DNA of 52,926 nt from a bacterium. Its GTDB lineage: Bacteria > Cyanobacteriota > Vampirovibrionia > Gastranaerophilales > Gastranaerophilaceae. The DNA lies in contig JAFUXT010000005.1 in NCBI GenBank assembly GCA_017470815.1, positions 1 through 52,926 of the forward strand. Direction: 5' to 3'. The notes under the pieces were generated by a model. The model worked only from the letters and a program-made list of their open reading frames with translations, searched no databases and had not been told where the DNA came from. Both the position numbers and the translations under genes were made by a program. Shown piece after piece: positions 1 through 52,926 of the stretch (the stretch's first letter is position 1; every line of letters starts with the position of its first letter).

Positions 1-373
1 GCAGAGTTTTTGAATTATTCCAAAACACAAACGGAACGGTCGGGAAGTCTTTTTCTAAATTTCGTTTCCATTGAGGAACGAGGTTCGGAGGCAGGATCAC
101 AAGAATATTAGGTTTTCCCTCGTACCATTTTTGACAAGCAACCAAAAGAGCCTCGTAGGTTTTACCTAAACTTGCCTCATCACATAAAATACACCCCTGC
201 AAATAATCGGAACGCAGGGCAAATCGTGCCGCCATAATCTGATACGGATAAATTTTAGCATTAGAAGATGCATAAACCGGCAGGAAGTTTTTATCGTCAG
301 CAAGACTTTCAAGACGATTAGCCTCAACAATTGCAGAATATTTTGATTGAAACTTTGATTTCACTTCCATCAT
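1..373 (-). CDS. SNF2-type (superfamily 2) helicase, N-terminal part, cut by window edge
   Basis: Reading leftward from ATG at 373 (a second ATG follows at 370) the frame is open to the window edge, about 124 residues. It starts MMEVKSKFQSKY. It then shows PYQIMAARFAL, which resembles the segment before the ATPase core of SNF2 helicases, a Walker A-like CDEASLGKTYEALL (compare DE-x-GLGKT in the family), and motif Ia LVILPPNLVPQWK. These are the usual first motifs of SNF2/RapA-like DNA-dependent ATPases that remodel or strip nucleic-acid complexes. The rest of the ATPase and the C-terminal helicase domain lie outside the window, so the subfamily cannot be given. The gene is transcribed away from the invertible segment at 501-755. 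If that segment carries one outward promoter, one of its two orientations would point at this gene. Confidence 0.75.
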   Translation of the reverse strand, partial: MMEVKSKFQSKYSAIVEANRLESLADDKNFLPVYASSNAKIYPYQIMAARFALRSDYLQGCILCDEASLGKTYEALLVACQKWYEGKPNILVILPPNLVPQWKRNLEKDFPTVPFVFWNNSKTL

Positions 374-500
374 TCTGTGCTTATTTTAGCATAAATAAAT
401 GGTGCGGTTATATCCTGAATACTGTTATATTTATAACTGCAAATCATAATATTTGTAAAATTAAAATGCGAATAAAATTATCCAATATGTTACATAAAAA

Positions 501-524
501 GTAACACAATTTATAATGTGTTAC
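501..524 (+). repeat. Recombination site A (inverted repeat, switch 1, distal end)
   Basis: 24 bp made of GTAACACA, an 8-bp centre ATTTATAA (509-516) and TGTGTTAC. It is the exact reverse complement of 732-755. The arms are inverted copies of each other around an asymmetric 8-bp centre, the architecture of a tyrosine recombinase crossover site. Upstream at 478-490 is TTATCCAATATGT, ten bases before the site; the same 13-mer occurs at the same distance before site D. Confidence 0.85.
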
Positions 525-731
525 GAGAAAGGATACATAACGGATGATAATTAAATTAATAAGGCTAAATTTGGGGGAATATAAGATTTATAAACACCAA
601 ATAATAAGAACATTAATTTATTCTCAAATTAAAGTGATAATTTATTTATATTGCATTGTAACAATTTCTTATAAATTGTAAAAATATGCCCAAATTCGCT
701 AAAGTTTTCAAAAAAAATGCCGATAAAACAT
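525..731. promoter_or_regulatory. Invertible segment 1 (predicted phase-variable promoter of the giant gene)
   Basis: 207 bp of AT-rich DNA between exact inverted repeats A and B. It holds no convincing gene: a 44-codon ORF from ATG 544 with a distant GAGAAAGGA is possible but looks accidental. The distance between crossover cores is 231 bp, 22 helical turns at 10.5 bp. The inner flank of A, read outward, contains TATGTATCCT just before the site, exactly as the inner flank of D does in segment 2. In segment 1 that end points away from the large gene and in segment 2 it points toward the target, so the two segments may be in opposite states here. I found no strong -35/-10 pair in either orientation. 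Inversion is inferred from repeat architecture and the nearby recombinase. Confidence 0.7.
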
Positions 732-755
732 GTAACACATTATAAATTGTGTTAC
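732..755 (-). repeat. Recombination site B (inverted repeat, switch 1, gene-proximal end)
   Basis: GTAACACA, centre TTATAAAT (740-747), TGTGTTAC: the exact reverse complement of 501-524. The ATG at 756 follows its last base directly. Because A and B are identical apart from orientation, inversion would rebuild the same site and leave everything from 756 rightward unchanged. Confidence 0.85.
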
Positions 756-3700
756 ATGGGTACAACAATGGCAGATCATATTTCATTAGGCAAAAACGGA
801 AATACAGGCAAAATTGACTTCAGCCGAATTAAGGCAGGAGTCAAAAAAGAAGAACTTGTCAAAAACGATGCACGTCTTGAATCTGTCTTTGATATGGTTG
901 ATGCTGATAATGACGGGACTCTTAACCGTAAAGAGTTAGATCATTTAGAACAATTAGTTTCTAATTTGGCAGGTGAAGACGGGAATTTAGAGAAAAAAGA
1001 AGTTAAAAATTTTTACGGGCAGAAACTCGGTCGTAAAGACAGAAAAGCATTACTTGAATTTTTAAATAAGCTTGACGGAGTTACTCCTGAAAATGTTGAA
1101 AAAGTTGAAACAAAACTTGTAGATGATAAGCAAGTTGAAGTAGTAACCTTTAAAGACGGTCATACTGAAGAATATTATCCAAACGGTCAAAAAATATCAG
1201 AAGTTGTTCAAGGTAATAAAAAGACTAAAACTACTGAATTAAATGGTGAAGTAACTTCAGAAGTTGTAACCGAAAACGAAGGTGAAGAAAATGAAATAAC
1301 ATCAACAACTTCAACAGTAAACGGTAAAAAACAGACAGTTATCAATAATAAAGGTGATAAAACTACTACAACAATAAATTACAACGGTGATAAAAAATCT
1401 GATGCCACAATAATAGGGGAAAATTCCAAAACAGTTATCACTTATGATGCTGAAGGTAATCCTGCAAAAGAAGTTGAAACAACAGGAACAACCGAAAAAA
1501 CATACATCTATAAAAACGGTCAGAAAATATTACAATCTGTCATTGAAAATAAAGGGTTAGAAGGTAAAGAAACAACAAAAATTTATGATACTGAAGGTGG
1601 TTACACTCAAACTCAAAATGTTGCTAACGGAAAAATTACAAAGGTTGTAGATAAGGAAGGCAGCTATACAGAAACTAAAGAAATGTCAAACGGCAAAATC
1701 ACAACCGTTGTGGACAAAGAAGGTAATGTAACATCTAATGTAAAAACTGAAACTGTAAACGGTCAGGAAGTTACTTTGCAATTAGACAAAGACGGCAACA
1801 TTCCGGGAGTAATTGTTCAAAATGGTGAAAGCCCTGCAGCTATTGCAAAAAAATTCGGTTGCAGTGTAGATGAATTAATGCGATTAAATGCAGACCAACT
1901 TAAAGGAAAAGGTAAAAATCAATATTTCGAAGTTGGTTCTGAAATAAAATTACCGAATACTGTTGGAATAGAAAAATTTGCAAAAGCACAAGAAGGCAGA
2001 AAACCTGCTGAAGTCGCAAAAGCAGAATATGCACGTGATGCAGAAATTCGCAGACAAAAAGCAGAAGCAGCAAAACAAGAAAGAGAATATTACCAAAAAC
2101 TCGGTGTTAAAAATTTCAATAATAAAGGACAAAAAGTTAAAGCCGACGGTTGGGGTAACAAAGAATTTGAAATTATCGGTGATGTCGGCTATGGTCGTCA
2201 GTTAGTAAAACGTGACGGAAAACTTTATACGAGATCACATGATGGAAAAATTCTACGTGAAGATTACTTGCAAGCACATAAAGCCTTTGTAAGTAAACCT
2301 AAAAATCAAAGAAATAATACTGCATCAGGAATTGAAGGTGTAACTTATGTAAAAGATAACAATGGTAAAGTTTGGTATTTTGATGAAAAAACCGGTAAAG
2401 CTATTGTAAAAGGTAATTACACTCAAATTGTTAAACAAGAATCCGCTTTCGTTGCAAATCAATTACATACCGCTGCTAAAGGTATGGGTACTGATGAAGA
2501 ACTTCTTGAAAAAGGAGTTAAAAACATCTATTCAAGAGATATTTTGCAAGGTGTAAATGCTGAATTAAGAACAAAAGATAGTGATTATGCAGGTGATGCA
2601 CAAACAATGCCCGTAGAAGCATTGATTTTAGATGAAATGAGTCATACTGCCGCAAGACCTTTATTTAAAACACTTATCAATAGTGGTACTATGACAACTC
2701 AAGAACAAGCACACACAGTAAAACGTGAAATTGAATACGAAGTTCATGGTGGTTTGACAGGTTATACTTCAACATCTGATTTAAACGAAATTATGCAACT
2801 TTGTTCTAATAGAGATTTGAGATTAGAAGTAGAAGCTCAATTCAAAAAAGATCACCCTGAACTTGCAGAAAATGACGGTTCTGTTGTTCGTTCATATATT
2901 GCAGGTGACGGTTGGAATGCCCAAGAAGTTGACCAGTTTGATGCAAATTGGGTTAAAACAGGAGCTTATCAAGAAGCAAGATACGTTTATCAAACAGATG
3001 AAAACGGCAATGTAGTATTAGATAAAAACGGTCAGCCAGTTGTAGTTATTGATGAAGGCGATCAAGCTCACAGAAATGGAGTCATTGGAAGATTAGTATT
3101 TGATTATCAAGATAAAGAAGCATTAAATAAAGGTTTGGATGCAGTTAATGAAAATCCAAACAGTTTTGATTATCAATATTTAGACCAAAGAGCCGGCGAA
3201 GAAATTGCAAAAGATCCGCAAGGTAAATATCAATCAAGATTTACTAATCAAGACAATGTTCAAAGATACCTCGCCGGATTCCATTCTGATGAAACAGGAA
3301 CAGTAGATGCCGGAAATGTTTCTGCAAGTAATACTTACCTATTTAAAGGTATAAAACCGGCAAGAGTACAAGCGGAAGAAGCATTATACAATGCTAAAAA
3401 CGGTGATTACAGTCAGACTTTTGACAGTATGGATTCTGAAACATATTCAGAAATGGCTGAACTCGTTGCGAACGGTGATATTAAAGGTGTCAAAAATATG
3501 ACTGACCTTTATAATAAAGCACTAAACGGTGCAACAACTCAAAATGATAAAACTAAAATTAAAGCCAATGCAATGCTTTCAGGTCAAGTTGATTTTACAG
3601 ATGAACAAATAACAGATTTTTGTGTTGAATTAATGCACTCTATTGATGCTAACAGAGGTCGTGGCGGTTCGACAGGTCATAGTGCAGGATATACGAATGA

Positions 3701-6700
3701 TGCAGATTATCAAACAGAACAATTGAAAGCTATTTTACAAAATAATCCACAAGTTATGGATGCAGTTAAAGCTCGTGTTGAAAAAGAAAACTTCTCTTAT
3801 ACCACTACTACGCAAACATTCACAGGGCCGGGACAACAACCAATAACAAATAATAGAACAGTAAATACTAAAGATTCATATATGCAACTTCTTGCAGATA
3901 CAAAAACTATCTCAAATGAAGAAATATTTTATGATGCTAACGGTAATAAAATTACTGATCCTCAACAAATTGCAGAAATTAAAAATGCAAATATGCAATC
4001 ATTAGAACAAATGCGTCAATATGTTGCAGAATTAGAAAGAGATTTCAAAAAAGGTATTGATGCCGAAGGAACTCTTTCAGATATGGCTAACGGTCTGTCA
4101 AGATATTCCGGTATTGGAACTGACAGGGATGATGTCGCAACAGAATATAGAAATGCAAAATTGATGTTGCAACAATTTGAGGCAGCAGCACAAGGCAAAT
4201 TGAGAGACAGTGATGGCAATGTGATTTCTGCTCAAGATTTGGCACAACAGATGTTAGATAAGCAAAATGCTTTAGCAGAAACTAATAGCGATTATAAACA
4301 GACTATTGCATACGGTAAAATGGGTATAGTTCTTGCTCCTGTTATTGTTGCAACAACAGTTGCATCAGGAGGTGCCGCAGCAGCAGGATGGGGTACTCTC
4401 GGTGTAGCAGCCGCAGGCGGTGTTGCAGCAGGTGCAACAACATACGGTGTTAATGCACTCGAATATAATACATCTTATACAGGTAATACTGCTGAGGCTC
4501 GTGAACAAAATTTGGAAGATAGTTTAGTCAATGGAGCTACAACTGCTATCGGTATAGGTCAAATGAAATATATCGGTGGTATGGCAAATAAAATGGGTAC
4601 AGTTGCAAGAACAGGTATAAGATTAGGTACAACTGTTGCGGCTGATACCGGTGTTGGTGCTGCTGCTGAATATGCAACAACAGGAAATGTTTCAGCTCAA
4701 GGCACTATGACAAATATGATAATGTCAGGTGTTGGTAATGTTATTGGAGCAAAATCTTTGGGCAAAAAACAACCGGCTCCAAATATGCACCCAAGAGATG
4801 GCGTTTATTTAACTCAAGATGCACCAATTACCGGCAGAAATGAAATTGTAGATGCTGAAGTTGCGAGAAATATTGATCAATCACATCTTAATGCTCGTGA
4901 CAGACAAATGATTGCAAGAGAAATGGAAGCACAAGGAACTCCAACACCTCAAGAATTAGATGCTTATGCAAAAGAACACGCATATCAAGCACCAACCGCA
5001 GAAGAAAGAGCAGCACTTGATGCTCATCAAGAACAAGTTCGTGCTGATTATTCAGATGCTCATAGAATTGAAAATAATGCAACTGTAATAGAACAAAAAG
5101 CTCCTGCAACACCTCTTAGTGCAGATGAAGCAGCAATAAAAGCTCTTGAAGATGAAGTAGGAGCATTAGATGGTCAAATAAAACAATTAAACAAACAACT
5201 TGTAGGAGCAAAAAGAGCAAATCAAATGGGTCGTAAAAATGGCGACACAATTAAAAAACTTGAATCCCAAATTGAGTCATTACAACAAAAACGAACCGCA
5301 AAAGCAGCAGAACTTGAAACTGCAAGAAAACCTGTTGAAGTAAAAGCGGATGATGTTAAACCGGAAGTAAAACCAAACGAAGAAACACCTGTAACAAGTC
5401 ATTCAGGAGAAGAAGCACCAAAAGTAAATGAAATTAAACCTGAAACTATTGCGAACGAAACTAATGCTATTCCTGAAACAGAAATACCTCCTCAACATCA
5501 ACTTCTATGGAAAAACTGCAAAGAAAGAATTGAAAAATTAACTCAAGAACTTTCTATGTCAAACATAATCAATCCTAAAGAACTTATTGCTCGCGGTAAA
5601 GAAATACTTTCTCATCTTAAAACTATTGCAGATAGTATAACAAATGTTTCGATAAAAGCAAAAATCCAAAAAATTGCAGCCAATCTTAAATCAATGCTTA
5701 CAACCAAAGCAACACCGCAAAATACATTCAAGCGTGTAACTACTGTGGAAGAAGCTAATAAATTATACGATAAAATGGTTACAAATCGTTGGATAGGAGA
5801 AGATGGAAATAATACTGATCTTGTATTTATAGGCACGGGTTGGTCTCAAGCAATGTACAAGAGTAAGAATTTCAAACAAGGTACTCCTTGGAAAATGCAC
5901 ATATATGCAGACAGTCCACAAGAATGGGCTAATGCCGCACAAGTAGCAATGCCATATTTAGAAAAAAATAAAGTAACATTTAAGACTGTTACCGATTTGG
6001 ATGAACATTTTAAAACATTAAGAGAATATCAAAATTCTGAAGGTTTCCATTCTCAAACAGGCAAAGCATTCACAGTATACTTTGAAAGTGAAGAAGAATT
6101 TTTGCGTGTTGCACAAGGTTTGGAAGCAAGATTTAAAGAGAGTGGCTTAAAATCATCAGGTACAGTAGCAAACGAGGCTCAAATCGGTGATAGCGGATTC
6201 TTGTCATACCGTCATGAAGGTGCAGAACGTGGCACAATGTATAAACCTGAAGGTGTTGAAGATCCATATTTGAAAAAATTTGGTTCTCAAGCCACACCTT
6301 CGCAAGCACAAGAAGTTTCAATTAATGAAATGCGTCAACCAACTCCACAAGAAAGAATGGAAATGGGGCAAATCAGTAATAATATAAACAGAGCAAAAAC
6401 ACCCGATGATATTGCAAAAGTTCAAAAATGGCTTGATAAAATGCCGGAATGCTCACAAAAATCTCGTTTACAAGCTCAATTAGAACAAAAAGCAAACACT
6501 ATAAGACCACAGCAAAATAATGCTTATTTTATAGATCTCGAAACAAATGAAGTTCAATTGGTCGAAACAGATGTTAAACTTCAAAAAGGTACAAGACAAA
6601 AAATAAATTCTTATGAATCAGTTAGACTTGGAGATCAAGTAGATATTAATTTTGCAGATTTTGAAGCGAAATTTAATGCAATGCGTGATGGAGATTCATT

Positions 6701-7796
6701 TATTATTGGTCGGGAAGTAAGCGGAATTAATGATGTAAGAATAAATAATGAATATGTATCAGGTCAACATTTAAAAGTTGAAAAAATTAACGGTGAAATT
6801 TATATCACTGATATGTCGAGAAATGGTACAACATTAAATTCAACAAAACCTGATTATGCTGCACAATATTCACCGAGATTACAAGAAAAATTTGCCAATG
6901 CAAATTACGGTGATTTTAGCAATATGATTGATGATAATTACAGAAACTTACGTCGTGCAAATTATACTTTGGAAGAAAGCGTAAGTGGTAATATTACTAA
7001 TGCAGATTTGGCGAATGATGCTAATGTCAATATATACGAAAGTGGCGGTTGGTTCTTTAGATACCAAAAAGGTCATAGACCTGTTGATGCATCAAGAGTT
7101 GCGGACAGAATTAGTTTAAATGTTGTTGCCGATAAAAATTTACTTGCTGAATTAGATAGATTATGTGCAACGGGAACTTATGTAAATTCAAACGGACAAA
7201 CAGTGAGAGTAAACATGCCGGATTGTACATATAAGACACCTCAATCTTTACAGGGTTACACGACTCGCCACGATCCTATAACAATGTATTTTGAACGTGA
7301 AGTTTCAGAAGATGTACAAAATGCCATTGCGGATATCGCCGGTAAATATGCAAGACAATCTTCAAATGGTAAATCTTTAATGAATGCACTTGAAGGTAAA
7401 CCATATATTGCTCACGAAGCATATACGTCACCACAGGAAGCTCAAGCATTATGGCACGAGGCACAAAGATTAAATCCTGATATGGCAAATGCAATAATTA
7501 AAGATGCCATACTTTTTGAAGATGTAGTAAATGTAAATCCTAATTTAGCAAGAACCATTTTAGAAGGCTATGGACTTGATGCCCAACACATAAATCAATA
7601 TATGAATAATCCTCAATCAGCACCAATAACGCTTGTAGGTGCAATGAAAAGAGACCCTAAACTTTCAAATATGATATTACACGATTTAAACAATAATTTA
7701 AAATATTGGAACTGTTCAACAGGGCAATATGCATCATGGAACAAATTGATTAATGAATATAAGTTAGCATATCCACAATATAGGATGGCGGGGTAA
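756..7796 (+). CDS. Giant multidomain protein: EF-hand, LysM, annexin-like motif, phosphothreonine-lyase-like region, FHA
   Basis: 2,346 residues from ATG 756. An in-frame ATG at 717 lies inside the invertible segment, so I prefer 756 or 768; none has a clear Shine-Dalgarno. Domains in 756-based numbering: EF-hand loop 49-60 (D-x-D-x-D-G...E); NGK/DKEG-type repeats about 140-330; LysM about 351-402; annexin-like KGMGTDEELL about 575; Gly/Ala-rich hydrophobic stretch 1189-1231; coiled coil 1456-1525; an OspF/SpvC/LanL-lyase-like region about 1677-1830 with K1713, H1715, K1743, R1756 and R1819; FHA about 1972-2042 with R1986, S2002, H2005 and NGT 2023-2025. The C-terminal 300 residues, including RHDPITMYF at 2171, are not recognised. 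No signal peptide is seen. LysM suggests wall contact. A pThr-binding FHA beside a possible pThr lyase suggests action on phosphoproteins, perhaps of a host. Those roles are inference. Confidence 0.85.
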   Translation: MGTTMADHISLGKNGNTGKIDFSRIKAGVKKEELVKNDARLESVFDMVDADNDGTLNRKELDHLEQLVSNLAGEDGNLEKKEVKNFYGQKLGRKDRKALLEFLNKLDGVTPENVEKVETKLVDDKQVEVVTFKDGHTEEYYPNGQKISEVVQGNKKTKTTELNGEVTSEVVTENEGEENEITSTTSTVNGKKQTVINNKGDKTTTTINYNGDKKSDATIIGENSKTVITYDAEGNPAKEVETTGTTEKTYIYKNGQKILQSVIENKGLEGKETTKIYDTEGGYTQTQNVANGKITKVVDKEGSYTETKEMSNGKITTVVDKEGNVTSNVKTETVNGQEVTLQLDKDGNIPGVIVQNGESPAAIAKKFGCSVDELMRLNADQLKGKGKNQYFEVGSEIKLPNTVGIEKFAKAQEGRKPAEVAKAEYARDAEIRRQKAEAAKQEREYYQKLGVKNFNNKGQKVKADGWGNKEFEIIGDVGYGRQLVKRDGKLYTRSHDGKILREDYLQAHKAFVSKPKNQRNNTASGIEGVTYVKDNNGKVWYFDEKTGKAIVKGNYTQIVKQESAFVANQLHTAAKGMGTDEELLEKGVKNIYSRDILQGVNAELRTKDSDYAGDAQTMPVEALILDEMSHTAARPLFKTLINSGTMTTQEQAHTVKREIEYEVHGGLTGYTSTSDLNEIMQLCSNRDLRLEVEAQFKKDHPELAENDGSVVRSYIAGDGWNAQEVDQFDANWVKTGAYQEARYVYQTDENGNVVLDKNGQPVVVIDEGDQAHRNGVIGRLVFDYQDKEALNKGLDAVNENPNSFDYQYLDQRAGEEIAKDPQGKYQSRFTNQDNVQRYLAGFHSDETGTVDAGNVSASNTYLFKGIKPARVQAEEALYNAKNGDYSQTFDSMDSETYSEMAELVANGDIKGVKNMTDLYNKALNGATTQNDKTKIKANAMLSGQVDFTDEQITDFCVELMHSIDANRGRGGSTGHSAGYTNDADYQTEQLKAILQNNPQVMDAVKARVEKENFSYTTTTQTFTGPGQQPITNNRTVNTKDSYMQLLADTKTISNEEIFYDANGNKITDPQQIAEIKNANMQSLEQMRQYVAELERDFKKGIDAEGTLSDMANGLSRYSGIGTDRDDVATEYRNAKLMLQQFEAAAQGKLRDSDGNVISAQDLAQQMLDKQNALAETNSDYKQTIAYGKMGIVLAPVIVATTVASGGAAAAGWGTLGVAAAGGVAAGATTYGVNALEYNTSYTGNTAEAREQNLEDSLVNGATTAIGIGQMKYIGGMANKMGTVARTGIRLGTTVAADTGVGAAAEYATTGNVSAQGTMTNMIMSGVGNVIGAKSLGKKQPAPNMHPRDGVYLTQDAPITGRNEIVDAEVARNIDQSHLNARDRQMIAREMEAQGTPTPQELDAYAKEHAYQAPTAEERAALDAHQEQVRADYSDAHRIENNATVIEQKAPATPLSADEAAIKALEDEVGALDGQIKQLNKQLVGAKRANQMGRKNGDTIKKLESQIESLQQKRTAKAAELETARKPVEVKADDVKPEVKPNEETPVTSHSGEEAPKVNEIKPETIANETNAIPETEIPPQHQLLWKNCKERIEKLTQELSMSNIINPKELIARGKEILSHLKTIADSITNVSIKAKIQKIAANLKSMLTTKATPQNTFKRVTTVEEANKLYDKMVTNRWIGEDGNNTDLVFIGTGWSQAMYKSKNFKQGTPWKMHIYADSPQEWANAAQVAMPYLEKNKVTFKTVTDLDEHFKTLREYQNSEGFHSQTGKAFTVYFESEEEFLRVAQGLEARFKESGLKSSGTVANEAQIGDSGFLSYRHEGAERGTMYKPEGVEDPYLKKFGSQATPSQAQEVSINEMRQPTPQERMEMGQISNNINRAKTPDDIAKVQKWLDKMPECSQKSRLQAQLEQKANTIRPQQNNAYFIDLETNEVQLVETDVKLQKGTRQKINSYESVRLGDQVDINFADFEAKFNAMRDGDSFIIGREVSGINDVRINNEYVSGQHLKVEKINGEIYITDMSRNGTTLNSTKPDYAAQYSPRLQEKFANANYGDFSNMIDDNYRNLRRANYTLEESVSGNITNADLANDANVNIYESGGWFFRYQKGHRPVDASRVADRISLNVVADKNLLAELDRLCATGTYVNSNGQTVRVNMPDCTYKTPQSLQGYTTRHDPITMYFEREVSEDVQNAIADIAGKYARQSSNGKSLMNALEGKPYIAHEAYTSPQEAQALWHEAQRLNPDMANAIIKDAILFEDVVNVNPNLARTILEGYGLDAQHINQYMNNPQSAPITLVGAMKRDPKLSNMILHDLNNNLKYWNCSTGQYASWNKLINEYKLAYPQYRMAG

Positions 7797-8074
7797 TAAT
7801 CTATCGTGAGTAAAATATAAAACATTGCTAAAATCCCTCTGCTTTATAAGTTAATTTTTAAGTATTAAAAAAAGGATGAGTACACTCTCCTGAACTTAAA
7901 CAAATCTTGATAGATTTCGATTTCGATATGCCTGAATGGATGTTTAAAAATGTAATATTTTCTAAAAATTTAATTATTTAGATAATTTCATTTTAATTAT
8001 GTTACGTTTTTAGACACATAATGAATGGTTTTGCCATGTGGAAGGTAATATAGACAAGCAAAAGGAGTGTGACT

Positions 8075-8620
8075 ATGGAATATGTAGAACCAATTAGAGA
8101 ACGTGAAAAAATTGAATCAGTTAAAAGGATTTTAAAATGTAGTGGAATGCGAGATTTTTTATTATTCCTTATGGGAATTAATAGTGGGTTGAGAATATCG
8201 GATATTCTTAAATTAAGAGTCTCAGATGTAAGAAATAAAGATTATATCGAAATCACAGAGCAAAAGACAGGCAAATATAAACGATTTCCAATCACAAATT
8301 CATTCAAAGATTACTTGAATGAATTTATTTTTAACAAATCTCCTGATGAGTGGTTATTTGCAAGTCAAAGAGGAGACAAACCAATAACAAGAATACAGGC
8401 ATACAGAATAATTAATCATGCCTGTCAGCAAGCCGGAATAACCTCGCACATCGGAACTCATACTTTGCGTAAAACTTTTGGATACCATTTTTATCAGGAA
8501 AAGAAAGATATTGCATTATTACAATGTATTTTTAATCATTCAGCCCCATCTGTGACTTTGAGATACATCGGAATAAATCAAGATATTATTGACTCAAGTC
8601 TCCATTCATTCGCATTATAA
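8075..8620 (+). CDS. Small tyrosine recombinase (catalytic domain only), predicted invertase
   Basis: 181 residues from ATG 8075, seven bases after AAAGGAG; an in-frame GTG at 8069 is less likely because it abuts that site. All tyrosine recombinase residues are visible: R40 in NSGLRISD, a Lys in the beta-hairpin (K64 or K67), H129-x-x-R132 in HTLR, H155, and nucleophile Y164 in TLRYIG. The usual 300-residue Xer/phage integrases carry an N-terminal SAM-like DNA-binding domain; it is missing here, as in the roughly 200-residue fimbrial phase-variation recombinases FimB/FimE. The gene lies between two pairs of inverted repeats with recombination-site architecture (501/732 and 8655/8812) and ends 34 bp before site C. 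I infer that it inverts both segments. No second recombinase or directionality factor is visible, so inversion may go both ways at similar rates. Confidence 0.9.
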   Translation: MEYVEPIREREKIESVKRILKCSGMRDFLLFLMGINSGLRISDILKLRVSDVRNKDYIEITEQKTGKYKRFPITNSFKDYLNEFIFNKSPDEWLFASQRGDKPITRIQAYRIINHACQQAGITSHIGTHTLRKTFGYHFYQEKKDIALLQCIFNHSAPSVTLRYIGINQDIIDSSLHSFAL

Positions 8621-8654
8621 AAACCTAAAAACCTCTCATATCAACACAAAACAA

Positions 8655-8678
8655 GTAACACAATTGTTATTGTGTTAC
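8655..8678 (+). repeat. Recombination site C (inverted repeat, switch 2, distal end)
   Basis: GTAACACA, centre ATTGTTAT (8663-8670), TGTGTTAC. It is the exact reverse complement of 8812-8835. The arms match sites A and B exactly, but the centre differs, which should prevent strand exchange between the two pairs. Confidence 0.85.
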
Positions 8679-8811
8679 ATATTTATAAAGTATTTTATTA
8701 TAAAATAATTGCTTTTTTATAATTTTTTGTAAAAAATCTTTACAATTAAGCAAAAATCCCCTTATTTATCAACATTTTTTATCCAAATTTATCCAATATG
8801 TATCCTGACAA
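8679..8811. promoter_or_regulatory. Invertible segment 2 (predicted phase-variable promoter of the protease locus)
   Basis: 133 bp of very AT-rich DNA between exact inverted repeats C and D, with no ORF. The core-to-core distance is 157 bp, close to 15 helical turns. The best promoter candidate pointing rightward is TTTACA at 8739-8744 with 17-18 bases to a poor -10 (TTATTT/TATTTA, 8762-8768). Near site D lies TTATCCAATATGT (8789-8801) followed by ATCCTGACAA and the site. The same element at the same spacing lies outside site A, and a similar one inside it, so it may bind the recombinase, an accessory protein or a regulator. Confidence 0.65.
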
Positions 8812-8835
8812 GTAACACAATAACAATTGTGTTAC
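8812..8835 (-). repeat. Recombination site D (inverted repeat, switch 2, gene-proximal end)
   Basis: GTAACACA, centre ATAACAAT (8820-8827), TGTGTTAC: the exact reverse complement of site C. It lies 34 bp before the start of the next gene. That gene's ribosome binding site (AAAGGA) is outside the segment, so inversion would alter transcription and not translation signals. Confidence 0.85.
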
Positions 8836-8869
8836 ATAAACAGATTACTAAAACAAAGAAAGGATTATT

Positions 8870-9217
8870 ATGGGTATTACTGTCGGTGATATTTATACAA
8901 GATTTCCACAATTTAAAGGCGAAGATATGGAAAAGCTTGTCGGGAGTTCAAATTTTAACGGCAGAACGGTAGTCTCGTTGAGTAAATTAGCATCATACAA
9001 CGGACAATACGCAAAAGATTTAAGCGTATTTGTTGCAGAAAAAGAAGGTGTTGATTACACAAAACTTTTGTCAGGAAGCAAAAGAGAAGAGACAACGAAA
9101 CTTGCAGGAATTAATGATGATAAGCAAGATTCACTTGCCTCAACAAATAAACCCCAAAATAATTCTATTCCTATGGGTGTGAGCGTTTTTAATATCCCAA
9201 AACCTGAGATGGGGTAG
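8870..9217 (+). CDS. Small protein of unknown function downstream of invertible segment 2
   Basis: 115 residues, starting MGITVGDIYTRFPQF, preceded by AAAGAAAGGA six bases before the ATG. I recognise no domain. The first 70 residues look folded and mixed alpha/beta; the last 40 are polar and low in complexity (Asn, Ser, Lys, Pro), with no signal peptide or membrane segment. It is the first gene after switch 2 and is followed after 126 bp by an EF-hand protease gene on the same strand with no obvious terminator between them, so both may be transcribed together. It could be a chaperone, inhibitor or substrate of the protease, but only its position suggests this. Confidence 0.7.
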   Translation: MGITVGDIYTRFPQFKGEDMEKLVGSSNFNGRTVVSLSKLASYNGQYAKDLSVFVAEKEGVDYTKLLSGSKREETTKLAGINDDKQDSLASTNKPQNNSIPMGVSVFNIPKPEMG

Positions 9218-9343
9218 CTGTAATTCGTCTTGCAATCCCAAAATCTATATAAACAAATAACACGATTAGCATTCGACTAAATACAACTAATAAGTGACTG
9301 TGCAAATCAAGCGAGAGATAAATTTTAAAATAAGGAGCAATAT

Positions 9344-10879
9344 ATGTTTAATTTAAATGCTTTATTGAAATTCATCAATGTTAATAACGATGGCTACATA
9401 CAAAAATCAGAAATTCAACAATTTTTAGGGACTCAAAAATCACCGAGTATTTTTAATGGTTATTTGAATTCAATATCAAATGATGTAGATAATAATACGT
9501 TCATAAACGATATGTTAAACATAATGCAAAAAGCAAAAGCAGAAAATAATCAAACACCTGAACTTGATTTTGCAGATGAAAATGTTGCAAACAAGTATGA
9601 ACAATTAGTTGCATCCGAAAATAGAGATAGTAATGGTTATTTTCCACATAGTAGTTGGGCTCCTGAGATAAAAGTTATTAAATCCATAGATGAAATACCA
9701 TTGGGCTCGCATAATGATATTAAAGATGCAAGAGGTTGTGATATTTCACAACTCGATTTATCCGAAGGTCAATTATTAAATTTATGTATTGATAAAACAA
9801 CCATTATGACACCTCAGCAGAAAGCCATTCTTGAACCTTATATGGAAAGCTGCAAAAATCCCGGTCTTGGCATTCGTCAATTGCATGAACAGGGATTTAC
9901 AGGAAAAGGTGTTAATATGGCAATTATAGACCAACCTTTAGGTATGCACCAAGAATATGCGGATAATCTTATTGGTCAAGTTCACGATATAAATGCCGAA
10001 GAGGTAGGTTGGAATGAGGCATCAATGCATGGAGCTGCGGTAACATCTATTGCCGTAGGGAAAAATATTGGTGTTGCACCAGATGCAGGGCTTCATTATT
10101 ACTCTGCTGTAATTATGTCAACCGACCCTGAGGATATAAAAGCATACAAAGAAAGAGTTCAACAAGAAATAGCAAAAAATAGTGATGATACTCATTATGT
10201 GGAATATTTACAGGGACAACTTAAGAATATAGAAGAACGTGGTGCTTGCTCTTCAAATCAACCGTATGTTGATGCTATTAATAAAGTTTTAGATGAAAAT
10301 GCAAAACTTCCTGAGAATGAACGAGTTTCTGTCATTTCAATCAGTTGGGGTTTTGATGAGTTCGCTCCGGGATATGAAGAACTGCAACAAGCATTACAAA
10401 GAGCAAAAGAACAGGGAGTATTTATTGTATCAACGGCACTTCAAGAACAATACGGAATGTCGACTTGTGGTGCAAATAGAAACCCGAAAGGTGACTTAGA
10501 AAATCCTGATAATTACGAAGCCGGAGCATTTTGGAAAGCCGGTTCTGAATCAGGGAATAGTTATATGGGTGATGCCGATAAATTATTGTTAGTTCCGATG
10601 GATCATAGAACTGTAGCCGATTTTACAGATGGAACTTCTTATCGTTATGAAGGAAATGATGGCGGAATGAGTTGGTCTACCCCATGGCTCGCAGGAATGT
10701 ATGTTCTTGCGAAACAAGCTGATCCGAATATTACACCTGATGATTTTTGGAAATACGCATTAGAAACCTCAAGTGAATGCAGAAATAACGATTCAGGAAC
10801 TTATGTTGGCAGAATGATAAATCCACAAGAATTAATACAAAAAATCCAAGAAAATATAACTATAAATAATGAAAAATAA
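9344..10879 (+). CDS. EF-hand subtilisin-like (S8 family) serine protease
   Basis: 511 residues with AAGGAG before the start. The N-terminus carries an EF-hand loop at 12-23 (N-x-N-x-D-G-x-I...E). The subtilase domain spans about 180-500: aspartate motif AIIDQP (D196), histidine motif MHGAAVTSIAVG (H229) and serine motif GGMSWSTPWLAG (S443), matching the D/H/S order of the S8 family although each motif departs from consensus (family H motif HGTHVAG, Ser motif GTSMATP). VISISWGF before the Ser motif fits the S8 core strand. No Sec signal peptide is visible, unusual for a subtilase, so export (if any) uses another route or the enzyme works inside the cell. The EF-hand links it to the EF-hand giant protein at 756; both lie behind predicted invertible promoters. 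Calcium control of activity is inference. Confidence 0.85.
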   Translation: MFNLNALLKFINVNNDGYIQKSEIQQFLGTQKSPSIFNGYLNSISNDVDNNTFINDMLNIMQKAKAENNQTPELDFADENVANKYEQLVASENRDSNGYFPHSSWAPEIKVIKSIDEIPLGSHNDIKDARGCDISQLDLSEGQLLNLCIDKTTIMTPQQKAILEPYMESCKNPGLGIRQLHEQGFTGKGVNMAIIDQPLGMHQEYADNLIGQVHDINAEEVGWNEASMHGAAVTSIAVGKNIGVAPDAGLHYYSAVIMSTDPEDIKAYKERVQQEIAKNSDDTHYVEYLQGQLKNIEERGACSSNQPYVDAINKVLDENAKLPENERVSVISISWGFDEFAPGYEELQQALQRAKEQGVFIVSTALQEQYGMSTCGANRNPKGDLENPDNYEAGAFWKAGSESGNSYMGDADKLLLVPMDHRTVADFTDGTSYRYEGNDGGMSWSTPWLAGMYVLAKQADPNITPDDFWKYALETSSECRNNDSGTYVGRMINPQELIQKIQENITINNEK

Positions 10880-10890
10880 AATTTTTATAT

Positions 10891-11307
10891 TTATATATCA
10901 ACTTTATAACCAAATCTTTGTCTGAATTTTTGCAGAGCAACTTCAACAAAAACTTTTTTATCTTCTGTAAGTTTTTTGTAATATCGTTCTGTGCGTTTTG
11001 GACAATCCTTTATCACCCAATTTCCACTTTTTTTAAGCTCTTTTATTGGGTATTCTGATTTATAATATTCGAGCATATCATCATCTACATAAGCAAAAAT
11101 CATTAATAAATTTTTTCGATCTATATCTGTATATTTGCTGCATATAAAATTGAAAAACTCCATTTTCTTTTGTTTTAATTCTTTTGCAGAAATATTATCA
11201 ATATTATATAATAGTGTTTCAAGATGTTCTTTGTCACGTCTTAACTCGTAGCCTTGCTCATCATTATTATTTTTGTTTCTTATTTGGTAAAAATAATAGT
11301 TATACAT
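10891..11307 (-). CDS. Hypothetical charged protein
   Basis: 138 residues, Lys/Glu/Tyr-rich and mostly helical in appearance, with AAGGATTTTGA directly before the ATG. No domain recognised, and no signal peptide or membrane segment. It converges on the protease gene with only 11 bp between the stops. A stem-loop (11371-11392) followed on this strand by a T-rich stretch lies upstream of its start and would insulate it from leftward transcription. It may be an accessory gene of the same island; nothing in the sequence defines its function. Confidence 0.65.
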   Translation of the reverse strand: MYNYYFYQIRNKNNNDEQGYELRRDKEHLETLLYNIDNISAKELKQKKMEFFNFICSKYTDIDRKNLLMIFAYVDDDMLEYYKSEYPIKELKKSGNWVIKDCPKRTERYYKKLTEDKKVFVEVALQKFRQRFGYKVDI

Positions 11308-11370
11308 TCAAAATCCTTTTTTAAATAATCTACTTTAATTATACAAAAATAATAAAAAAATAATCGAAAA

Positions 11371-11392
11371 AGTCGGGGAAATTTCCCCGACT
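11371..11392 (-). terminator. Stem-loop, terminator-like on the minus strand
   Basis: AGTCGGGG-AAATTT-CCCCGACT, an 8-bp perfect stem. On the minus strand it is followed by TTTTTCGATTATTTTTTT; on the plus strand no T-run follows. Confidence 0.5.
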
Positions 11393-11492
11393 AATTTGAC
11401 ATTATTTTTGTATTTCTAAAAAGAACGTTGCCGAAAATCTCAAACTGTCTGTCCGATTATCTCAAACTGAGTGTCCTTTTACAAGGACACTT

Positions 11493-11569
11493 GGTCGGAA
11501 GTGTTTAGTGTCATTGCGAGCCTGTAAAGGCGAAGCAATCCCGCTTTTGCCGATTTTGCGAGGTCGGAA
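11493..11569 (+). repeat. 77-bp direct repeat, copy 1
   Basis: Identical over 77 bp to 12580-12656. The core contains GTCATTGCGAGCC...GGCGAAGCAATCC, an inverted-repeat word of a type common between genes in many bacteria. Both copies are preceded by a hairpin ending in GGACA and followed by ATGTCC...TGTCCGATTT, so the similarity extends beyond the exact part. Confidence 0.85.
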
Positions 11570-11780
11570 GTTGCTTGACACAAAATGTCCAGAATGTCCG
11601 ATTTATGTTACAAAAATGTCCGCTCATTTGCACTTTTTGTTCAATTATTTGCACTCATAAGTATAAATAGACAGTTAAAATTGAAAAGATAATTTGTTCA
11701 ATACTAACTGATAATTAATTTATAGTAAGTTTATAATATTTTTGTTATTATCAAATTAACAAAAGGTATAATTTGATTAT

Positions 11781-12434
11781 ATGAACTATAAAGTTATAGA
11801 CAGAGAAGCATACTATCGAAAGGGAGTGTTCCGCCATTTCTCTGAAGATTGCAAGTGTTCAACATCCATGACCGCAAGAATTGATGTTACTAATCTTGTT
11901 AATTATTCCAAAGAATCAGGAACAAAGTTCTATATTAACTTCCTTTATATTTTATCTAAGGTACTTAATTCTCGTGAGGATTACAGGATGGGATATCTTT
12001 ACCAAACTGATGAACTAATCTGTTATGATGTAATCAATCCCACACAATACGTTTTTCATGAAGATACTGAAACTTGTACTCCTGTTTATACAAAATATGA
12101 TAATGATTATGAAAAGTTCTATGACAAGGCTTTAAGCGATATTGAAAATGCTAAAAAGACAAGAGAATATATGCTTGATATGGCAAACCATCCTAATTGG
12201 TTTGATGCATCATTTATACCTTGGCTCTCTTATGATGCTCTAAATATCGAATTACCTGACGGCCATTTGTTTTTTGCTCCAATTATTAATTGGGGAAAAT
12301 ACAGAGAAGAAAATGGAAAACTTGTTATGCCTGTAAGTGTTCGTTTGAATCATGCAATTGCAGATGGATATTTAGTTGCTAAGGTTTTTTGCCTCTTGGA
12401 GCAGGAAATTAATTTGTTTGTTAAAGGTTCATAA
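11781..12434 (+). CDS. Chloramphenicol acetyltransferase-like protein (CatA family)
   Basis: 217 residues, the normal length of trimeric CatA enzymes, which transfer acetyl from acetyl-CoA to chloramphenicol. The catalytic motif HHAxxDG is present as NHAIADGYL (H191, D195), and FDASFIPWLSYDALNI (141-156) matches the family's SxNPWxSF segment. The first His of the usual HH pair is Asn; the catalytic second His is kept. Family members also include streptogramin-unrelated CatA homologues without proven resistance activity, so drug resistance is likely but not certain. Identical 77-bp direct repeats 1,087 bp apart flank the gene, with no neighbour sharing its operon, which suggests movement as a cassette or homologous recombination between the repeats. 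The ribosome binding site is weak. Confidence 0.85.
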   Translation: MNYKVIDREAYYRKGVFRHFSEDCKCSTSMTARIDVTNLVNYSKESGTKFYINFLYILSKVLNSREDYRMGYLYQTDELICYDVINPTQYVFHEDTETCTPVYTKYDNDYEKFYDKALSDIENAKKTREYMLDMANHPNWFDASFIPWLSYDALNIELPDGHLFFAPIINWGKYREENGKLVMPVSVRLNHAIADGYLVAKVFCLLEQEINLFVKGS

Positions 12435-12843
12435 AGACATAACAAACTTTTTGCAGTTAATTTTAATTATTAAGTTTTGTTTTGGTAAGTGTGTAGGGTG
12501 CAATTTTTTGCACCACAATAATTATCAAAATCTTTGTTCTTTCTTCTCAAACCGACTGTTCTTTTATAACAGGACATTCGGTCGGAAGTGTTTAGTGTCA
12601 TTGCGAGCCTGTAAAGGCGAAGCAATCCCGCTTTTGCCGATTTTGCGAGGTCGGAAAGTGGTTGAGTTGAAATGTCCGAAATGTCCGATTTTGAGAACAA
12701 AAAAGTTTACTTTTTGCACTATTATTGCACACTTTTACACATAATTACATTCAAGAGTTGTTGACGGGTTGAAACCAGTCCAATTTCCTGTTTAAAGATT
12801 GAACATGCAAAATGCAACTTTCCCAATTGCATATTGGTAAAAC
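12435..12843. other. Intergenic repeat region after the acetyltransferase gene
   Basis: 409 bp with the second 77-bp repeat and its flanking hairpin (12558-12575, ACTGTTC...GGACA type). The rest, up to the convergent minus-strand gene at 12844, shows nothing recognisable. Short open frames here fall within the repeat and look spurious. Confidence 0.55.
12580..12656 (+). repeat. 77-bp direct repeat, copy 2
   Basis: Identical to 11493-11569 and in the same orientation, so the two copies flank the CatA-like gene. Recombination between them would remove it as a circle. Confidence 0.85.
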
Positions 12844-13662
12844 TTACTCATAAACCTTATTTCCGATTTGAACCTTTGTAACATACATTGTTTCACAGGC
12901 ACCAAAGCCTCTGCTTGTTCTGTCCGTATCAGTTCGGGAAAGACTTGTTTTATACATATAAATCTTATTCTCCCGTGTATCTTTTGCAGTCATATCTACA
13001 AGTTCACCCTCAAGTTTGAAATCCTGATAATCACGAAGTTTTAACATTGCAGCCATTATATTACGGTTTGCAGGAATTATATGAGTATGAGAAAGATGTG
13101 AAATTATATATTCTTCCGAATACGGAATATCACTGCGCCAACTCCAATTCAGCCGTCTTGCACCGGTCAATTGAACCTTTTCACTGTAAACTTTTACATA
13201 CTTTTTCAAAAGTTTTTTGTCTGCAAGTTTACCCCACGCTGTTCCCAAATCATATAACGCAGCACTGTCAAAGAATTTTGAAATAAAAAGAAAATCATGG
13301 TTATAAGCAATAACTTTGCCTGAAATTACATAATGCGCCTGAGGGGTTATCTCCATTGTACCTTTGTTTATCAAAGAATGATAAACAAATCTTTTCTTCT
13401 TCTTTTCTTCCTCGGTATAATTCGTCTGAATGGGCTCTTTTGCAACATCAATATACTCTTTTGTATAACGGGTTGGAATTGCTATCCCAAACTTTGCCCA
13501 ATAAATAATCGTTCCTCTAAACAAAAATAACAATAAAATTAGCGCAATTATAATATTGCGTTTCACCTTTTTGTTATGCAATTCAACATCTGCCTGAAGT
13601 TTTGCATCTATCTCCGCTTCGGTAAAATCACGAAAAGTCCTGTTATCTATCTCACCATCCAT
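12844..13662 (-). CDS. Membrane-anchored protein of unknown function
   Basis: 272 residues. A cytoplasmic charged head (1-35) is followed by one membrane segment (about 36-56, NIIIALILLLFLFRGTIIYWA), and the remaining 215 residues would lie outside the inner membrane. The soluble part reads as one domain with HYVISGKVIAYNHDFLF, the SHTHIIPANR segment and a C-terminal strand-rich part ending in KVQIGNKVYE. I cannot assign it to a family with confidence. It is divergent from the membrane-anchored PHP phosphoesterase at 13760, with 97 bp between the starts. Confidence 0.75.
   Translation of the reverse strand: MDGEIDNRTFRDFTEAEIDAKLQADVELHNKKVKRNIIIALILLLFLFRGTIIYWAKFGIAIPTRYTKEYIDVAKEPIQTNYTEEEKKKKRFVYHSLINKGTMEITPQAHYVISGKVIAYNHDFLFISKFFDSAALYDLGTAWGKLADKKLLKKYVKVYSEKVQLTGARRLNWSWRSDIPYSEEYIISHLSHTHIIPANRNIMAAMLKLRDYQDFKLEGELVDMTAKDTRENKIYMYKTSLSRTDTDRTSRGFGACETMYVTKVQIGNKVYE
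12897..12898 (-). other. No separate feature; marker for single Cys in the soluble domain
   Basis: The soluble domain of the preceding gene has one Cys near its C-terminus (GACETM), so it cannot form an internal disulfide. Recorded as a small annotation note only. Confidence 0.3.
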
Positions 13663-13718
13663 TTTTATATAATAACTTTTTTGATGTAAATTAGCAAATA
13701 ATAATGAATTGTAACGAA

Positions 13719-13747
13719 TTTACATATATTTCCCGAAATGTTAAAAT
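13719..13747 (+). promoter_or_regulatory. Promoter of the PHP phosphoesterase gene
   Basis: TTTACA (13719-13724), 17-base spacer, TAAAAT (13742-13747); the ATG is at 13760, so the leader is very short. Confidence 0.6.
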
Positions 13748-13759
13748 AATAAAAGAATT

Positions 13760-14731
13760 ATGAAAAGAAATTTTGTAAAAATAATCATATTATTCTTTGT
13801 ACTCATAATGACAGGTTTATGCATTTATGTCGATACATACAGATACCACATTGATAAACCAATGCAGGATATTGAGTACAAAAAATCTATTATCAGAGAT
13901 TCAAAGAATATCAAATATAACCTTGAAGCACTTCGTCCTCTTATGGGTCCTGAAGAACTAACTAAATTTATAAAAGATAACGATAATAATCCTCAAATTT
14001 ATACTCCCAGCAAAGAAAATATTAATTCCGGAAAATATAGAGCCAATCTTCACATGCATACAACAATGTCTGACGGAGAACAGACAGTTGAATATCGAAT
14101 GAATGAAGCACAAAATTATGCACAAAATCATATAAAAGACGGCTATTTAGTTATTGCCATAACTGATCATAATACCGTTTTAGGAGCAAAAGAAGTTATT
14201 AAAGTTTTGGAACAAAATCCAAAAAAATATAAAAATATTAAAGTTATCGCCGGAATTGAAATTAACAGTATATACTATACAAGTCATGTTTCTCCAAGGC
14301 CAATAGATATTCACATATTATTATGGGCAATAAATCCTTATGACAAATTTCTTGAAACTGAATTTTATAAGAAAGATTACAACGATAAATGGAATATAAA
14401 AATTCCAATCAAAGATTTTAATGAAGTAATCAGTAATATGGCTCCGTACGGAATTGTCGGCATTGCACATCCGACAAGATATAATGAAGATTTAGGCAAT
14501 AAAAAATATCCATACATAACAGAACTTTTTACGCAATATAAAAGTCTTATTGGAAAAGTTAAGTTTACGGAAGCATATTATCAGTCATACAAACAAACCC
14601 AAACAGGACCATTATTGGGAAATGAATATGATAAATATATTAATTACATCAATTCCGAAGCAAAAAGACTCGGTATAATCAGAACAGGTTCAACCGATGC
14701 TCACGGAAAGACAATATTCGGCTACAAATAA
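13760..14731 (+). CDS. Membrane-anchored PHP-domain metal-dependent phosphoesterase
   Basis: 323 residues. An N-terminal signal anchor (about 7-24) precedes a PHP domain from about 94 to the end. Metal-binding motifs are all present: HMHTTMSDG (H98, H100, D105), ITDHN (D136, H137), GIEIN (E167), GIAHP, and GSTDAHG close to the C-terminus. PHP enzymes hydrolyse phosphoesters with two or three metal ions. The anchor places this one outside the inner membrane facing the periplasm, unlike polymerase-associated or histidinol-phosphate PHP proteins. The substrate is unknown. The gene ends 2 bp from the convergent gene at 14734, so no terminator fits between them. Confidence 0.85.
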   Translation: MKRNFVKIIILFFVLIMTGLCIYVDTYRYHIDKPMQDIEYKKSIIRDSKNIKYNLEALRPLMGPEELTKFIKDNDNNPQIYTPSKENINSGKYRANLHMHTTMSDGEQTVEYRMNEAQNYAQNHIKDGYLVIAITDHNTVLGAKEVIKVLEQNPKKYKNIKVIAGIEINSIYYTSHVSPRPIDIHILLWAINPYDKFLETEFYKKDYNDKWNIKIPIKDFNEVISNMAPYGIVGIAHPTRYNEDLGNKKYPYITELFTQYKSLIGKVKFTEAYYQSYKQTQTGPLLGNEYDKYINYINSEAKRLGIIRTGSTDAHGKTIFGYK

Positions 14732-14733
14732 TT

Positions 14734-15399
14734 TTATTCTTTTACAAATTGAATACAATCACCATCTGCAAGTTTGATTTTTTTAAAACTTTTTTCAAGA
14801 GTTTCTTTTGATAAAATGTCATATTCTTTATAATCAGTCAAAGGACGAAACATTGAACGGATAGTCCATGTATCATCTTTTAACGAATAGTGCAAATCGC
14901 TTTCCGAATACGGAAAAATATGCTCCCTAAAAACAGTTATGTTTTTAATTCTTTTACTTAACCCCTCTAAAATTTTATCAAATATAGGAATAGAATAAGG
15001 CGAAAATTTCAATTTTTTACTCCCTAACAACAATGCTCTGTCAGGATTTGGGACAAGTTCAAATATTGCATCAAGCATATCATCTGTCCGCTGGGAATTT
15101 TCAAGATTATCGTAAAAATGAAATCCTGCACATTTACCTGTCTTAAAATCAATCACTCCGCCTGCACTGCAAGTACGAACCTCATCAGTATAAAATTCGT
15201 CTGATTTTACCACATCGAAACGAGGAAATTTTTTAACCTCTCCGCCAAAAGCCCTTGCAAATTCATAATCCCACAACTCATGTTTTGTCGGCTGATAAAT
15301 CTTTTTAAAATCCACATAAGCACCATGCCTGAACTTTTCAAACGATTTTGAATCCACAAAATTTATTCTTGATGTAAAAGATATTTTATCAACTGTCAT
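14734..15399 (-). CDS. Hypothetical protein with N-terminal ISF motif
   Basis: 221 residues beginning MTVDKISFTSRINF. The N-terminal I-S-F motif recurs in otherwise unrelated small proteins of this window (23890, 33168, 45610). The rest is a mixed alpha/beta soluble protein with RTCSAGGVIDF near the middle; no family recognised. No Sec signal peptide or membrane segment. It is monocistronic and converges on the PHP gene. Confidence 0.7.
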   Translation of the reverse strand: MTVDKISFTSRINFVDSKSFEKFRHGAYVDFKKIYQPTKHELWDYEFARAFGGEVKKFPRFDVVKSDEFYTDEVRTCSAGGVIDFKTGKCAGFHFYDNLENSQRTDDMLDAIFELVPNPDRALLLGSKKLKFSPYSIPIFDKILEGLSKRIKNITVFREHIFPYSESDLHYSLKDDTWTIRSMFRPLTDYKEYDILSKETLEKSFKKIKLADGDCIQFVKE

Positions 15400-15591
15400 A
15401 TTTTATACAAAACCCGTAAAAAATATTTTTGCAGTGAGTAAATATTGCCATCAACTTTGCGTGTTATTTTGTCCTGTTAATGTCATTTGGTTAAATCTAA
15501 TACGAAAGCAAAAGGAGCATAACTTATCAACAATAGTAGAAAAATTGTTCTTTTAAAAGATATAAATTAATTTTTATACTATAATTTAATC

Positions 15592-16227
15592 ATGGAAGAA
15601 AACAGGGCAATATATTGTGATTTTGACGGAACGATTACCAAATCTGATGCGGTAAACACATTCTTTGAACTCTACACCGGCGACAAATGGCTTGAATCCG
15701 AAAAACTTTGGATAGATGGTAAAATTTCGTCTATGGAAAATGCCATTATTCAGGTGGGACTTTTGCCGGAAATTACCCCGAAACAACTCAACGATTACAT
15801 TGAAAATATTGAAATCGACCAAACTTTTTTGGATTTTATAAAATATATAAAAGAAAAAAATATTAAATTTACTATTTTAAGTGACGGGTTTGACATTTTT
15901 ATCCACAAAACACTTGAACGGTTAAACCTCAAAGATATTCCTGTTTTTGCAAACCATTTGGTTTATGAAAACAACAAATTTAAAATAGAATTTCCGTATC
16001 ACAACCCAAATTGCGATAAAAAAGCAGGGATGTGCAAATGTGACAAAGTTAAAGAAAGTCAATTTTGTTACATAGGCGACGGGACAAGTGATTTGTGTAT
16101 CGCAAGCAAAGCAGATATTCTTTTTGCAACAAAAAATTTACATAAATATTGTGAAAAAAATGTAATAAAACATCACTATTTTGAAACTTTTAGTAGTATT
16201 ATAGAAAAGTTGGAAGAAGGGGTATAA
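15592..16227 (+). CDS. HAD-superfamily phosphatase, MtnX/SerB-like
   Basis: 211 residues. The nucleophile motif is DFDGT (D10, D12), motif II is TILSDGF, and the Mg-binding motif is CYIGDGTSDL (about 160-169). Insert and length fit the MtnX/SerB-like HAD-IB branch that dephosphorylates small metabolites (2-hydroxy-3-keto-5-methylthiopentenyl-1-phosphate for MtnX, phosphoserine for SerB). A CDKKAGMCKCDK segment with three Cys precedes motif III, as in some MtnX-like proteins. Substrate cannot be fixed from sequence. It ends one base before the next gene, and the three genes 15592-17672 form a tight operon. Confidence 0.85.
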   Translation: MEENRAIYCDFDGTITKSDAVNTFFELYTGDKWLESEKLWIDGKISSMENAIIQVGLLPEITPKQLNDYIENIEIDQTFLDFIKYIKEKNIKFTILSDGFDIFIHKTLERLNLKDIPVFANHLVYENNKFKIEFPYHNPNCDKKAGMCKCDKVKESQFCYIGDGTSDLCIASKADILFATKNLHKYCEKNVIKHHYFETFSSIIEKLEEGV

Positions 16228-16228
16228 A

Positions 16229-16930
16229 ATGAAAAAAATATTGTTTATTATAGGACTTGTTTTAATGATGGTGGTATCAGTTGCAAAACCGTCTTATGCA
16301 TGGGATGTAAAAACAACAGACGAACTTCAGACAAGAATGAACGAAGTCGGATTTAAAATTTTGAATACAAACCGTATTGAAAAAAGACTTATATTTATGG
16401 CAATAAACAGAGTTTACACGAGAGATATATGGACGGATGTGAGTTCTGTAAACAGAATAGTTTGGGTAAAACCGACAGTATTGCCATACATTGATGATGA
16501 TAATGAACTTGCCGCAATTTTAAGCCATTCAATTGCGCATGGTGTTGATACTTATGAAGGAGCGTTAAGAGGTTATGTTTCCATTTTAAACTATTGGGTA
16601 GCACCAAACAAATATGACCTCAAAGCAGATAAGTCGGCAGTAGATTTTATGGTTAATGCAGGGTATAATCCGCTTGCATTAATTACTATTTTAAATAAAA
16701 TAGGTAAACAATACAGATTTGACGCATTTTCAAACCATACACTTGTATCACGCCGCATGATGCTTATTTATGAATATATCTACACAAAATATCCGTCAAT
16801 TCTTGTTGAAAACGAGTACAAAGATAATATTTACTATCAAAACTTTTTACTTACATCAAGAAAAAATCGTATGTTACTGTTAGAAAAGGTAAAATCAGGT
16901 TACACAAGAAGAATAAATTACAAATACTAA
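16229..16930 (+). CDS. Exported M48-like protein lacking the catalytic residues (pseudopeptidase)
   Basis: 233 residues with a Sec signal peptide (about 1-24, ending PSYAW). DDDNELAAILSHSIAH (89-104) aligns with the M48 motif DEAELAAVLAHEIGH: both zinc His are kept (H100, H104), but the catalytic Glu is Ser101. The downstream third-ligand motif, usually EAD, reads KADKSAVDFMVNAGYNP, so the Glu is Lys132. The fold signature AGYNPLA is intact. It therefore looks like a periplasmic M48 (HtpX/BepA/LoiP-like) relative that no longer hydrolyses peptides and may act as a binding or scaffold protein. It sits in an operon between the HAD phosphatase and another exported protein. Confidence 0.8.
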   Translation: MKKILFIIGLVLMMVVSVAKPSYAWDVKTTDELQTRMNEVGFKILNTNRIEKRLIFMAINRVYTRDIWTDVSSVNRIVWVKPTVLPYIDDDNELAAILSHSIAHGVDTYEGALRGYVSILNYWVAPNKYDLKADKSAVDFMVNAGYNPLALITILNKIGKQYRFDAFSNHTLVSRRMMLIYEYIYTKYPSILVENEYKDNIYYQNFLLTSRKNRMLLLEKVKSGYTRRINYKY

Positions 16931-16931
16931 T

Positions 16932-17672
16932 ATGAAAAAATTATTTTTAACCATAGCATTAATAATATTTTGCATGCCTGCATTTGCACAAAATTCAGAG
17001 CCTATCAGAGATGAACTTTTAGACCCGAATATGTACGCAGACAGCAGTAATTCCGTATTCAAACTCGGAATATATGAAAGAGGAGAATACCATTATATTC
17101 CGATTGAAGATGAACTCATTGACCAGGATTTTGTTGCCAATGCGTCGAATTATGCTTTGCCAAAGAAAGAATATTTTGATGATTATTTCCTTGAAAAGCA
17201 GATTGATTTATCAAAAGTCCGCAGGATTAAACCAAAAACAAAATATGATTTTACAAAAAAAAGAATTCCGGTTCATATACAACTTGCAAAACAGATAAAA
17301 TCAACAAAAGAACTTATCGAGGGTTCTGTTATCCCGTTTATTGCAACACAGGATTTTGAAATTTTAGGTAAAAAATTTGTAAAAGGAACAACTGTTTTTG
17401 GCAGAGTAGAATTGATTTCCGCTTCCGATAAAATGGGAGTTCCGGAGTGTTTAAAAATTGATAATTTTTATATTGATGATGAAGGTAAAGAAATAAATCT
17501 TCACGGTCATGTTTCAAAAACTGGAGCAAACCGTTCAATTTGGGTTTATCCTTTGTATCAGGCAGGCAATATTACTTTTTATGTTGCAGGGTTTGTATTT
17601 GTGCCGATACACGGCGGGAGAGCAAAACTTTCTACCACTGAATCTTTTACAGTATTCTATGAAATGCAATAA
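16932..17672 (+). CDS. Exported protein of unknown function
   Basis: 246 residues with a clear signal peptide (MKKLFLTIALIIFCMPAFAQ). The mature part has an acidic N-terminal half with a conserved-looking PLRD-like SEPIRDELLDPN start and a beta-rich C-terminal domain (about 110-245: SVIPFIATQDFEILG, GTTVFGRVELISAS, GKEINLHGHV). This pattern resembles proteins with a small beta-barrel or OB-like domain, but I cannot name a family. It begins one base after the M48-like gene stop, so it is translationally coupled. The two probably act together in the periplasm. Confidence 0.75.
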   Translation: MKKLFLTIALIIFCMPAFAQNSEPIRDELLDPNMYADSSNSVFKLGIYERGEYHYIPIEDELIDQDFVANASNYALPKKEYFDDYFLEKQIDLSKVRRIKPKTKYDFTKKRIPVHIQLAKQIKSTKELIEGSVIPFIATQDFEILGKKFVKGTTVFGRVELISASDKMGVPECLKIDNFYIDDEGKEINLHGHVSKTGANRSIWVYPLYQAGNITFYVAGFVFVPIHGGRAKLSTTESFTVFYEMQ

Positions 17673-17732
17673 TAAGTAAGTTGTCTTTGCGCCCAATATG
17701 TAATTTGGACTTTTAGCCAAACGAAATAAAAT

Positions 17733-17750
17733 GTTGGGGAAAAACCCAAC
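17733..17750. repeat. Short dispersed palindromic repeat (GTTGGG type)
   Basis: GTTGGGG-AAAAA-CCCAAC followed by CTACA. Its reverse complement shares TGTAGGTTGGGT with 30874-30896, so the two belong to one dispersed family. The rest of 17673-17948 holds nothing recognisable apart from an AT-rich presumed promoter region. Confidence 0.6.
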
Positions 17751-17948
17751 CTACAGGCTTTAAGTTAAGTGTTGCGTTTTGTAACGGAATTCAATTATTT
17801 AATATTAAACAAGACAACTTTTATATATTCACTTTTTTTTTTTACGCTTTTGTAATATTAATTAGCAAAAAATTTTTTTTTGATTTTTTAGTAGTAAAAT
17901 AAAAAATGGAAATGTATAAATGACACTATTTGAATAGGGATGGAAAAT

Positions 17949-19379
17949 ATGAGTGTATTAGAAATTAAAACAAATATTGAAAATGTAAATGGGGTTAAAT
18001 CAGCAGAAAACATCAATTATACCGATGATGAGTTACGTGAAATAGGTAAAGAATACTGTTCTCACGGGGATAAAGTTTATGCAGACCCTATTCCTAAGGT
18101 ATTTAAGGATTGCAACGGAGTCTATATGTATGACTCTGAAGACACACCATATTTAGATTTGGAAATGTGGTTTGCGTCTTGTAATTTGGGGTACAAGAAT
18201 CAACGCATAAGAGATGCCGTTGTTGATCAGATAGATACATTACCTCAAATTTCATCTCACTTTTTATATGATTACAAAGTTTTGTTGTCAGAAAAAATTG
18301 CAAAAGCAAATATAAAAAGATTTGGCTATAAAGGTCGTGTTCAATACAATGTAGGCGGTTCACAGGCAACAGAAGACGCTTTGAAATTGGTCAGAAACTA
18401 CACTCACAAAAACAGAGTATTTTCATTCTTTGGCGGATTTCATGGCAGAACATTGGGGGCAAGTTGCTTAACTGCAGGTTACAGATACAGAAAACCGTTC
18501 GGTCATTTTGGTGACGAAGCGCATTTTGTACCTTATCCGTATTGTTTCAGATGTCCTTACGGCAAAAAATGTGATTCATGCAATTATTACTGTGTACAAC
18601 AGTTAAGACGTGAATTTGAAGATAATTGCGCAGGTTTATATGACCATTCTTCAAAAGATTGTGCTTTTGGTGCATTCTTTGTTGAACCTGTTCAGGGTTC
18701 AGGCGGTTATATTGTTCCGCCAAAAGGATACTTTAAAGAACTCAAAAAAGTTTTAGACGATTTCGGTGTACTTTTTGTAGCAGACGAAATTCAAATGGGC
18801 TTCTACAGAACAGGGAAACTTTGGTCTATTGAACATTTTGATGTTAAACCTGATGTAATTACATTTGGTAAATCACTTACTAACGGTTTAAATCCGCTTG
18901 CAGGTATGTGGGCAAGAGAAGAAATTATTAACCCTGAAGTATGGCCAAACGGCAGAACTCACTCAACATTCTGCAACAACCCTGTCGGCATGAGAGCAGG
19001 ATATGAAGTTATGAAAACCTTTGAAGAAGAAGATTTTGAAACTCAGGTTGCAAACAAAGGTAAATACTTCCTTGACGGTTTGAAATCATTGGAAAGAAAA
19101 CACAAAAGAATCGGTACAGTTGACGGTTTGGGTCTTGCTTTGAGAATTGAATGTGTAACAGAAGACGGCTACACACCTGACTCAAAACTTTGCCATGACA
19201 TTTTGGCAGAAGGTCTTAAAGGGGATTTGACATACAGAGGAAGAAAATGCGGTATTATCCTTAACAAAGGAAGCCACTATAACAACTCGATTACTCTTGT
19301 TCCTGCCGTTACTATTTCTTATGAAGAAATTGATATGGCTATTGAACTTATAGACCAATTATTTACGAGGTTGTCATAA
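17949..19379 (+). CDS. Class III PLP-dependent aminotransferase
   Basis: 476 residues from ATG 17949, chosen because AGGGATGGA lies at the right distance; an ATG at 17940 is possible. Fold type I motifs are present: FADEIQ-type VADEIQMGFYRTG (about 277-289), and the PLP lysine in VITFGKSLTNG (K308 in this numbering). FSFFGGFHGRTLGAS holds the phosphate-binding region. The family includes acetylornithine, ornithine and GABA aminotransferases, which move an amino group from an omega position to 2-oxoglutarate. A Cys-rich insert (C-F-R-C-P-Y-G-K-K-C-D-S-C-N-Y-Y-C, about 199-215) follows the PYPYC segment seen in some members. Substrate unresolved. The next gene starts directly at the stop, so the two are coupled. 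Confidence 0.85.
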   Translation: MSVLEIKTNIENVNGVKSAENINYTDDELREIGKEYCSHGDKVYADPIPKVFKDCNGVYMYDSEDTPYLDLEMWFASCNLGYKNQRIRDAVVDQIDTLPQISSHFLYDYKVLLSEKIAKANIKRFGYKGRVQYNVGGSQATEDALKLVRNYTHKNRVFSFFGGFHGRTLGASCLTAGYRYRKPFGHFGDEAHFVPYPYCFRCPYGKKCDSCNYYCVQQLRREFEDNCAGLYDHSSKDCAFGAFFVEPVQGSGGYIVPPKGYFKELKKVLDDFGVLFVADEIQMGFYRTGKLWSIEHFDVKPDVITFGKSLTNGLNPLAGMWAREEIINPEVWPNGRTHSTFCNNPVGMRAGYEVMKTFEEEDFETQVANKGKYFLDGLKSLERKHKRIGTVDGLGLALRIECVTEDGYTPDSKLCHDILAEGLKGDLTYRGRKCGIILNKGSHYNNSITLVPAVTISYEEIDMAIELIDQLFTRLS

Positions 19380-20216
19380 GTGCCCGAAAGTATAGATTTT
19401 GAACTTATACATAACGACTCTGAAACAGATAAAGCCGTACTGTTGTTTCACGGTTTGACAGGCAGTCCGTTTGAGATGAAAAAATACGGTGATTTTTTGT
19501 TCAAAAACGGGTATGATGTTTTTTGCTATTCATTTCCGGGGCATGGCGACAGAATAAGCGAAATTGAAACTGTTACATGGCAGGATTGGTGCGAATTTGC
19601 TCAAGATAAATACACAAATTTGAGAAAAAATTATAATCGGTTTTTTGTTTCGGGTTTGTGTTTGGGTGCTGCAATGGCAGTATATTTGGGTGAACATAAT
19701 AAAGATTTGACAGGAATTATTGCACTTTCTACGACTTTGTTTTTAGACGGTTTTTGTATTCCTTGGACAATATCACTTTTGCCGTTCGCTTTAAGTACAA
19801 TAATAAGATTTTATTACACTTTTCCTGAAGATGATTGTTTTGGGGTTAAAAACGAGCGTACAAGAAAAAGTCTTGCAAAAATTACCGCAAAAGCAAATAT
19901 AAGCATGGACAATTATCCGCTGAATTGTGTTGACGGACTTTTAAAATTATCAAAAAATGTCAGAAAGAATCTTAAAAATGTAACTTGTCCGATTTTGTGT
20001 ATTCATTCAAAATATGATAATCTTTCAAGCACAAAAGGGGCAAAAGTTGTTTTAGACGGAGTTTCATCAGAGATTAAAAAATATGTTGAACTTAATGACA
20101 GTTATCACATGGTGCTTTATGATAACGAAAAAGAACTTGTAATGAACACAGTAAAAGAATTTTTAGACGAACTTGCACCGCAAAAAACACAACAGAGAGA
20201 ACTACAAACAGTATGA
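19380..20216 (+). CDS. Alpha/beta hydrolase with Cys nucleophile position (Est30/monoacylglycerol-lipase type)
   Basis: 278 residues from GTG 19380, directly after the previous stop. HGLTGSPFEM (24-33) is the oxyanion-hole region of the carboxylesterase Est30/thermostable lipase group. The nucleophile elbow is GLCLGA, so Cys94 replaces the usual Ser of GLSLGG. The acid is D213 (HSKYD) and the base H243 (SYHMVLYD), so the rest of the triad is complete. Ser-to-Cys at this place occurs in dienelactone hydrolases; activity of this protein on esters is uncertain. It overlaps the following membrane-protein gene by 4 bp (ATGA) and is coupled to the upstream aminotransferase. Confidence 0.8.
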   Translation: MPESIDFELIHNDSETDKAVLLFHGLTGSPFEMKKYGDFLFKNGYDVFCYSFPGHGDRISEIETVTWQDWCEFAQDKYTNLRKNYNRFFVSGLCLGAAMAVYLGEHNKDLTGIIALSTTLFLDGFCIPWTISLLPFALSTIIRFYYTFPEDDCFGVKNERTRKSLAKITAKANISMDNYPLNCVDGLLKLSKNVRKNLKNVTCPILCIHSKYDNLSSTKGAKVVLDGVSSEIKKYVELNDSYHMVLYDNEKELVMNTVKEFLDELAPQKTQQRELQTV

Positions 20217-20545
20217 ATATAATTACGCTTATAACTATAATTTTGAACATAGTTGCAATACTTGTACTATGTGCCGGATTATTCCACAAATTTGAAAATC
20301 CGAAAAATAAAGCCGTTTACGGATATGTAATTGCAGGCGGAATGATTCCATATATGCTTGCATTGAGTATTTATGTTATTTCAGATATTATAGTTAATCG
20401 TAATTTTTGGTCAATATTTTTGATTTTGTGTGTAATTTCGCCATTTATAATCGGAAAACTTGTAAAATATGAAACATTAAAAATATACACGCTTATCCAG
20501 ATTTTATGCTTCTGCGCAAGTCTTGCGGTTTTGTGTTTAAAATAG
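20213..20545 (+). CDS. Small three-helix membrane protein
   Basis: 110 residues, with about three hydrophobic helices (3-23, 36-58, 63-105 in two parts). Starts at the ATGA overlap with the hydrolase stop. No family recognised. Its coupling in an operon aminotransferase-hydrolase-membrane protein-nitroreductase suggests a membrane partner of that set, without direct evidence. Confidence 0.7.
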   Translation: MNIITLITIILNIVAILVLCAGLFHKFENPKNKAVYGYVIAGGMIPYMLALSIYVISDIIVNRNFWSIFLILCVISPFIIGKLVKYETLKIYTLIQILCFCASLAVLCLK

Positions 20546-20556
20546 AGGAGTAAATT

Positions 20557-21450
20557 ATGTCAGAATTGAATTTTGTTGTGGACAGGGAAAAATGTATTCA
20601 TTGCGGTAAATGTTCTGATGACTGTGCAACAGGGATTATAGAATTTGATAGAGAAGGATTTCCGCTTGTTAAATCCGGAAATGAACAATATTGTATGAAA
20701 TGCCAGCATTGTTTTGCAATTTGTCCTGCCGGTGCAATTTCAATATGTAATAAAAAGCCTGAAGATTCAGATATTTGCGATAACAATTTACCAACTGATG
20801 AACAGGTTTTAAACCTTATTCAGCACAGAAAAAGTATAAGAAGTTACAAACAGGAAAATCTTGACAAAGCGACAATGCAAAAACTTAAAGATATGCTCAA
20901 ATATTCTCCGACAGGCTGTAATAACCATAAACTCCATATCGCACTCATTGATGATATTGAAGTTATGAACAGATTTAGAAACAGAACTAATAATACTATC
21001 AAAAAAGCACTTTTATCAAACAAATGGCTTCCTGTTTCAAAGAAGTTTGAAAAATTCAAACAACAATTTATAGACGGCAAAGATGTAATTTTCAGAGGCG
21101 CACCGCACATGTTGGTTGTGTCTGTGCCTGTAACTGCACCGTGCGCACCTGTTGACCCGATAATTTTATTAAGTTACTTTGAACTCTATGCTCAAAGTTT
21201 GGGGGTAGGGACATTGTGGTGCGGATTTGCGGAAATTGCACTGAAATTAATCCCTGACTTGTGTCAGTATTTGGAAATTCCTGACGGCTACAAGGTTGGT
21301 TACGTTATGCTTTTTGGTAAGACTGATTTGAAATACCAAAGAGCAACTCAGCCTGAAGATTACGATATTTCGGTTATCGAACCGCATGAAATCTTCCCTG
21401 CAACCTTTGTTGATAAGGTTAAGAGATATTTTTGGAACGCTTTAAGATAA
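20557..21450 (+). CDS. Ferredoxin-fused nitroreductase
   Basis: 297 residues with GAGG-type ribosome binding site. The N-terminal 60 residues carry two [4Fe-4S] cluster motifs, C13-x2-C16-x2-C19-x3-C23 and C46-x2-C49-x2-C52-x3-C56. The remaining 230 residues are a nitroreductase-family FMN domain (HRKSIRSYK at the start, SPTGCNNHKLHI, and LGVGTLWCGF). Such fusions in anaerobes are flavin oxidoreductases that take electrons from ferredoxin-type clusters. The substrate is unknown; nitro-compounds are reduced by many members but need not be the physiological target. Confidence 0.9.
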   Translation: MSELNFVVDREKCIHCGKCSDDCATGIIEFDREGFPLVKSGNEQYCMKCQHCFAICPAGAISICNKKPEDSDICDNNLPTDEQVLNLIQHRKSIRSYKQENLDKATMQKLKDMLKYSPTGCNNHKLHIALIDDIEVMNRFRNRTNNTIKKALLSNKWLPVSKKFEKFKQQFIDGKDVIFRGAPHMLVVSVPVTAPCAPVDPIILLSYFELYAQSLGVGTLWCGFAEIALKLIPDLCQYLEIPDGYKVGYVMLFGKTDLKYQRATQPEDYDISVIEPHEIFPATFVDKVKRYFWNALR

Positions 21451-21543
21451 TAAATAATATAATCCGAACTATAGTTTATGAGAATATTTTTATAGTACAA
21501 TTTAGAATGTAAAAATTATTACAAAGAGAGAAAGGAATAAATT

Positions 21544-23226
21544 ATGACAAAACTTTCACCGTTACAGATTGAAAGATTAAAATACCAGCCAAAACTTCCT
21601 GCAAGTTTGCAAAACGGTATTAATTCACTTGAAATGACAGAAGGTTCCGCAACAGAGTCAGTTGCAGATCAACAGGATATTCAAAACCTGTTCCCTAACA
21701 CTTACGGAAAACCTGTTGTTACATTTAAATCAACACAAAATTCAAAACAAACTCCGGCAAGAAATGTCGGTGTAATTCTTTCAGGCGGACAGGCTCCGGG
21801 CGGACACAATGTTATCGCAGGGCTTTATGATGCCCTAAAAAGTGCTAATCCTGAAAGCAAATTGTACGGATTTTTAGGCGGCCCATCAGGTATTATTGAC
21901 GGTAAGTATGTTGAATTTGATGATGAATTTATCAATGCATACAGAAACACCGGCGGATTTGATATTATCGGTTCAGGCAGAACAAAATTGGAAACTGAGG
22001 ACCAATTCCATGAATCTTATAATGTATGCAAAAAACTCGGTATCAGCGCAGTTGTAATTATCGGCGGTGATGATTCAAATACAAATGCCGCACTTTTGGC
22101 TGAATGGTTTGTGAAAAATAAAACAGGTATTCAGGTTATCGGCTGCCCGAAAACTATTGACGGCGACTTGAAAAACGACCAGATAGAAATTTCATTCGGG
22201 TTTGATACCGCAACAAAAACTTATGCCGAACTAATAGGAAACATTCAAAGGGATGCTAATTCCGCTAAAAAATATTGGCATTTTATCAAAATTATGGGCA
22301 GAAGTGCTTCTCATGTAGCACTTGAAGCCGCTTTGCAAACTCAACCAAACATCACTTTAATAAGTGAAGAAGTTGAAGCAAAGAAAATGTCATTATCATC
22401 AATTATTGATTATATGTCAGATATCATTGTAAGACGTGCTAATGCAGGTAAAAATTTTGGTATAGCAGTTATTCCTGAAGGTTTAATTGAATTTATACCT
22501 GAAATGAAAACGATGATTGCGAATTTGAACGATATTATGGCAGAACTCGAATCTGACCCGAGTTTTGTAAATGCTACAACAATCCGTGAGAAATTCACAA
22601 TAGTTGAACGCAGACTTGATGATGAAAATGCAAAAGTATATAACTCATTACCTTCAATAATCAAAGAACAGTTGCTTGCAGACAGAGATCCGCACGGTAA
22701 TGTTCAGGTTTCTAAAATTGAAACAGAAAAATTACTTATTGAAATGCTTTCAACAAAATTAGCAGAATTAAAATCAGAAGGTCAGTATATAGGCAAATTC
22801 TCAACACAATCTCATTTCTTTGGGTATGAAGGCAGATGTGCATTCCCGTCAAATTTTGATGCGGATTATTGTTATTCTTTGGGTTACAATGCCTATGCAT
22901 TGATTTCTAACGGATTGACAGGTTATTTATCATCAGTTAAAAACCTTACTGCACCTGCAAAAGAATGGGTTGCAGGTGGTGTTCCTCTGACAATGATGAT
23001 GAACATGGAAAAACGCCACGGTGCAATGAAACCTGTTATTAAAAAAGCATTGGTTGAACTTAACGGACCTGTTTTTGCACAGTTGCAAAACAATCGTGAA
23101 GATTGGGCAATGAATGACAGATACTTGTTCCCTGGAGCAATCCAATATTTTGGACCAAGTTCTGTTTGTGATATTACGACAGTAACCCTGCAACTTGAAC
23201 AGGCTAAAACATTAGCATCTGTATAG
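21544..23226 (+). CDS. pfp: Pyrophosphate-dependent phosphofructokinase (long form)
   Basis: 560 residues, the length of the long PFP type related to plant PFP beta subunits. Catalyses fructose-6-phosphate + PPi to fructose-1,6-bisphosphate + Pi, reversibly, in glycolysis. Seen: PPi-binding [23 protein letters not shown] (the GGDDS signature where ATP enzymes have GGDGS), [10 protein letters not shown] with D206 and D208, and [11 protein letters not shown]. Strong RBS (AAAGGA) and its own leader after a 93-bp gap. A good terminator follows at 23263. Its use of PPi fits an anaerobic fermenter that saves ATP. Confidence 0.95.
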
Positions 23227-23262
23227 TTATAAAATAAGACAGTTAAAATTATTCAATATAAA

Positions 23263-23287
23263 GGTGCATCTATGATGCACCTTTTGT
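23263..23287 (+). terminator. pfp: Rho-independent terminator of pfp
   Basis: GGTGCATC-TAT-GATGCACC followed by TTTTGTATTTTT; A-rich upstream side makes it usable for the convergent gene too. Confidence 0.85.
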
Positions 23288-23300
23288 ATTTTTAGAAGAA

Positions 23301-23702
23301 TTATTTTTTATTCCAGTCTAATGATTCCCATTCTACCAATGTTCTCAAAATTTCAGATTGCTCTTGCTGTGTAATATTTGTTCCACCGGGAGAATCAGGT
23401 GAAGTATATAAACCGAACAATGGTGTAAAACGATTTATTTCATCCTTACCTTTTATGTGTTTTGCCAAATTTCTCATTATAGTATTAGCTTCTGCAGCAG
23501 TAATATTACCTTTATTTTTTGCAATATCTGTTTTTCTCATTTCTCTTGCTGTTCTGACAGCTAAACTTGAGTCATAATATGAACCTGTATAGCTATATGT
23601 TGCAGTTCTTTCAAGCTTATCTCCCGTACGAAAACTGAGAGTTTCTTTTTTCCCGTTAGCAACAGGTAAATAATAATAAGTCGGTTTAATTTCTCCGCCC
23701 AT
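23301..23702 (-). CDS. Small hypothetical protein
   Basis: 133 residues with a strong GGAGG before the ATG. Starts MGGEIKPTYYYLP; the middle is rich in Ser/Thr/Tyr (TATYSYTGSYYDSS). DIAKNKGNITAAE resembles an EF-hand loop but Gly is one position late, so I do not call it. No signal or membrane segment. Unknown function. Confidence 0.7.
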   Translation of the reverse strand: MGGEIKPTYYYLPVANGKKETLSFRTGDKLERTATYSYTGSYYDSSLAVRTAREMRKTDIAKNKGNITAAEANTIMRNLAKHIKGKDEINRFTPLFGLYTSPDSPGGTNITQQEQSEILRTLVEWESLDWNKK

Positions 23703-23852
23703 AATAATCCTCCATTAAATTTAATAATATCCCCTTGTATTTATTTAAAAACTTTTTTTAAAATAAAATTGACAAAAATCTGCATTTTATTAAGTTTTGT
23801 AAAGCATATAGCAAGATTGAAAGGTGGGAAATGCGATAAATATAGTGAATAT

Positions 23853-23872
23853 ATGTGTCGGGCTAAAGCCCG
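23853..23872. repeat. Hairpin downstream of 23890 gene
   Basis: GTCGGGCT-AA-AGCCCGAC, a perfect 8+8 inverted repeat of the dispersed type with no T-run on either side. Confidence 0.5.
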
Positions 23873-23889
23873 ACCAAACAACTTTCCTT

Positions 23890-24777
23890 TTACTCTTCAA
23901 ACTTCAACTCTAACTGTTTTGGTTCTTTATGGATGAATGTCGGTTTCGGTTCTGTTTTTTTCGCTTTATTTATCATCTGAGGAGTTTCAAATTTAGGGTA
24001 CAAAACTTTGTCTATATCTTCAAAATGTACTCTTTTTTTGAGAATTTTGTTCAAATGATATTCAACAGTTTTTTTGATTTCAGCAAGCATACCTTTACTT
24101 TGTTTGAAACGGATAAAATTCGGATTGACAGGTGCAAGTGTGCGTTTTGTGTAATTCGGGTGAAATTCAAATTCGTCAAGTTCATAGCGTTCAACCCCTG
24201 CTTTTTTGCCAAGCGGCTTGAATATCGCTTTTAACATAATTTCTTTATTAGTTGGTGAATGTAACAAAACATTGTCATGTTGTACAAAATCCGTAACATT
24301 ATTTTTTACTGCTTTTGATAATGCTTTAACATATTCACTGTGCGCATCACCTTGCGTCCAAATGGCATCAGACTTTGCAAGACCTAAGTTTTTTATGCCT
24401 TTGAGGTTTTCTATAATAGAAACATCTGCGCCGGTTGCAATTATGCCGAGTTTATTTTTGCGGTAAACAGAACGGACAACATTAAATTTCGCATAATCAT
24501 CATCGATTTCTCTGAGTTTTGCAGACATTTCTTTGTGTTTCAAAGTTTCGGGTTTTGTTTTTTCAACTTTGCGGGGTATTCCGTACAACCTGCGCAGATT
24601 GTTATAATAATCTTCGTTAAGCCAATTTACAATTTTTGAATTGAGTTGTTTGTAAAGTTTACTGTTTTCGGACGGATTTACAAATTTTGCTATGCCGTCA
24701 TCCCCTCTTGTGCAGATGCTTACTCTGAAAGAATGTCCGAAAGTTTGATTATTGTTGTTTATTGGTGATATTTGCAT
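23890..24777 (-). CDS. Hypothetical protein with N-terminal FG motif
   Basis: 295 residues starting MQISPINNNNQTFGHSFRV. The N-terminal I-x-I...F-G signature recurs at 14734, 33168 and 45610. The body has Lys-rich helices and a central IIATGADVSIIENLKGIKNLG segment; the C-terminal tail is a Lys/Glu/Pro linker. No family recognised. RBS AAAGGAAAA. The upstream 298 bp (24778-25075) contain imperfect GTGAGTTTGAAGTTTATT-type direct repeats and then the acpP promoter. Confidence 0.7.
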   Translation of the reverse strand: MQISPINNNNQTFGHSFRVSICTRGDDGIAKFVNPSENSKLYKQLNSKIVNWLNEDYYNNLRRLYGIPRKVEKTKPETLKHKEMSAKLREIDDDYAKFNVVRSVYRKNKLGIIATGADVSIIENLKGIKNLGLAKSDAIWTQGDAHSEYVKALSKAVKNNVTDFVQHDNVLLHSPTNKEIMLKAIFKPLGKKAGVERYELDEFEFHPNYTKRTLAPVNPNFIRFKQSKGMLAEIKKTVEYHLNKILKKRVHFEDIDKVLYPKFETPQMINKAKKTEPKPTFIHKEPKQLELKFEE

Positions 24778-24989
24778 GTGTTTTTCCTTTTTATAAAAAG
24801 TTTGTGAGTTTGAAGTTTATTACGATAATTTGGATAGTTTGCCAGTTTGTGGGTTTGTGGTTTGAAGTTTATTAAAGTTATTAATTAATCTGAAATGAAC
24901 TTGCTAACTTTTTATAATACCCAAACAAAACTTTTTTTGCTTTGTTTTATAAAGTTTTATAACAAATTATTATATATATTGTAAAATTC

Positions 24990-25017
24990 TTGCAAAAAAA
25001 ATTTGTTGAAATATAAT
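24990..25017 (+). promoter_or_regulatory. acpP: Promoter of acpP
   Basis: TTGCAA (24990-24995), 16-base spacer, TATAAT (25012-25017). Leader of about 50 bases ending in AGAGGAAAGAAAAAC before ATG. Confidence 0.7.
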
Positions 25018-25075
25018 TATGTAAGAGAAGTATTAATAGTAATACATTTATTACAAAAAAAGAGGAAAGAAAAAC

Positions 25076-25312
25076 ATGAGTACATTAGAAACAGTTAAAA
25101 AAGTTGTAGTAGAGCAATTGAGTGTAGATGAAAAATTAGTTACACCTGAAGCAAAATTTACAGATGATTTGGGTGCAGATTCATTAGACACAGTTGAATT
25201 AGTTATGGCTTTGGAAGAAGAATTCAAATGCGAAATTCCTGATGAAGACGCAGAAAAAATTCAAACAGTTCAAGATGCTGTAAATTATATTGACAGCAAA
25301 TTGTCTCACTAA
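25076..25312 (+). CDS. acpP: Acyl carrier protein
   Basis: 78 residues, the standard ACP length. The phosphopantetheine attachment motif DSLDTVE is at 35-41 (S36, in [10 protein letters not shown]). Carries growing acyl chains in type II fatty acid synthesis in the cytoplasm. FabF follows 166 bp later, the usual acpP-fabF order. A hairpin terminator and a dispersed repeat lie between them, so most transcripts may end after acpP. Confidence 0.97.
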
Positions 25313-25346
25313 TTTGAGTTTTTAAACAATTGAATTTTATAAATAT

Positions 25347-25380
25347 GGGAGTGGGACAGTATTGTTTCGCTCCCGTATTA
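25347..25380 (+). terminator. acpP: Terminator after acpP
   Basis: GGGAGTGGGACA-GTAT-TGTTTCGCTCCC, a 12-bp stem with G-U pairs, followed by GTATTATTTAT. Confidence 0.6.
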
Positions 25381-25385
25381 TTTAT

Positions 25386-25457
25386 ACGTCATTCTGAGCA
25401 AAGATTCTTCGGGCATGCGCCCTCAGTAATGACGAGTACAAAGCGAAGAATCTTTTT
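25386..25457. repeat. Dispersed structured repeat (GTCATTCTGAG type)
   Basis: CGTCATTCTGAG pairs with CTCAGTAATGACG, and AAGATTCTTCG pairs with CGAAGAATCTTT, giving two nested arms. Same word family as 30773-30802 and 30919-30945. Confidence 0.6.
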
Positions 25458-25478
25458 ATTTACATAAAGGAAGAAATT

Positions 25479-26741
25479 ATGACAAAGAGAAGAGTAGTTA
25501 TCACAGGATTAGGTGCTGTTACCCCGTTTGGCGTTGGTGTTGATAAATTCTGGAATAGTTTGAAAGAAGGAAAAAGCGGAATAACTTTATCCGAATCAAT
25601 AGATATATCAAAGCATGTTGTTCATGTTTCAGGGGAAGTAAAACAAAAAGATTTTAATCCTGAAGATTATATGGATCCAAAGGAAATTAAGAAAACTGAC
25701 AGATTTGTTCAGTTTGCTATGGTTGCGGCTGATGAAGCAATTAAAGATGCAAAAATTGAAGATATTGAAAGTCTTGGTATAGACCCTTACAGAGTGGGTG
25801 TAATAGTCAGTTCAGCAGCAGGCGGGTTCAGAACATTTGAAGACAACCATATCAGAATTTTGGAAAAAGGACCAAACAAATGTTCACCGTTTACAATTCC
25901 TATGATGATTGTAAATATGCCGTCAGGTAAAATTTCAATGAAATACGGCTATAAAGGTTTAAACAAAGTTGTTGTATCTGCTTGTGCAACAGGTACTCAC
26001 TCTGTAGGTGATGCGTTCCGTTCAATTCAGTACGGTGATGCTGACATAATTGTTGCAGGCGGTTGTGAAGCAACAATTTGTGATGTTGGTGTCGGCGCTT
26101 TTTCAGCAGCAAGAACATTATCAAGACGCAATGATGATCCTGCAACCGCATCAAGACCTTATGACATTGGCAGAGATGGTTTTGTAATGGGTGAAGGCGC
26201 AGGTGTTTTGGTATTGGAAGAATATGAACACGCAAAAGCAAGAGGCGCCCATATTTATGCTGAAATTGCCGGTTATGGTCAAACAGCAGATGCTTATGAT
26301 GTTGTTGCTCCGGATCCTGAAGGTAAAGGCGCAATAAAGGCTATGGAATTTGCTCTAAAAGATGCAGATTTAAAACCTGAACAAATTCAGTATGTAAATA
26401 CACATGGTACAAGTACAGGTTTGGGTGATAAGGCAGAATCACATGCCGTTGCAAAAGTTTTTGGTGACAGAAAACAAAACCCGAATCTTTATGTGTCTTC
26501 AACAAAGAGTATGCACGGACACATGCTTGGTGCAACCGGTGCGGTTGAAGCGATAGCATGCGTTAAAACAATAAATGATAATATAGTTCCTCCTACTATC
26601 AATCTTAAAGACCAAGACCCTGAAGTAGCGGACTTAAATTATGTGCCAAATAAAGCCGTTAAGGCCGAAATTCATACGGCACTTTCAAACTCTTTTGGAT
26701 TTGGGGGACAAAACGCTTCTTTAATCTTTAAGGAAGTATAG
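25479..26741 (+). CDS. fabF: Beta-ketoacyl-ACP synthase II
   Basis: 420 residues, normal FabF length. Catalyses condensation of malonyl-ACP with acyl-ACP in fatty acid elongation. Active-site triad Cys-His-His: C169 in SACATGTH, H309 in NTHGTST and H346 in KSMHGHMLGA. Clear RBS (AAAGGAAG). Pairs with acpP upstream. A bidirectional terminator follows. Confidence 0.97.
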   Translation: MTKRRVVITGLGAVTPFGVGVDKFWNSLKEGKSGITLSESIDISKHVVHVSGEVKQKDFNPEDYMDPKEIKKTDRFVQFAMVAADEAIKDAKIEDIESLGIDPYRVGVIVSSAAGGFRTFEDNHIRILEKGPNKCSPFTIPMMIVNMPSGKISMKYGYKGLNKVVVSACATGTHSVGDAFRSIQYGDADIIVAGGCEATICDVGVGAFSAARTLSRRNDDPATASRPYDIGRDGFVMGEGAGVLVLEEYEHAKARGAHIYAEIAGYGQTADAYDVVAPDPEGKGAIKAMEFALKDADLKPEQIQYVNTHGTSTGLGDKAESHAVAKVFGDRKQNPNLYVSSTKSMHGHMLGATGAVEAIACVKTINDNIVPPTINLKDQDPEVADLNYVPNKAVKAEIHTALSNSFGFGGQNASLIFKEV

Positions 26742-26762
26742 TTTAATAATTATTCCAAATTA

Positions 26763-26794
26763 AAAAAGCCTTGCAATAATGCAGGGCTTTTTGT
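26763..26794. terminator. Bidirectional terminator between fabF and the GGDEF/HD-GYP gene
   Basis: AAAAAGCCTTGCA-ATAA-TGCAGGGCTTTTTG; T-run on the plus strand and, reversed, on the minus strand. Confidence 0.8.
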
Positions 26795-26838
26795 TTTAAT
26801 TTATACGAGATTTTGGTTATTCATATTTGCAAAATAAT

Positions 26839-28821
26839 CTAAACTTTAGTTGTCAAAGACGGTGCGATAGCAATAAATGCTCTGACCAAATCGCTGTCCC
26901 ACTGAACTCCTGCACCTTCCTGCAAAATAGCGCATGCTTTTTCTATCGGCATGCCTTTTCTGTAAGGTCTGTCACTGACCAATGCGTGATAAGCATCTGC
27001 AACCGATACAATTCTTGCCTCAAGCGGTATTTGTTCCCCGCTCAATTTGTCAGGATAACCTTTTCCGTCAAGTCTTTCATGGTGATGTTTTACTATCGGG
27101 ATAAATTCTCTCAATGCTTCGTTTGGCGCAAGAACTTTTTCCGCACCGATTGTCGGGTGCTGTTTCATAATTTTCCATTCTTCATCAGTGAGTTTACCGG
27201 GTTTTTTGAGGACTGTTTCAGGGATACCGATTTTACCGATATCATGAAGCATCGCTCCGATTTTAATTCTTTCAACCTCTGCTTCAGGAAGATTGATTGC
27301 TCTTGCAAGGGCTTCGGAGTATCTTGAAACACTTGTTGAATGACCTTTTGTATAAGGGTCTTTGGCATCAATTGCACCCGCAAGTGATGTAACCATTTCC
27401 ATAAGGTTGTTATGGTTTAGAATATCAACATTATTAATCTTTTTAACAAATTCGTCTTCAAAATTTATGCCTGTTTCAAAATGGCGTTTTGCAAGGATTT
27501 CGGTAAATGAATTAACCGCAACATCATCCCAGAAATTGAAATCTTCAGTACTGATAATTGCAGACATACCTTCCTTATAGCCTTTTGCCTGCGAAATATA
27601 CATTGCCTGTTCGGCAAGTAACAACAGTTTTTCCTGATCCTGTGCGCAGTCAGGATATGTTGCAACCCCGACAGATACCTTAACAGGCCCGACATCATCT
27701 ACAAAACAACATGACAGACAGTATGTAATATATTCTGCCATATATTTTGCATTTTTGGTATCGGTTTCAGGCATGATAACAGCGATTTCATCTCCGCCGT
27801 AGCGACCTGCACTGTCGGTATTTTTGATATTTTGTTTAACCTTTTCGGCAATAATTTTGATAACTTCGTCACCTTTGGCATGCCCAAGTTCTCTATTGAT
27901 TTTTGTGATGTTATTAACATCAAACATTATGACAGACAAAGGCGTATTGTTGTCTTTTGCTTTTGCCATTTCTTTTGCAAGAACTTCCTGAAATCCTCTG
28001 TGAGTGTATAAAGAAGTCAGGTTATCAGTATTTGCAAATTTGTTTGTTTGTTCAAGCAACTGAATATTGTGAATATACATTCCCATATAATTTGAAAGGA
28101 ATGTGGAAAGATTTATATTAAGTCTTGAAATGCTTTTGCCGACAAGCATTACACCGATACATTTATCAGCAGACATCATCGGGATAATTACAGAGCCGGT
28201 TTTGCTCAAATAAGGGATTTTTATGTAATCAATGTTATCTTTATCAATTATTGTTCTTGAATTGAAACACTGAACTATCGGGTTTGTTTCATCAGATAAA
28301 AAGACCTTTGAACTGTAAGAGTTTCCTGCTTTTGAATATAATCTGATATTAAGACATTTTGATTTTTCATGCAAAATACCAAAACCGATAAAATTCCATT
28401 TTTGTTTTTTTACAAAAATATCATTCAAGCGTGAAAACAGATTTATCAAACTTGAATTGTTTGTAAACGCATCAGAGATGCTTTTCATTATTTCTGCATA
28501 ATTTATTGCAACAGGTGTTGAAGTTTGTTCTTCCGGATACGGAACAAACGGATGAGATTTTGCTCTGTCGATATTAAAATTATTTATTGTTTCAACAATA
28601 CTGCTGAAACTTTGATTTTCTCCGAACGGATTTTTCTTAACAGGTTCTTGAACCGGAGCAGATATTGATGTTTCCGAACTATAAGGATTTCTCCTGTTTT
28701 CAGAAACATTAGGCAAAGACTCCTCAATCCTGTTTAATATATTTTCAATAGGATTGGAACTCAAAGACTTTTGTTTAGATTGAGTCTTTTCTTCTTCAAT
28801 TTTCTTATCTGTATTTTCCAA
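26839..28821 (-). CDS. GAF-GGDEF-HD-GYP cyclic dinucleotide signalling protein
   Basis: 660 residues. Order: unstructured N-terminus (1-105), a GAF-like sensor region (about 110-255), GGDEF domain (about 260-420) with signature GGDEI (342-346), then HD-GYP domain (about 470-650) with HD 526-527, HHE (about 580-582) and DGKGYP (585-590). GGDEF domains make c-di-GMP (or related dinucleotides); HD-GYP domains hydrolyse it. GGDEI fits an active cyclase-type signature, and the HD-GYP metal motifs are intact, so both activities are possible. No membrane segment, so cytoplasmic. The 259 bp before it (28822-29080) hold no gene. Confidence 0.9.
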   Translation of the reverse strand: MENTDKKIEEEKTQSKQKSLSSNPIENILNRIEESLPNVSENRRNPYSSETSISAPVQEPVKKNPFGENQSFSSIVETINNFNIDRAKSHPFVPYPEEQTSTPVAINYAEIMKSISDAFTNNSSLINLFSRLNDIFVKKQKWNFIGFGILHEKSKCLNIRLYSKAGNSYSSKVFLSDETNPIVQCFNSRTIIDKDNIDYIKIPYLSKTGSVIIPMMSADKCIGVMLVGKSISRLNINLSTFLSNYMGMYIHNIQLLEQTNKFANTDNLTSLYTHRGFQEVLAKEMAKAKDNNTPLSVIMFDVNNITKINRELGHAKGDEVIKIIAEKVKQNIKNTDSAGRYGGDEIAVIMPETDTKNAKYMAEYITYCLSCCFVDDVGPVKVSVGVATYPDCAQDQEKLLLLAEQAMYISQAKGYKEGMSAIISTEDFNFWDDVAVNSFTEILAKRHFETGINFEDEFVKKINNVDILNHNNLMEMVTSLAGAIDAKDPYTKGHSTSVSRYSEALARAINLPEAEVERIKIGAMLHDIGKIGIPETVLKKPGKLTDEEWKIMKQHPTIGAEKVLAPNEALREFIPIVKHHHERLDGKGYPDKLSGEQIPLEARIVSVADAYHALVSDRPYRKGMPIEKACAILQEGAGVQWDSDLVRAFIAIAPSLTTKV

Positions 28822-29080
28822 AATTCAACTACCTGTTTTTTTTCCTAAAGTTTCGTAACAAATTTTTTTTGACAAATTTTTGGAAATTATTTACATTACT
28901 TAAATAAATTTTACCCTAAAACTTTCCTTTATGAAATACTGCAAACAGATGGAAATCCGCAAATTCCTAATTCCTGCCCCGCTATTTCTACAAATTTATT
29001 ACTACACTTATAGTATAAAACATGTTTTAACCTTTTCCAACCCATGTTTTAAGAAATATTAATATGCCCCTGTAATATTT

Positions 29081-30382
29081 CTACCAAAACGGGTCATACA
29101 TAACTGCAGGATTCATATAATATGACTGATTTCCAAGGTTCTGAATTCTTTGCATGCGAACATAGTTTTGCATGCGTTGCTGCTGGATTAGTTGTTCATT
29201 GATATATTGTTGTTGCGCCTGCATTTCAAGCATGATTTGTTCTGCTTCCTGTTGTTTTTCCCTGTAATATTGTTCTTTTTTGGCAAGAACATAGTTCATA
29301 TAGTCTTGATTTAGAGAATAAAAAGCGTTTGTGAGTTGTTGTCCGTCATATTTTATAAGGTATTGGTTTGCGGTGCGGAAAAATTCGTCTTGTTTTTGGC
29401 AAAGTTCTGCTGCTGTTATATTCTCAGGAAGTTGATTTCTGAAATATTCCCATTTTGGGGCTTTAACAAATATTTTGAGTTTTGATAATTGTTTGTCAAT
29501 TTTTTTCTGTTCCAAATCGGCAATAATTTCATTAACTATTGCGATATCACCTTCATTCATGGTTGTATTTCTTGCCTGATAAGCATATTTCAGTCTGTCA
29601 GTATCGTTTTGGGAAGTTTTTTGAATTCGCATCAGGTTTTCAAAATTGTACTTTTGGTTATTAAGCGCAATAGCAATTCTGTGAGCGTTGGGCAGGTCAT
29701 TTTTTTCACTGTAAATTGTGTATAGAAGTTCATTGTCTTCGTACCTTTTATTCCTTATTCTGCCTATGTAGTTGATAGCATTTTGGTAATCTCCGATACC
29801 GTAATAGCATTTTGCCATTGAGGAATAAATTTTTTCATCACCGGTGTTTTCATAAAGTTTATATACATCAAGCGCTTTTTGGTATTGATTGTTTTTCATG
29901 TAAAGTCTGCCAAGGTCATCATTTATGGTATTTTTTGAAAAAATTTGGTAATTTCTGTCAGCCATGCGAATTTTATCCATTGTTCGCAAGGCCTCTTCGT
30001 AGAGTTCTTTTTCAATGCAGTTGTTATAATATTGCACCAATGCAGGATAAAAATTCGGATACTTATATAAGACTTCACCCCAGGCACCTTTGTCTATCAG
30101 TTGTTGAACTTTTTTTGTATATTTGTAATCCTGTTTTTCTTCTTTAGTCAGATTACGCACAAAATTTTTCTCAACTTCATCATTCATTTTATTAAAATGA
30201 ATTTGTACTCTGCCTTTTTCAATAGTGTAGAATTTGAGATAATTATAATACGGCATGGACTTGGTGTATGTTTTTGTATTTTGAGCATTATTTGCAGTGA
30301 TTACAATGGCATCTGACGGGTTTTGTACTGCCGTAAAAATTCCTAAAATACTTATTAATAATAAAACACTAAACTTTTTCAT
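29081..30382 (-). CDS. Exported TPR-repeat protein
   Basis: 433 residues with a signal peptide (about 1-25). The central part (about 100-290) is a run of TPR-like helical pairs (EEALRTMDKIRMADRN, QKALDVYKLYENTGDEKIYSSMAKCYYGIGDYQNAINYI), which usually form protein-binding arches. The last 75 residues are a Gln/Met-rich coiled coil. Likely periplasmic or surface. A strong promoter precedes it (30406-30434). Confidence 0.8.
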   Translation of the reverse strand: MKKFSVLLLISILGIFTAVQNPSDAIVITANNAQNTKTYTKSMPYYNYLKFYTIEKGRVQIHFNKMNDEVEKNFVRNLTKEEKQDYKYTKKVQQLIDKGAWGEVLYKYPNFYPALVQYYNNCIEKELYEEALRTMDKIRMADRNYQIFSKNTINDDLGRLYMKNNQYQKALDVYKLYENTGDEKIYSSMAKCYYGIGDYQNAINYIGRIRNKRYEDNELLYTIYSEKNDLPNAHRIAIALNNQKYNFENLMRIQKTSQNDTDRLKYAYQARNTTMNEGDIAIVNEIIADLEQKKIDKQLSKLKIFVKAPKWEYFRNQLPENITAAELCQKQDEFFRTANQYLIKYDGQQLTNAFYSLNQDYMNYVLAKKEQYYREKQQEAEQIMLEMQAQQQYINEQLIQQQRMQNYVRMQRIQNLGNQSYYMNPAVMYDPFW

Positions 30383-30405
30383 AAATATCTTCCTTTGTTA
30401 ATGAT

Positions 30406-30434
30406 ATTTTACGCAAAAATTAAATATTTAACAA
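30406..30434 (-). promoter_or_regulatory. Promoter of the TPR-protein gene
   Basis: On the minus strand TTGTTA (30434-30429), 17 bases, TAAAAT (30411-30406); AAGGAAG lies before the ATG at 30382. Confidence 0.75.
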
Positions 30435-30496
30435 GAAAAGGAAATATTATTTTGTGTGTAGTCTTGAAAAATGTAAAATCATAGTTTATAATAAAG

Positions 30497-30540
30497 AAAA
30501 GGGCGAAGCAGGTTGCAGCCTGCCTCATTAAAAGCCCCTT
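30497..30540 (-). terminator. Terminator of the 26-residue peptide gene
   Basis: On the minus strand AAGGGGC pairs with GCCCTT around an inner GCAGG...CCTGC stem, then TTTTCTTT. The stem starts at the stop codon of the peptide gene. Confidence 0.65.
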
Positions 30541-30619
30541 ATTTGGTGAAGTAAAGCGCAATGATTATCAATAAGATAAGCCAAAGCGCTTTTTCTGTTA
30601 TACAGAATTTCACCTTCAT
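30539..30619 (-). CDS. Candidate 26-residue membrane peptide
   Basis: 26 codons preceded by a near-perfect AAAGGAGGTG ribosome binding site touching the ATG. The peptide begins MKVKFCITEKALW, continues with a hydrophobic helix (LILLIIIALYF) and ends TK. A terminator starts at its stop codon. The unit is a complete minigene in an otherwise empty 625-bp gap (30383-31007). Such short hydrophobic peptides occur as type I toxins or small membrane regulators; no antitoxin RNA can be identified here. It is not in the ORF size range of most annotation tools. A competing frame from ATG 30635 is less likely. Confidence 0.6.
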   Translation of the reverse strand: MKVKFCITEKALWLILLIIIALYFTK

Positions 30620-30772
30620 CACCTCCTTTCATCATTCGTACAGGTACGATTTACAGTCGCAGCGAACGGAAAGTAAGTGTTGTTTATATAGGGCTTACCC
30701 TCAACAAAAATAATAACAGACTAAAAGTTTAAAGAACAAAAACTTAATAATAATTCATAAATAAACAAAATT

Positions 30773-30802
30773 GTCATCCTGAACTTGTTTCAGGATCTCC
30801 TT
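30773..30802. repeat. Dispersed repeat GTCATCCTGA...TCAGGAT
   Basis: TGTCATCCTGAACTTGTTTCAGGATCTCC, an inverted pair of ATCCTGAA/TTCAGGAT, of the same family as 25386 and 30919. Confidence 0.6.
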
Positions 30803-30836
30803 GTTAATCAAATTCAAGAGTGTTCAGCCATAGTAT

Positions 30837-30896
30837 GTTGGGCATACCTGCCCAACACAAAGCATATTTTAAATGTAGGTTGGGTGTAACCCAACA
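30837..30896. repeat. Two dispersed palindromes (GTTGGGCAT and TGTAGGTTGGGT types)
   Basis: GTTGGGCATACCTGCCCAAC (30837-30856) and TGTAGGTTGGGTGTAACCCAACA (30874-30896, written in part). The first recurs with variation at 43305-43333, the second inverted at 17733. Confidence 0.55.
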
Positions 30897-30904
30897 ATGA
30901 ATAT

Positions 30905-30965
30905 AAAAAAGAGGCTTTGTCATTCTGAACTTATTTCAGAATTTTAAAAGCCTCTTTTTTTATTA
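30905..30965. terminator. Bidirectional terminator of the FabG-like gene, built around a dispersed repeat
   Basis: AAAAAAGAGGCTTT ... AAAAGCCTCTTTTTTT with the GTCATTCTGAACTT...TTCAGAAT repeat (30919-30945) as its inner part. Functions on the minus strand after the gene ending at 31008. Confidence 0.7.
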
Positions 30966-31007
30966 TATAATCGTTAAACCTTTCAACTGTCCAACTTTTC
31001 AGTAGTT

Positions 31008-31739
31008 TTACAGCATCAAACCGCCGGCAACTTCGATAGCCTGACCTGTGACATAATCAGTATCAAGTGCTAAGAATTTAACTACTTTTGCAATATCTTC
31101 AGGAGTACCGAATCTTTTCATCGGAATTGCTGCTGCGTATTCTTCGATATTACCAAGGTTTGCAGTCATTGCAGTTTGAATAAATCCAGGGCATACAGCG
31201 TTTACTCTGATATTTCTTGACCCGAATTCTTTTGCAAGAGTTTTAGTTAAACCAATCAAACCTGCTTTTGATGCGCTATAGTTTGCCTGACCTGCGTTGC
31301 CATGAACACCGACGATTGATGACATATTGATAATTGAACCTTGTCTTGCTTTCATCATATATTTGATAACTGCATGAGTTACATAATATGCAGAACCAAG
31401 GTTAATTTTAATAACTCTTTCCCATTGTTCAGCATCCATTCTGATAAACAAACCGTCTTTTGTAATACCTGCGTTGTTTAGCAAAATGTCAATGTGTCCG
31501 TGTTCTTCAATCATTTTGTCAACAGCGGCTTTAACCTGTTCATCATTTGATACATCAAATTGATAGAACCAAGCATTAACACCGATAGCCTTGAGTTCAT
31601 CAATAGCAGGTTGTGCAGTTGCCGCATCACAAATGTCATTGATAATGATGTCACATCCTGCGTGTGCAAGTTCTTTCGCACAACTAAAACCGATTCCTCT
31701 TGAACCGCCTGTAATCAAAGCAATTTTTCTTTCAGTCAT
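31008..31739 (-). CDS. fabG: Short-chain dehydrogenase, 3-oxoacyl-ACP reductase type
   Basis: 243 residues, typical SDR. NAD(P)-binding TGGSRGIG (10-17), NNAG (88-91), catalytic S141, Y154 and K158 (YSASK). Closest in pattern to FabG, which reduces 3-oxoacyl-ACP in fatty acid synthesis; acetoacetyl-CoA reductases (PhaB) look alike, so the symbol is likely but not certain. It is away from acpP-fabF. A promoter with TATAAT lies upstream and a bidirectional terminator downstream. Confidence 0.85.
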   Translation of the reverse strand: MTERKIALITGGSRGIGFSCAKELAHAGCDIIINDICDAATAQPAIDELKAIGVNAWFYQFDVSNDEQVKAAVDKMIEEHGHIDILLNNAGITKDGLFIRMDAEQWERVIKINLGSAYYVTHAVIKYMMKARQGSIINMSSIVGVHGNAGQANYSASKAGLIGLTKTLAKEFGSRNIRVNAVCPGFIQTAMTANLGNIEEYAAAIPMKRFGTPEDIAKVVKFLALDTDYVTGQAIEVAGGLML

Positions 31740-31770
31740 TTTAATCTTTCTCCTTATTTTTCATTCTTCC

Positions 31771-31815
31771 CTCGCCCATTGAGGGGAGAGGGTAGGGTGA
31801 GGGGTGTTTTCCCCT
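31771..31815. repeat. CCCTCGCCC...GAGGG dispersed repeat
   Basis: CCCTCGCCC and GAGGGTAGGGTGAGGGG halves; the CCCCTCGCCCAC word recurs at 40962-40980 just before the solute-binding protein gene. Confidence 0.45.
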
Positions 31816-31847
31816 TGCGAATAAAATCCCCTTTTTCAACTTTTCAA

Positions 31848-31874
31848 ATTATAGCATAAATATAATTTTGTAAA
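31848..31874 (-). promoter_or_regulatory. fabG: Promoter of the FabG-like gene
   Basis: On the minus strand TTTACA (31874-31869), 15-base spacer, TATAAT (31853-31848). The short spacer lowers confidence. Confidence 0.45.
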
Positions 31875-31925
31875 TAATCTATTGACTTTTTTATGTTATA
31901 CTAAACATATCAGGAGGGATATTTT

Positions 31926-32960
31926 ATGCAAACTATGGAAAAAGCAAATATTGATTGGACAAATTTGGGTTTTGGTTATTACAAAACCGATAAAAGATTT
32001 GTTTCAATGTTTAAAGACGGCAAATGGGACGAAGGCGAACTAACAGATGATGAAAATATTACTATGAATGAGTGTGCGTGTGTTTTGCAGTACGCTCAAA
32101 CATGTTTTGAAGGGATGAAAGCCTACGAAACTGTTGACGGGCATGTGGTAATTTTCAGACCCGGCATGAACGCTCAAAGAATGTTTGATACTGCTCAAAG
32201 ACTTGAAATGCAACCATATCCGCAGGATAAATTTATTGATGCGGTTGAACAGGTTGTTAAAGCGAATTTGAAATATGTTCCTCCTTACGGAACAGGTGCA
32301 AGCCTTTATATAAGACCATATTTGTTTGGTTATTCTCCTGTTATGGGCGTAAAACCGGCACAGGATTTTATGTTCAGAATATTTGTTTCTCCTGTCGGCC
32401 CATATTTTAAAGGCGGATCAAAACCTATTACATTAAAAGTCAGTGATTTTGACAGAGCCGCACCTCACGGGACAGGACATGTTAAGGCAGGTTTAAACTA
32501 CGCTATGAGTTTGCATGCAGGTGTAACCGCACACAAAGAAGGTTATGCGGAAAACTTATATCTTGACCCCCAAACCCGTACAAAAGTTGAAGAAACAGGC
32601 GGAGCAAACTTCTTATTTATAACAAAAGACGGAAAAGTTGTCACTCCAAAATCATCAAGTATTCTGCCGTCTATCACAAGACGTTCATTGATGTATGTAG
32701 CAGAACATTATCTCGGACTTGAAGTTGAAGAGAGAGAAGTATATCTTGAAGAATTAAATGACTTTGCCGAATGTGGTCTTTGCGGTACAGCGGCGGTTAT
32801 TTCCCCTGTTGGGAGAATCGATGACCACGGCAAATCAATTAACTTCCCGTCAGGCATGGATGCTCCGGGCGAAATTACCAAAAAACTTTATGATACTCTT
32901 ACAGGTATTCAATACGGTAAAATTGAAGCACCGGAAGGCTGGATAAGAGTAATAAAGTAA
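31926..32960 (+). CDS. ilvE: Branched-chain amino acid aminotransferase
   Basis: 344 residues; AGGAGGG eight bases before the ATG supports this start. PLP fold type IV: PLP lysine K187 in GHVKAGLNYA, substrate-loop FEGMKAY (61-67), and GTAAVISP phosphate-binding part near the C-terminus. Converts Leu, Ile or Val and 2-oxoglutarate to the branched 2-oxo acid and Glu. Length and motifs fit the longer bacterial/eukaryotic BCAT type. It is monocistronic, with a hairpin terminator downstream. Confidence 0.93.
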   Translation: MQTMEKANIDWTNLGFGYYKTDKRFVSMFKDGKWDEGELTDDENITMNECACVLQYAQTCFEGMKAYETVDGHVVIFRPGMNAQRMFDTAQRLEMQPYPQDKFIDAVEQVVKANLKYVPPYGTGASLYIRPYLFGYSPVMGVKPAQDFMFRIFVSPVGPYFKGGSKPITLKVSDFDRAAPHGTGHVKAGLNYAMSLHAGVTAHKEGYAENLYLDPQTRTKVEETGGANFLFITKDGKVVTPKSSSILPSITRRSLMYVAEHYLGLEVEEREVYLEELNDFAECGLCGTAAVISPVGRIDDHGKSINFPSGMDAPGEITKKLYDTLTGIQYGKIEAPEGWIRVIK

Positions 32961-33048
32961 AAAGTGAATTGTGAGTGGTGAATAGTTCTTTCCAACAATA
33001 TCTTATATGGTTTATTCACAAATCATGGCTCACAGCATACAAAAAATA

Positions 33049-33091
33049 AAAACTCGAGCAGTTTGGGGTAAATTGCTTGAGTTTCTTTTTT
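33049..33091 (+). terminator. ilvE: Terminator of ilvE
   Basis: AAACTCGAGCA, 13-base loop, TGCTTGAGTTT then CTTTTTTGG; one G-U pair in the stem. Confidence 0.75.
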
Positions 33092-33167
33092 GGGGTAATA
33101 GTCTAAAATAGACTGTGTTTATGGGGTTTATAGGGGTAAATTTAATTTAGGAGTTAAATTGTTTTTA

Positions 33168-33452
33168 TTAAGCCATATACGGTAAATGTATATAGTTTTC
33201 GTTTACTGTGCTTCTTTTTGGGGTTGATAGTATATTATAAGCCTTAACAAAACTGTAACCAAGTGCTTTTAAAGGGTTTGAATGAACAAAATCTGCTTTT
33301 TGGGTAATGTATAAGTCTTTTTCAAAGTTGATTTTGTTGTTTGAATTTTTATCAAGATTCATCAAACCTACTCTTGAGTTATTATTGTTATTATTAGTTC
33401 CGAATGAAATCGGCTTTATTGTTGTTATTTTTACAGGATTTATTGTAATCAT
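33168..33452 (-). CDS. Small hypothetical protein with N-terminal ISFG motif
   Basis: 94 residues: MITINPVKITTIKPISFG then a poly-Asn stretch. NLDKNSNNKIN resembles an EF-hand loop, but the twelfth residue is Lys. No other domain seen. The N-terminal I-S-F-G motif is shared with genes at 14734, 23890 and 45610. Well-expressed features: consensus promoter (33506-33534) and AAAGGAG ribosome binding site. Function unknown. Confidence 0.7.
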   Translation of the reverse strand: MITINPVKITTIKPISFGTNNNNNNSRVGLMNLDKNSNNKINFEKDLYITQKADFVHSNPLKALGYSFVKAYNILSTPKRSTVNENYIHLPYMA

Positions 33453-33505
33453 TGTCTTCTCCTTTCGGGATTAAGTGTAAATTAAACACTTCATTTAACA
33501 CAAAT

Positions 33506-33534
33506 ACTATAAATCATAATAAATAATTTGTCAA
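33506..33534 (-). promoter_or_regulatory. Promoter of the small ISFG-motif gene
   Basis: On the minus strand TTGACA (33534-33529), 17 bases, TATAGT (33511-33506): nearly ideal sigma-70-type spacing. Confidence 0.8.
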
Positions 33535-33804
33535 TACCTATTATGAACTTTTGTTAAGCATGCTGAAATCAAGACTACCAAAAGGTTTAACGATAAAGTG
33601 CCAAAAATACACTTATTCCTTGATTTAAGAGTTTTTTACCTGAGAAAATTAAAATTTTGTGACAAAAATGAATCATCCTATTGTTGTAGGTAAATAAAAT
33701 TTTGCAAAAAACTGCACAATATTTTTCCAAAAATCCCGACTTCTCCCTTTTTAACTTAATTTTCAGAGAATATAAAGAACTTATAAAGATTGTAAAATAT
33801 ACAC
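33535..33804. other. Intergenic DNA before the adhE promoter
   Basis: 270 bp of AT-rich sequence without ORF, tRNA or repeat that I can identify. The whole gene-free stretch is 33453-33911, with the minus-strand promoter at its left and the adhE control region at its right. Confidence 0.6.
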
Positions 33805-33833
33805 TTGATAAATAAATTTATTTATCATATAAT
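33805..33833 (+). promoter_or_regulatory. adhE: Promoter of adhE with palindromic spacer
   Basis: TTGATA (33805-33810), 17-base spacer, TATAAT (33828-33833). Positions 33806-33827 are the perfect 22-bp palindrome TGATAAATAAA/TTTATTTATCA, which covers most of the -35 and the whole spacer and is a candidate operator. Confidence 0.8.
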
Positions 33834-33848
33834 AATATTACAATCTAT

Positions 33849-33866
33849 TTGTGAAAAAAATCACGA
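33849..33866 (+). promoter_or_regulatory. Rex-like redox operator before adhE
   Basis: TTGTGA-AAAAAA-TCACGA; the half-sites match in 5 of 6 positions. Rex repressors of fermentative bacteria bind TTGTGA-N6-TCACAA-like sites and release DNA when NADH is high; adhE is a classical Rex target. It lies just after the expected transcription start. No rex gene is in the window. Confidence 0.6.
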
Positions 33867-33911
33867 TTAAAATAAAATTATCATGTTATCATTTTATAAA
33901 AGGAGAAAAAT

Positions 33912-36608
33912 ATGACAACAAAAAGTAAAAAAACTGTTGAAAAACTTGAAAAAAGTTTGAACAAATCAACAGTAGTAGACAGTGCAGAACAATTTGAACT
34001 GCTTATTGAAAGAGTTAAAAAGGCTCAAAAAATCTATTCAACTTATACACAAGAACAGGTTGATAAGATTTTTAAAGCGGCTGCAACGGCTGCTGACAAG
34101 GCTCGTATTCCTTTGGCTCGTATGGCTGCAGAAGAAACAGGCATGGGCGTTTTGGAAGATAAAATTATTAAAAATCACTTTGCAAGTGAATACATTTACA
34201 ACAAACACAAAAACGCAAAAACTTGCGGAATTATTAAAGAAGACAAAGCAAACGGAATAAAAATTGTTGCTGAACCTCTCGGAGTTATTGCAGGTATTAT
34301 TCCTACAACCAACCCGACTTCAACAGCAATTTTCAAATCTTTAATTGCTTTGAAAACAAGAAACGCAATTATCTTTTCACCGCACCCGAGAGCAACAAAA
34401 TCTACTATTGAGGCTGCAAAGGTTGTATTGGAAGCCGCAGTTAAGGCAGGTGCTCCGGAAGATATTATCGGCTGGATTGATGTTCCGTCAGTTGAACTTT
34501 CAGGTCAATTGATGCAGCACCCTGATATTGCATGCATATTAGCAACAGGTGGTCCGGGTATGGTTAAGGCTGCTTATTCATCAGGCAACCCTGCATTGGG
34601 CGTAGGTCCTGGTAATACTTCAGCCGTTATTGATGAAACTGCTGATATTAAAATGGCTGTTTCTTCAATCATTATGTCTAAAACTTTTGATAACGGTATG
34701 ATTTGTGCATCTGAACAATCTGTTGTAGTTGTTGAAGATGTTTATGAAGAAGTTAAAAAAGAATTTCAGTACAGAGGTGCTTATTTAGTATCTAAAGCAG
34801 AACAGCAAAAAATGATTGATTTGCCGTTTATCGATCCGAACAGAGGAACTGCTCATCCTGCGATTGTCGGGCAAAGTGCAGTTAAGATTGCTGAACTTTC
34901 AGGCTTTGAAATTCCTGAATATTCAAAAATTCTTTTGGTTGAAAGACCTTCTGTTGATTGGTCTGATCCGTTCTCAAGAGAAAAATTATCACCGATTTTG
35001 ACTATGTATAAGGCTAAAAACTATGAAGAAGCATCAAAAATGGCTTATGAATTAGTTTCAAAAGGCGGTGCAGGTCATACTTCAGTTCTTTACACAGATC
35101 CGAGAACATCTGAAAGAATTGACCATTATGCAGAATTGATGCCTTCTTGCCGTGTACTTATCAACTCTCCATCTTCTCAGGGTGGTATTGGTGATTTATA
35201 TAACTTCAAACTTGAGCCGTCATTATCTTTAGGTTGCGGTTCTTGGGGTAAAAACGCTATCTCAGGTAACATCGGGGTAGAAAACTTACTTAACTACAAA
35301 ACAGTTGCTGAAAGGAGAGAAAACATGTTGTGGTTCAAGGTTCCTTCAAAGGTTTACTTTAAAAGAGGCGCTACAGATTTGGCTCTTCGTGAATTGGCAG
35401 GTAAAAAGCGTGCATTTATCGTAACTGACAGATTCTTGTTTAATTCAGGTGCTGTTGATGCGATTACAAATGTTTTAGATGAAATCGGAATTGACCATGA
35501 AATCTTCTTTGATGTCAAACCTGACCCGACATTATCTACAATCAAACAAGCAATGGATATAATCAAACCTTATGAACCTGATGTATTTATCGCATTGGGT
35601 GGTGGTTCTCCGATGGATGCTGCAAAAATTATGTGGTTAATGTATGAACAACCTGATACAGATTTCAGCGATATTTCAATGAGATTTATGGATATCAGAA
35701 AGAGAATCTGCTCTATTCCTGATTTGGGCAAAAAAGCAACTATGGTTGCAATTCCTACAACTTCAGGCACAGGTTCGGAAGTTACACCGTTTGCAATTAT
35801 CACAGACGATGAAACTCATGTTAAATACGCAATTGCAGATTATGCTTTGACTCCTAATATGGCAATTATTGACCCGAACTTTGTTGACGGTATGCCAAAA
35901 GGTTTGACATCCGCTTCAGGTATTGACGCATTGGTTCACGCAACTGAAGCGTATGTTTCTTGTATGGCTACAAACTTCACTAATTCAAACGCTTTGGAAG
36001 CAATTAAGTTGGTATTCAGATATTTAGAACCGTCTTGGTCAGAAGGTGCAAATAATCCTAAAGCAAGAGAAAAAATGCATTATGCCGCAACTATTGCAGG
36101 TATGGCATTTGCTAACTCATTCTTAGGTTTGTGTCACTCTATGGCTCACAAACTCGGTGCAATGTTCCATGTTCCTCACGGTGTTGCAAACGCATTATTA
36201 TTCAGACAAATTATCAAATATAATGCTGTTGATTATCCGCATAAACAGGCAACATTCCCTCAATATAAATATCCGAATGCAAAAGAAAAATATGCTCAAA
36301 TTGCTGACGAATTAGGTTTGGGCGGGAAAACTCTTGATGAAAAAGTTGAATTGTATATTCAGGCAGTTGATAAACTTATGAAATCAATCAACTTACCAAA
36401 TTCTATCAAAGATTTTGGTGTAACAGAAGAAGAATTCTACGCAAAACTTGATGAAATGGTAGAATTGGCATTTGACGACCAATGCACAGGTGCTAACCCT
36501 GCATATCCGTTAATGAGTGATATCAGAGAAATCTATATTGACGCATTCAATGGTGTTGTAAGAGATTACTACCCTGCAAAATCAGCAAAGAAAAAATCTT
36601 CTAAATAA
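33912..36608 (+). CDS. adhE: Bifunctional acetaldehyde-CoA/alcohol dehydrogenase
   Basis: 898 residues, standard AdhE length. N-terminal aldehyde dehydrogenase domain (about 1-440) with thioester Cys265 in GMICASEQ; C-terminal iron alcohol dehydrogenase domain (about 460-880) with GGGSPMDAAK and the His-rich HKLGAMFHVPHG iron-binding region. Reduces acetyl-CoA through acetaldehyde to ethanol with two NADH, recycling NAD during fermentation. Family members form long helical filaments (spirosomes). Clear AAAGGAG RBS; terminator at 36627. Confidence 0.97.
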   Translation: MTTKSKKTVEKLEKSLNKSTVVDSAEQFELLIERVKKAQKIYSTYTQEQVDKIFKAAATAADKARIPLARMAAEETGMGVLEDKIIKNHFASEYIYNKHKNAKTCGIIKEDKANGIKIVAEPLGVIAGIIPTTNPTSTAIFKSLIALKTRNAIIFSPHPRATKSTIEAAKVVLEAAVKAGAPEDIIGWIDVPSVELSGQLMQHPDIACILATGGPGMVKAAYSSGNPALGVGPGNTSAVIDETADIKMAVSSIIMSKTFDNGMICASEQSVVVVEDVYEEVKKEFQYRGAYLVSKAEQQKMIDLPFIDPNRGTAHPAIVGQSAVKIAELSGFEIPEYSKILLVERPSVDWSDPFSREKLSPILTMYKAKNYEEASKMAYELVSKGGAGHTSVLYTDPRTSERIDHYAELMPSCRVLINSPSSQGGIGDLYNFKLEPSLSLGCGSWGKNAISGNIGVENLLNYKTVAERRENMLWFKVPSKVYFKRGATDLALRELAGKKRAFIVTDRFLFNSGAVDAITNVLDEIGIDHEIFFDVKPDPTLSTIKQAMDIIKPYEPDVFIALGGGSPMDAAKIMWLMYEQPDTDFSDISMRFMDIRKRICSIPDLGKKATMVAIPTTSGTGSEVTPFAIITDDETHVKYAIADYALTPNMAIIDPNFVDGMPKGLTSASGIDALVHATEAYVSCMATNFTNSNALEAIKLVFRYLEPSWSEGANNPKAREKMHYAATIAGMAFANSFLGLCHSMAHKLGAMFHVPHGVANALLFRQIIKYNAVDYPHKQATFPQYKYPNAKEKYAQIADELGLGGKTLDEKVELYIQAVDKLMKSINLPNSIKDFGVTEEEFYAKLDEMVELAFDDQCTGANPAYPLMSDIREIYIDAFNGVVRDYYPAKSAKKKSSK

Positions 36609-36626
36609 GACTGATTATAAAATATG

Positions 36627-36660
36627 AAAATACCCTCTCAAATTGAGAGGGTATTTTTTT
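36627..36660 (+). terminator. adhE: Terminator of adhE (bidirectional)
   Basis: AAAATACCCTCTCA-AAT-TGAGAGGGTATTTTTTT, a perfect long stem. It is also usable by the convergent ABC gene at 36659, whose stop lies inside its T-run. Confidence 0.9.
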
Positions 36661-37624
36661 ATATTTCATTTAAAAAACAAGCACTAAAATGGTTTTGCCC
36701 GATTTGAATAAGTTTTGGTATTTGTGTTTGGCATTTTCCTCCGCAAAAATCACATCTTGGGTGAAAACGACAGCCGTCAATTTTTTGGGATAATGTCGGA
36801 GGTTGTCCTTTTATTGTTTCAAGCGGAGTTTGTCTGTTTGACGGAATTGACTTTAACAATGCTTGTGAATACGGATGATTGGGGTTTGAGAAAAATTCAT
36901 GGGCGGGTGCACTTTCTACTATTCTGCCTGCGTACATTACCGCAATATTTTGGGAGTTTTCGCTTACAAGTGCCAAATCGTGTGTAATCAAAAGAATTGA
37001 AGTCTGATTATTTTGTTTAATCTCGTTTAAGAGTTTCATAATTTGTGATTGAATTGTCACATCAAGCGCAGTTGTCGGTTCATCTGCAATCAGAATTTGC
37101 GCATCCGTTGCAAGAGCCATCGCAATAACCGCTCTTTGTTTCATTCCGCCCGAAAATTCGTGGGGGTAGTTATTTAATCTGTTTCGTGCATCAGGTATTT
37201 GTACGGCTTCAAACGCTTCAATGGCTTGTCTTTTTGCCTCATTTCCTTTAAGTCCTTTGTGAATTTTTATAACCTCTAAAAGTTGGTCGCCGACAGTGTA
37301 TAACGGGTTTAGTGAAGTCATCGGGTCTTGCGGTATGAGTGCAATTTTACCCCCTCTGATTTTGCTCATTTCTTTTTGGGTTTTGTCCAAAAGATTTTCA
37401 CCGTTGTATATAATTTCTCCGCTTGTAATTTTTGCGGTTTTGGGAATAAGGTTGAGAATACTCATTGCGCTCATTGTTTTTCCGCAACCGGATTCGCCAA
37501 CAAGTGCAAGTGTCTGACCTTTTTCAAGTGCAAAATTTACATCAAAAAGCGCCTGCTGAAAACTTTCTTCAACATTAAATCCCAAATTAAGATTTTTCAC
37601 TTCTAAAACAGACATCAAATTCAT
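36659..37624 (-). CDS. Oligopeptide/dipeptide ABC transporter ATPase (OppD/DppD type)
   Basis: 321 residues. Walker A GESGCGKT, ABC signature SGGMKQR, Walker B LIADEPTTALD, and the C-terminal RFHPRCDFCGGKC Cys-rich extension typical of OppD/DppD. This subunit powers peptide import at the cytoplasmic face. Start: ATG 37624 or the ATG three codons on (MSVLEVKN); no clear ribosome binding site before either. No permease, binding protein or OppF partner lies next to it, so it is an isolated subunit or its partners are elsewhere. Confidence 0.9.
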   Translation of the reverse strand: MNLMSVLEVKNLNLGFNVEESFQQALFDVNFALEKGQTLALVGESGCGKTMSAMSILNLIPKTAKITSGEIIYNGENLLDKTQKEMSKIRGGKIALIPQDPMTSLNPLYTVGDQLLEVIKIHKGLKGNEAKRQAIEAFEAVQIPDARNRLNNYPHEFSGGMKQRAVIAMALATDAQILIADEPTTALDVTIQSQIMKLLNEIKQNNQTSILLITHDLALVSENSQNIAVMYAGRIVESAPAHEFFSNPNHPYSQALLKSIPSNRQTPLETIKGQPPTLSQKIDGCRFHPRCDFCGGKCQTQIPKLIQIGQNHFSACFLNEI

Positions 37625-37883
37625 TATATTGTCTTTAAAAGTTCAAGTAAATAGTTTTTATGTCGGATATTTTAACAGTATTTATTACCTGATTAAAGTT
37701 TGTTGGCATTGGAAGTCGTCTAATGCTTTTGAGTGAATGGTGAGTGGTGAATTGTGAATAGTCATTTACAAATTTATTGGTTACAAAATTTTCGATAGCA
37801 GTGTTGGTTGGCTAACCGGTAAAAACATTATAATTGTTGGGGTAGAAACCACAACTTACAAATTGGTATAAATGATTTTGAAT

Positions 37884-38774
37884 TTATTTTTCTTCCAGAT
37901 ACCCAAAATCTTTTAAAATATTATCTTTTTTGCGCCAATCTTTTTCGACTTTCACTTCTAATCCCAAAAAAACTTTTTTTTCTGTAATTTTTTCCAAATC
38001 CTGCCTTGCTTCTGTTCCGATTTTTTTGAGCAGACTCCCGCCTTTACCTATCAAAATTCCTTTTTGGCTCTTTGTTTCGCAATAAATTGTAGCATAAATT
38101 TTATCGATATCTTCCTGTTCAAAATAGTTTTCAATTTTGACTGCAACTGCGTGTGGAATTTCGTCAGACGTGTTTAACAAAATTTTTTCTCTTATAATTT
38201 CCTGTGCAACATCACGCATTGTTTCTTCTGTTACAACATCTTCGGGGTACATGATTTCACCTTCCGGCAGTTTTTTAAATAAATTTTTGAGTAAAGTGTC
38301 AATATTTCGCCCTGTTTTTGCGGAAACTCTTATAACAGGCAGATTTTCGTCAAAAAGTGTTTTGTAACTCAACAGATTTTGTTCAATTTTTTCAGGCTTT
38401 TTAACCTTGTCAACCTTGTTCATTACTATAATAACAGGAATTTTTGTTTCCAAAAGGTTTTGGACAATCCATTTGTCACCTTTTCCGGCACTTTCTGAAC
38501 CGTCAACAAGAAAAATTATTACATCAGCATCAGGAATGGCAATTTTTGCTTCATCAATAAGAAACTCCCCAAGTTTATTAAGTGGTCTGTGAATCCCTGG
38601 GGTATCAATAAAAACAATTTGCCCATGTTCGTTTGTCAGAATACCTTTAATTCTTTTTCGTGTAGTTTGGGCTTTGTCAGTTGCAATAACAATTTTTTGC
38701 CCCAAAATCTGATTTAACAGGGTTGATTTACCCACATTCGGGCGGCCTATAATTGTTACAAATCCACATTTCAT
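37884..38774 (-). CDS. era: GTPase Era
   Basis: About 296 residues from ATG 38774 (MKCGFVTIIGRPNVGKST), which matches the usual Era N-terminus; a longer frame starts at 38801. G1 GRPNVGKST, G3 DTPG, G4 NKVD, and the C-terminal KH domain with GILIGKGGSLLKKIG. Era binds the 3' end of 16S rRNA and helps 30S maturation. The 259 bp downstream (37625-37883) contain only a GTGAGTGGTGAAT-type repeat, also at 32966, and a GTTGGGG palindrome fragment. Confidence 0.95.
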   Translation of the reverse strand: MKCGFVTIIGRPNVGKSTLLNQILGQKIVIATDKAQTTRKRIKGILTNEHGQIVFIDTPGIHRPLNKLGEFLIDEAKIAIPDADVIIFLVDGSESAGKGDKWIVQNLLETKIPVIIVMNKVDKVKKPEKIEQNLLSYKTLFDENLPVIRVSAKTGRNIDTLLKNLFKKLPEGEIMYPEDVVTEETMRDVAQEIIREKILLNTSDEIPHAVAVKIENYFEQEDIDKIYATIYCETKSQKGILIGKGGSLLKKIGTEARQDLEKITEKKVFLGLEVKVEKDWRKKDNILKDFGYLEEK

Positions 38775-38871
38775 TTTTGTATTGTAACATAAATTTACCA
38801 AATATTAATAAAGTAGCAAAAATTTTTATTCTCGACTATTATATAAATTGAAGTGTAGTTTTTTAAAGATT

Positions 38872-40953
38872 ATGGGAAATATGATAAATAGAAAATTTAT
38901 AATTACAACTGTTCTTTCAGCGTTCTTAATTGCAGGCAATTCCGTAATGGCGGATTCAAGCGATTTATTGAGAATGGATGTCAAGAAGGCATCAAGTGAT
39001 GATACGGTAGATGTAACATTCTATACGACAGGTGCTCCGACAAACACTGTAGTAACAAGAAAATCAGGCAACACTTATGTTGTGTTACTGCCAAATGTTG
39101 CAGGTAATCAGTCTATAGTACCTGCTTTGGGCGGAGTAAAAGATTTGGTTTCCGATGTTAGAGTAAAAAATGTTGATGATGGTATCGGCGGTTATACAAA
39201 AGTCACATTTAATACAACAAAACCTATAAAAATTCAAACTTACACAAAAAGAACCGCACCATTAACAAAAGCCCAACAGGATTATAAAAATTTAATTGCT
39301 CAAAATAGCAAATTCGATCCTGATAAAAAAATGGAAAACTTTAAAAAAACAAGTTCTTCTGTTTCAACTACTGTAAATTCAAATGTAAAACCTGCAGTTT
39401 CAACTACAAAAACAACTGTTACAAAATCATCTGCGGCAACTACAAAAACAACGACAAAAAAGCCTGTTGAAGCAAATAAAGTTACCGTTCAAACTACACA
39501 ACCAAAGACAACAACTCAAAATGCAAACAAAATTGCATTAAAATCTGTTGCCGTTCATGTTCCTGTTATAAAAGCGGATAGTATAAAATCTTCTGCTCAA
39601 AGTGCAAAAGTTCAACCTAAAACAGTAAAAACCGAAGCAGTTAAACCAAAAATTGAGGTTAAATCAGAAGTAAAACCTGCTCAAAAAGTTGAATCTAAAC
39701 CTGAAGCAAAATCTGTTGAATTCAAACCTGTTCCGGCATTTGATTTAAAAAATCCGCCGGCACAGTCAAAGAACGCCCAAAAAGATAATTCAAAAACTAT
39801 TGAAAAGGTTATAAAAACAAACGCTAACAAAAAAAGTTTACCTATAATACCAATTGCAGGTGCATTATCTGTTATAGGAATATTTATTCTCGGGGCTTTG
39901 ATGAATATTATCGCAAGAGCGGTTAAAAATAATTCACAATTAAAAGAATATCTTGAAAACTACAATTCAGAACCTGAAAATGCTAAAGGTGATGATTATT
40001 CTCAAATTGCTGATAATGAAAATTTGAGTTGGCAGGAAAAATACAAATTGTATTCGCAAGCAAAAGATGGTCAAAATCAGAGCGAAACATCTTATGTTAC
40101 AAATATTGGCGGGACAAAAGGTGTACTTGTAAATGATATGGCTGCAAGAGTTTCACAAATGGAACATGCACTTTCTCAGACTCCGTCTATGAAGCAGTTT
40201 AGTACTTCCCCGAAGGGTGTCCAGTCTGAAGAAGAAGCAATCGCAAAAAGAATGTCAGGTCTAAACTTAAAATCTTTTGCTAAAAATCTTGACCTGAAAA
40301 TGACAAGCAGACAAAGTTTACCGTCAGAAAGTGAAAATGTCGTTACAGAACCGCTTCATGAAGGGCAGCATGTTAAACTGAAAAATAGCGGATTAAATGT
40401 CAGCAGAAGAAATTTTGGCGGTCACGGATTCAGCATATCTGATTTAGTCAGAACAGGCAGAAGATTTTTACCGAAAAATAAAATTTCCGATGAAATGAAA
40501 GAACTTCAGGAACAGTATTTGGTATCTTCTTTGGAAGAATATTTGAGTATTGTTGATAATGAAAATAATAGGGAACCTGTTTCTGCCGTAACGGAAGAAA
40601 TTACAAATATGATTCCGAAACGCAGCCGTTCTGAGATGATGAGTGTAACTAATCCGGTTGATAGAAAAGTTCCGTTTAAAAAGCCACAGGCATCTGATTT
40701 CAACATTTCTATCAAGTCAAAATATGATATAGATAATGACAAGAGTATTTTCATGGTTGAATCTGACGGAGTTTCGGCCCTAATCGGTAAGATTGGTGAA
40801 AATGTTTATGTATTGAAAAAATTTGATAAAATCATAAATAAACCGCTTCAGGTCAGACTTGATTACGGAAGTGTATATATAGTAAAAGTCGGCGGATTCA
40901 AGTGTCTTGTTGATGTCGCAGAAGACAAAATGGGAACTTTGCTTGAAATATAA
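38872..40953 (+). CDS. AMIN-domain envelope protein with transmembrane anchor
   Basis: About 693 residues. ATG 38872 or 38881 fits a signal-type N-terminus (NRKFIITTVLSAFLIAG); the longest frame opens with TTG at 38848. An AMIN-like beta domain (about 30-125, LLRMDVKKASSDDTVDVTFY...) is followed by a Thr/Lys/Val-rich linker, one membrane helix (about 324-344) and a 340-residue C-terminal part with Ser-rich stretches. AMIN domains target cell-wall hydrolases and pilus secretins to peptidoglycan. The layout suggests the AMIN domain outside and the tail inside, or the reverse if the first hydrophobic segment is an uncleaved anchor. Unknown role; divergent from era by about 50 bp. Confidence 0.8.
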   Translation: MGNMINRKFIITTVLSAFLIAGNSVMADSSDLLRMDVKKASSDDTVDVTFYTTGAPTNTVVTRKSGNTYVVLLPNVAGNQSIVPALGGVKDLVSDVRVKNVDDGIGGYTKVTFNTTKPIKIQTYTKRTAPLTKAQQDYKNLIAQNSKFDPDKKMENFKKTSSSVSTTVNSNVKPAVSTTKTTVTKSSAATTKTTTKKPVEANKVTVQTTQPKTTTQNANKIALKSVAVHVPVIKADSIKSSAQSAKVQPKTVKTEAVKPKIEVKSEVKPAQKVESKPEAKSVEFKPVPAFDLKNPPAQSKNAQKDNSKTIEKVIKTNANKKSLPIIPIAGALSVIGIFILGALMNIIARAVKNNSQLKEYLENYNSEPENAKGDDYSQIADNENLSWQEKYKLYSQAKDGQNQSETSYVTNIGGTKGVLVNDMAARVSQMEHALSQTPSMKQFSTSPKGVQSEEEAIAKRMSGLNLKSFAKNLDLKMTSRQSLPSESENVVTEPLHEGQHVKLKNSGLNVSRRNFGGHGFSISDLVRTGRRFLPKNKISDEMKELQEQYLVSSLEEYLSIVDNENNREPVSAVTEEITNMIPKRSRSEMMSVTNPVDRKVPFKKPQASDFNISIKSKYDIDNDKSIFMVESDGVSALIGKIGENVYVLKKFDKIINKPLQVRLDYGSVYIVKVGGFKCLVDVAEDKMGTLLEI

Positions 40954-41049
40954 TTAATATCCCCTCGCCCACATCCTTATAAGAGTGGGATACAAAGCGA
41001 AGCCCCTTAATTATGCTTATGCTATTATTTTGTCAATTCGGGAGAGGGA

Positions 41050-42213
41050 ATGTTAAAAAGAATTGTTTTAATATTTACAATAACAATAGTGCTTATTTAT
41101 ACAGGTTTTAGCCTGTGTAAAAAGAATGATAATTATGTTCATATTGAGTTTGCAACTTGGGGTTCGGAATCTGAAATTAATATTTTAAAACCGATGCTTG
41201 AAGATTTTGAAAAACAAAATGACGGAATTAAGGTTGATTTAATGCATATTCCGCAGAATTATTTTCAGAAAATTCATCTTTTGTTTGCTTCGAATACCGC
41301 GCCTGATGTCATTTTTATAAACAATTTGTATCTGCCGTTGTATGCAAATGCGGGGGTGTTAGAGGATTTAACAAATTATGAGGAACTTGAATACGATAAG
41401 TATTTCCCAAAATCAATTGAAGCAATGAAGTTTAAAGGTAAAATTTATGCGTTACCGAGAGATGTTTCTAATCTTGTGTTCTTTTATAACAAAGATTTAT
41501 TTAAAAAACTAAAAGTTGATTATCCGGCTAAAGGCTGGACTTTAGATGATTTATTAAATAAGGCGAAAAAACTCACTACAAAGGAAACATTTGGAATATC
41601 TTTTGAAGAAAAACCGCTTTATTATCTGCCTTATATGCTTTATTATGGCGGTTGGGGACTAAATGACAGCGCAAATTATTTCAGCAGTGATGTTTTAAAT
41701 AAAAGCGCAAATAAAAAAGGGTTGGAATTTTATGCTGATTTGAGGCGAAAATATCATGTTGCTCCCAAGAAAGAGGAAATCGGCAGTGCAACTATGGCGC
41801 AGATGTTTTTGCAGGGTAAAATCGGAATGTATTTATCAGGTCGCTGGCTGGTACCCAAATTTCGACAGGAAGCAAAATTTGACTGGGATGTTGCTGAATT
41901 CCCAAAAACAATGTTTATGGACAGTTCAGGCTGGGCAATATCAAAATCTTCTAAACATAAGTCCGAAGCAATTAAACTGATTAAATTTTTGGCTTCAAAA
42001 GATAATTCGCAAAAATTTGCGCAGAGTGGTCTTATAGTTCCTGCCAGGATAGACAGTGCAAATTCAAAATATTTTCTTGATGGTCAAAAACCAAAAAATG
42101 CTAAAGTGTTTTTAAATACCGCAAAAAATTCCGTACCTACACCTGTAACGGTTAATTATAACGAAATTCTTGATGATTTGAACTCCAAAACGGAATATAT
42201 TTTTAATAAGTAA
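41050..42213 (+). CDS. ABC transporter solute-binding protein, sugar type (family 1)
   Basis: 387 residues with an N-terminal hydrophobic export segment (1-22) ending in FSLCKK, a possible but imperfect lipobox. The body matches the family 1 binding proteins: ATWGSESEINILKPMLEDFEKQNDGIKVD, APDVIFINN, and GRWLVPKF...AISKSSKHKSEAIKLIKFLAS. It would collect sugars or glycerol-phosphate-like compounds outside the membrane. GAGAGGGA precedes the ATG. A zinc dehydrogenase follows 24 bp later, and a MalK-type ATPase lies beyond on the other strand, but no permease is present. Confidence 0.85.
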   Translation: MLKRIVLIFTITIVLIYTGFSLCKKNDNYVHIEFATWGSESEINILKPMLEDFEKQNDGIKVDLMHIPQNYFQKIHLLFASNTAPDVIFINNLYLPLYANAGVLEDLTNYEELEYDKYFPKSIEAMKFKGKIYALPRDVSNLVFFYNKDLFKKLKVDYPAKGWTLDDLLNKAKKLTTKETFGISFEEKPLYYLPYMLYYGGWGLNDSANYFSSDVLNKSANKKGLEFYADLRRKYHVAPKKEEIGSATMAQMFLQGKIGMYLSGRWLVPKFRQEAKFDWDVAEFPKTMFMDSSGWAISKSSKHKSEAIKLIKFLASKDNSQKFAQSGLIVPARIDSANSKYFLDGQKPKNAKVFLNTAKNSVPTPVTVNYNEILDDLNSKTEYIFNK

Positions 42214-42237
42214 TTTTATTAATGATATAATGACTTT

Positions 42238-43275
42238 ATGAAAGCAATTCAATATTACGGTCCGAAAGATATAAGATTTGAAGAAGTGTCGGTTAAACCT
42301 CCGCAAGAGGGCGAAGTTGTTGTAAAAGTTATGTCGGCACTTACTTGCGGAACAGATGTCAAAACCTATCGCAGAGGTCATCCTGTACTTATAAAAGAAG
42401 TTCCGTCAGGGTTTGGGCATGAGTTTTCGGGAATTATTGAAAAGGTCGGTAGAAATGTTGAAGGGTTCAAAGTTGGTGACAGAGTTGTAGCGGCTAATTC
42501 CGCACCGTGCGGAAAATGTTTTTATTGCAGGCATGAAGAATATAATTTGTGCGAGAATCTGGATTTATTAAACGGTGCTTATGCACAGTATATAACTGTT
42601 CCTGCTCGAATTGTCAAAAAGAATATGCTCATTTTGCCTAACGATATGAGTTTTGACAGAGCAGCTTTTTGTGAACCGCTTGCTAATGTAGTTCATGGTG
42701 CACACAGAACCGAAATTAAAGAAGGACAAAGTGTCGGTATAATCGGGATAGGCCCTATTGGGTTGATGTTTGCAAGAATTGCAAAACTTATGGGGGCAAG
42801 AGTAATTGTTGCGGGTAGAAATCCGATTAAACTTCAGATGGCGGAAGATTTTGCGCATGCTGATGAAATTGTTGATTTAAAAAAATACCCTAATCCTGAA
42901 AAGATTTTCAAAGATTTTTCTGATGAAAACAAAGGTTTGGATGTTGCGATTGAGTGCGTAGGCTTGCCTGAAATCTGGGAACAAATTTTTAATTGCGTAA
43001 GACCGGGAGGTACGGTGCATTTTTTTGGCGGCTGCAAATCGGGTTCAAAAGTGAGTTTTGATACTACAAAAATGCATTATGGCGATATAAAGATGTTGAG
43101 CGTTTTTCATCATACTCCGAAATATTTCAGGAAAGCGTTTGAATATATCGCATCAGGCGAAGTTGAGGTTGAAAAACTTATAACAGATACCTTGCCTTTA
43201 GAAAAAGTTGAATTCGCAATGCAGCAGCATATTGATGGCAATGCGATTAAATTTTTAATCAAACCGTGGATGTAA
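42238..43275 (+). CDS. Zinc-dependent medium-chain dehydrogenase (sorbitol/threonine dehydrogenase-like)
   Basis: 345 residues. Catalytic zinc region with GHEFSGIIEKVG (H about 61), structural zinc CxxC set CGKCFYCRHEEYNLC, and Rossmann motif GIIGIGPIGLMFARIA. Typical of polyol or sugar dehydrogenases (SDH, Tdh, galactitol-phosphate type). It probably oxidises a polyol delivered by the neighbouring transport protein. No clear terminator between it and the solute-binding gene, so one operon is likely. The minus-strand ATPase converges on it. Confidence 0.9.
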   Translation: MKAIQYYGPKDIRFEEVSVKPPQEGEVVVKVMSALTCGTDVKTYRRGHPVLIKEVPSGFGHEFSGIIEKVGRNVEGFKVGDRVVAANSAPCGKCFYCRHEEYNLCENLDLLNGAYAQYITVPARIVKKNMLILPNDMSFDRAAFCEPLANVVHGAHRTEIKEGQSVGIIGIGPIGLMFARIAKLMGARVIVAGRNPIKLQMAEDFAHADEIVDLKKYPNPEKIFKDFSDENKGLDVAIECVGLPEIWEQIFNCVRPGGTVHFFGGCKSGSKVSFDTTKMHYGDIKMLSVFHHTPKYFRKAFEYIASGEVEVEKLITDTLPLEKVEFAMQQHIDGNAIKFLIKPWM

Positions 43276-43304
43276 CTTGAAAAATACTCAATAATAGAAT
43301 GAAG

Positions 43305-43333
43305 ATTGGGCATATCTGCTCAACACAAAATCT
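43305..43333. repeat. Dispersed repeat GATTGGGCATATCTGC...CAACAC
   Basis: Matches GTTGGGCATACCTGCCCAACACAA at 30837 with three changes. Its arms are no longer fully complementary. Confidence 0.5.
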
Positions 43334-43361
43334 AACGGGGGTTAATAATTAATTTTTATTT

Positions 43362-44360
43362 TTAATAAATTCTTTCACCCGTTTGTTTATCAAATTTGTA
43401 TAAATCAGCAGAATTTATCGACAAATCAAGGGTTTTACCAATATTAAAATCCGAACTCAAAACCGCAGAGCAATGCTTTGCACCAATATCAAAATAAGCG
43501 ATTTTTTCGCTGCCAAGCATTTCTGATATATCAACCTCAACAGTCAATTTTATATCACCCTCGGGTTTTACCATTTTTTCAGGTCGTATGCCGTATAAAA
43601 TATTTTCATCAAGCCCTAAATCTTTTCCGTCAATAAAATTCATTTGGGGAGACCCGATAAACCCTGCGACAAAAGTATTTTTGGGGTTGTTATAAACTTC
43701 ATCAGGGCTGTCAACCTGCTGAATATCACCGTTATTAAGTAAAACTATTCTGTCGCCCATAGTTAGTGCTTCTGTTTGGTCGTGGGTTACATAGATAAAA
43801 GTTGTTTGCAATTTTTCGTGCAATTTTTTAATTTCAGAACGCATTTGAACACGAAGTTTTGCATCAAGGTTTGACAGTGGTTCATCCATCAAAAATACTT
43901 TCGGATTTCTGACAATGGCACGCCCTAAGGCAACTCTTTGTCTTTGACCTCCTGAAAGTTGTTTTGGTTTACGGTCTAAATATTCTGTCAAATTAAGGAT
44001 TTGAGCGGCATCTTGTACTTTTTTTTCAATTTCCGCTTTTGGGACTTTTCGCATCTTTAATCCGAACGCAATATTTTCCCTTACCGTCATGTGAGGATAA
44101 AGTGCATAACTTTGGAACACAAAAGCGATATCTCTGTCTTTGGGCGGAACATCATTGACTTTTTTATCGCCGATAAAAATTTCGCCGTCAGTTATATTTT
44201 CTAATCCTGCTATCATACGCAAAAGAGTAGATTTCCCGCAGCCTGATGAACCGACAAGAACTACAAATTCTTTGTCTTTTATCTCTAAATTTACGCTATT
44301 TATAACTACTTTATTGTTGTCATACGTTTTTTTGACATTTTTTAAAATTACATTACTCAT
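43362..44360 (-). CDS. ABC transporter ATPase, MalK/UgpC type
   Basis: 332 residues. Walker [11 protein letters not shown]-loop [15 protein letters not shown], signature [12 protein letters not shown], Walker [13 protein letters not shown], and the C-terminal TOBE/MalK regulatory part (about 240-330). It would energise the sugar-type transporter whose binding protein is at 41050. Its start overlaps the stop of the kinase-like gene by 8 bp, so they are coupled. No permease genes nearby. Confidence 0.93.
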
Positions 44361-45444
44361 CTTCTTCCTTTTCAGTCGGGATAATTATATTATATTCATT
44401 CCCATTGTTTGATTTAATGTTAAAAATACCGTTTGCTCTTTTGATTAATATACTGATAATTCCAAGTCTGAAACTTTTAATAATATGTTTTTTGTTTTTT
44501 TCGAGTTGAGCATAAGGATTGCATATTTGTCGCAAATCTTCGGGGGCAACAGTTGCTCCTGTGTCTATAATTTTTATTTGCAGATACTTTTTGTTTTCAT
44601 CAAGTCCGTATGTTATGTATCCTTCATCATTCGGGTTTGACAAAATCACCTGAATATTACCTGATTCGGTTGATTTTAAAGACAATTCAAGAATATTTAT
44701 AACGGATTTTTTTATTGCTTTAAAATCATTATAAATATTTCTTGATTCAATTCCGTCATAAATCAAATTGATACTAATTTTTTCTTCACTAATGTTTTTT
44801 TCAAATTCTTTAATAATATCTTTGATTTCCGAAACAATATCAAATTTTTTGTATTCGCTTTCATATTGCAGAGATTCAGCATAACTAAAATCAATAAATT
44901 TTTCGGTAAATTCATTTAATTCATTTGCATTGGACTGAATAATTTTAAGATATTTTGACTGTTTTTCGGTTACTTCTCCCGCAATTCCGTCAACAAGCCC
45001 CTGACAAAAGCCGATCATTGAATTTAACGGTGCACTAAACTCGTTTTGAAGTTTATAAATCATTGCGTTTTTTTCATTATTAAATTTTTCTATTCTGTCT
45101 TTTTCAATATTATCATTGATAATTTTTGTATTATCTCTAATACATACGCAATAATCTCTGTCTATTTTAGATGCAGTTAATTCAAGAAATTCATTCGGGG
45201 TTTTGGTTTCAACAAGAATTGCTTTTTTACATTTAACCGATTGTCTTACTGCTTTCAGCCCATTGCTAAAAAGTTCATTTATCGTAATATTTTCATTGGC
45301 ACCTAAATTATTTCTTGCGTTAAAATTGGCTTCTTTGATAAATCCGTCAGAGTCAAGATACAAGAACATATCAGGCAAATTATCAAGAATTTTTGGAGAA
45401 GTAAGAAACGAATTCAGATTTTTTCCTATTTGTTCAAAATTCAT
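44353..45444 (-). CDS. Histidine-kinase-like protein without the phospho-accepting His
   Basis: 363 residues. PAS-like N-terminus (about 10-110), HisKA-like helices (about 140-205) and an ATPase-like C-terminus (about 230-355). In [15 protein letters not shown] the H of the family motif (SHELRTPLNAI) is Asn. The ATPase N box ([10 protein letters not shown]) lacks the second Asn of NLLxNAxK, and the glycine-rich region is poor although DTG is kept. It probably cannot autophosphorylate and may act as a sensor or scaffold. No response regulator is adjacent; it is coupled to the MalK-type gene by an 8-bp overlap, suggesting a role in sugar sensing. That is inference. Confidence 0.75.
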
Positions 45445-45609
45445 AAGTTGCCCTCAAACCCCTTTATAATATATAATGCATAATAACATGAAATTAATTT
45501 TATGTAAATTTTTGTAATAATTTAAGATACAAAGTAGCAAAAAAATTCGTAGAGATGGTTTATAAACAAAGATTGATACATGGATAGTTAAAGAAAAGCA
45601 GGTGATACT

Positions 45610-45939
45610 ATGAGAGAAATTGAAAACAACCTAAACAATGTAAATTTCAAAGGGATTCCGCAAATGCCGGCTGTTGAAGAAACTTCTGCAAAGGCTGATG
45701 CTCCTGTTGCTCCTGTTGAGCAAAAAGAAATCAAAGATTTGAAGAATATGCCTGCTGCAGAACTTGGGAAGTCACAGGTTGCATCTGATTCTGTTGAAAC
45801 AGATTTGAAGTTTTTGCAAAAACATCCGCAACTTGTTGCAGAACTAAACGAAGCAATGGACAAATACGCTAAAAATCACAGCGAAGAAGAAACATTGCAG
45901 ATGTTTGAAAAAATGCATCAGGAATTTGCAACAAAATAG
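45610..45939 (+). CDS. Small hypothetical protein with N-terminal NFKG motif
   Basis: 109 residues: MREIENNLNNVNFKGIPQMP, a low-complexity Ala/Val/Pro stretch, then a helical C-terminus. AGCAGGTGA precedes the ATG. It shares the N-terminal hydrophobic-N-x-F-G pattern of 14734, 23890 and 33168. No domain recognised. Four bases separate it from the convergent 51-residue ORF. Confidence 0.65.
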   Translation: MREIENNLNNVNFKGIPQMPAVEETSAKADAPVAPVEQKEIKDLKNMPAAELGKSQVASDSVETDLKFLQKHPQLVAELNEAMDKYAKNHSEEETLQMFEKMHQEFATK

Positions 45940-45943
45940 TGTT

Positions 45944-46099
45944 TTAGAATTTGTAACTGCAATTAAGCGTGTTAAATTCCAAAAAACTGCGTATGTATTT
46001 TAAAATACTGTAGTTTTCTGTGTCTTTTTGTTCCGGGATAATGTATTGGGTAAAATCGACAGGCATGCTTACAACCTGCATATACTTGCTATTTGACAT
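45944..46099 (-). CDS. Small 51-residue protein coupled to the TPR gene
   Basis: Starts MSNSKYMQVVSMPVDFTQYI and ends LNCSYKF. Its ATG overlaps the TPR gene's stop (ATGTCAAATAG), and AAAGGAG lies four bases before it inside the TPR gene. The frame has no stop for 51 codons. No domain or signal. The coupling argues that it is translated. It is below the size cut-off of most annotators. Confidence 0.6.
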   Translation of the reverse strand: MSNSKYMQVVSMPVDFTQYIIPEQKDTENYSILKYIRSFLEFNTLNCSYKF

Positions 46100-47627
46100 C
46101 TAACTCCTTTAACTGATTTAATTTTGTATTTATTACATGCATATATTCCAAATTGTCTGTTTTGCGTGCATAGTTTTGGGCTTTGGTTAATAATCTGTAT
46201 GCTTTATTGAGGTTATTAAATTCGACCATAATATCAGCAGCCGCTTCATAGTTTTGAGCGGTTTTTAACGGAGTGTCACCCTGTGTGTAGTCCAAAACAG
46301 CCTGTGAAAATGATTTGAGTGCCTTTTCAGGTTCATCAAATTTCAAATGGGCTTTACCTGTATTTGAAGAAACAAATCCTTTGAGGTTATAATTTTCAGT
46401 TTCGTCTGCAATATCTTTGGCAAGTTCATAGTAGTCAAATGCTTCGTGTTCATACATATCGGAGTAGATATTACCCATTTTTGTCAAAGAAGCACTCTGA
46501 GCCGGAAGATTTTCTGCTTCTCCTGCATGTGATACCGCACTTGCATAATGTTTCAGTGCAGGCGTAATCTGGCTTACATCATCATAAATTTGAGCCATAG
46601 AATAGTATGCTTTGGCTTTTACATTTTCATCTGTCGAAAGTTTTGTTGCCTGATGATAACTTTTTAATGCCTGCGGTAAATAATCGTGGTTATCATAGAT
46701 TTTCCCGACTTCAAAATAGATTTTGCCTGATGTTTCGGTGTCATCAATTTCGTTTGCCCTGTTTAATGCTTTTTCAAAAGTCTGAATTGCTTTTTCGGGG
46801 TTCTGCGCATAAGCAAATTTCTTTGCCTGAATAAACAGTGATTTCAGTTGTTTATCCTGCGGAATTTTTACCGTCGAATCGCCTGCAACGTTTATAGGAA
46901 TAACTTTTGAATTATCCTCTATGGTTGAAGTTGCTTCCTGATTTGTTTCCTGCAATTCTTCCTGACGCTTTGTTTTGCTTGTTGAGCCGTCGGGGAATTT
47001 GACTAAAAATCTTTCGTTGATATCATTTTCGTCATATTTGAAATTGATTTTTTGCAAAAACAGAGTATCAACCCAATTTTCAACAACTTTTGAGTCTTTG
47101 TTTAGGGTTTCAGATATGTGTCCGTCAAGTAATGATGCGGCATTTTTAAGATTTGATTTAATCAGTTTTACATTCGGATTATCTTTTGTAACTTGTTTTT
47201 CTATCAAAGCAAGATAACCGTCAACTTCATCGGAAATGCTTTCAGGGGTGCCTATTGCAAGAGCGGTATTTTTAAAATCTTTCAAAATTTGTGCAATATT
47301 TATTTGAGCATTATTAAAATCTGTGTGATTTTCTTGTGCATTTTGAACATAAGAAGTTGCCTGCCCCTGATTTCTTGTTTTTTGAGAATTAATATTTACA
47401 CTTGAATAAGCACTTGCGGCAAAAGATTGTGCATAATTCTGGGTATAAGCCGGCTTTTGTTGTTCGGTATATTGAAGCCCTTTACTTTTTGCGTTGGGAT
47501 TTGCACTTTCTTCACGTTGAGCATTGGCAGATGTAGTTTGCTCGTCCTGCGCTTTGCGTTTGACATTGCTTCTTGCATCCTGATTCACATACGGTCTTTG
47601 ATATATGTTGTTAAGACTCAATCCCAT
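46089..47627 (-). CDS. TPR-repeat protein
   Basis: 512 residues. Residues 1-95 are disordered, Asn/Gln/Ala-rich, with no signal peptide. A middle domain (about 105-200) is helical, and a TPR array spans about 265-505 with units such as EKAIQTFEKALNRANEIDDTE and PQALKSYHQATKLSTDE. It would be a protein-interaction scaffold in the cytoplasm or exported by an unrecognised route. Downstream is a coupled 51-residue ORF. Confidence 0.8.
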   Translation of the reverse strand: MGLSLNNIYQRPYVNQDARSNVKRKAQDEQTTSANAQREESANPNAKSKGLQYTEQQKPAYTQNYAQSFAASAYSSVNINSQKTRNQGQATSYVQNAQENHTDFNNAQINIAQILKDFKNTALAIGTPESISDEVDGYLALIEKQVTKDNPNVKLIKSNLKNAASLLDGHISETLNKDSKVVENWVDTLFLQKINFKYDENDINERFLVKFPDGSTSKTKRQEELQETNQEATSTIEDNSKVIPINVAGDSTVKIPQDKQLKSLFIQAKKFAYAQNPEKAIQTFEKALNRANEIDDTETSGKIYFEVGKIYDNHDYLPQALKSYHQATKLSTDENVKAKAYYSMAQIYDDVSQITPALKHYASAVSHAGEAENLPAQSASLTKMGNIYSDMYEHEAFDYYELAKDIADETENYNLKGFVSSNTGKAHLKFDEPEKALKSFSQAVLDYTQGDTPLKTAQNYEAAADIMVEFNNLNKAYRLLTKAQNYARKTDNLEYMHVINTKLNQLKELDVK

Positions 47628-47760
47628 TAAAAAACTACCTGCCTCTACTCTATTGTCCGGTACTTTATTTGTACCATATTTACCTTCTTATGTAGTCAAT
47701 CATTTGTACGATTTTTTACATGTTTTATTTAAGGATTTTGAGTCAAATGTCAAATAATGT

Positions 47761-48315
47761 TTAAGATATTTCTTTAATAATTTTACAAGGATTTCCGACT
47801 GCGACAACATCACTCGGAATATCTTTTGTTACAACCGAACCTGCTCCGATTACGGCTCTGTCACCAATTTTTACTCCGGGTAAAATTGTTACATTCCCGC
47901 CTATCCAAACCCCCTTGCCTATGGTAATAGGTTTTGCACTTTCAATACCGGTAATTCGTTTTTCATATTCAAGAGGATGAGTCGGCGTATAAAATCCACA
48001 ATTAGGTCCAATAAAAGTTCCGTGCCCTATCGATATTTTTGCACAATCTAAAAATACGCTATTGTGATTTATATAAACAAATCCGTCAAATTCAATATTA
48101 TATCCGTAGTCACAGAAAAAATTCTGCTCCACAATGCAATCATCACCAATCTTGCCGAGCAAAGATTTTAAAATTTTATATTTTTCATCTTTTTGCTCGG
48201 GTAACAATGAATTATATTTTGCACAAATGGTTTTAGCTTTAATTCTTTCTTGTGCTAACTCAATATCTTGGGGAAAATATTCTTCCCCATTAATCATTTT
48301 TTCTTTTTCGGACAA
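47761..48315 (-). CDS. Maltose O-acetyltransferase-like hexapeptide acetyltransferase
   Basis: 184 residues from TTG 48315 (LSEKEKMINGEEYF matches the Maa/LacA/NodL N-terminus), with GGAG eight bases upstream inside ileS; the next ATG is 48297. Left-handed beta-helix hexapeptide repeats follow (GHGTFIGPNCGFYTPTHP with the catalytic His, IGKGVWIGGNVTILPGVKIGDRAVIGAGSVVTKDIP). Acetylates sugars with acetyl-CoA in the Maa/LacA family. The stop of ileS is two bases before the start, so the genes are coupled. Confidence 0.85.
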   Translation of the reverse strand: MSEKEKMINGEEYFPQDIELAQERIKAKTICAKYNSLLPEQKDEKYKILKSLLGKIGDDCIVEQNFFCDYGYNIEFDGFVYINHNSVFLDCAKISIGHGTFIGPNCGFYTPTHPLEYEKRITGIESAKPITIGKGVWIGGNVTILPGVKIGDRAVIGAGSVVTKDIPSDVVAVGNPCKIIKEIS

Positions 48316-48317
48316 AT

Positions 48318-51134
48318 TTATTCTCCAACTGCTTGCGCACAATCAGAACATATACCGTTTGAATTAAGTTCACGATATTTCCAACAACGTGAGCATTTTT
48401 CGCCCTTTGCTTTTACGACCCAAACGGTGTAACCATCTTCACTGTATTCATTCAAGATTTCTTCAGACGGCTTTTCATCTGTCAAAGTTGCCTGTGAAAC
48501 GATATAAATGTCAGACAAATCGTTTTCGTTTGATTTTAATACGGAATTGTCTTCTGCTTTTATATAAACCCCGACTTCCAATGCACTTCCGACTTTTTTG
48601 TCTGCTCTTAACGGTTCAATGGCTCTTGTTACAACTTCTCTTGATTTCAGAATTTTTGCAAAATCATCTGAAAGTTGTTCATTATTCCATTGAGGGTGAA
48701 CTTCAGGGAAGTTTGCAAGTAAGATACTGATTAAACCACCTTTTTGCACTTCAGGAACACTTTGCCAAATATCTTCCGCCTGATGTGGCATTACAGGTGT
48801 CAAAATTCGTACAAGTGCCATGAGATTTTCGTACAAAACTGTCTGACATGCACGGCGGGAAAGAGATTTTTTGCCTGCAGTATATAATCTGTCTTTTACA
48901 ATATCAAGATAGAATGAACTTAAATCTACCGCAGCAAAATTTTGTAAGCATTGGAAATATTTGTAAAATTCATAACTTTCAAAACTTTGAGTTACTTCTT
49001 CAATTAATTTGTTCAATTTGTGTAATGCAAATTTATCAATCAATTTTAAATCATCATATTTTACATAATCATTTGCAGGGTCAAAATCGAATAAGTTACC
49101 GATTAAAAATCTTGCGGTATTTCTTGTTTTCTTAAATATTTCAACAAGTTGTCCGACAATGTTGTTACCTATTTTGATATCATTTTTGTAATCAACTGAT
49201 GCTGCCCAAAGTCTTAAAATATCGGCACCATAGTTTTTGATAATATCATCAGGGCGAATGTAGTTTCCTAATGATTTTGACATTTTTCTGCCGTCTTCAC
49301 CAAATACAAATCCATGGGTAAGAACTTGTTTATAAGGTGCTTTACCCTGAGTTGCAATAGAGGTTAAAAGAGAAGACTGGAACCAGCCTCTGTGCTGATC
49401 TGAACCTTCCAAATACATATCAACCGGTGTATGACCGAGTTCGTCTGCTCTTGCTTCTACAACCGCACTCCACGATACTCCTGAATCAAACCAAACATCC
49501 ATAATGTCTTTTTCTTTGCGGAAGTGAGTTTTTCCGCATTTAGGGCAAACAAATCCTGACGGCAAAAGTTCTTCTGCGCTATGATTTACCCATGCATCAG
49601 AACTTTCTTTTTCAAAGATATGTGCAACATTTTCAATAGTTTGGTCGTTGCAGATTACTTCTCCGCAGTCTTCGCAATAGAAAATCGGAATAGGTACGCC
49701 CCATGCTCTCTGACGGGAAATACACCAATCCGTTCTGCTTGCAACCATATTTCCTATACGACTTTCACCGCTTGCAGGAATCCATTTGACATCATGGATA
49801 GCGTCCATTGCTTGTTGTCTGAATTTATCAACTTTTACAAACCATTGCGGTGTTGCTCTGTAAATTACAGGGTGTTTACATCTCCAACAATGCGGATATG
49901 AGTGGCTGATTTCGTTTTGATAAACTAATGCTTTACAATTTTCCAACATATCAATTACCATGTCATTTCCTTTATAATAAGGAACACCGACAAGTTCAGG
50001 AATACCGACTTCATCTTTCCAGCATCCTGTTGCATCTAACGGTGAAAATACTTCAACACCGTATTTTACCCCAACTTCATAGTCCTCAAGACCATGCCCC
50101 GGAGCCGTGTGAACCAAACCTGTACCTGCATCAAGCGTAACATGTTCGCCTAAAATTATTTTTGATTTTCTGTCAACAAGCGGATGTTTTGTTTCCATAA
50201 GTTCAAAATCTTGTCCGATTGCAGTACCGAGAATTTTAATATCACTTTCTTCCCAGCCTACATCTGCTAAAAATGTGCCAAGCAAATCGGTTGCAGTTAC
50301 ATAAATGTCGCCTTTATAATTGAACAAAGTGTATTCAAATCTCGGGTGCATTGATATTGCAACATTTGACGGAATTGTCCATGGTGTTGTTGTCCAAATA
50401 ATTGCATAGACTTTCTTTCCTTGTGTATCAATCATATTTTTAATTTTCAACATTGATTCATCATCAAATTCAAATCTTACATAAATAGATTTTGAAGAAA
50501 TATCTGCATATTCAACTTCTGCTTCTGCAAGTGCCGTTTCGCAGGATGCACACCAATAAACAGGTTTCAAACCTTTTTCAATATAGCCTTTTTTATACAT
50601 TTCGCCAAAAACACGAACCTGTTGCGCTTCGTATTCAGGATTAATTGTCAAATAAGGATTTTCCCAATTACCTAATACACCAAGACGCTTAAATGCTGTT
50701 TCTTGCCCAATTAAACTTTTTGCAGCATATTCACGGCATTTTTGTCTTAACTCGCCTTCTGTTATGGAATGACGACCGCCTTTTATATTTTTCACAACGG
50801 CATTTTCAATAGGCAAGCCGTGTGCATCATAACCGGGAACATATGGAGCATAAAAGCCTTTCATCGTTTTATACTTAATCAGAATATCTTTCAAAATTTT
50901 ATTCAAAGCCGTACCGACATGAATTTTTTCCGAACTTAAATATGGCGGACCGTCATGTAAAACAAATGAATTTGTTTTATCACGATTAGAAGTCATTTTT
51001 TCATAAATCTTATTTTCTTCCCAAAATTGTTGAATTTGCGGTTCTCTTTGAGTTGCATTTGCTCTCATTGCCAAAGTGGTTTGAGGCAAATTAAGGGTAT
51101 CTTTGTACTGTTTTTGTTCTGTTGTTTCAGTCAT
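48318..51134 (-). CDS. ileS: Isoleucyl-tRNA synthetase
   Basis: 938 residues, normal for bacterial IleRS. KMSKS is intact (about 617-621), the editing domain is present (about 190-390), and the C-terminal zinc region is CSRCWKYRELNSNGICSDC. Charges tRNA-Ile with Ile. The class I HIGH motif is changed: EKIHVGTALNK instead of DIHIGHALNK, so the second His is Thr75. The ATG at 51134 follows the symporter stop directly. Confidence 0.95.
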   Translation of the reverse strand: MTETTEQKQYKDTLNLPQTTLAMRANATQREPQIQQFWEENKIYEKMTSNRDKTNSFVLHDGPPYLSSEKIHVGTALNKILKDILIKYKTMKGFYAPYVPGYDAHGLPIENAVVKNIKGGRHSITEGELRQKCREYAAKSLIGQETAFKRLGVLGNWENPYLTINPEYEAQQVRVFGEMYKKGYIEKGLKPVYWCASCETALAEAEVEYADISSKSIYVRFEFDDESMLKIKNMIDTQGKKVYAIIWTTTPWTIPSNVAISMHPRFEYTLFNYKGDIYVTATDLLGTFLADVGWEESDIKILGTAIGQDFELMETKHPLVDRKSKIILGEHVTLDAGTGLVHTAPGHGLEDYEVGVKYGVEVFSPLDATGCWKDEVGIPELVGVPYYKGNDMVIDMLENCKALVYQNEISHSYPHCWRCKHPVIYRATPQWFVKVDKFRQQAMDAIHDVKWIPASGESRIGNMVASRTDWCISRQRAWGVPIPIFYCEDCGEVICNDQTIENVAHIFEKESSDAWVNHSAEELLPSGFVCPKCGKTHFRKEKDIMDVWFDSGVSWSAVVEARADELGHTPVDMYLEGSDQHRGWFQSSLLTSIATQGKAPYKQVLTHGFVFGEDGRKMSKSLGNYIRPDDIIKNYGADILRLWAASVDYKNDIKIGNNIVGQLVEIFKKTRNTARFLIGNLFDFDPANDYVKYDDLKLIDKFALHKLNKLIEEVTQSFESYEFYKYFQCLQNFAAVDLSSFYLDIVKDRLYTAGKKSLSRRACQTVLYENLMALVRILTPVMPHQAEDIWQSVPEVQKGGLISILLANFPEVHPQWNNEQLSDDFAKILKSREVVTRAIEPLRADKKVGSALEVGVYIKAEDNSVLKSNENDLSDIYIVSQATLTDEKPSEEILNEYSEDGYTVWVVKAKGEKCSRCWKYRELNSNGICSDCAQAVGE

Positions 51135-52466
51135 TTATTTATCCTCTGTATTTTGTGTAATTTCTATCGGTTCAGGTGCGGATTTTCTGGCAATATTGCC
51201 AAATAAACCGCCCTCGCTGTCACATTCTTTCATATAATTGTTCATTTTTTCGTAATCAAAACAATTTTCCCATCTTGCAATAACAACGGTTGCAACGCAA
51301 TTTCCGACAAGGTTTACTGTTGTTCTGCCCATATCAAGAATTTGGTCAATGCCCAAAAGAATTGCAACTCCGACAAGCGGGATATTGAAACTTGCAAGTG
51401 TTCCTGCAAGTACAACAAGTGCAACTCTCGGTACTCCGGCTATACCTTTACTTGTAAGCATCAGTGCAAGCATCATTATAATTTGTTGACTTAACCCAAG
51501 TTCAATCCCGTTGATTTGCGCACAAAAAATTACTGCCATTGCAAGATATAATGTGCTTCCGTCAAGATTGAAAGTATAGCCTGTCGGCATTACAAAACTG
51601 ACAATGTTTTGCGGAACACCAAATCTTTCCATAAGGTCAATTGCTTTTGGGAAAGCCGCTTCAGAACTTGCTGTTGTGAATGCCAATACGGCAGGTTCCT
51701 GTATAACTTTTAATAAATTTCTCAAAGATATTCTTGCGTATTTGCAAGCGATAAATAAAACTAATAGTACAAATACCGCAAGAGCCGTATATAGAGAGAA
51801 TATTACTTTAAAATAATTTTTTAATATTGATAGTCCGTTCATTCCGACTGTTGATGCAATTGCACCAAAAATTCCCAACGGTGCAAAATACATTACATAT
51901 TCGGTAAATTTAAACATAACCTGTGAAACTGATTCCAAAAGTGTCATGACAGGTTTTGCTTTTTCTCCGACAGCACAAATTGCAATAGCAAAAAATATTG
52001 AAAATACTACAATTTGCAGTAGATTTCCGTTTGCCATTGCTTCCACTATACTTGTCGGGAAAATATTATAAACAATTTCTGAAACAGAAGTCATAGGCGA
52101 ACTTGTTGCGGCCATAAGACCTGCTTCTTTCATAAGATGAGGGTTTGCCATAACCTTACCAAAGCCATGTCCGGGGTTAAACAAATTACCCATGGTAAGT
52201 CCGATTATAAGTGCTAAAGTTGTTACGATTTCAAAATATACAATGGTTTTCAATCCGACTTTGCCAAGTTTTTTAATATCGCTATGGCTTGCAAGCCCTC
52301 GGACAAGAGTTGCAAACAACAACGGGGCAATAATCATTTTTACCATGCGTAAGAATATTACGGCAAAAGTTTTCATTTTGACCGCATAAACAGGGCAAAA
52401 ATGACCAAAAATAACACCTAAGATAAGTGCTATGAATATCATCCATGTTAATTTTGAATGTTTCAA
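51135..52466 (-). CDS. Dicarboxylate/amino acid:cation symporter (GltP/DctA type)
   Basis: About 443 residues from TTG 52466, chosen because AAAGAGG lies seven bases upstream; a longer frame from 52499 is possible. About eight to ten membrane segments, plus the two re-entrant loop signatures (TASSEAAFPKAID and GYTFNLDGSTLYLAMAVIFCAQ) and the TM7-TM8 stretch DMGRTTVNLVGNCVATVVIARWE. Members import Glu, Asp or C4-dicarboxylates with Na+ or H+. It starts the cluster symporter-ileS-maa-like. A probable promoter and a palindrome lie upstream. Confidence 0.92.
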   Translation of the reverse strand: MKHSKLTWMIFIALILGVIFGHFCPVYAVKMKTFAVIFLRMVKMIIAPLLFATLVRGLASHSDIKKLGKVGLKTIVYFEIVTTLALIIGLTMGNLFNPGHGFGKVMANPHLMKEAGLMAATSSPMTSVSEIVYNIFPTSIVEAMANGNLLQIVVFSIFFAIAICAVGEKAKPVMTLLESVSQVMFKFTEYVMYFAPLGIFGAIASTVGMNGLSILKNYFKVIFSLYTALAVFVLLVLFIACKYARISLRNLLKVIQEPAVLAFTTASSEAAFPKAIDLMERFGVPQNIVSFVMPTGYTFNLDGSTLYLAMAVIFCAQINGIELGLSQQIIMMLALMLTSKGIAGVPRVALVVLAGTLASFNIPLVGVAILLGIDQILDMGRTTVNLVGNCVATVVIARWENCFDYEKMNNYMKECDSEGGLFGNIARKSAPEPIEITQNTEDK

Positions 52467-52506
52467 AGTATATACCTCTTTAAGCAAATTATATCTCAAA
52501 CATGGT

Positions 52507-52536
52507 TATATAAACACTATCATACTTTTTTGTAAA
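52507..52536 (-). promoter_or_regulatory. Probable promoter of the symporter operon
   Basis: On the minus strand TTTACA (52536-52531), 18 bases, TATATA (52512-52507). Confidence 0.5.
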
Positions 52537-52547
52537 AAAGCGTAATA

Positions 52548-52568
52548 AATAACATAATATATGTTATT
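52548..52568. promoter_or_regulatory. Candidate operator palindrome upstream of the symporter promoter
   Basis: AATAACATA-ATA-TATGTTATT, 9+3+9, just upstream of the -35. Regulator unknown. Confidence 0.45.
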
Positions 52569-52596
52569 GATAGTTTTTGTTTTATCAAAACTACCA

Positions 52597-52632
52597 TGAC
52601 CGCTTTCTTTGGGCGGTCAAAGAAAGCGGTCA
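52597..52632. repeat. 15-bp perfect hairpin
   Basis: TGACCGCTTTCTTTG, loop GGCGGT, CAAAGAAAGCGGTCA. The AAAGAAAG/CTTTCTTT words recur to the end of the window. Confidence 0.8.
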
Positions 52633-52926
52633 GAAAGAAACCCGCCGACCGGTACTCCGTTCGCTAATCATTTGTAATTGCTCCACATACAGGCGGGATA
52701 ACTCACTACCGTTCAAACAAATCCCGCCTTGTTGTCGTGTCGCAAACAATGATTGCTCACTGCGTAAAGGTCGGACATCTTGAACGCGCGCGCCGTAGTT
52801 TTAGGCGCGCTAAGAGATTTTTGCCGATAGGCAAAAACACTTATTACTGCGTTAGCAGTCTTATACCGCCATAGGCGGTATTGTATCTTTGCGTTTTTCT
52901 CTTTCTTTGGTTCCGTTTCTTTCTCT
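52633..52926. repeat. Array of unrelated short hairpins, no supported gene
   Basis: GGCGGGAT...ATCCCGCC (52692-52728), TTTTTGCC-GATA-GGCAAAAA (52818-52837), ACTGC-GTTA-GCAGT (52846-52859) and ATACCGCC-ATA-GGCGGTAT (52863-52881), within a GC-richer stretch (GCGCGCGCC at 52785-52795) unlike the AT-rich surroundings. A 68-codon frame (52577-52783) runs through the palindromes and is not supported. Confidence 0.6.

Follow-up and report, generated by a model that had tools for sequence, protein, structure and literature searches.

Can one recombinase set the direction of two separate promoters, and what would then decide which site recombines with which? The question is raised by a locus from the Gastranaerophilales, relatives of cyanobacteria from gut and rumen that are for the most part uncultured. 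In this locus two genes are each preceded by a pair of short inverted sites that share their arms and differ in their centres. The window, by which is meant the whole stretch of 52,926 nucleotides that was analysed, contains the following features.

480..500, + strand: outer flank ATCCAATATGTTACATAAAAA next to the site farther from the gene; most of 18 compared loci have a similar sequence
501..524, + strand: site 1L, GTAACACAATTTATAATGTGTTAC, an exact match of the arms
525..731, no strand: predicted invertible segment 1, 207 bp, 23% GC
700..726, + strand: sigma28-like promoter TAAAGTTT-N11-GCCGATAA, 16/16 specified bases, facing gene 756 (predicted ON state)
732..755, + strand: site 1R, the exact reverse complement of 1L
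756..7796, + strand: large gene; translation from the ATG at 756 gives 2,346 aa, and the listed ORF starts at 717
8069..8620, + strand: short tyrosine recombinase of 183 aa that consists of the catalytic domain (PF00589) alone
8655..8678, + strand: site 2L, GTAACACAATTGTTATTGTGTTAC, an exact match of the arms
8679..8811, no strand: predicted invertible segment 2, 133 bp, 17% GC, without a clear sigma28-like promoter
8812..8835, + strand: site 2R, the exact reverse complement of 2L
8870..9217, + strand: 115-aa ORF, the first gene past switch 2
9344..10879, + strand: 511-aa subtilase-family (PF00082) protein, the second gene past switch 2

Sites, segments and neighbouring genes

A preliminary description of this DNA had reported four 24-bp sites in two inverted pairs, and the coordinates, the exact arms GTAACACA-N8-TGTGTTAC and the exact reverse-complement pairing were all found to be right. 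It had seen no further copies, and when up to three arm mismatches are allowed the window yields five matches against 0.28 expected, the fifth (at 50957, with three mismatches) being unremarkable. Across the whole window the only exact inverted repeats of at least 15 bp within 1 kb are these two pairs, and ten shuffles together gave four such repeats, the longest of 16 bp; the excess of pattern matches and the shuffle control rule out chance palindromes. The pairs do lie just upstream of genes, a + strand ORF following each, with the ATG at 756 abutting the site at 732-755 and the ATG at 8870 standing 35 bp past 8835, and at both a short intergenic segment is bounded by the inverted repeats. 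The large gene, which is likely the target of switch 1, has LysM, RamC_N and FHA domains above the Pfam cut-off and an EF-hand below it; a Pfam search with the 115-aa ORF gave no match.

Several loci of this genome share the recognition sites, namely the two window pairs and an imperfect third pair, with a third core, which the arm-pattern search found on another contig (C51). The outer flank of the gene-distal site, whose similarity is absent at pair 2, L059, L069b and L070, is possibly an extra recombinase half-site.

A short tyrosine recombinase

The gene at 8069-8620, which had escaped the preliminary description, stops 34 bp short of pair 2, and its product is likely the invertase. It matches PF00589 at 3.2e-27, its PDB matches are XerC-like, XerH, XerA and XerD, and the catalytic residues of a tyrosine recombinase (R, K, HxxR, H and Y) are conserved without exception in an alignment of 25 sequences, from which L058 (identical) and L082 (a reading frame with two stops) were left out. 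A serine invertase of the Hin type is ruled out, the recombinase belonging to PF00589, and so is Xer/dif proper, which would call for a full-length Xer protein, N-terminal domain included, and one dif site, given a catalytic part only, of 181-183 aa, and four sites in two inverted pairs. Pair 3 is adjoined by a paralogue (C51:34805) that is 76% identical to the window enzyme; the more distant recombinases of the genome (C51:32808, C41 and C5) have no comparable pair in their 3.5-kb loci.

Of the 46 genomes compared within the genus, five (G000, G001, G004, G020 and G036) encode a recombinase at 66% identity or more, and the same five are those with a complete pair at no more than one mismatch to the arm pattern; G023 and G034 have one site each and no recombinase at that identity. 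An exception is G006, where a pair is present and no recombinase was found in the assembly at E <= 1e-40. Of 83 loci that are more distant, 19 (18 distinct contexts) have a site of the same design in the 500 bp upstream of the recombinase. These 83 comprise 75 loci, with the 19 upstream sites, in which 19 sites fall in 36.9 kb upstream versus 14 in 1,036 kb elsewhere, and eight run apart (0/8; Gastranaerophilales or unlabelled MAGs). Related genomes hold from one to more than twenty site pairs, and the recombinase lies inside the segment at L060, L061, L063, L065, L066, L071, L073, L082 and L138.

The reading that we prefer, and consider probable, is that the recombinase encoded at 8069-8620 inverts both segments, so that the promoter of segment 1 would point toward the large gene at 756, as it does in this sequence, or, after a flip, away from it. 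The enzyme would bind the shared arms, predicted to be GTAACACAAT, and exchange strands in the variable middle, where partners would have to match; because the matching sites are inverted and no more than a few hundred bases apart, exchange between them would invert the intervening DNA. Recombination would be active in this organism, and pair 1 would be served in trans, by this enzyme or by the C51 paralogue. It is plausible that a single enzyme serves both pairs, in a genome with a second close recombinase in that paralogue.

A rival account, which strikes us as rather unlikely, is that the recombinase flips pair 2 only, pair 1 being an orphan that has lost its own recombinase and whose promoter is fixed facing the gene. 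The homologous locus L060 has the same gene and encodes its recombinase within the segment; the nearest recombinase to pair 1 in the window is 7.3 kb rightward, the contig starting 500 bp to the left of the site; and L012 (G034), also with the same gene, has one site only and a promoter that faces the gene. Against this, pair 1 has kept both of its 24-bp sites in exact pairing, and its arms do not differ from those of pair 2, whereas G034 (L012) and G023 show one site; recombinases of this kind also probably act at a distance as a rule, since G326 has 56 sites but four recombinases of the family.

Matching centres and inversion between genomes

The centres of the sites are variable, as the preliminary description had it, but its '8-bp core' overstates their length, because the variable part is mostly 4 bp across loci, within longer arms GTAACANAAT-NNNN-ATTNTGTTAC. 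Within pairs the cores do match: when adjacent sites in fetched loci are paired blind to the core, 62 of 64 pairs have the same central 4 bp, where permutation gave a mean of 4.9 and a maximum of 14. The two exceptions are L205 (4/4 different) and L249 (one different). The three pairs of this genome have three cores, which by our own rough estimate is the chance expectation, and G326, G185 and G128 use a small number of cores at many loci. The suggested pair code is thus partly supported, in that cores match within pairs and vary between them; as an insulating address code of general validity it is not supported. Since cores are reused at many loci in those three genomes, different cores are not needed for the coexistence of many switches, and the same reuse weakens the view that cores as a rule stay unlike in order to insulate the pairs. 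Matching within pairs may follow simply from repeated strand exchange; between the pairs of this genome, differing cores would, on the preferred reading, prevent recombination.

Comparison of homologous loci bears on whether the segments turn. Between L082 and L063 the flanks are collinear and a 790-bp segment is inverted, the change falling at the sites. Pair 1 and L060 also have collinear flanks, with the promoter module in opposite orientation, the module match being of just 30 bp. Where the recombinase lies in the segment (nine loci), it points toward the gene in five and away in four, with gene sides assigned by hand. At L067 the side of the gene is an assumption, the contig ending at that point. 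Within G326, L256 is opposite to L240 and L255 (gene sides assigned by hand), L236 and L242, which have no gene side assigned, are opposite to the 157-bp group, and the other alignable segments agree. Two contigs of G006 start with the same 26 bp, the site and two bases, and read into both sides of a pair-1-like locus; contig C55 of G006 could not be aligned with the left flank of either the window or L060. In L058, which is 99.8% identical over 5,559 bp, segment 2 has the same orientation as in the window. That a tyrosine recombinase uses the sites for inversion is supported, and promoter inversion appears well supported.

It is improbable that the pairs are a static relic, merely inherited after inversion ceased. 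The like orientation of segment 2 in L058 and the stops in the L082 recombinase would fit such a history, but 62 of 64 pairs are core-identical while their arms drift, homologous loci occur in opposite orientations, and the G006 contigs end at both sites. There is very little to commend the view that the segments are small, MITE-like mobile elements with the sites as their terminal inverted repeats: G326 does have many similar 157-bp segments with the same ends, but against it stand the kind of enzyme, a tyrosine recombinase, the repeats, whose centres match within pairs and vary from locus to locus, and one segment inverted in place (L082/L063). The window sites, moreover, have no target-site duplication visible by eye, the outer flanks of each pair being different, and on this ground the MITE was rejected. 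That the palindromes are repressor operators and not recombination sites is scarcely credible, for although every site is a near-perfect palindrome and a site of segment 1 lies beside promoter-like sequence, the non-palindromic centre matches between pair partners, one inversion has its breakpoints exactly at the sites, and the sites track the recombinase among relatives.

The sigma28-like promoter

The preliminary description spoke of two promoters, of which one can be recognised: segment 1 has a perfect sigma28-like match and segment 2 no clear match. The pattern, which we take to be the sigma28-like consensus (with a spacer of 10-12 allowed), scores at least 13/16 in 13 of 18 segments, six of them toward the gene and seven away; a clear match was not found in segment 2, L059, L060, L066 and L069b. 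This genome supplied three of the 18 segments and relatives' loci the other 15, G-handle loci being left out except C51, as were L058 (a duplicate of pair 2), L075 (its pair found later) and the single-site L062 and L074. At up to three mismatches the pattern shows no genome-wide excess over control (48 and 70 versus 54 and 57), and the promoter claim therefore rests on the 0-mismatch match and its recurrence in other segments. The genome encodes a FliA/WhiG sigma factor at C9:16930-17592 (235.6 bits, cut-off 189.6), and a search of the genome for flagellin found none. Sigma28 is the product of fliA, according to PMC3535392. The FliA/WhiG-class sigma factor of this genome would recognise the promoter, and inversion would have an ON/OFF effect on the gene.

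Relation to known systems and significance

The fljB promoter of the Salmonella Hin/fljBA system is invertible and of the flagellar sigma28 type, and Hin is a serine recombinase whose gene lies inside the segment; the likeness is in the sigma28-type invertible promoter, and the difference in that serine recombinase encoded within the segment. Xer/dif has a short palindromic site with a variable centre, a design that the present system shares together with homology of the catalytic domain, and from which it differs in a recombinase of the catalytic part only (181-183 aa) and in sites that form inverted pairs, of which the genomes of some relatives have many.

That one tyrosine recombinase can flip two promoters is already known from Bacteroides. 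In B. fragilis (PMC4747536) the tyrosine recombinase BF2766/Tsr19 adjoins one of two invertible promoters and flips both the local and the distant one, as is proposed here. That system belongs to another phylum, has other targets and was shown by mutants where ours is inferred; the present one has pair-specific centres and a sigma28-like promoter. Mpi of B. fragilis and RecV of C. difficile are each described (PMC4747536, PMC5903667) as one enzyme acting on several scattered promoter switches. Mpi differs in being a serine recombinase, and the C. difficile repeats are identical at Cdi2 and Cdi5 and otherwise reported as unrelated, whereas the present sites share their arms. A fimbrial segment of Providencia stuartii (PMC5903667) encloses its recombinase gene and measures about 0.7-0.8 kb, as in L060 and eight others; it differs in its fimbrial target and its 14-bp imperfect repeats, and the window recombinase lies outside both segments.

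A literature search found no description of phase variation or of such switches in the Gastranaerophilales, and no precedent closer than those named above. A broader proposal, put forward tentatively and with more doubt than confidence, is that a recombination code operates in this group: a small recombinase family would act through shared arms on anything from a single promoter to more than twenty in each genome, the 4-bp centre would set the partner, and a FliA/WhiG sigma factor uncoupled from flagellin would read many switches of giant modular proteins, some of them phage-carried. The naturally varied, pair-matched 4-bp centres provide ready natural sites for testing how the core limits partner choice. 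If the reading given here is right, a shared-arm inversion system would set the expression of very large proteins in the Gastranaerophilales and, in one genus, that of many prepilin-like proteins as well.

Inverted site pairs and a nearby recombinase

Four 24-bp sites with shared arms and variable centres (cores) are present in the window as the preliminary description had placed them, and the partners are exact reverse complements that form two pairs.

501-524 and 732-755: sites of pair 1, enclosing segment 1 (525-731)
from 756: likely target gene of switch 1, encoding some 2,346 aa; Pfam matches to LysM, RamC_N and FHA pass the cut-off, those to EF-hand do not
8069-8620: tyrosine recombinase ORF, 183 aa, ending 34 bp before pair 2
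8655-8678 and 8812-8835: sites of pair 2, enclosing segment 2 (8679-8811)

No other exact inverted repeats of at least 15 bp within 1 kb occur in the window, and the arm pattern, with up to three arm mismatches, has five matches there versus a mean of 0.28 in shuffled windows. Their position just upstream of genes also held: the start at 756 touches its site, and switch 2 is followed by a 115-aa ORF and then a subtilase gene. The recombinase, absent from that description, matches PF00589 (3.2e-27) and PHROG 216 ('integrase'), and its PDB matches are Xer-type recombinases, over the catalytic domain; the columns of the catalytic residues (R, K, HxxR, H and Y) are invariant in 25 of 25 aligned recombinases. 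A search of the genome (2.24 Mb in 83 contigs, the window being the entire contig C76) with up to two mismatches yielded a third pair on contig C51 (35461-35484 and 35661-35684; one and two arm mismatches) with a third core, a control pattern giving one match per direction. Directly before this pair lies a paralogue 76% identical to the window recombinase; near three further paralogues in the genome (55, 54 and 44%) no comparable site pair was found.

Evidence for inversion

Comparison among relatives strongly supports promoter inversion by this recombinase family and makes it a prediction for this organism. Between L082 and L063, two loci with homologous genes, the outer flanks are collinear and the 790-bp segment is inverted (81%), the change falling at the sites. 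Locus L060, which carries the switch 1 gene, is collinear with the window on both sides of the segment, by alignments of 324 bp on the right (81%) and 51 bp on the left (90%), and its promoter module is opposite to that of the window, although only 30 bp aligned (87%); module scores in L060 were 40-69 at the gene-distal end versus 17-21 at the other. In nine loci the recombinase lies inside the segment, pointing toward the gene in five (L061, L065, L066, L082, L138) and away from it in four (L060, L063, L071, L073), with the gene side assigned by hand from the ORF table.

In the related genome G006, contigs C55 and C56 both start with an identical 26 bp (the site, at 3-26, plus two bases) and then diverge (L291-L294). 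C56 leads into the switch 1 gene and matches the window piecewise (82-87%) from 730 on; C55 has the flank motif ATCCAAAACGTTACATTTTTA of gene-distal sites, beyond which it showed no alignment to the left flank of the window or of L060. The segment between the two sites was not found in the G006 assembly. Both orientations in the reads would give contigs ending exactly at two partner sites, other causes of such a break being possible.

Candidate promoters and a sigma factor

The sequence TAAAGTTT-N11-GCCGATAA, the promoter consensus of sigma28 (FliA), is held in a module common to many segments when the gene is set at the right. The expectation of a promoter in each segment has sequence support for segment 1, where 16 of 16 bases of the pattern match at 700-726, facing the gene, but not for segment 2, where none is clear. 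At least 13 of the 16 positions match in 13 of 18 segments, toward the gene in segment 1, L061, L065, L067, L082 and L138 and away from it in C51, L063, L064, L069a, L070, L071 and L073; shuffles of these 13 reached the score in 0 to 3%. No clear match was seen in segment 2, L059, L060, L066 and L069b. By eye, the promoter also faces the gene in two single-site loci, L012 (switch 1 gene) and L011 (gene of the L061/L138 type). Across the whole genome the pattern, with up to three mismatches, showed no enrichment. One of the eight sigma matches in this genome, at C9:16930-17592, is a FliA/WhiG-class factor above the family cut-off; no flagellin match was found in the same genome.

Site centres

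The proposal that cores match within pairs was supported: among 64 non-redundant adjacent pairs, found by their arms alone (up to two arm mismatches) in the loci fetched until then, the central 4 bp are identical in 62, compared with a mean of 4.9 and a maximum of 14 in 5,000 permutations, while the arms of partners differ at several positions. This total counts nearly identical loci (L003 and L058, for example) separately, and 25 of the pairs (24 matching) come from one genome of another genus, G326, from among the matches listed for it. The exceptions are L249, with one difference, and L205 (G359:C4), with all four. The L205 pair surrounds a recombinase; the left centre of this pair equals that of the L261 pair and the right centre that of the L216 pair, which would fit a mixing of two loci.

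Core identity within a pair is the expected outcome of strand exchange between partners, and it does not show selection for differences between pairs. Cores are not unique to pairs: ACTC, ACCT, ACCC and others recur between loci in G326. Several same-core pairs thus coexist in that genome, which speaks against unequal cores being required as protection. The suggested insulation of the two switches by pair-specific cores is compatible with this genome but not general in the family.

Co-occurrence of recombinase and sites

A recombinase of at least 66% identity occurs in 5 of 46 genomes of the genus, the same five that have a complete pair (up to one arm mismatch); G023 and G034 have one site each and no such recombinase. 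G006 is an exception, with a pair at contig ends (by a wider pattern) and an assembly in which no recombinase reaches E <= 1e-40; as a guess, the gene may be part of the absent segment, the arrangement seen in L060.

Among 83 distant loci, mostly from Firmicutes and prophages, 19 carry a site built on the same pattern (GTAACANAAT-NNNN-ATTNTGTTAC or a GAAAC-armed form, two mismatches at most) no more than 500 bp upstream of the recombinase (19 of 75 in the main set, 0 of 8 in a second), representing 18 distinct contexts, since L076 and L139 are the same upstream of the recombinase. In the 75 loci this amounts to 19 sites in 36.9 kb of upstream zone; the other 1,036 kb have 14, of which six lie 513-655 bp upstream of the recombinase. 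Such relatives (L076, L092, L098, L099, L108, L139, L142, L143 and others) have a lone site 160-655 bp upstream of the recombinase, with no partner found nearby; it may serve as an attachment or resolution site.

Target genes and phage links

Ten large target proteins were scanned (window, L060, L061, L064, L066, L138, L070, L082, L069 and C51). FHA (four), LysM (four), RamC_N (three) and DnaJ (one) were above the cut-off and EF-hand below it in three of the ten; the targets of L061, L138, L082, L069 and C51 had no domain above the cut-off, that of C51 having a sub-threshold calpain match.

Some relatives are phage-borne. The contig L138 (IMGVR_UViG_3300011989_000363) is viral and encodes a tail sheath; it carries the recombinase, a site pair, a sigma28-like promoter matching at 16 of 16 positions, and a gene of 2,397 aa that begins much like the L061 gene. 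A terminase and an endolysin lie near the C51 pair. Ten ORFs of the window that are not part of the switches were scanned; six have a Pfam match, with no phage family among them. The ORF at 11781-12434, downstream of switch 2, matches the chloramphenicol acetyltransferase family (PF00302, 2e-46). The 5,559-bp contig L058 (JAFUEV010000043.1) is 99.8% identical to window 6346-11904, shares its length and sites with G378:C81, and comes from a genome assigned to another genus, possibly through misbinning.

Known systems and the wider family

In Bacteroides fragilis a tyrosine recombinase is described that inverts one promoter nearby and another far away (PMC4747536). In the window, a single enzyme may plausibly serve both pairs. 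Master invertases serving many loci have already been described (PMC4747536, PMC5903667), as has, in Providencia, an invertible segment that encloses its own recombinase (PMC5903667). PMC11892184 groups invertons by repeat motif, the word 'Melainabacteria' being absent from its main text. Among the papers listed for Gastranaerophilales, Melainabacteria or Vampirovibrionia, one of them on flagellins, none dealt with inversion or phase variation, which is weak evidence of absence as subscription journals were mostly uncovered.

The site (up to one mismatch) occurs in 46 of 383 genomes of the family, with no reversed control pattern among the matches listed. Many-site genomes belong to another genus: G326 (56 sites), G185 (31) and G128 (29). 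The G326 sites are spread over many contigs, with more than 20 candidate switches (L214, L225-L258), and four members of the recombinase family reach E <= 1e-40 in this genome. At one end of many of its segments there is, by eye, an extended -10-like TGGTATAAT in place of the sigma28-like sequence, and a prepilin-like gene starts within 350 bp of 12 of the 25 short inverted pairs examined. Judged by these sequences, G326 likely has a multi-locus phase-variation system for pilin-like proteins.
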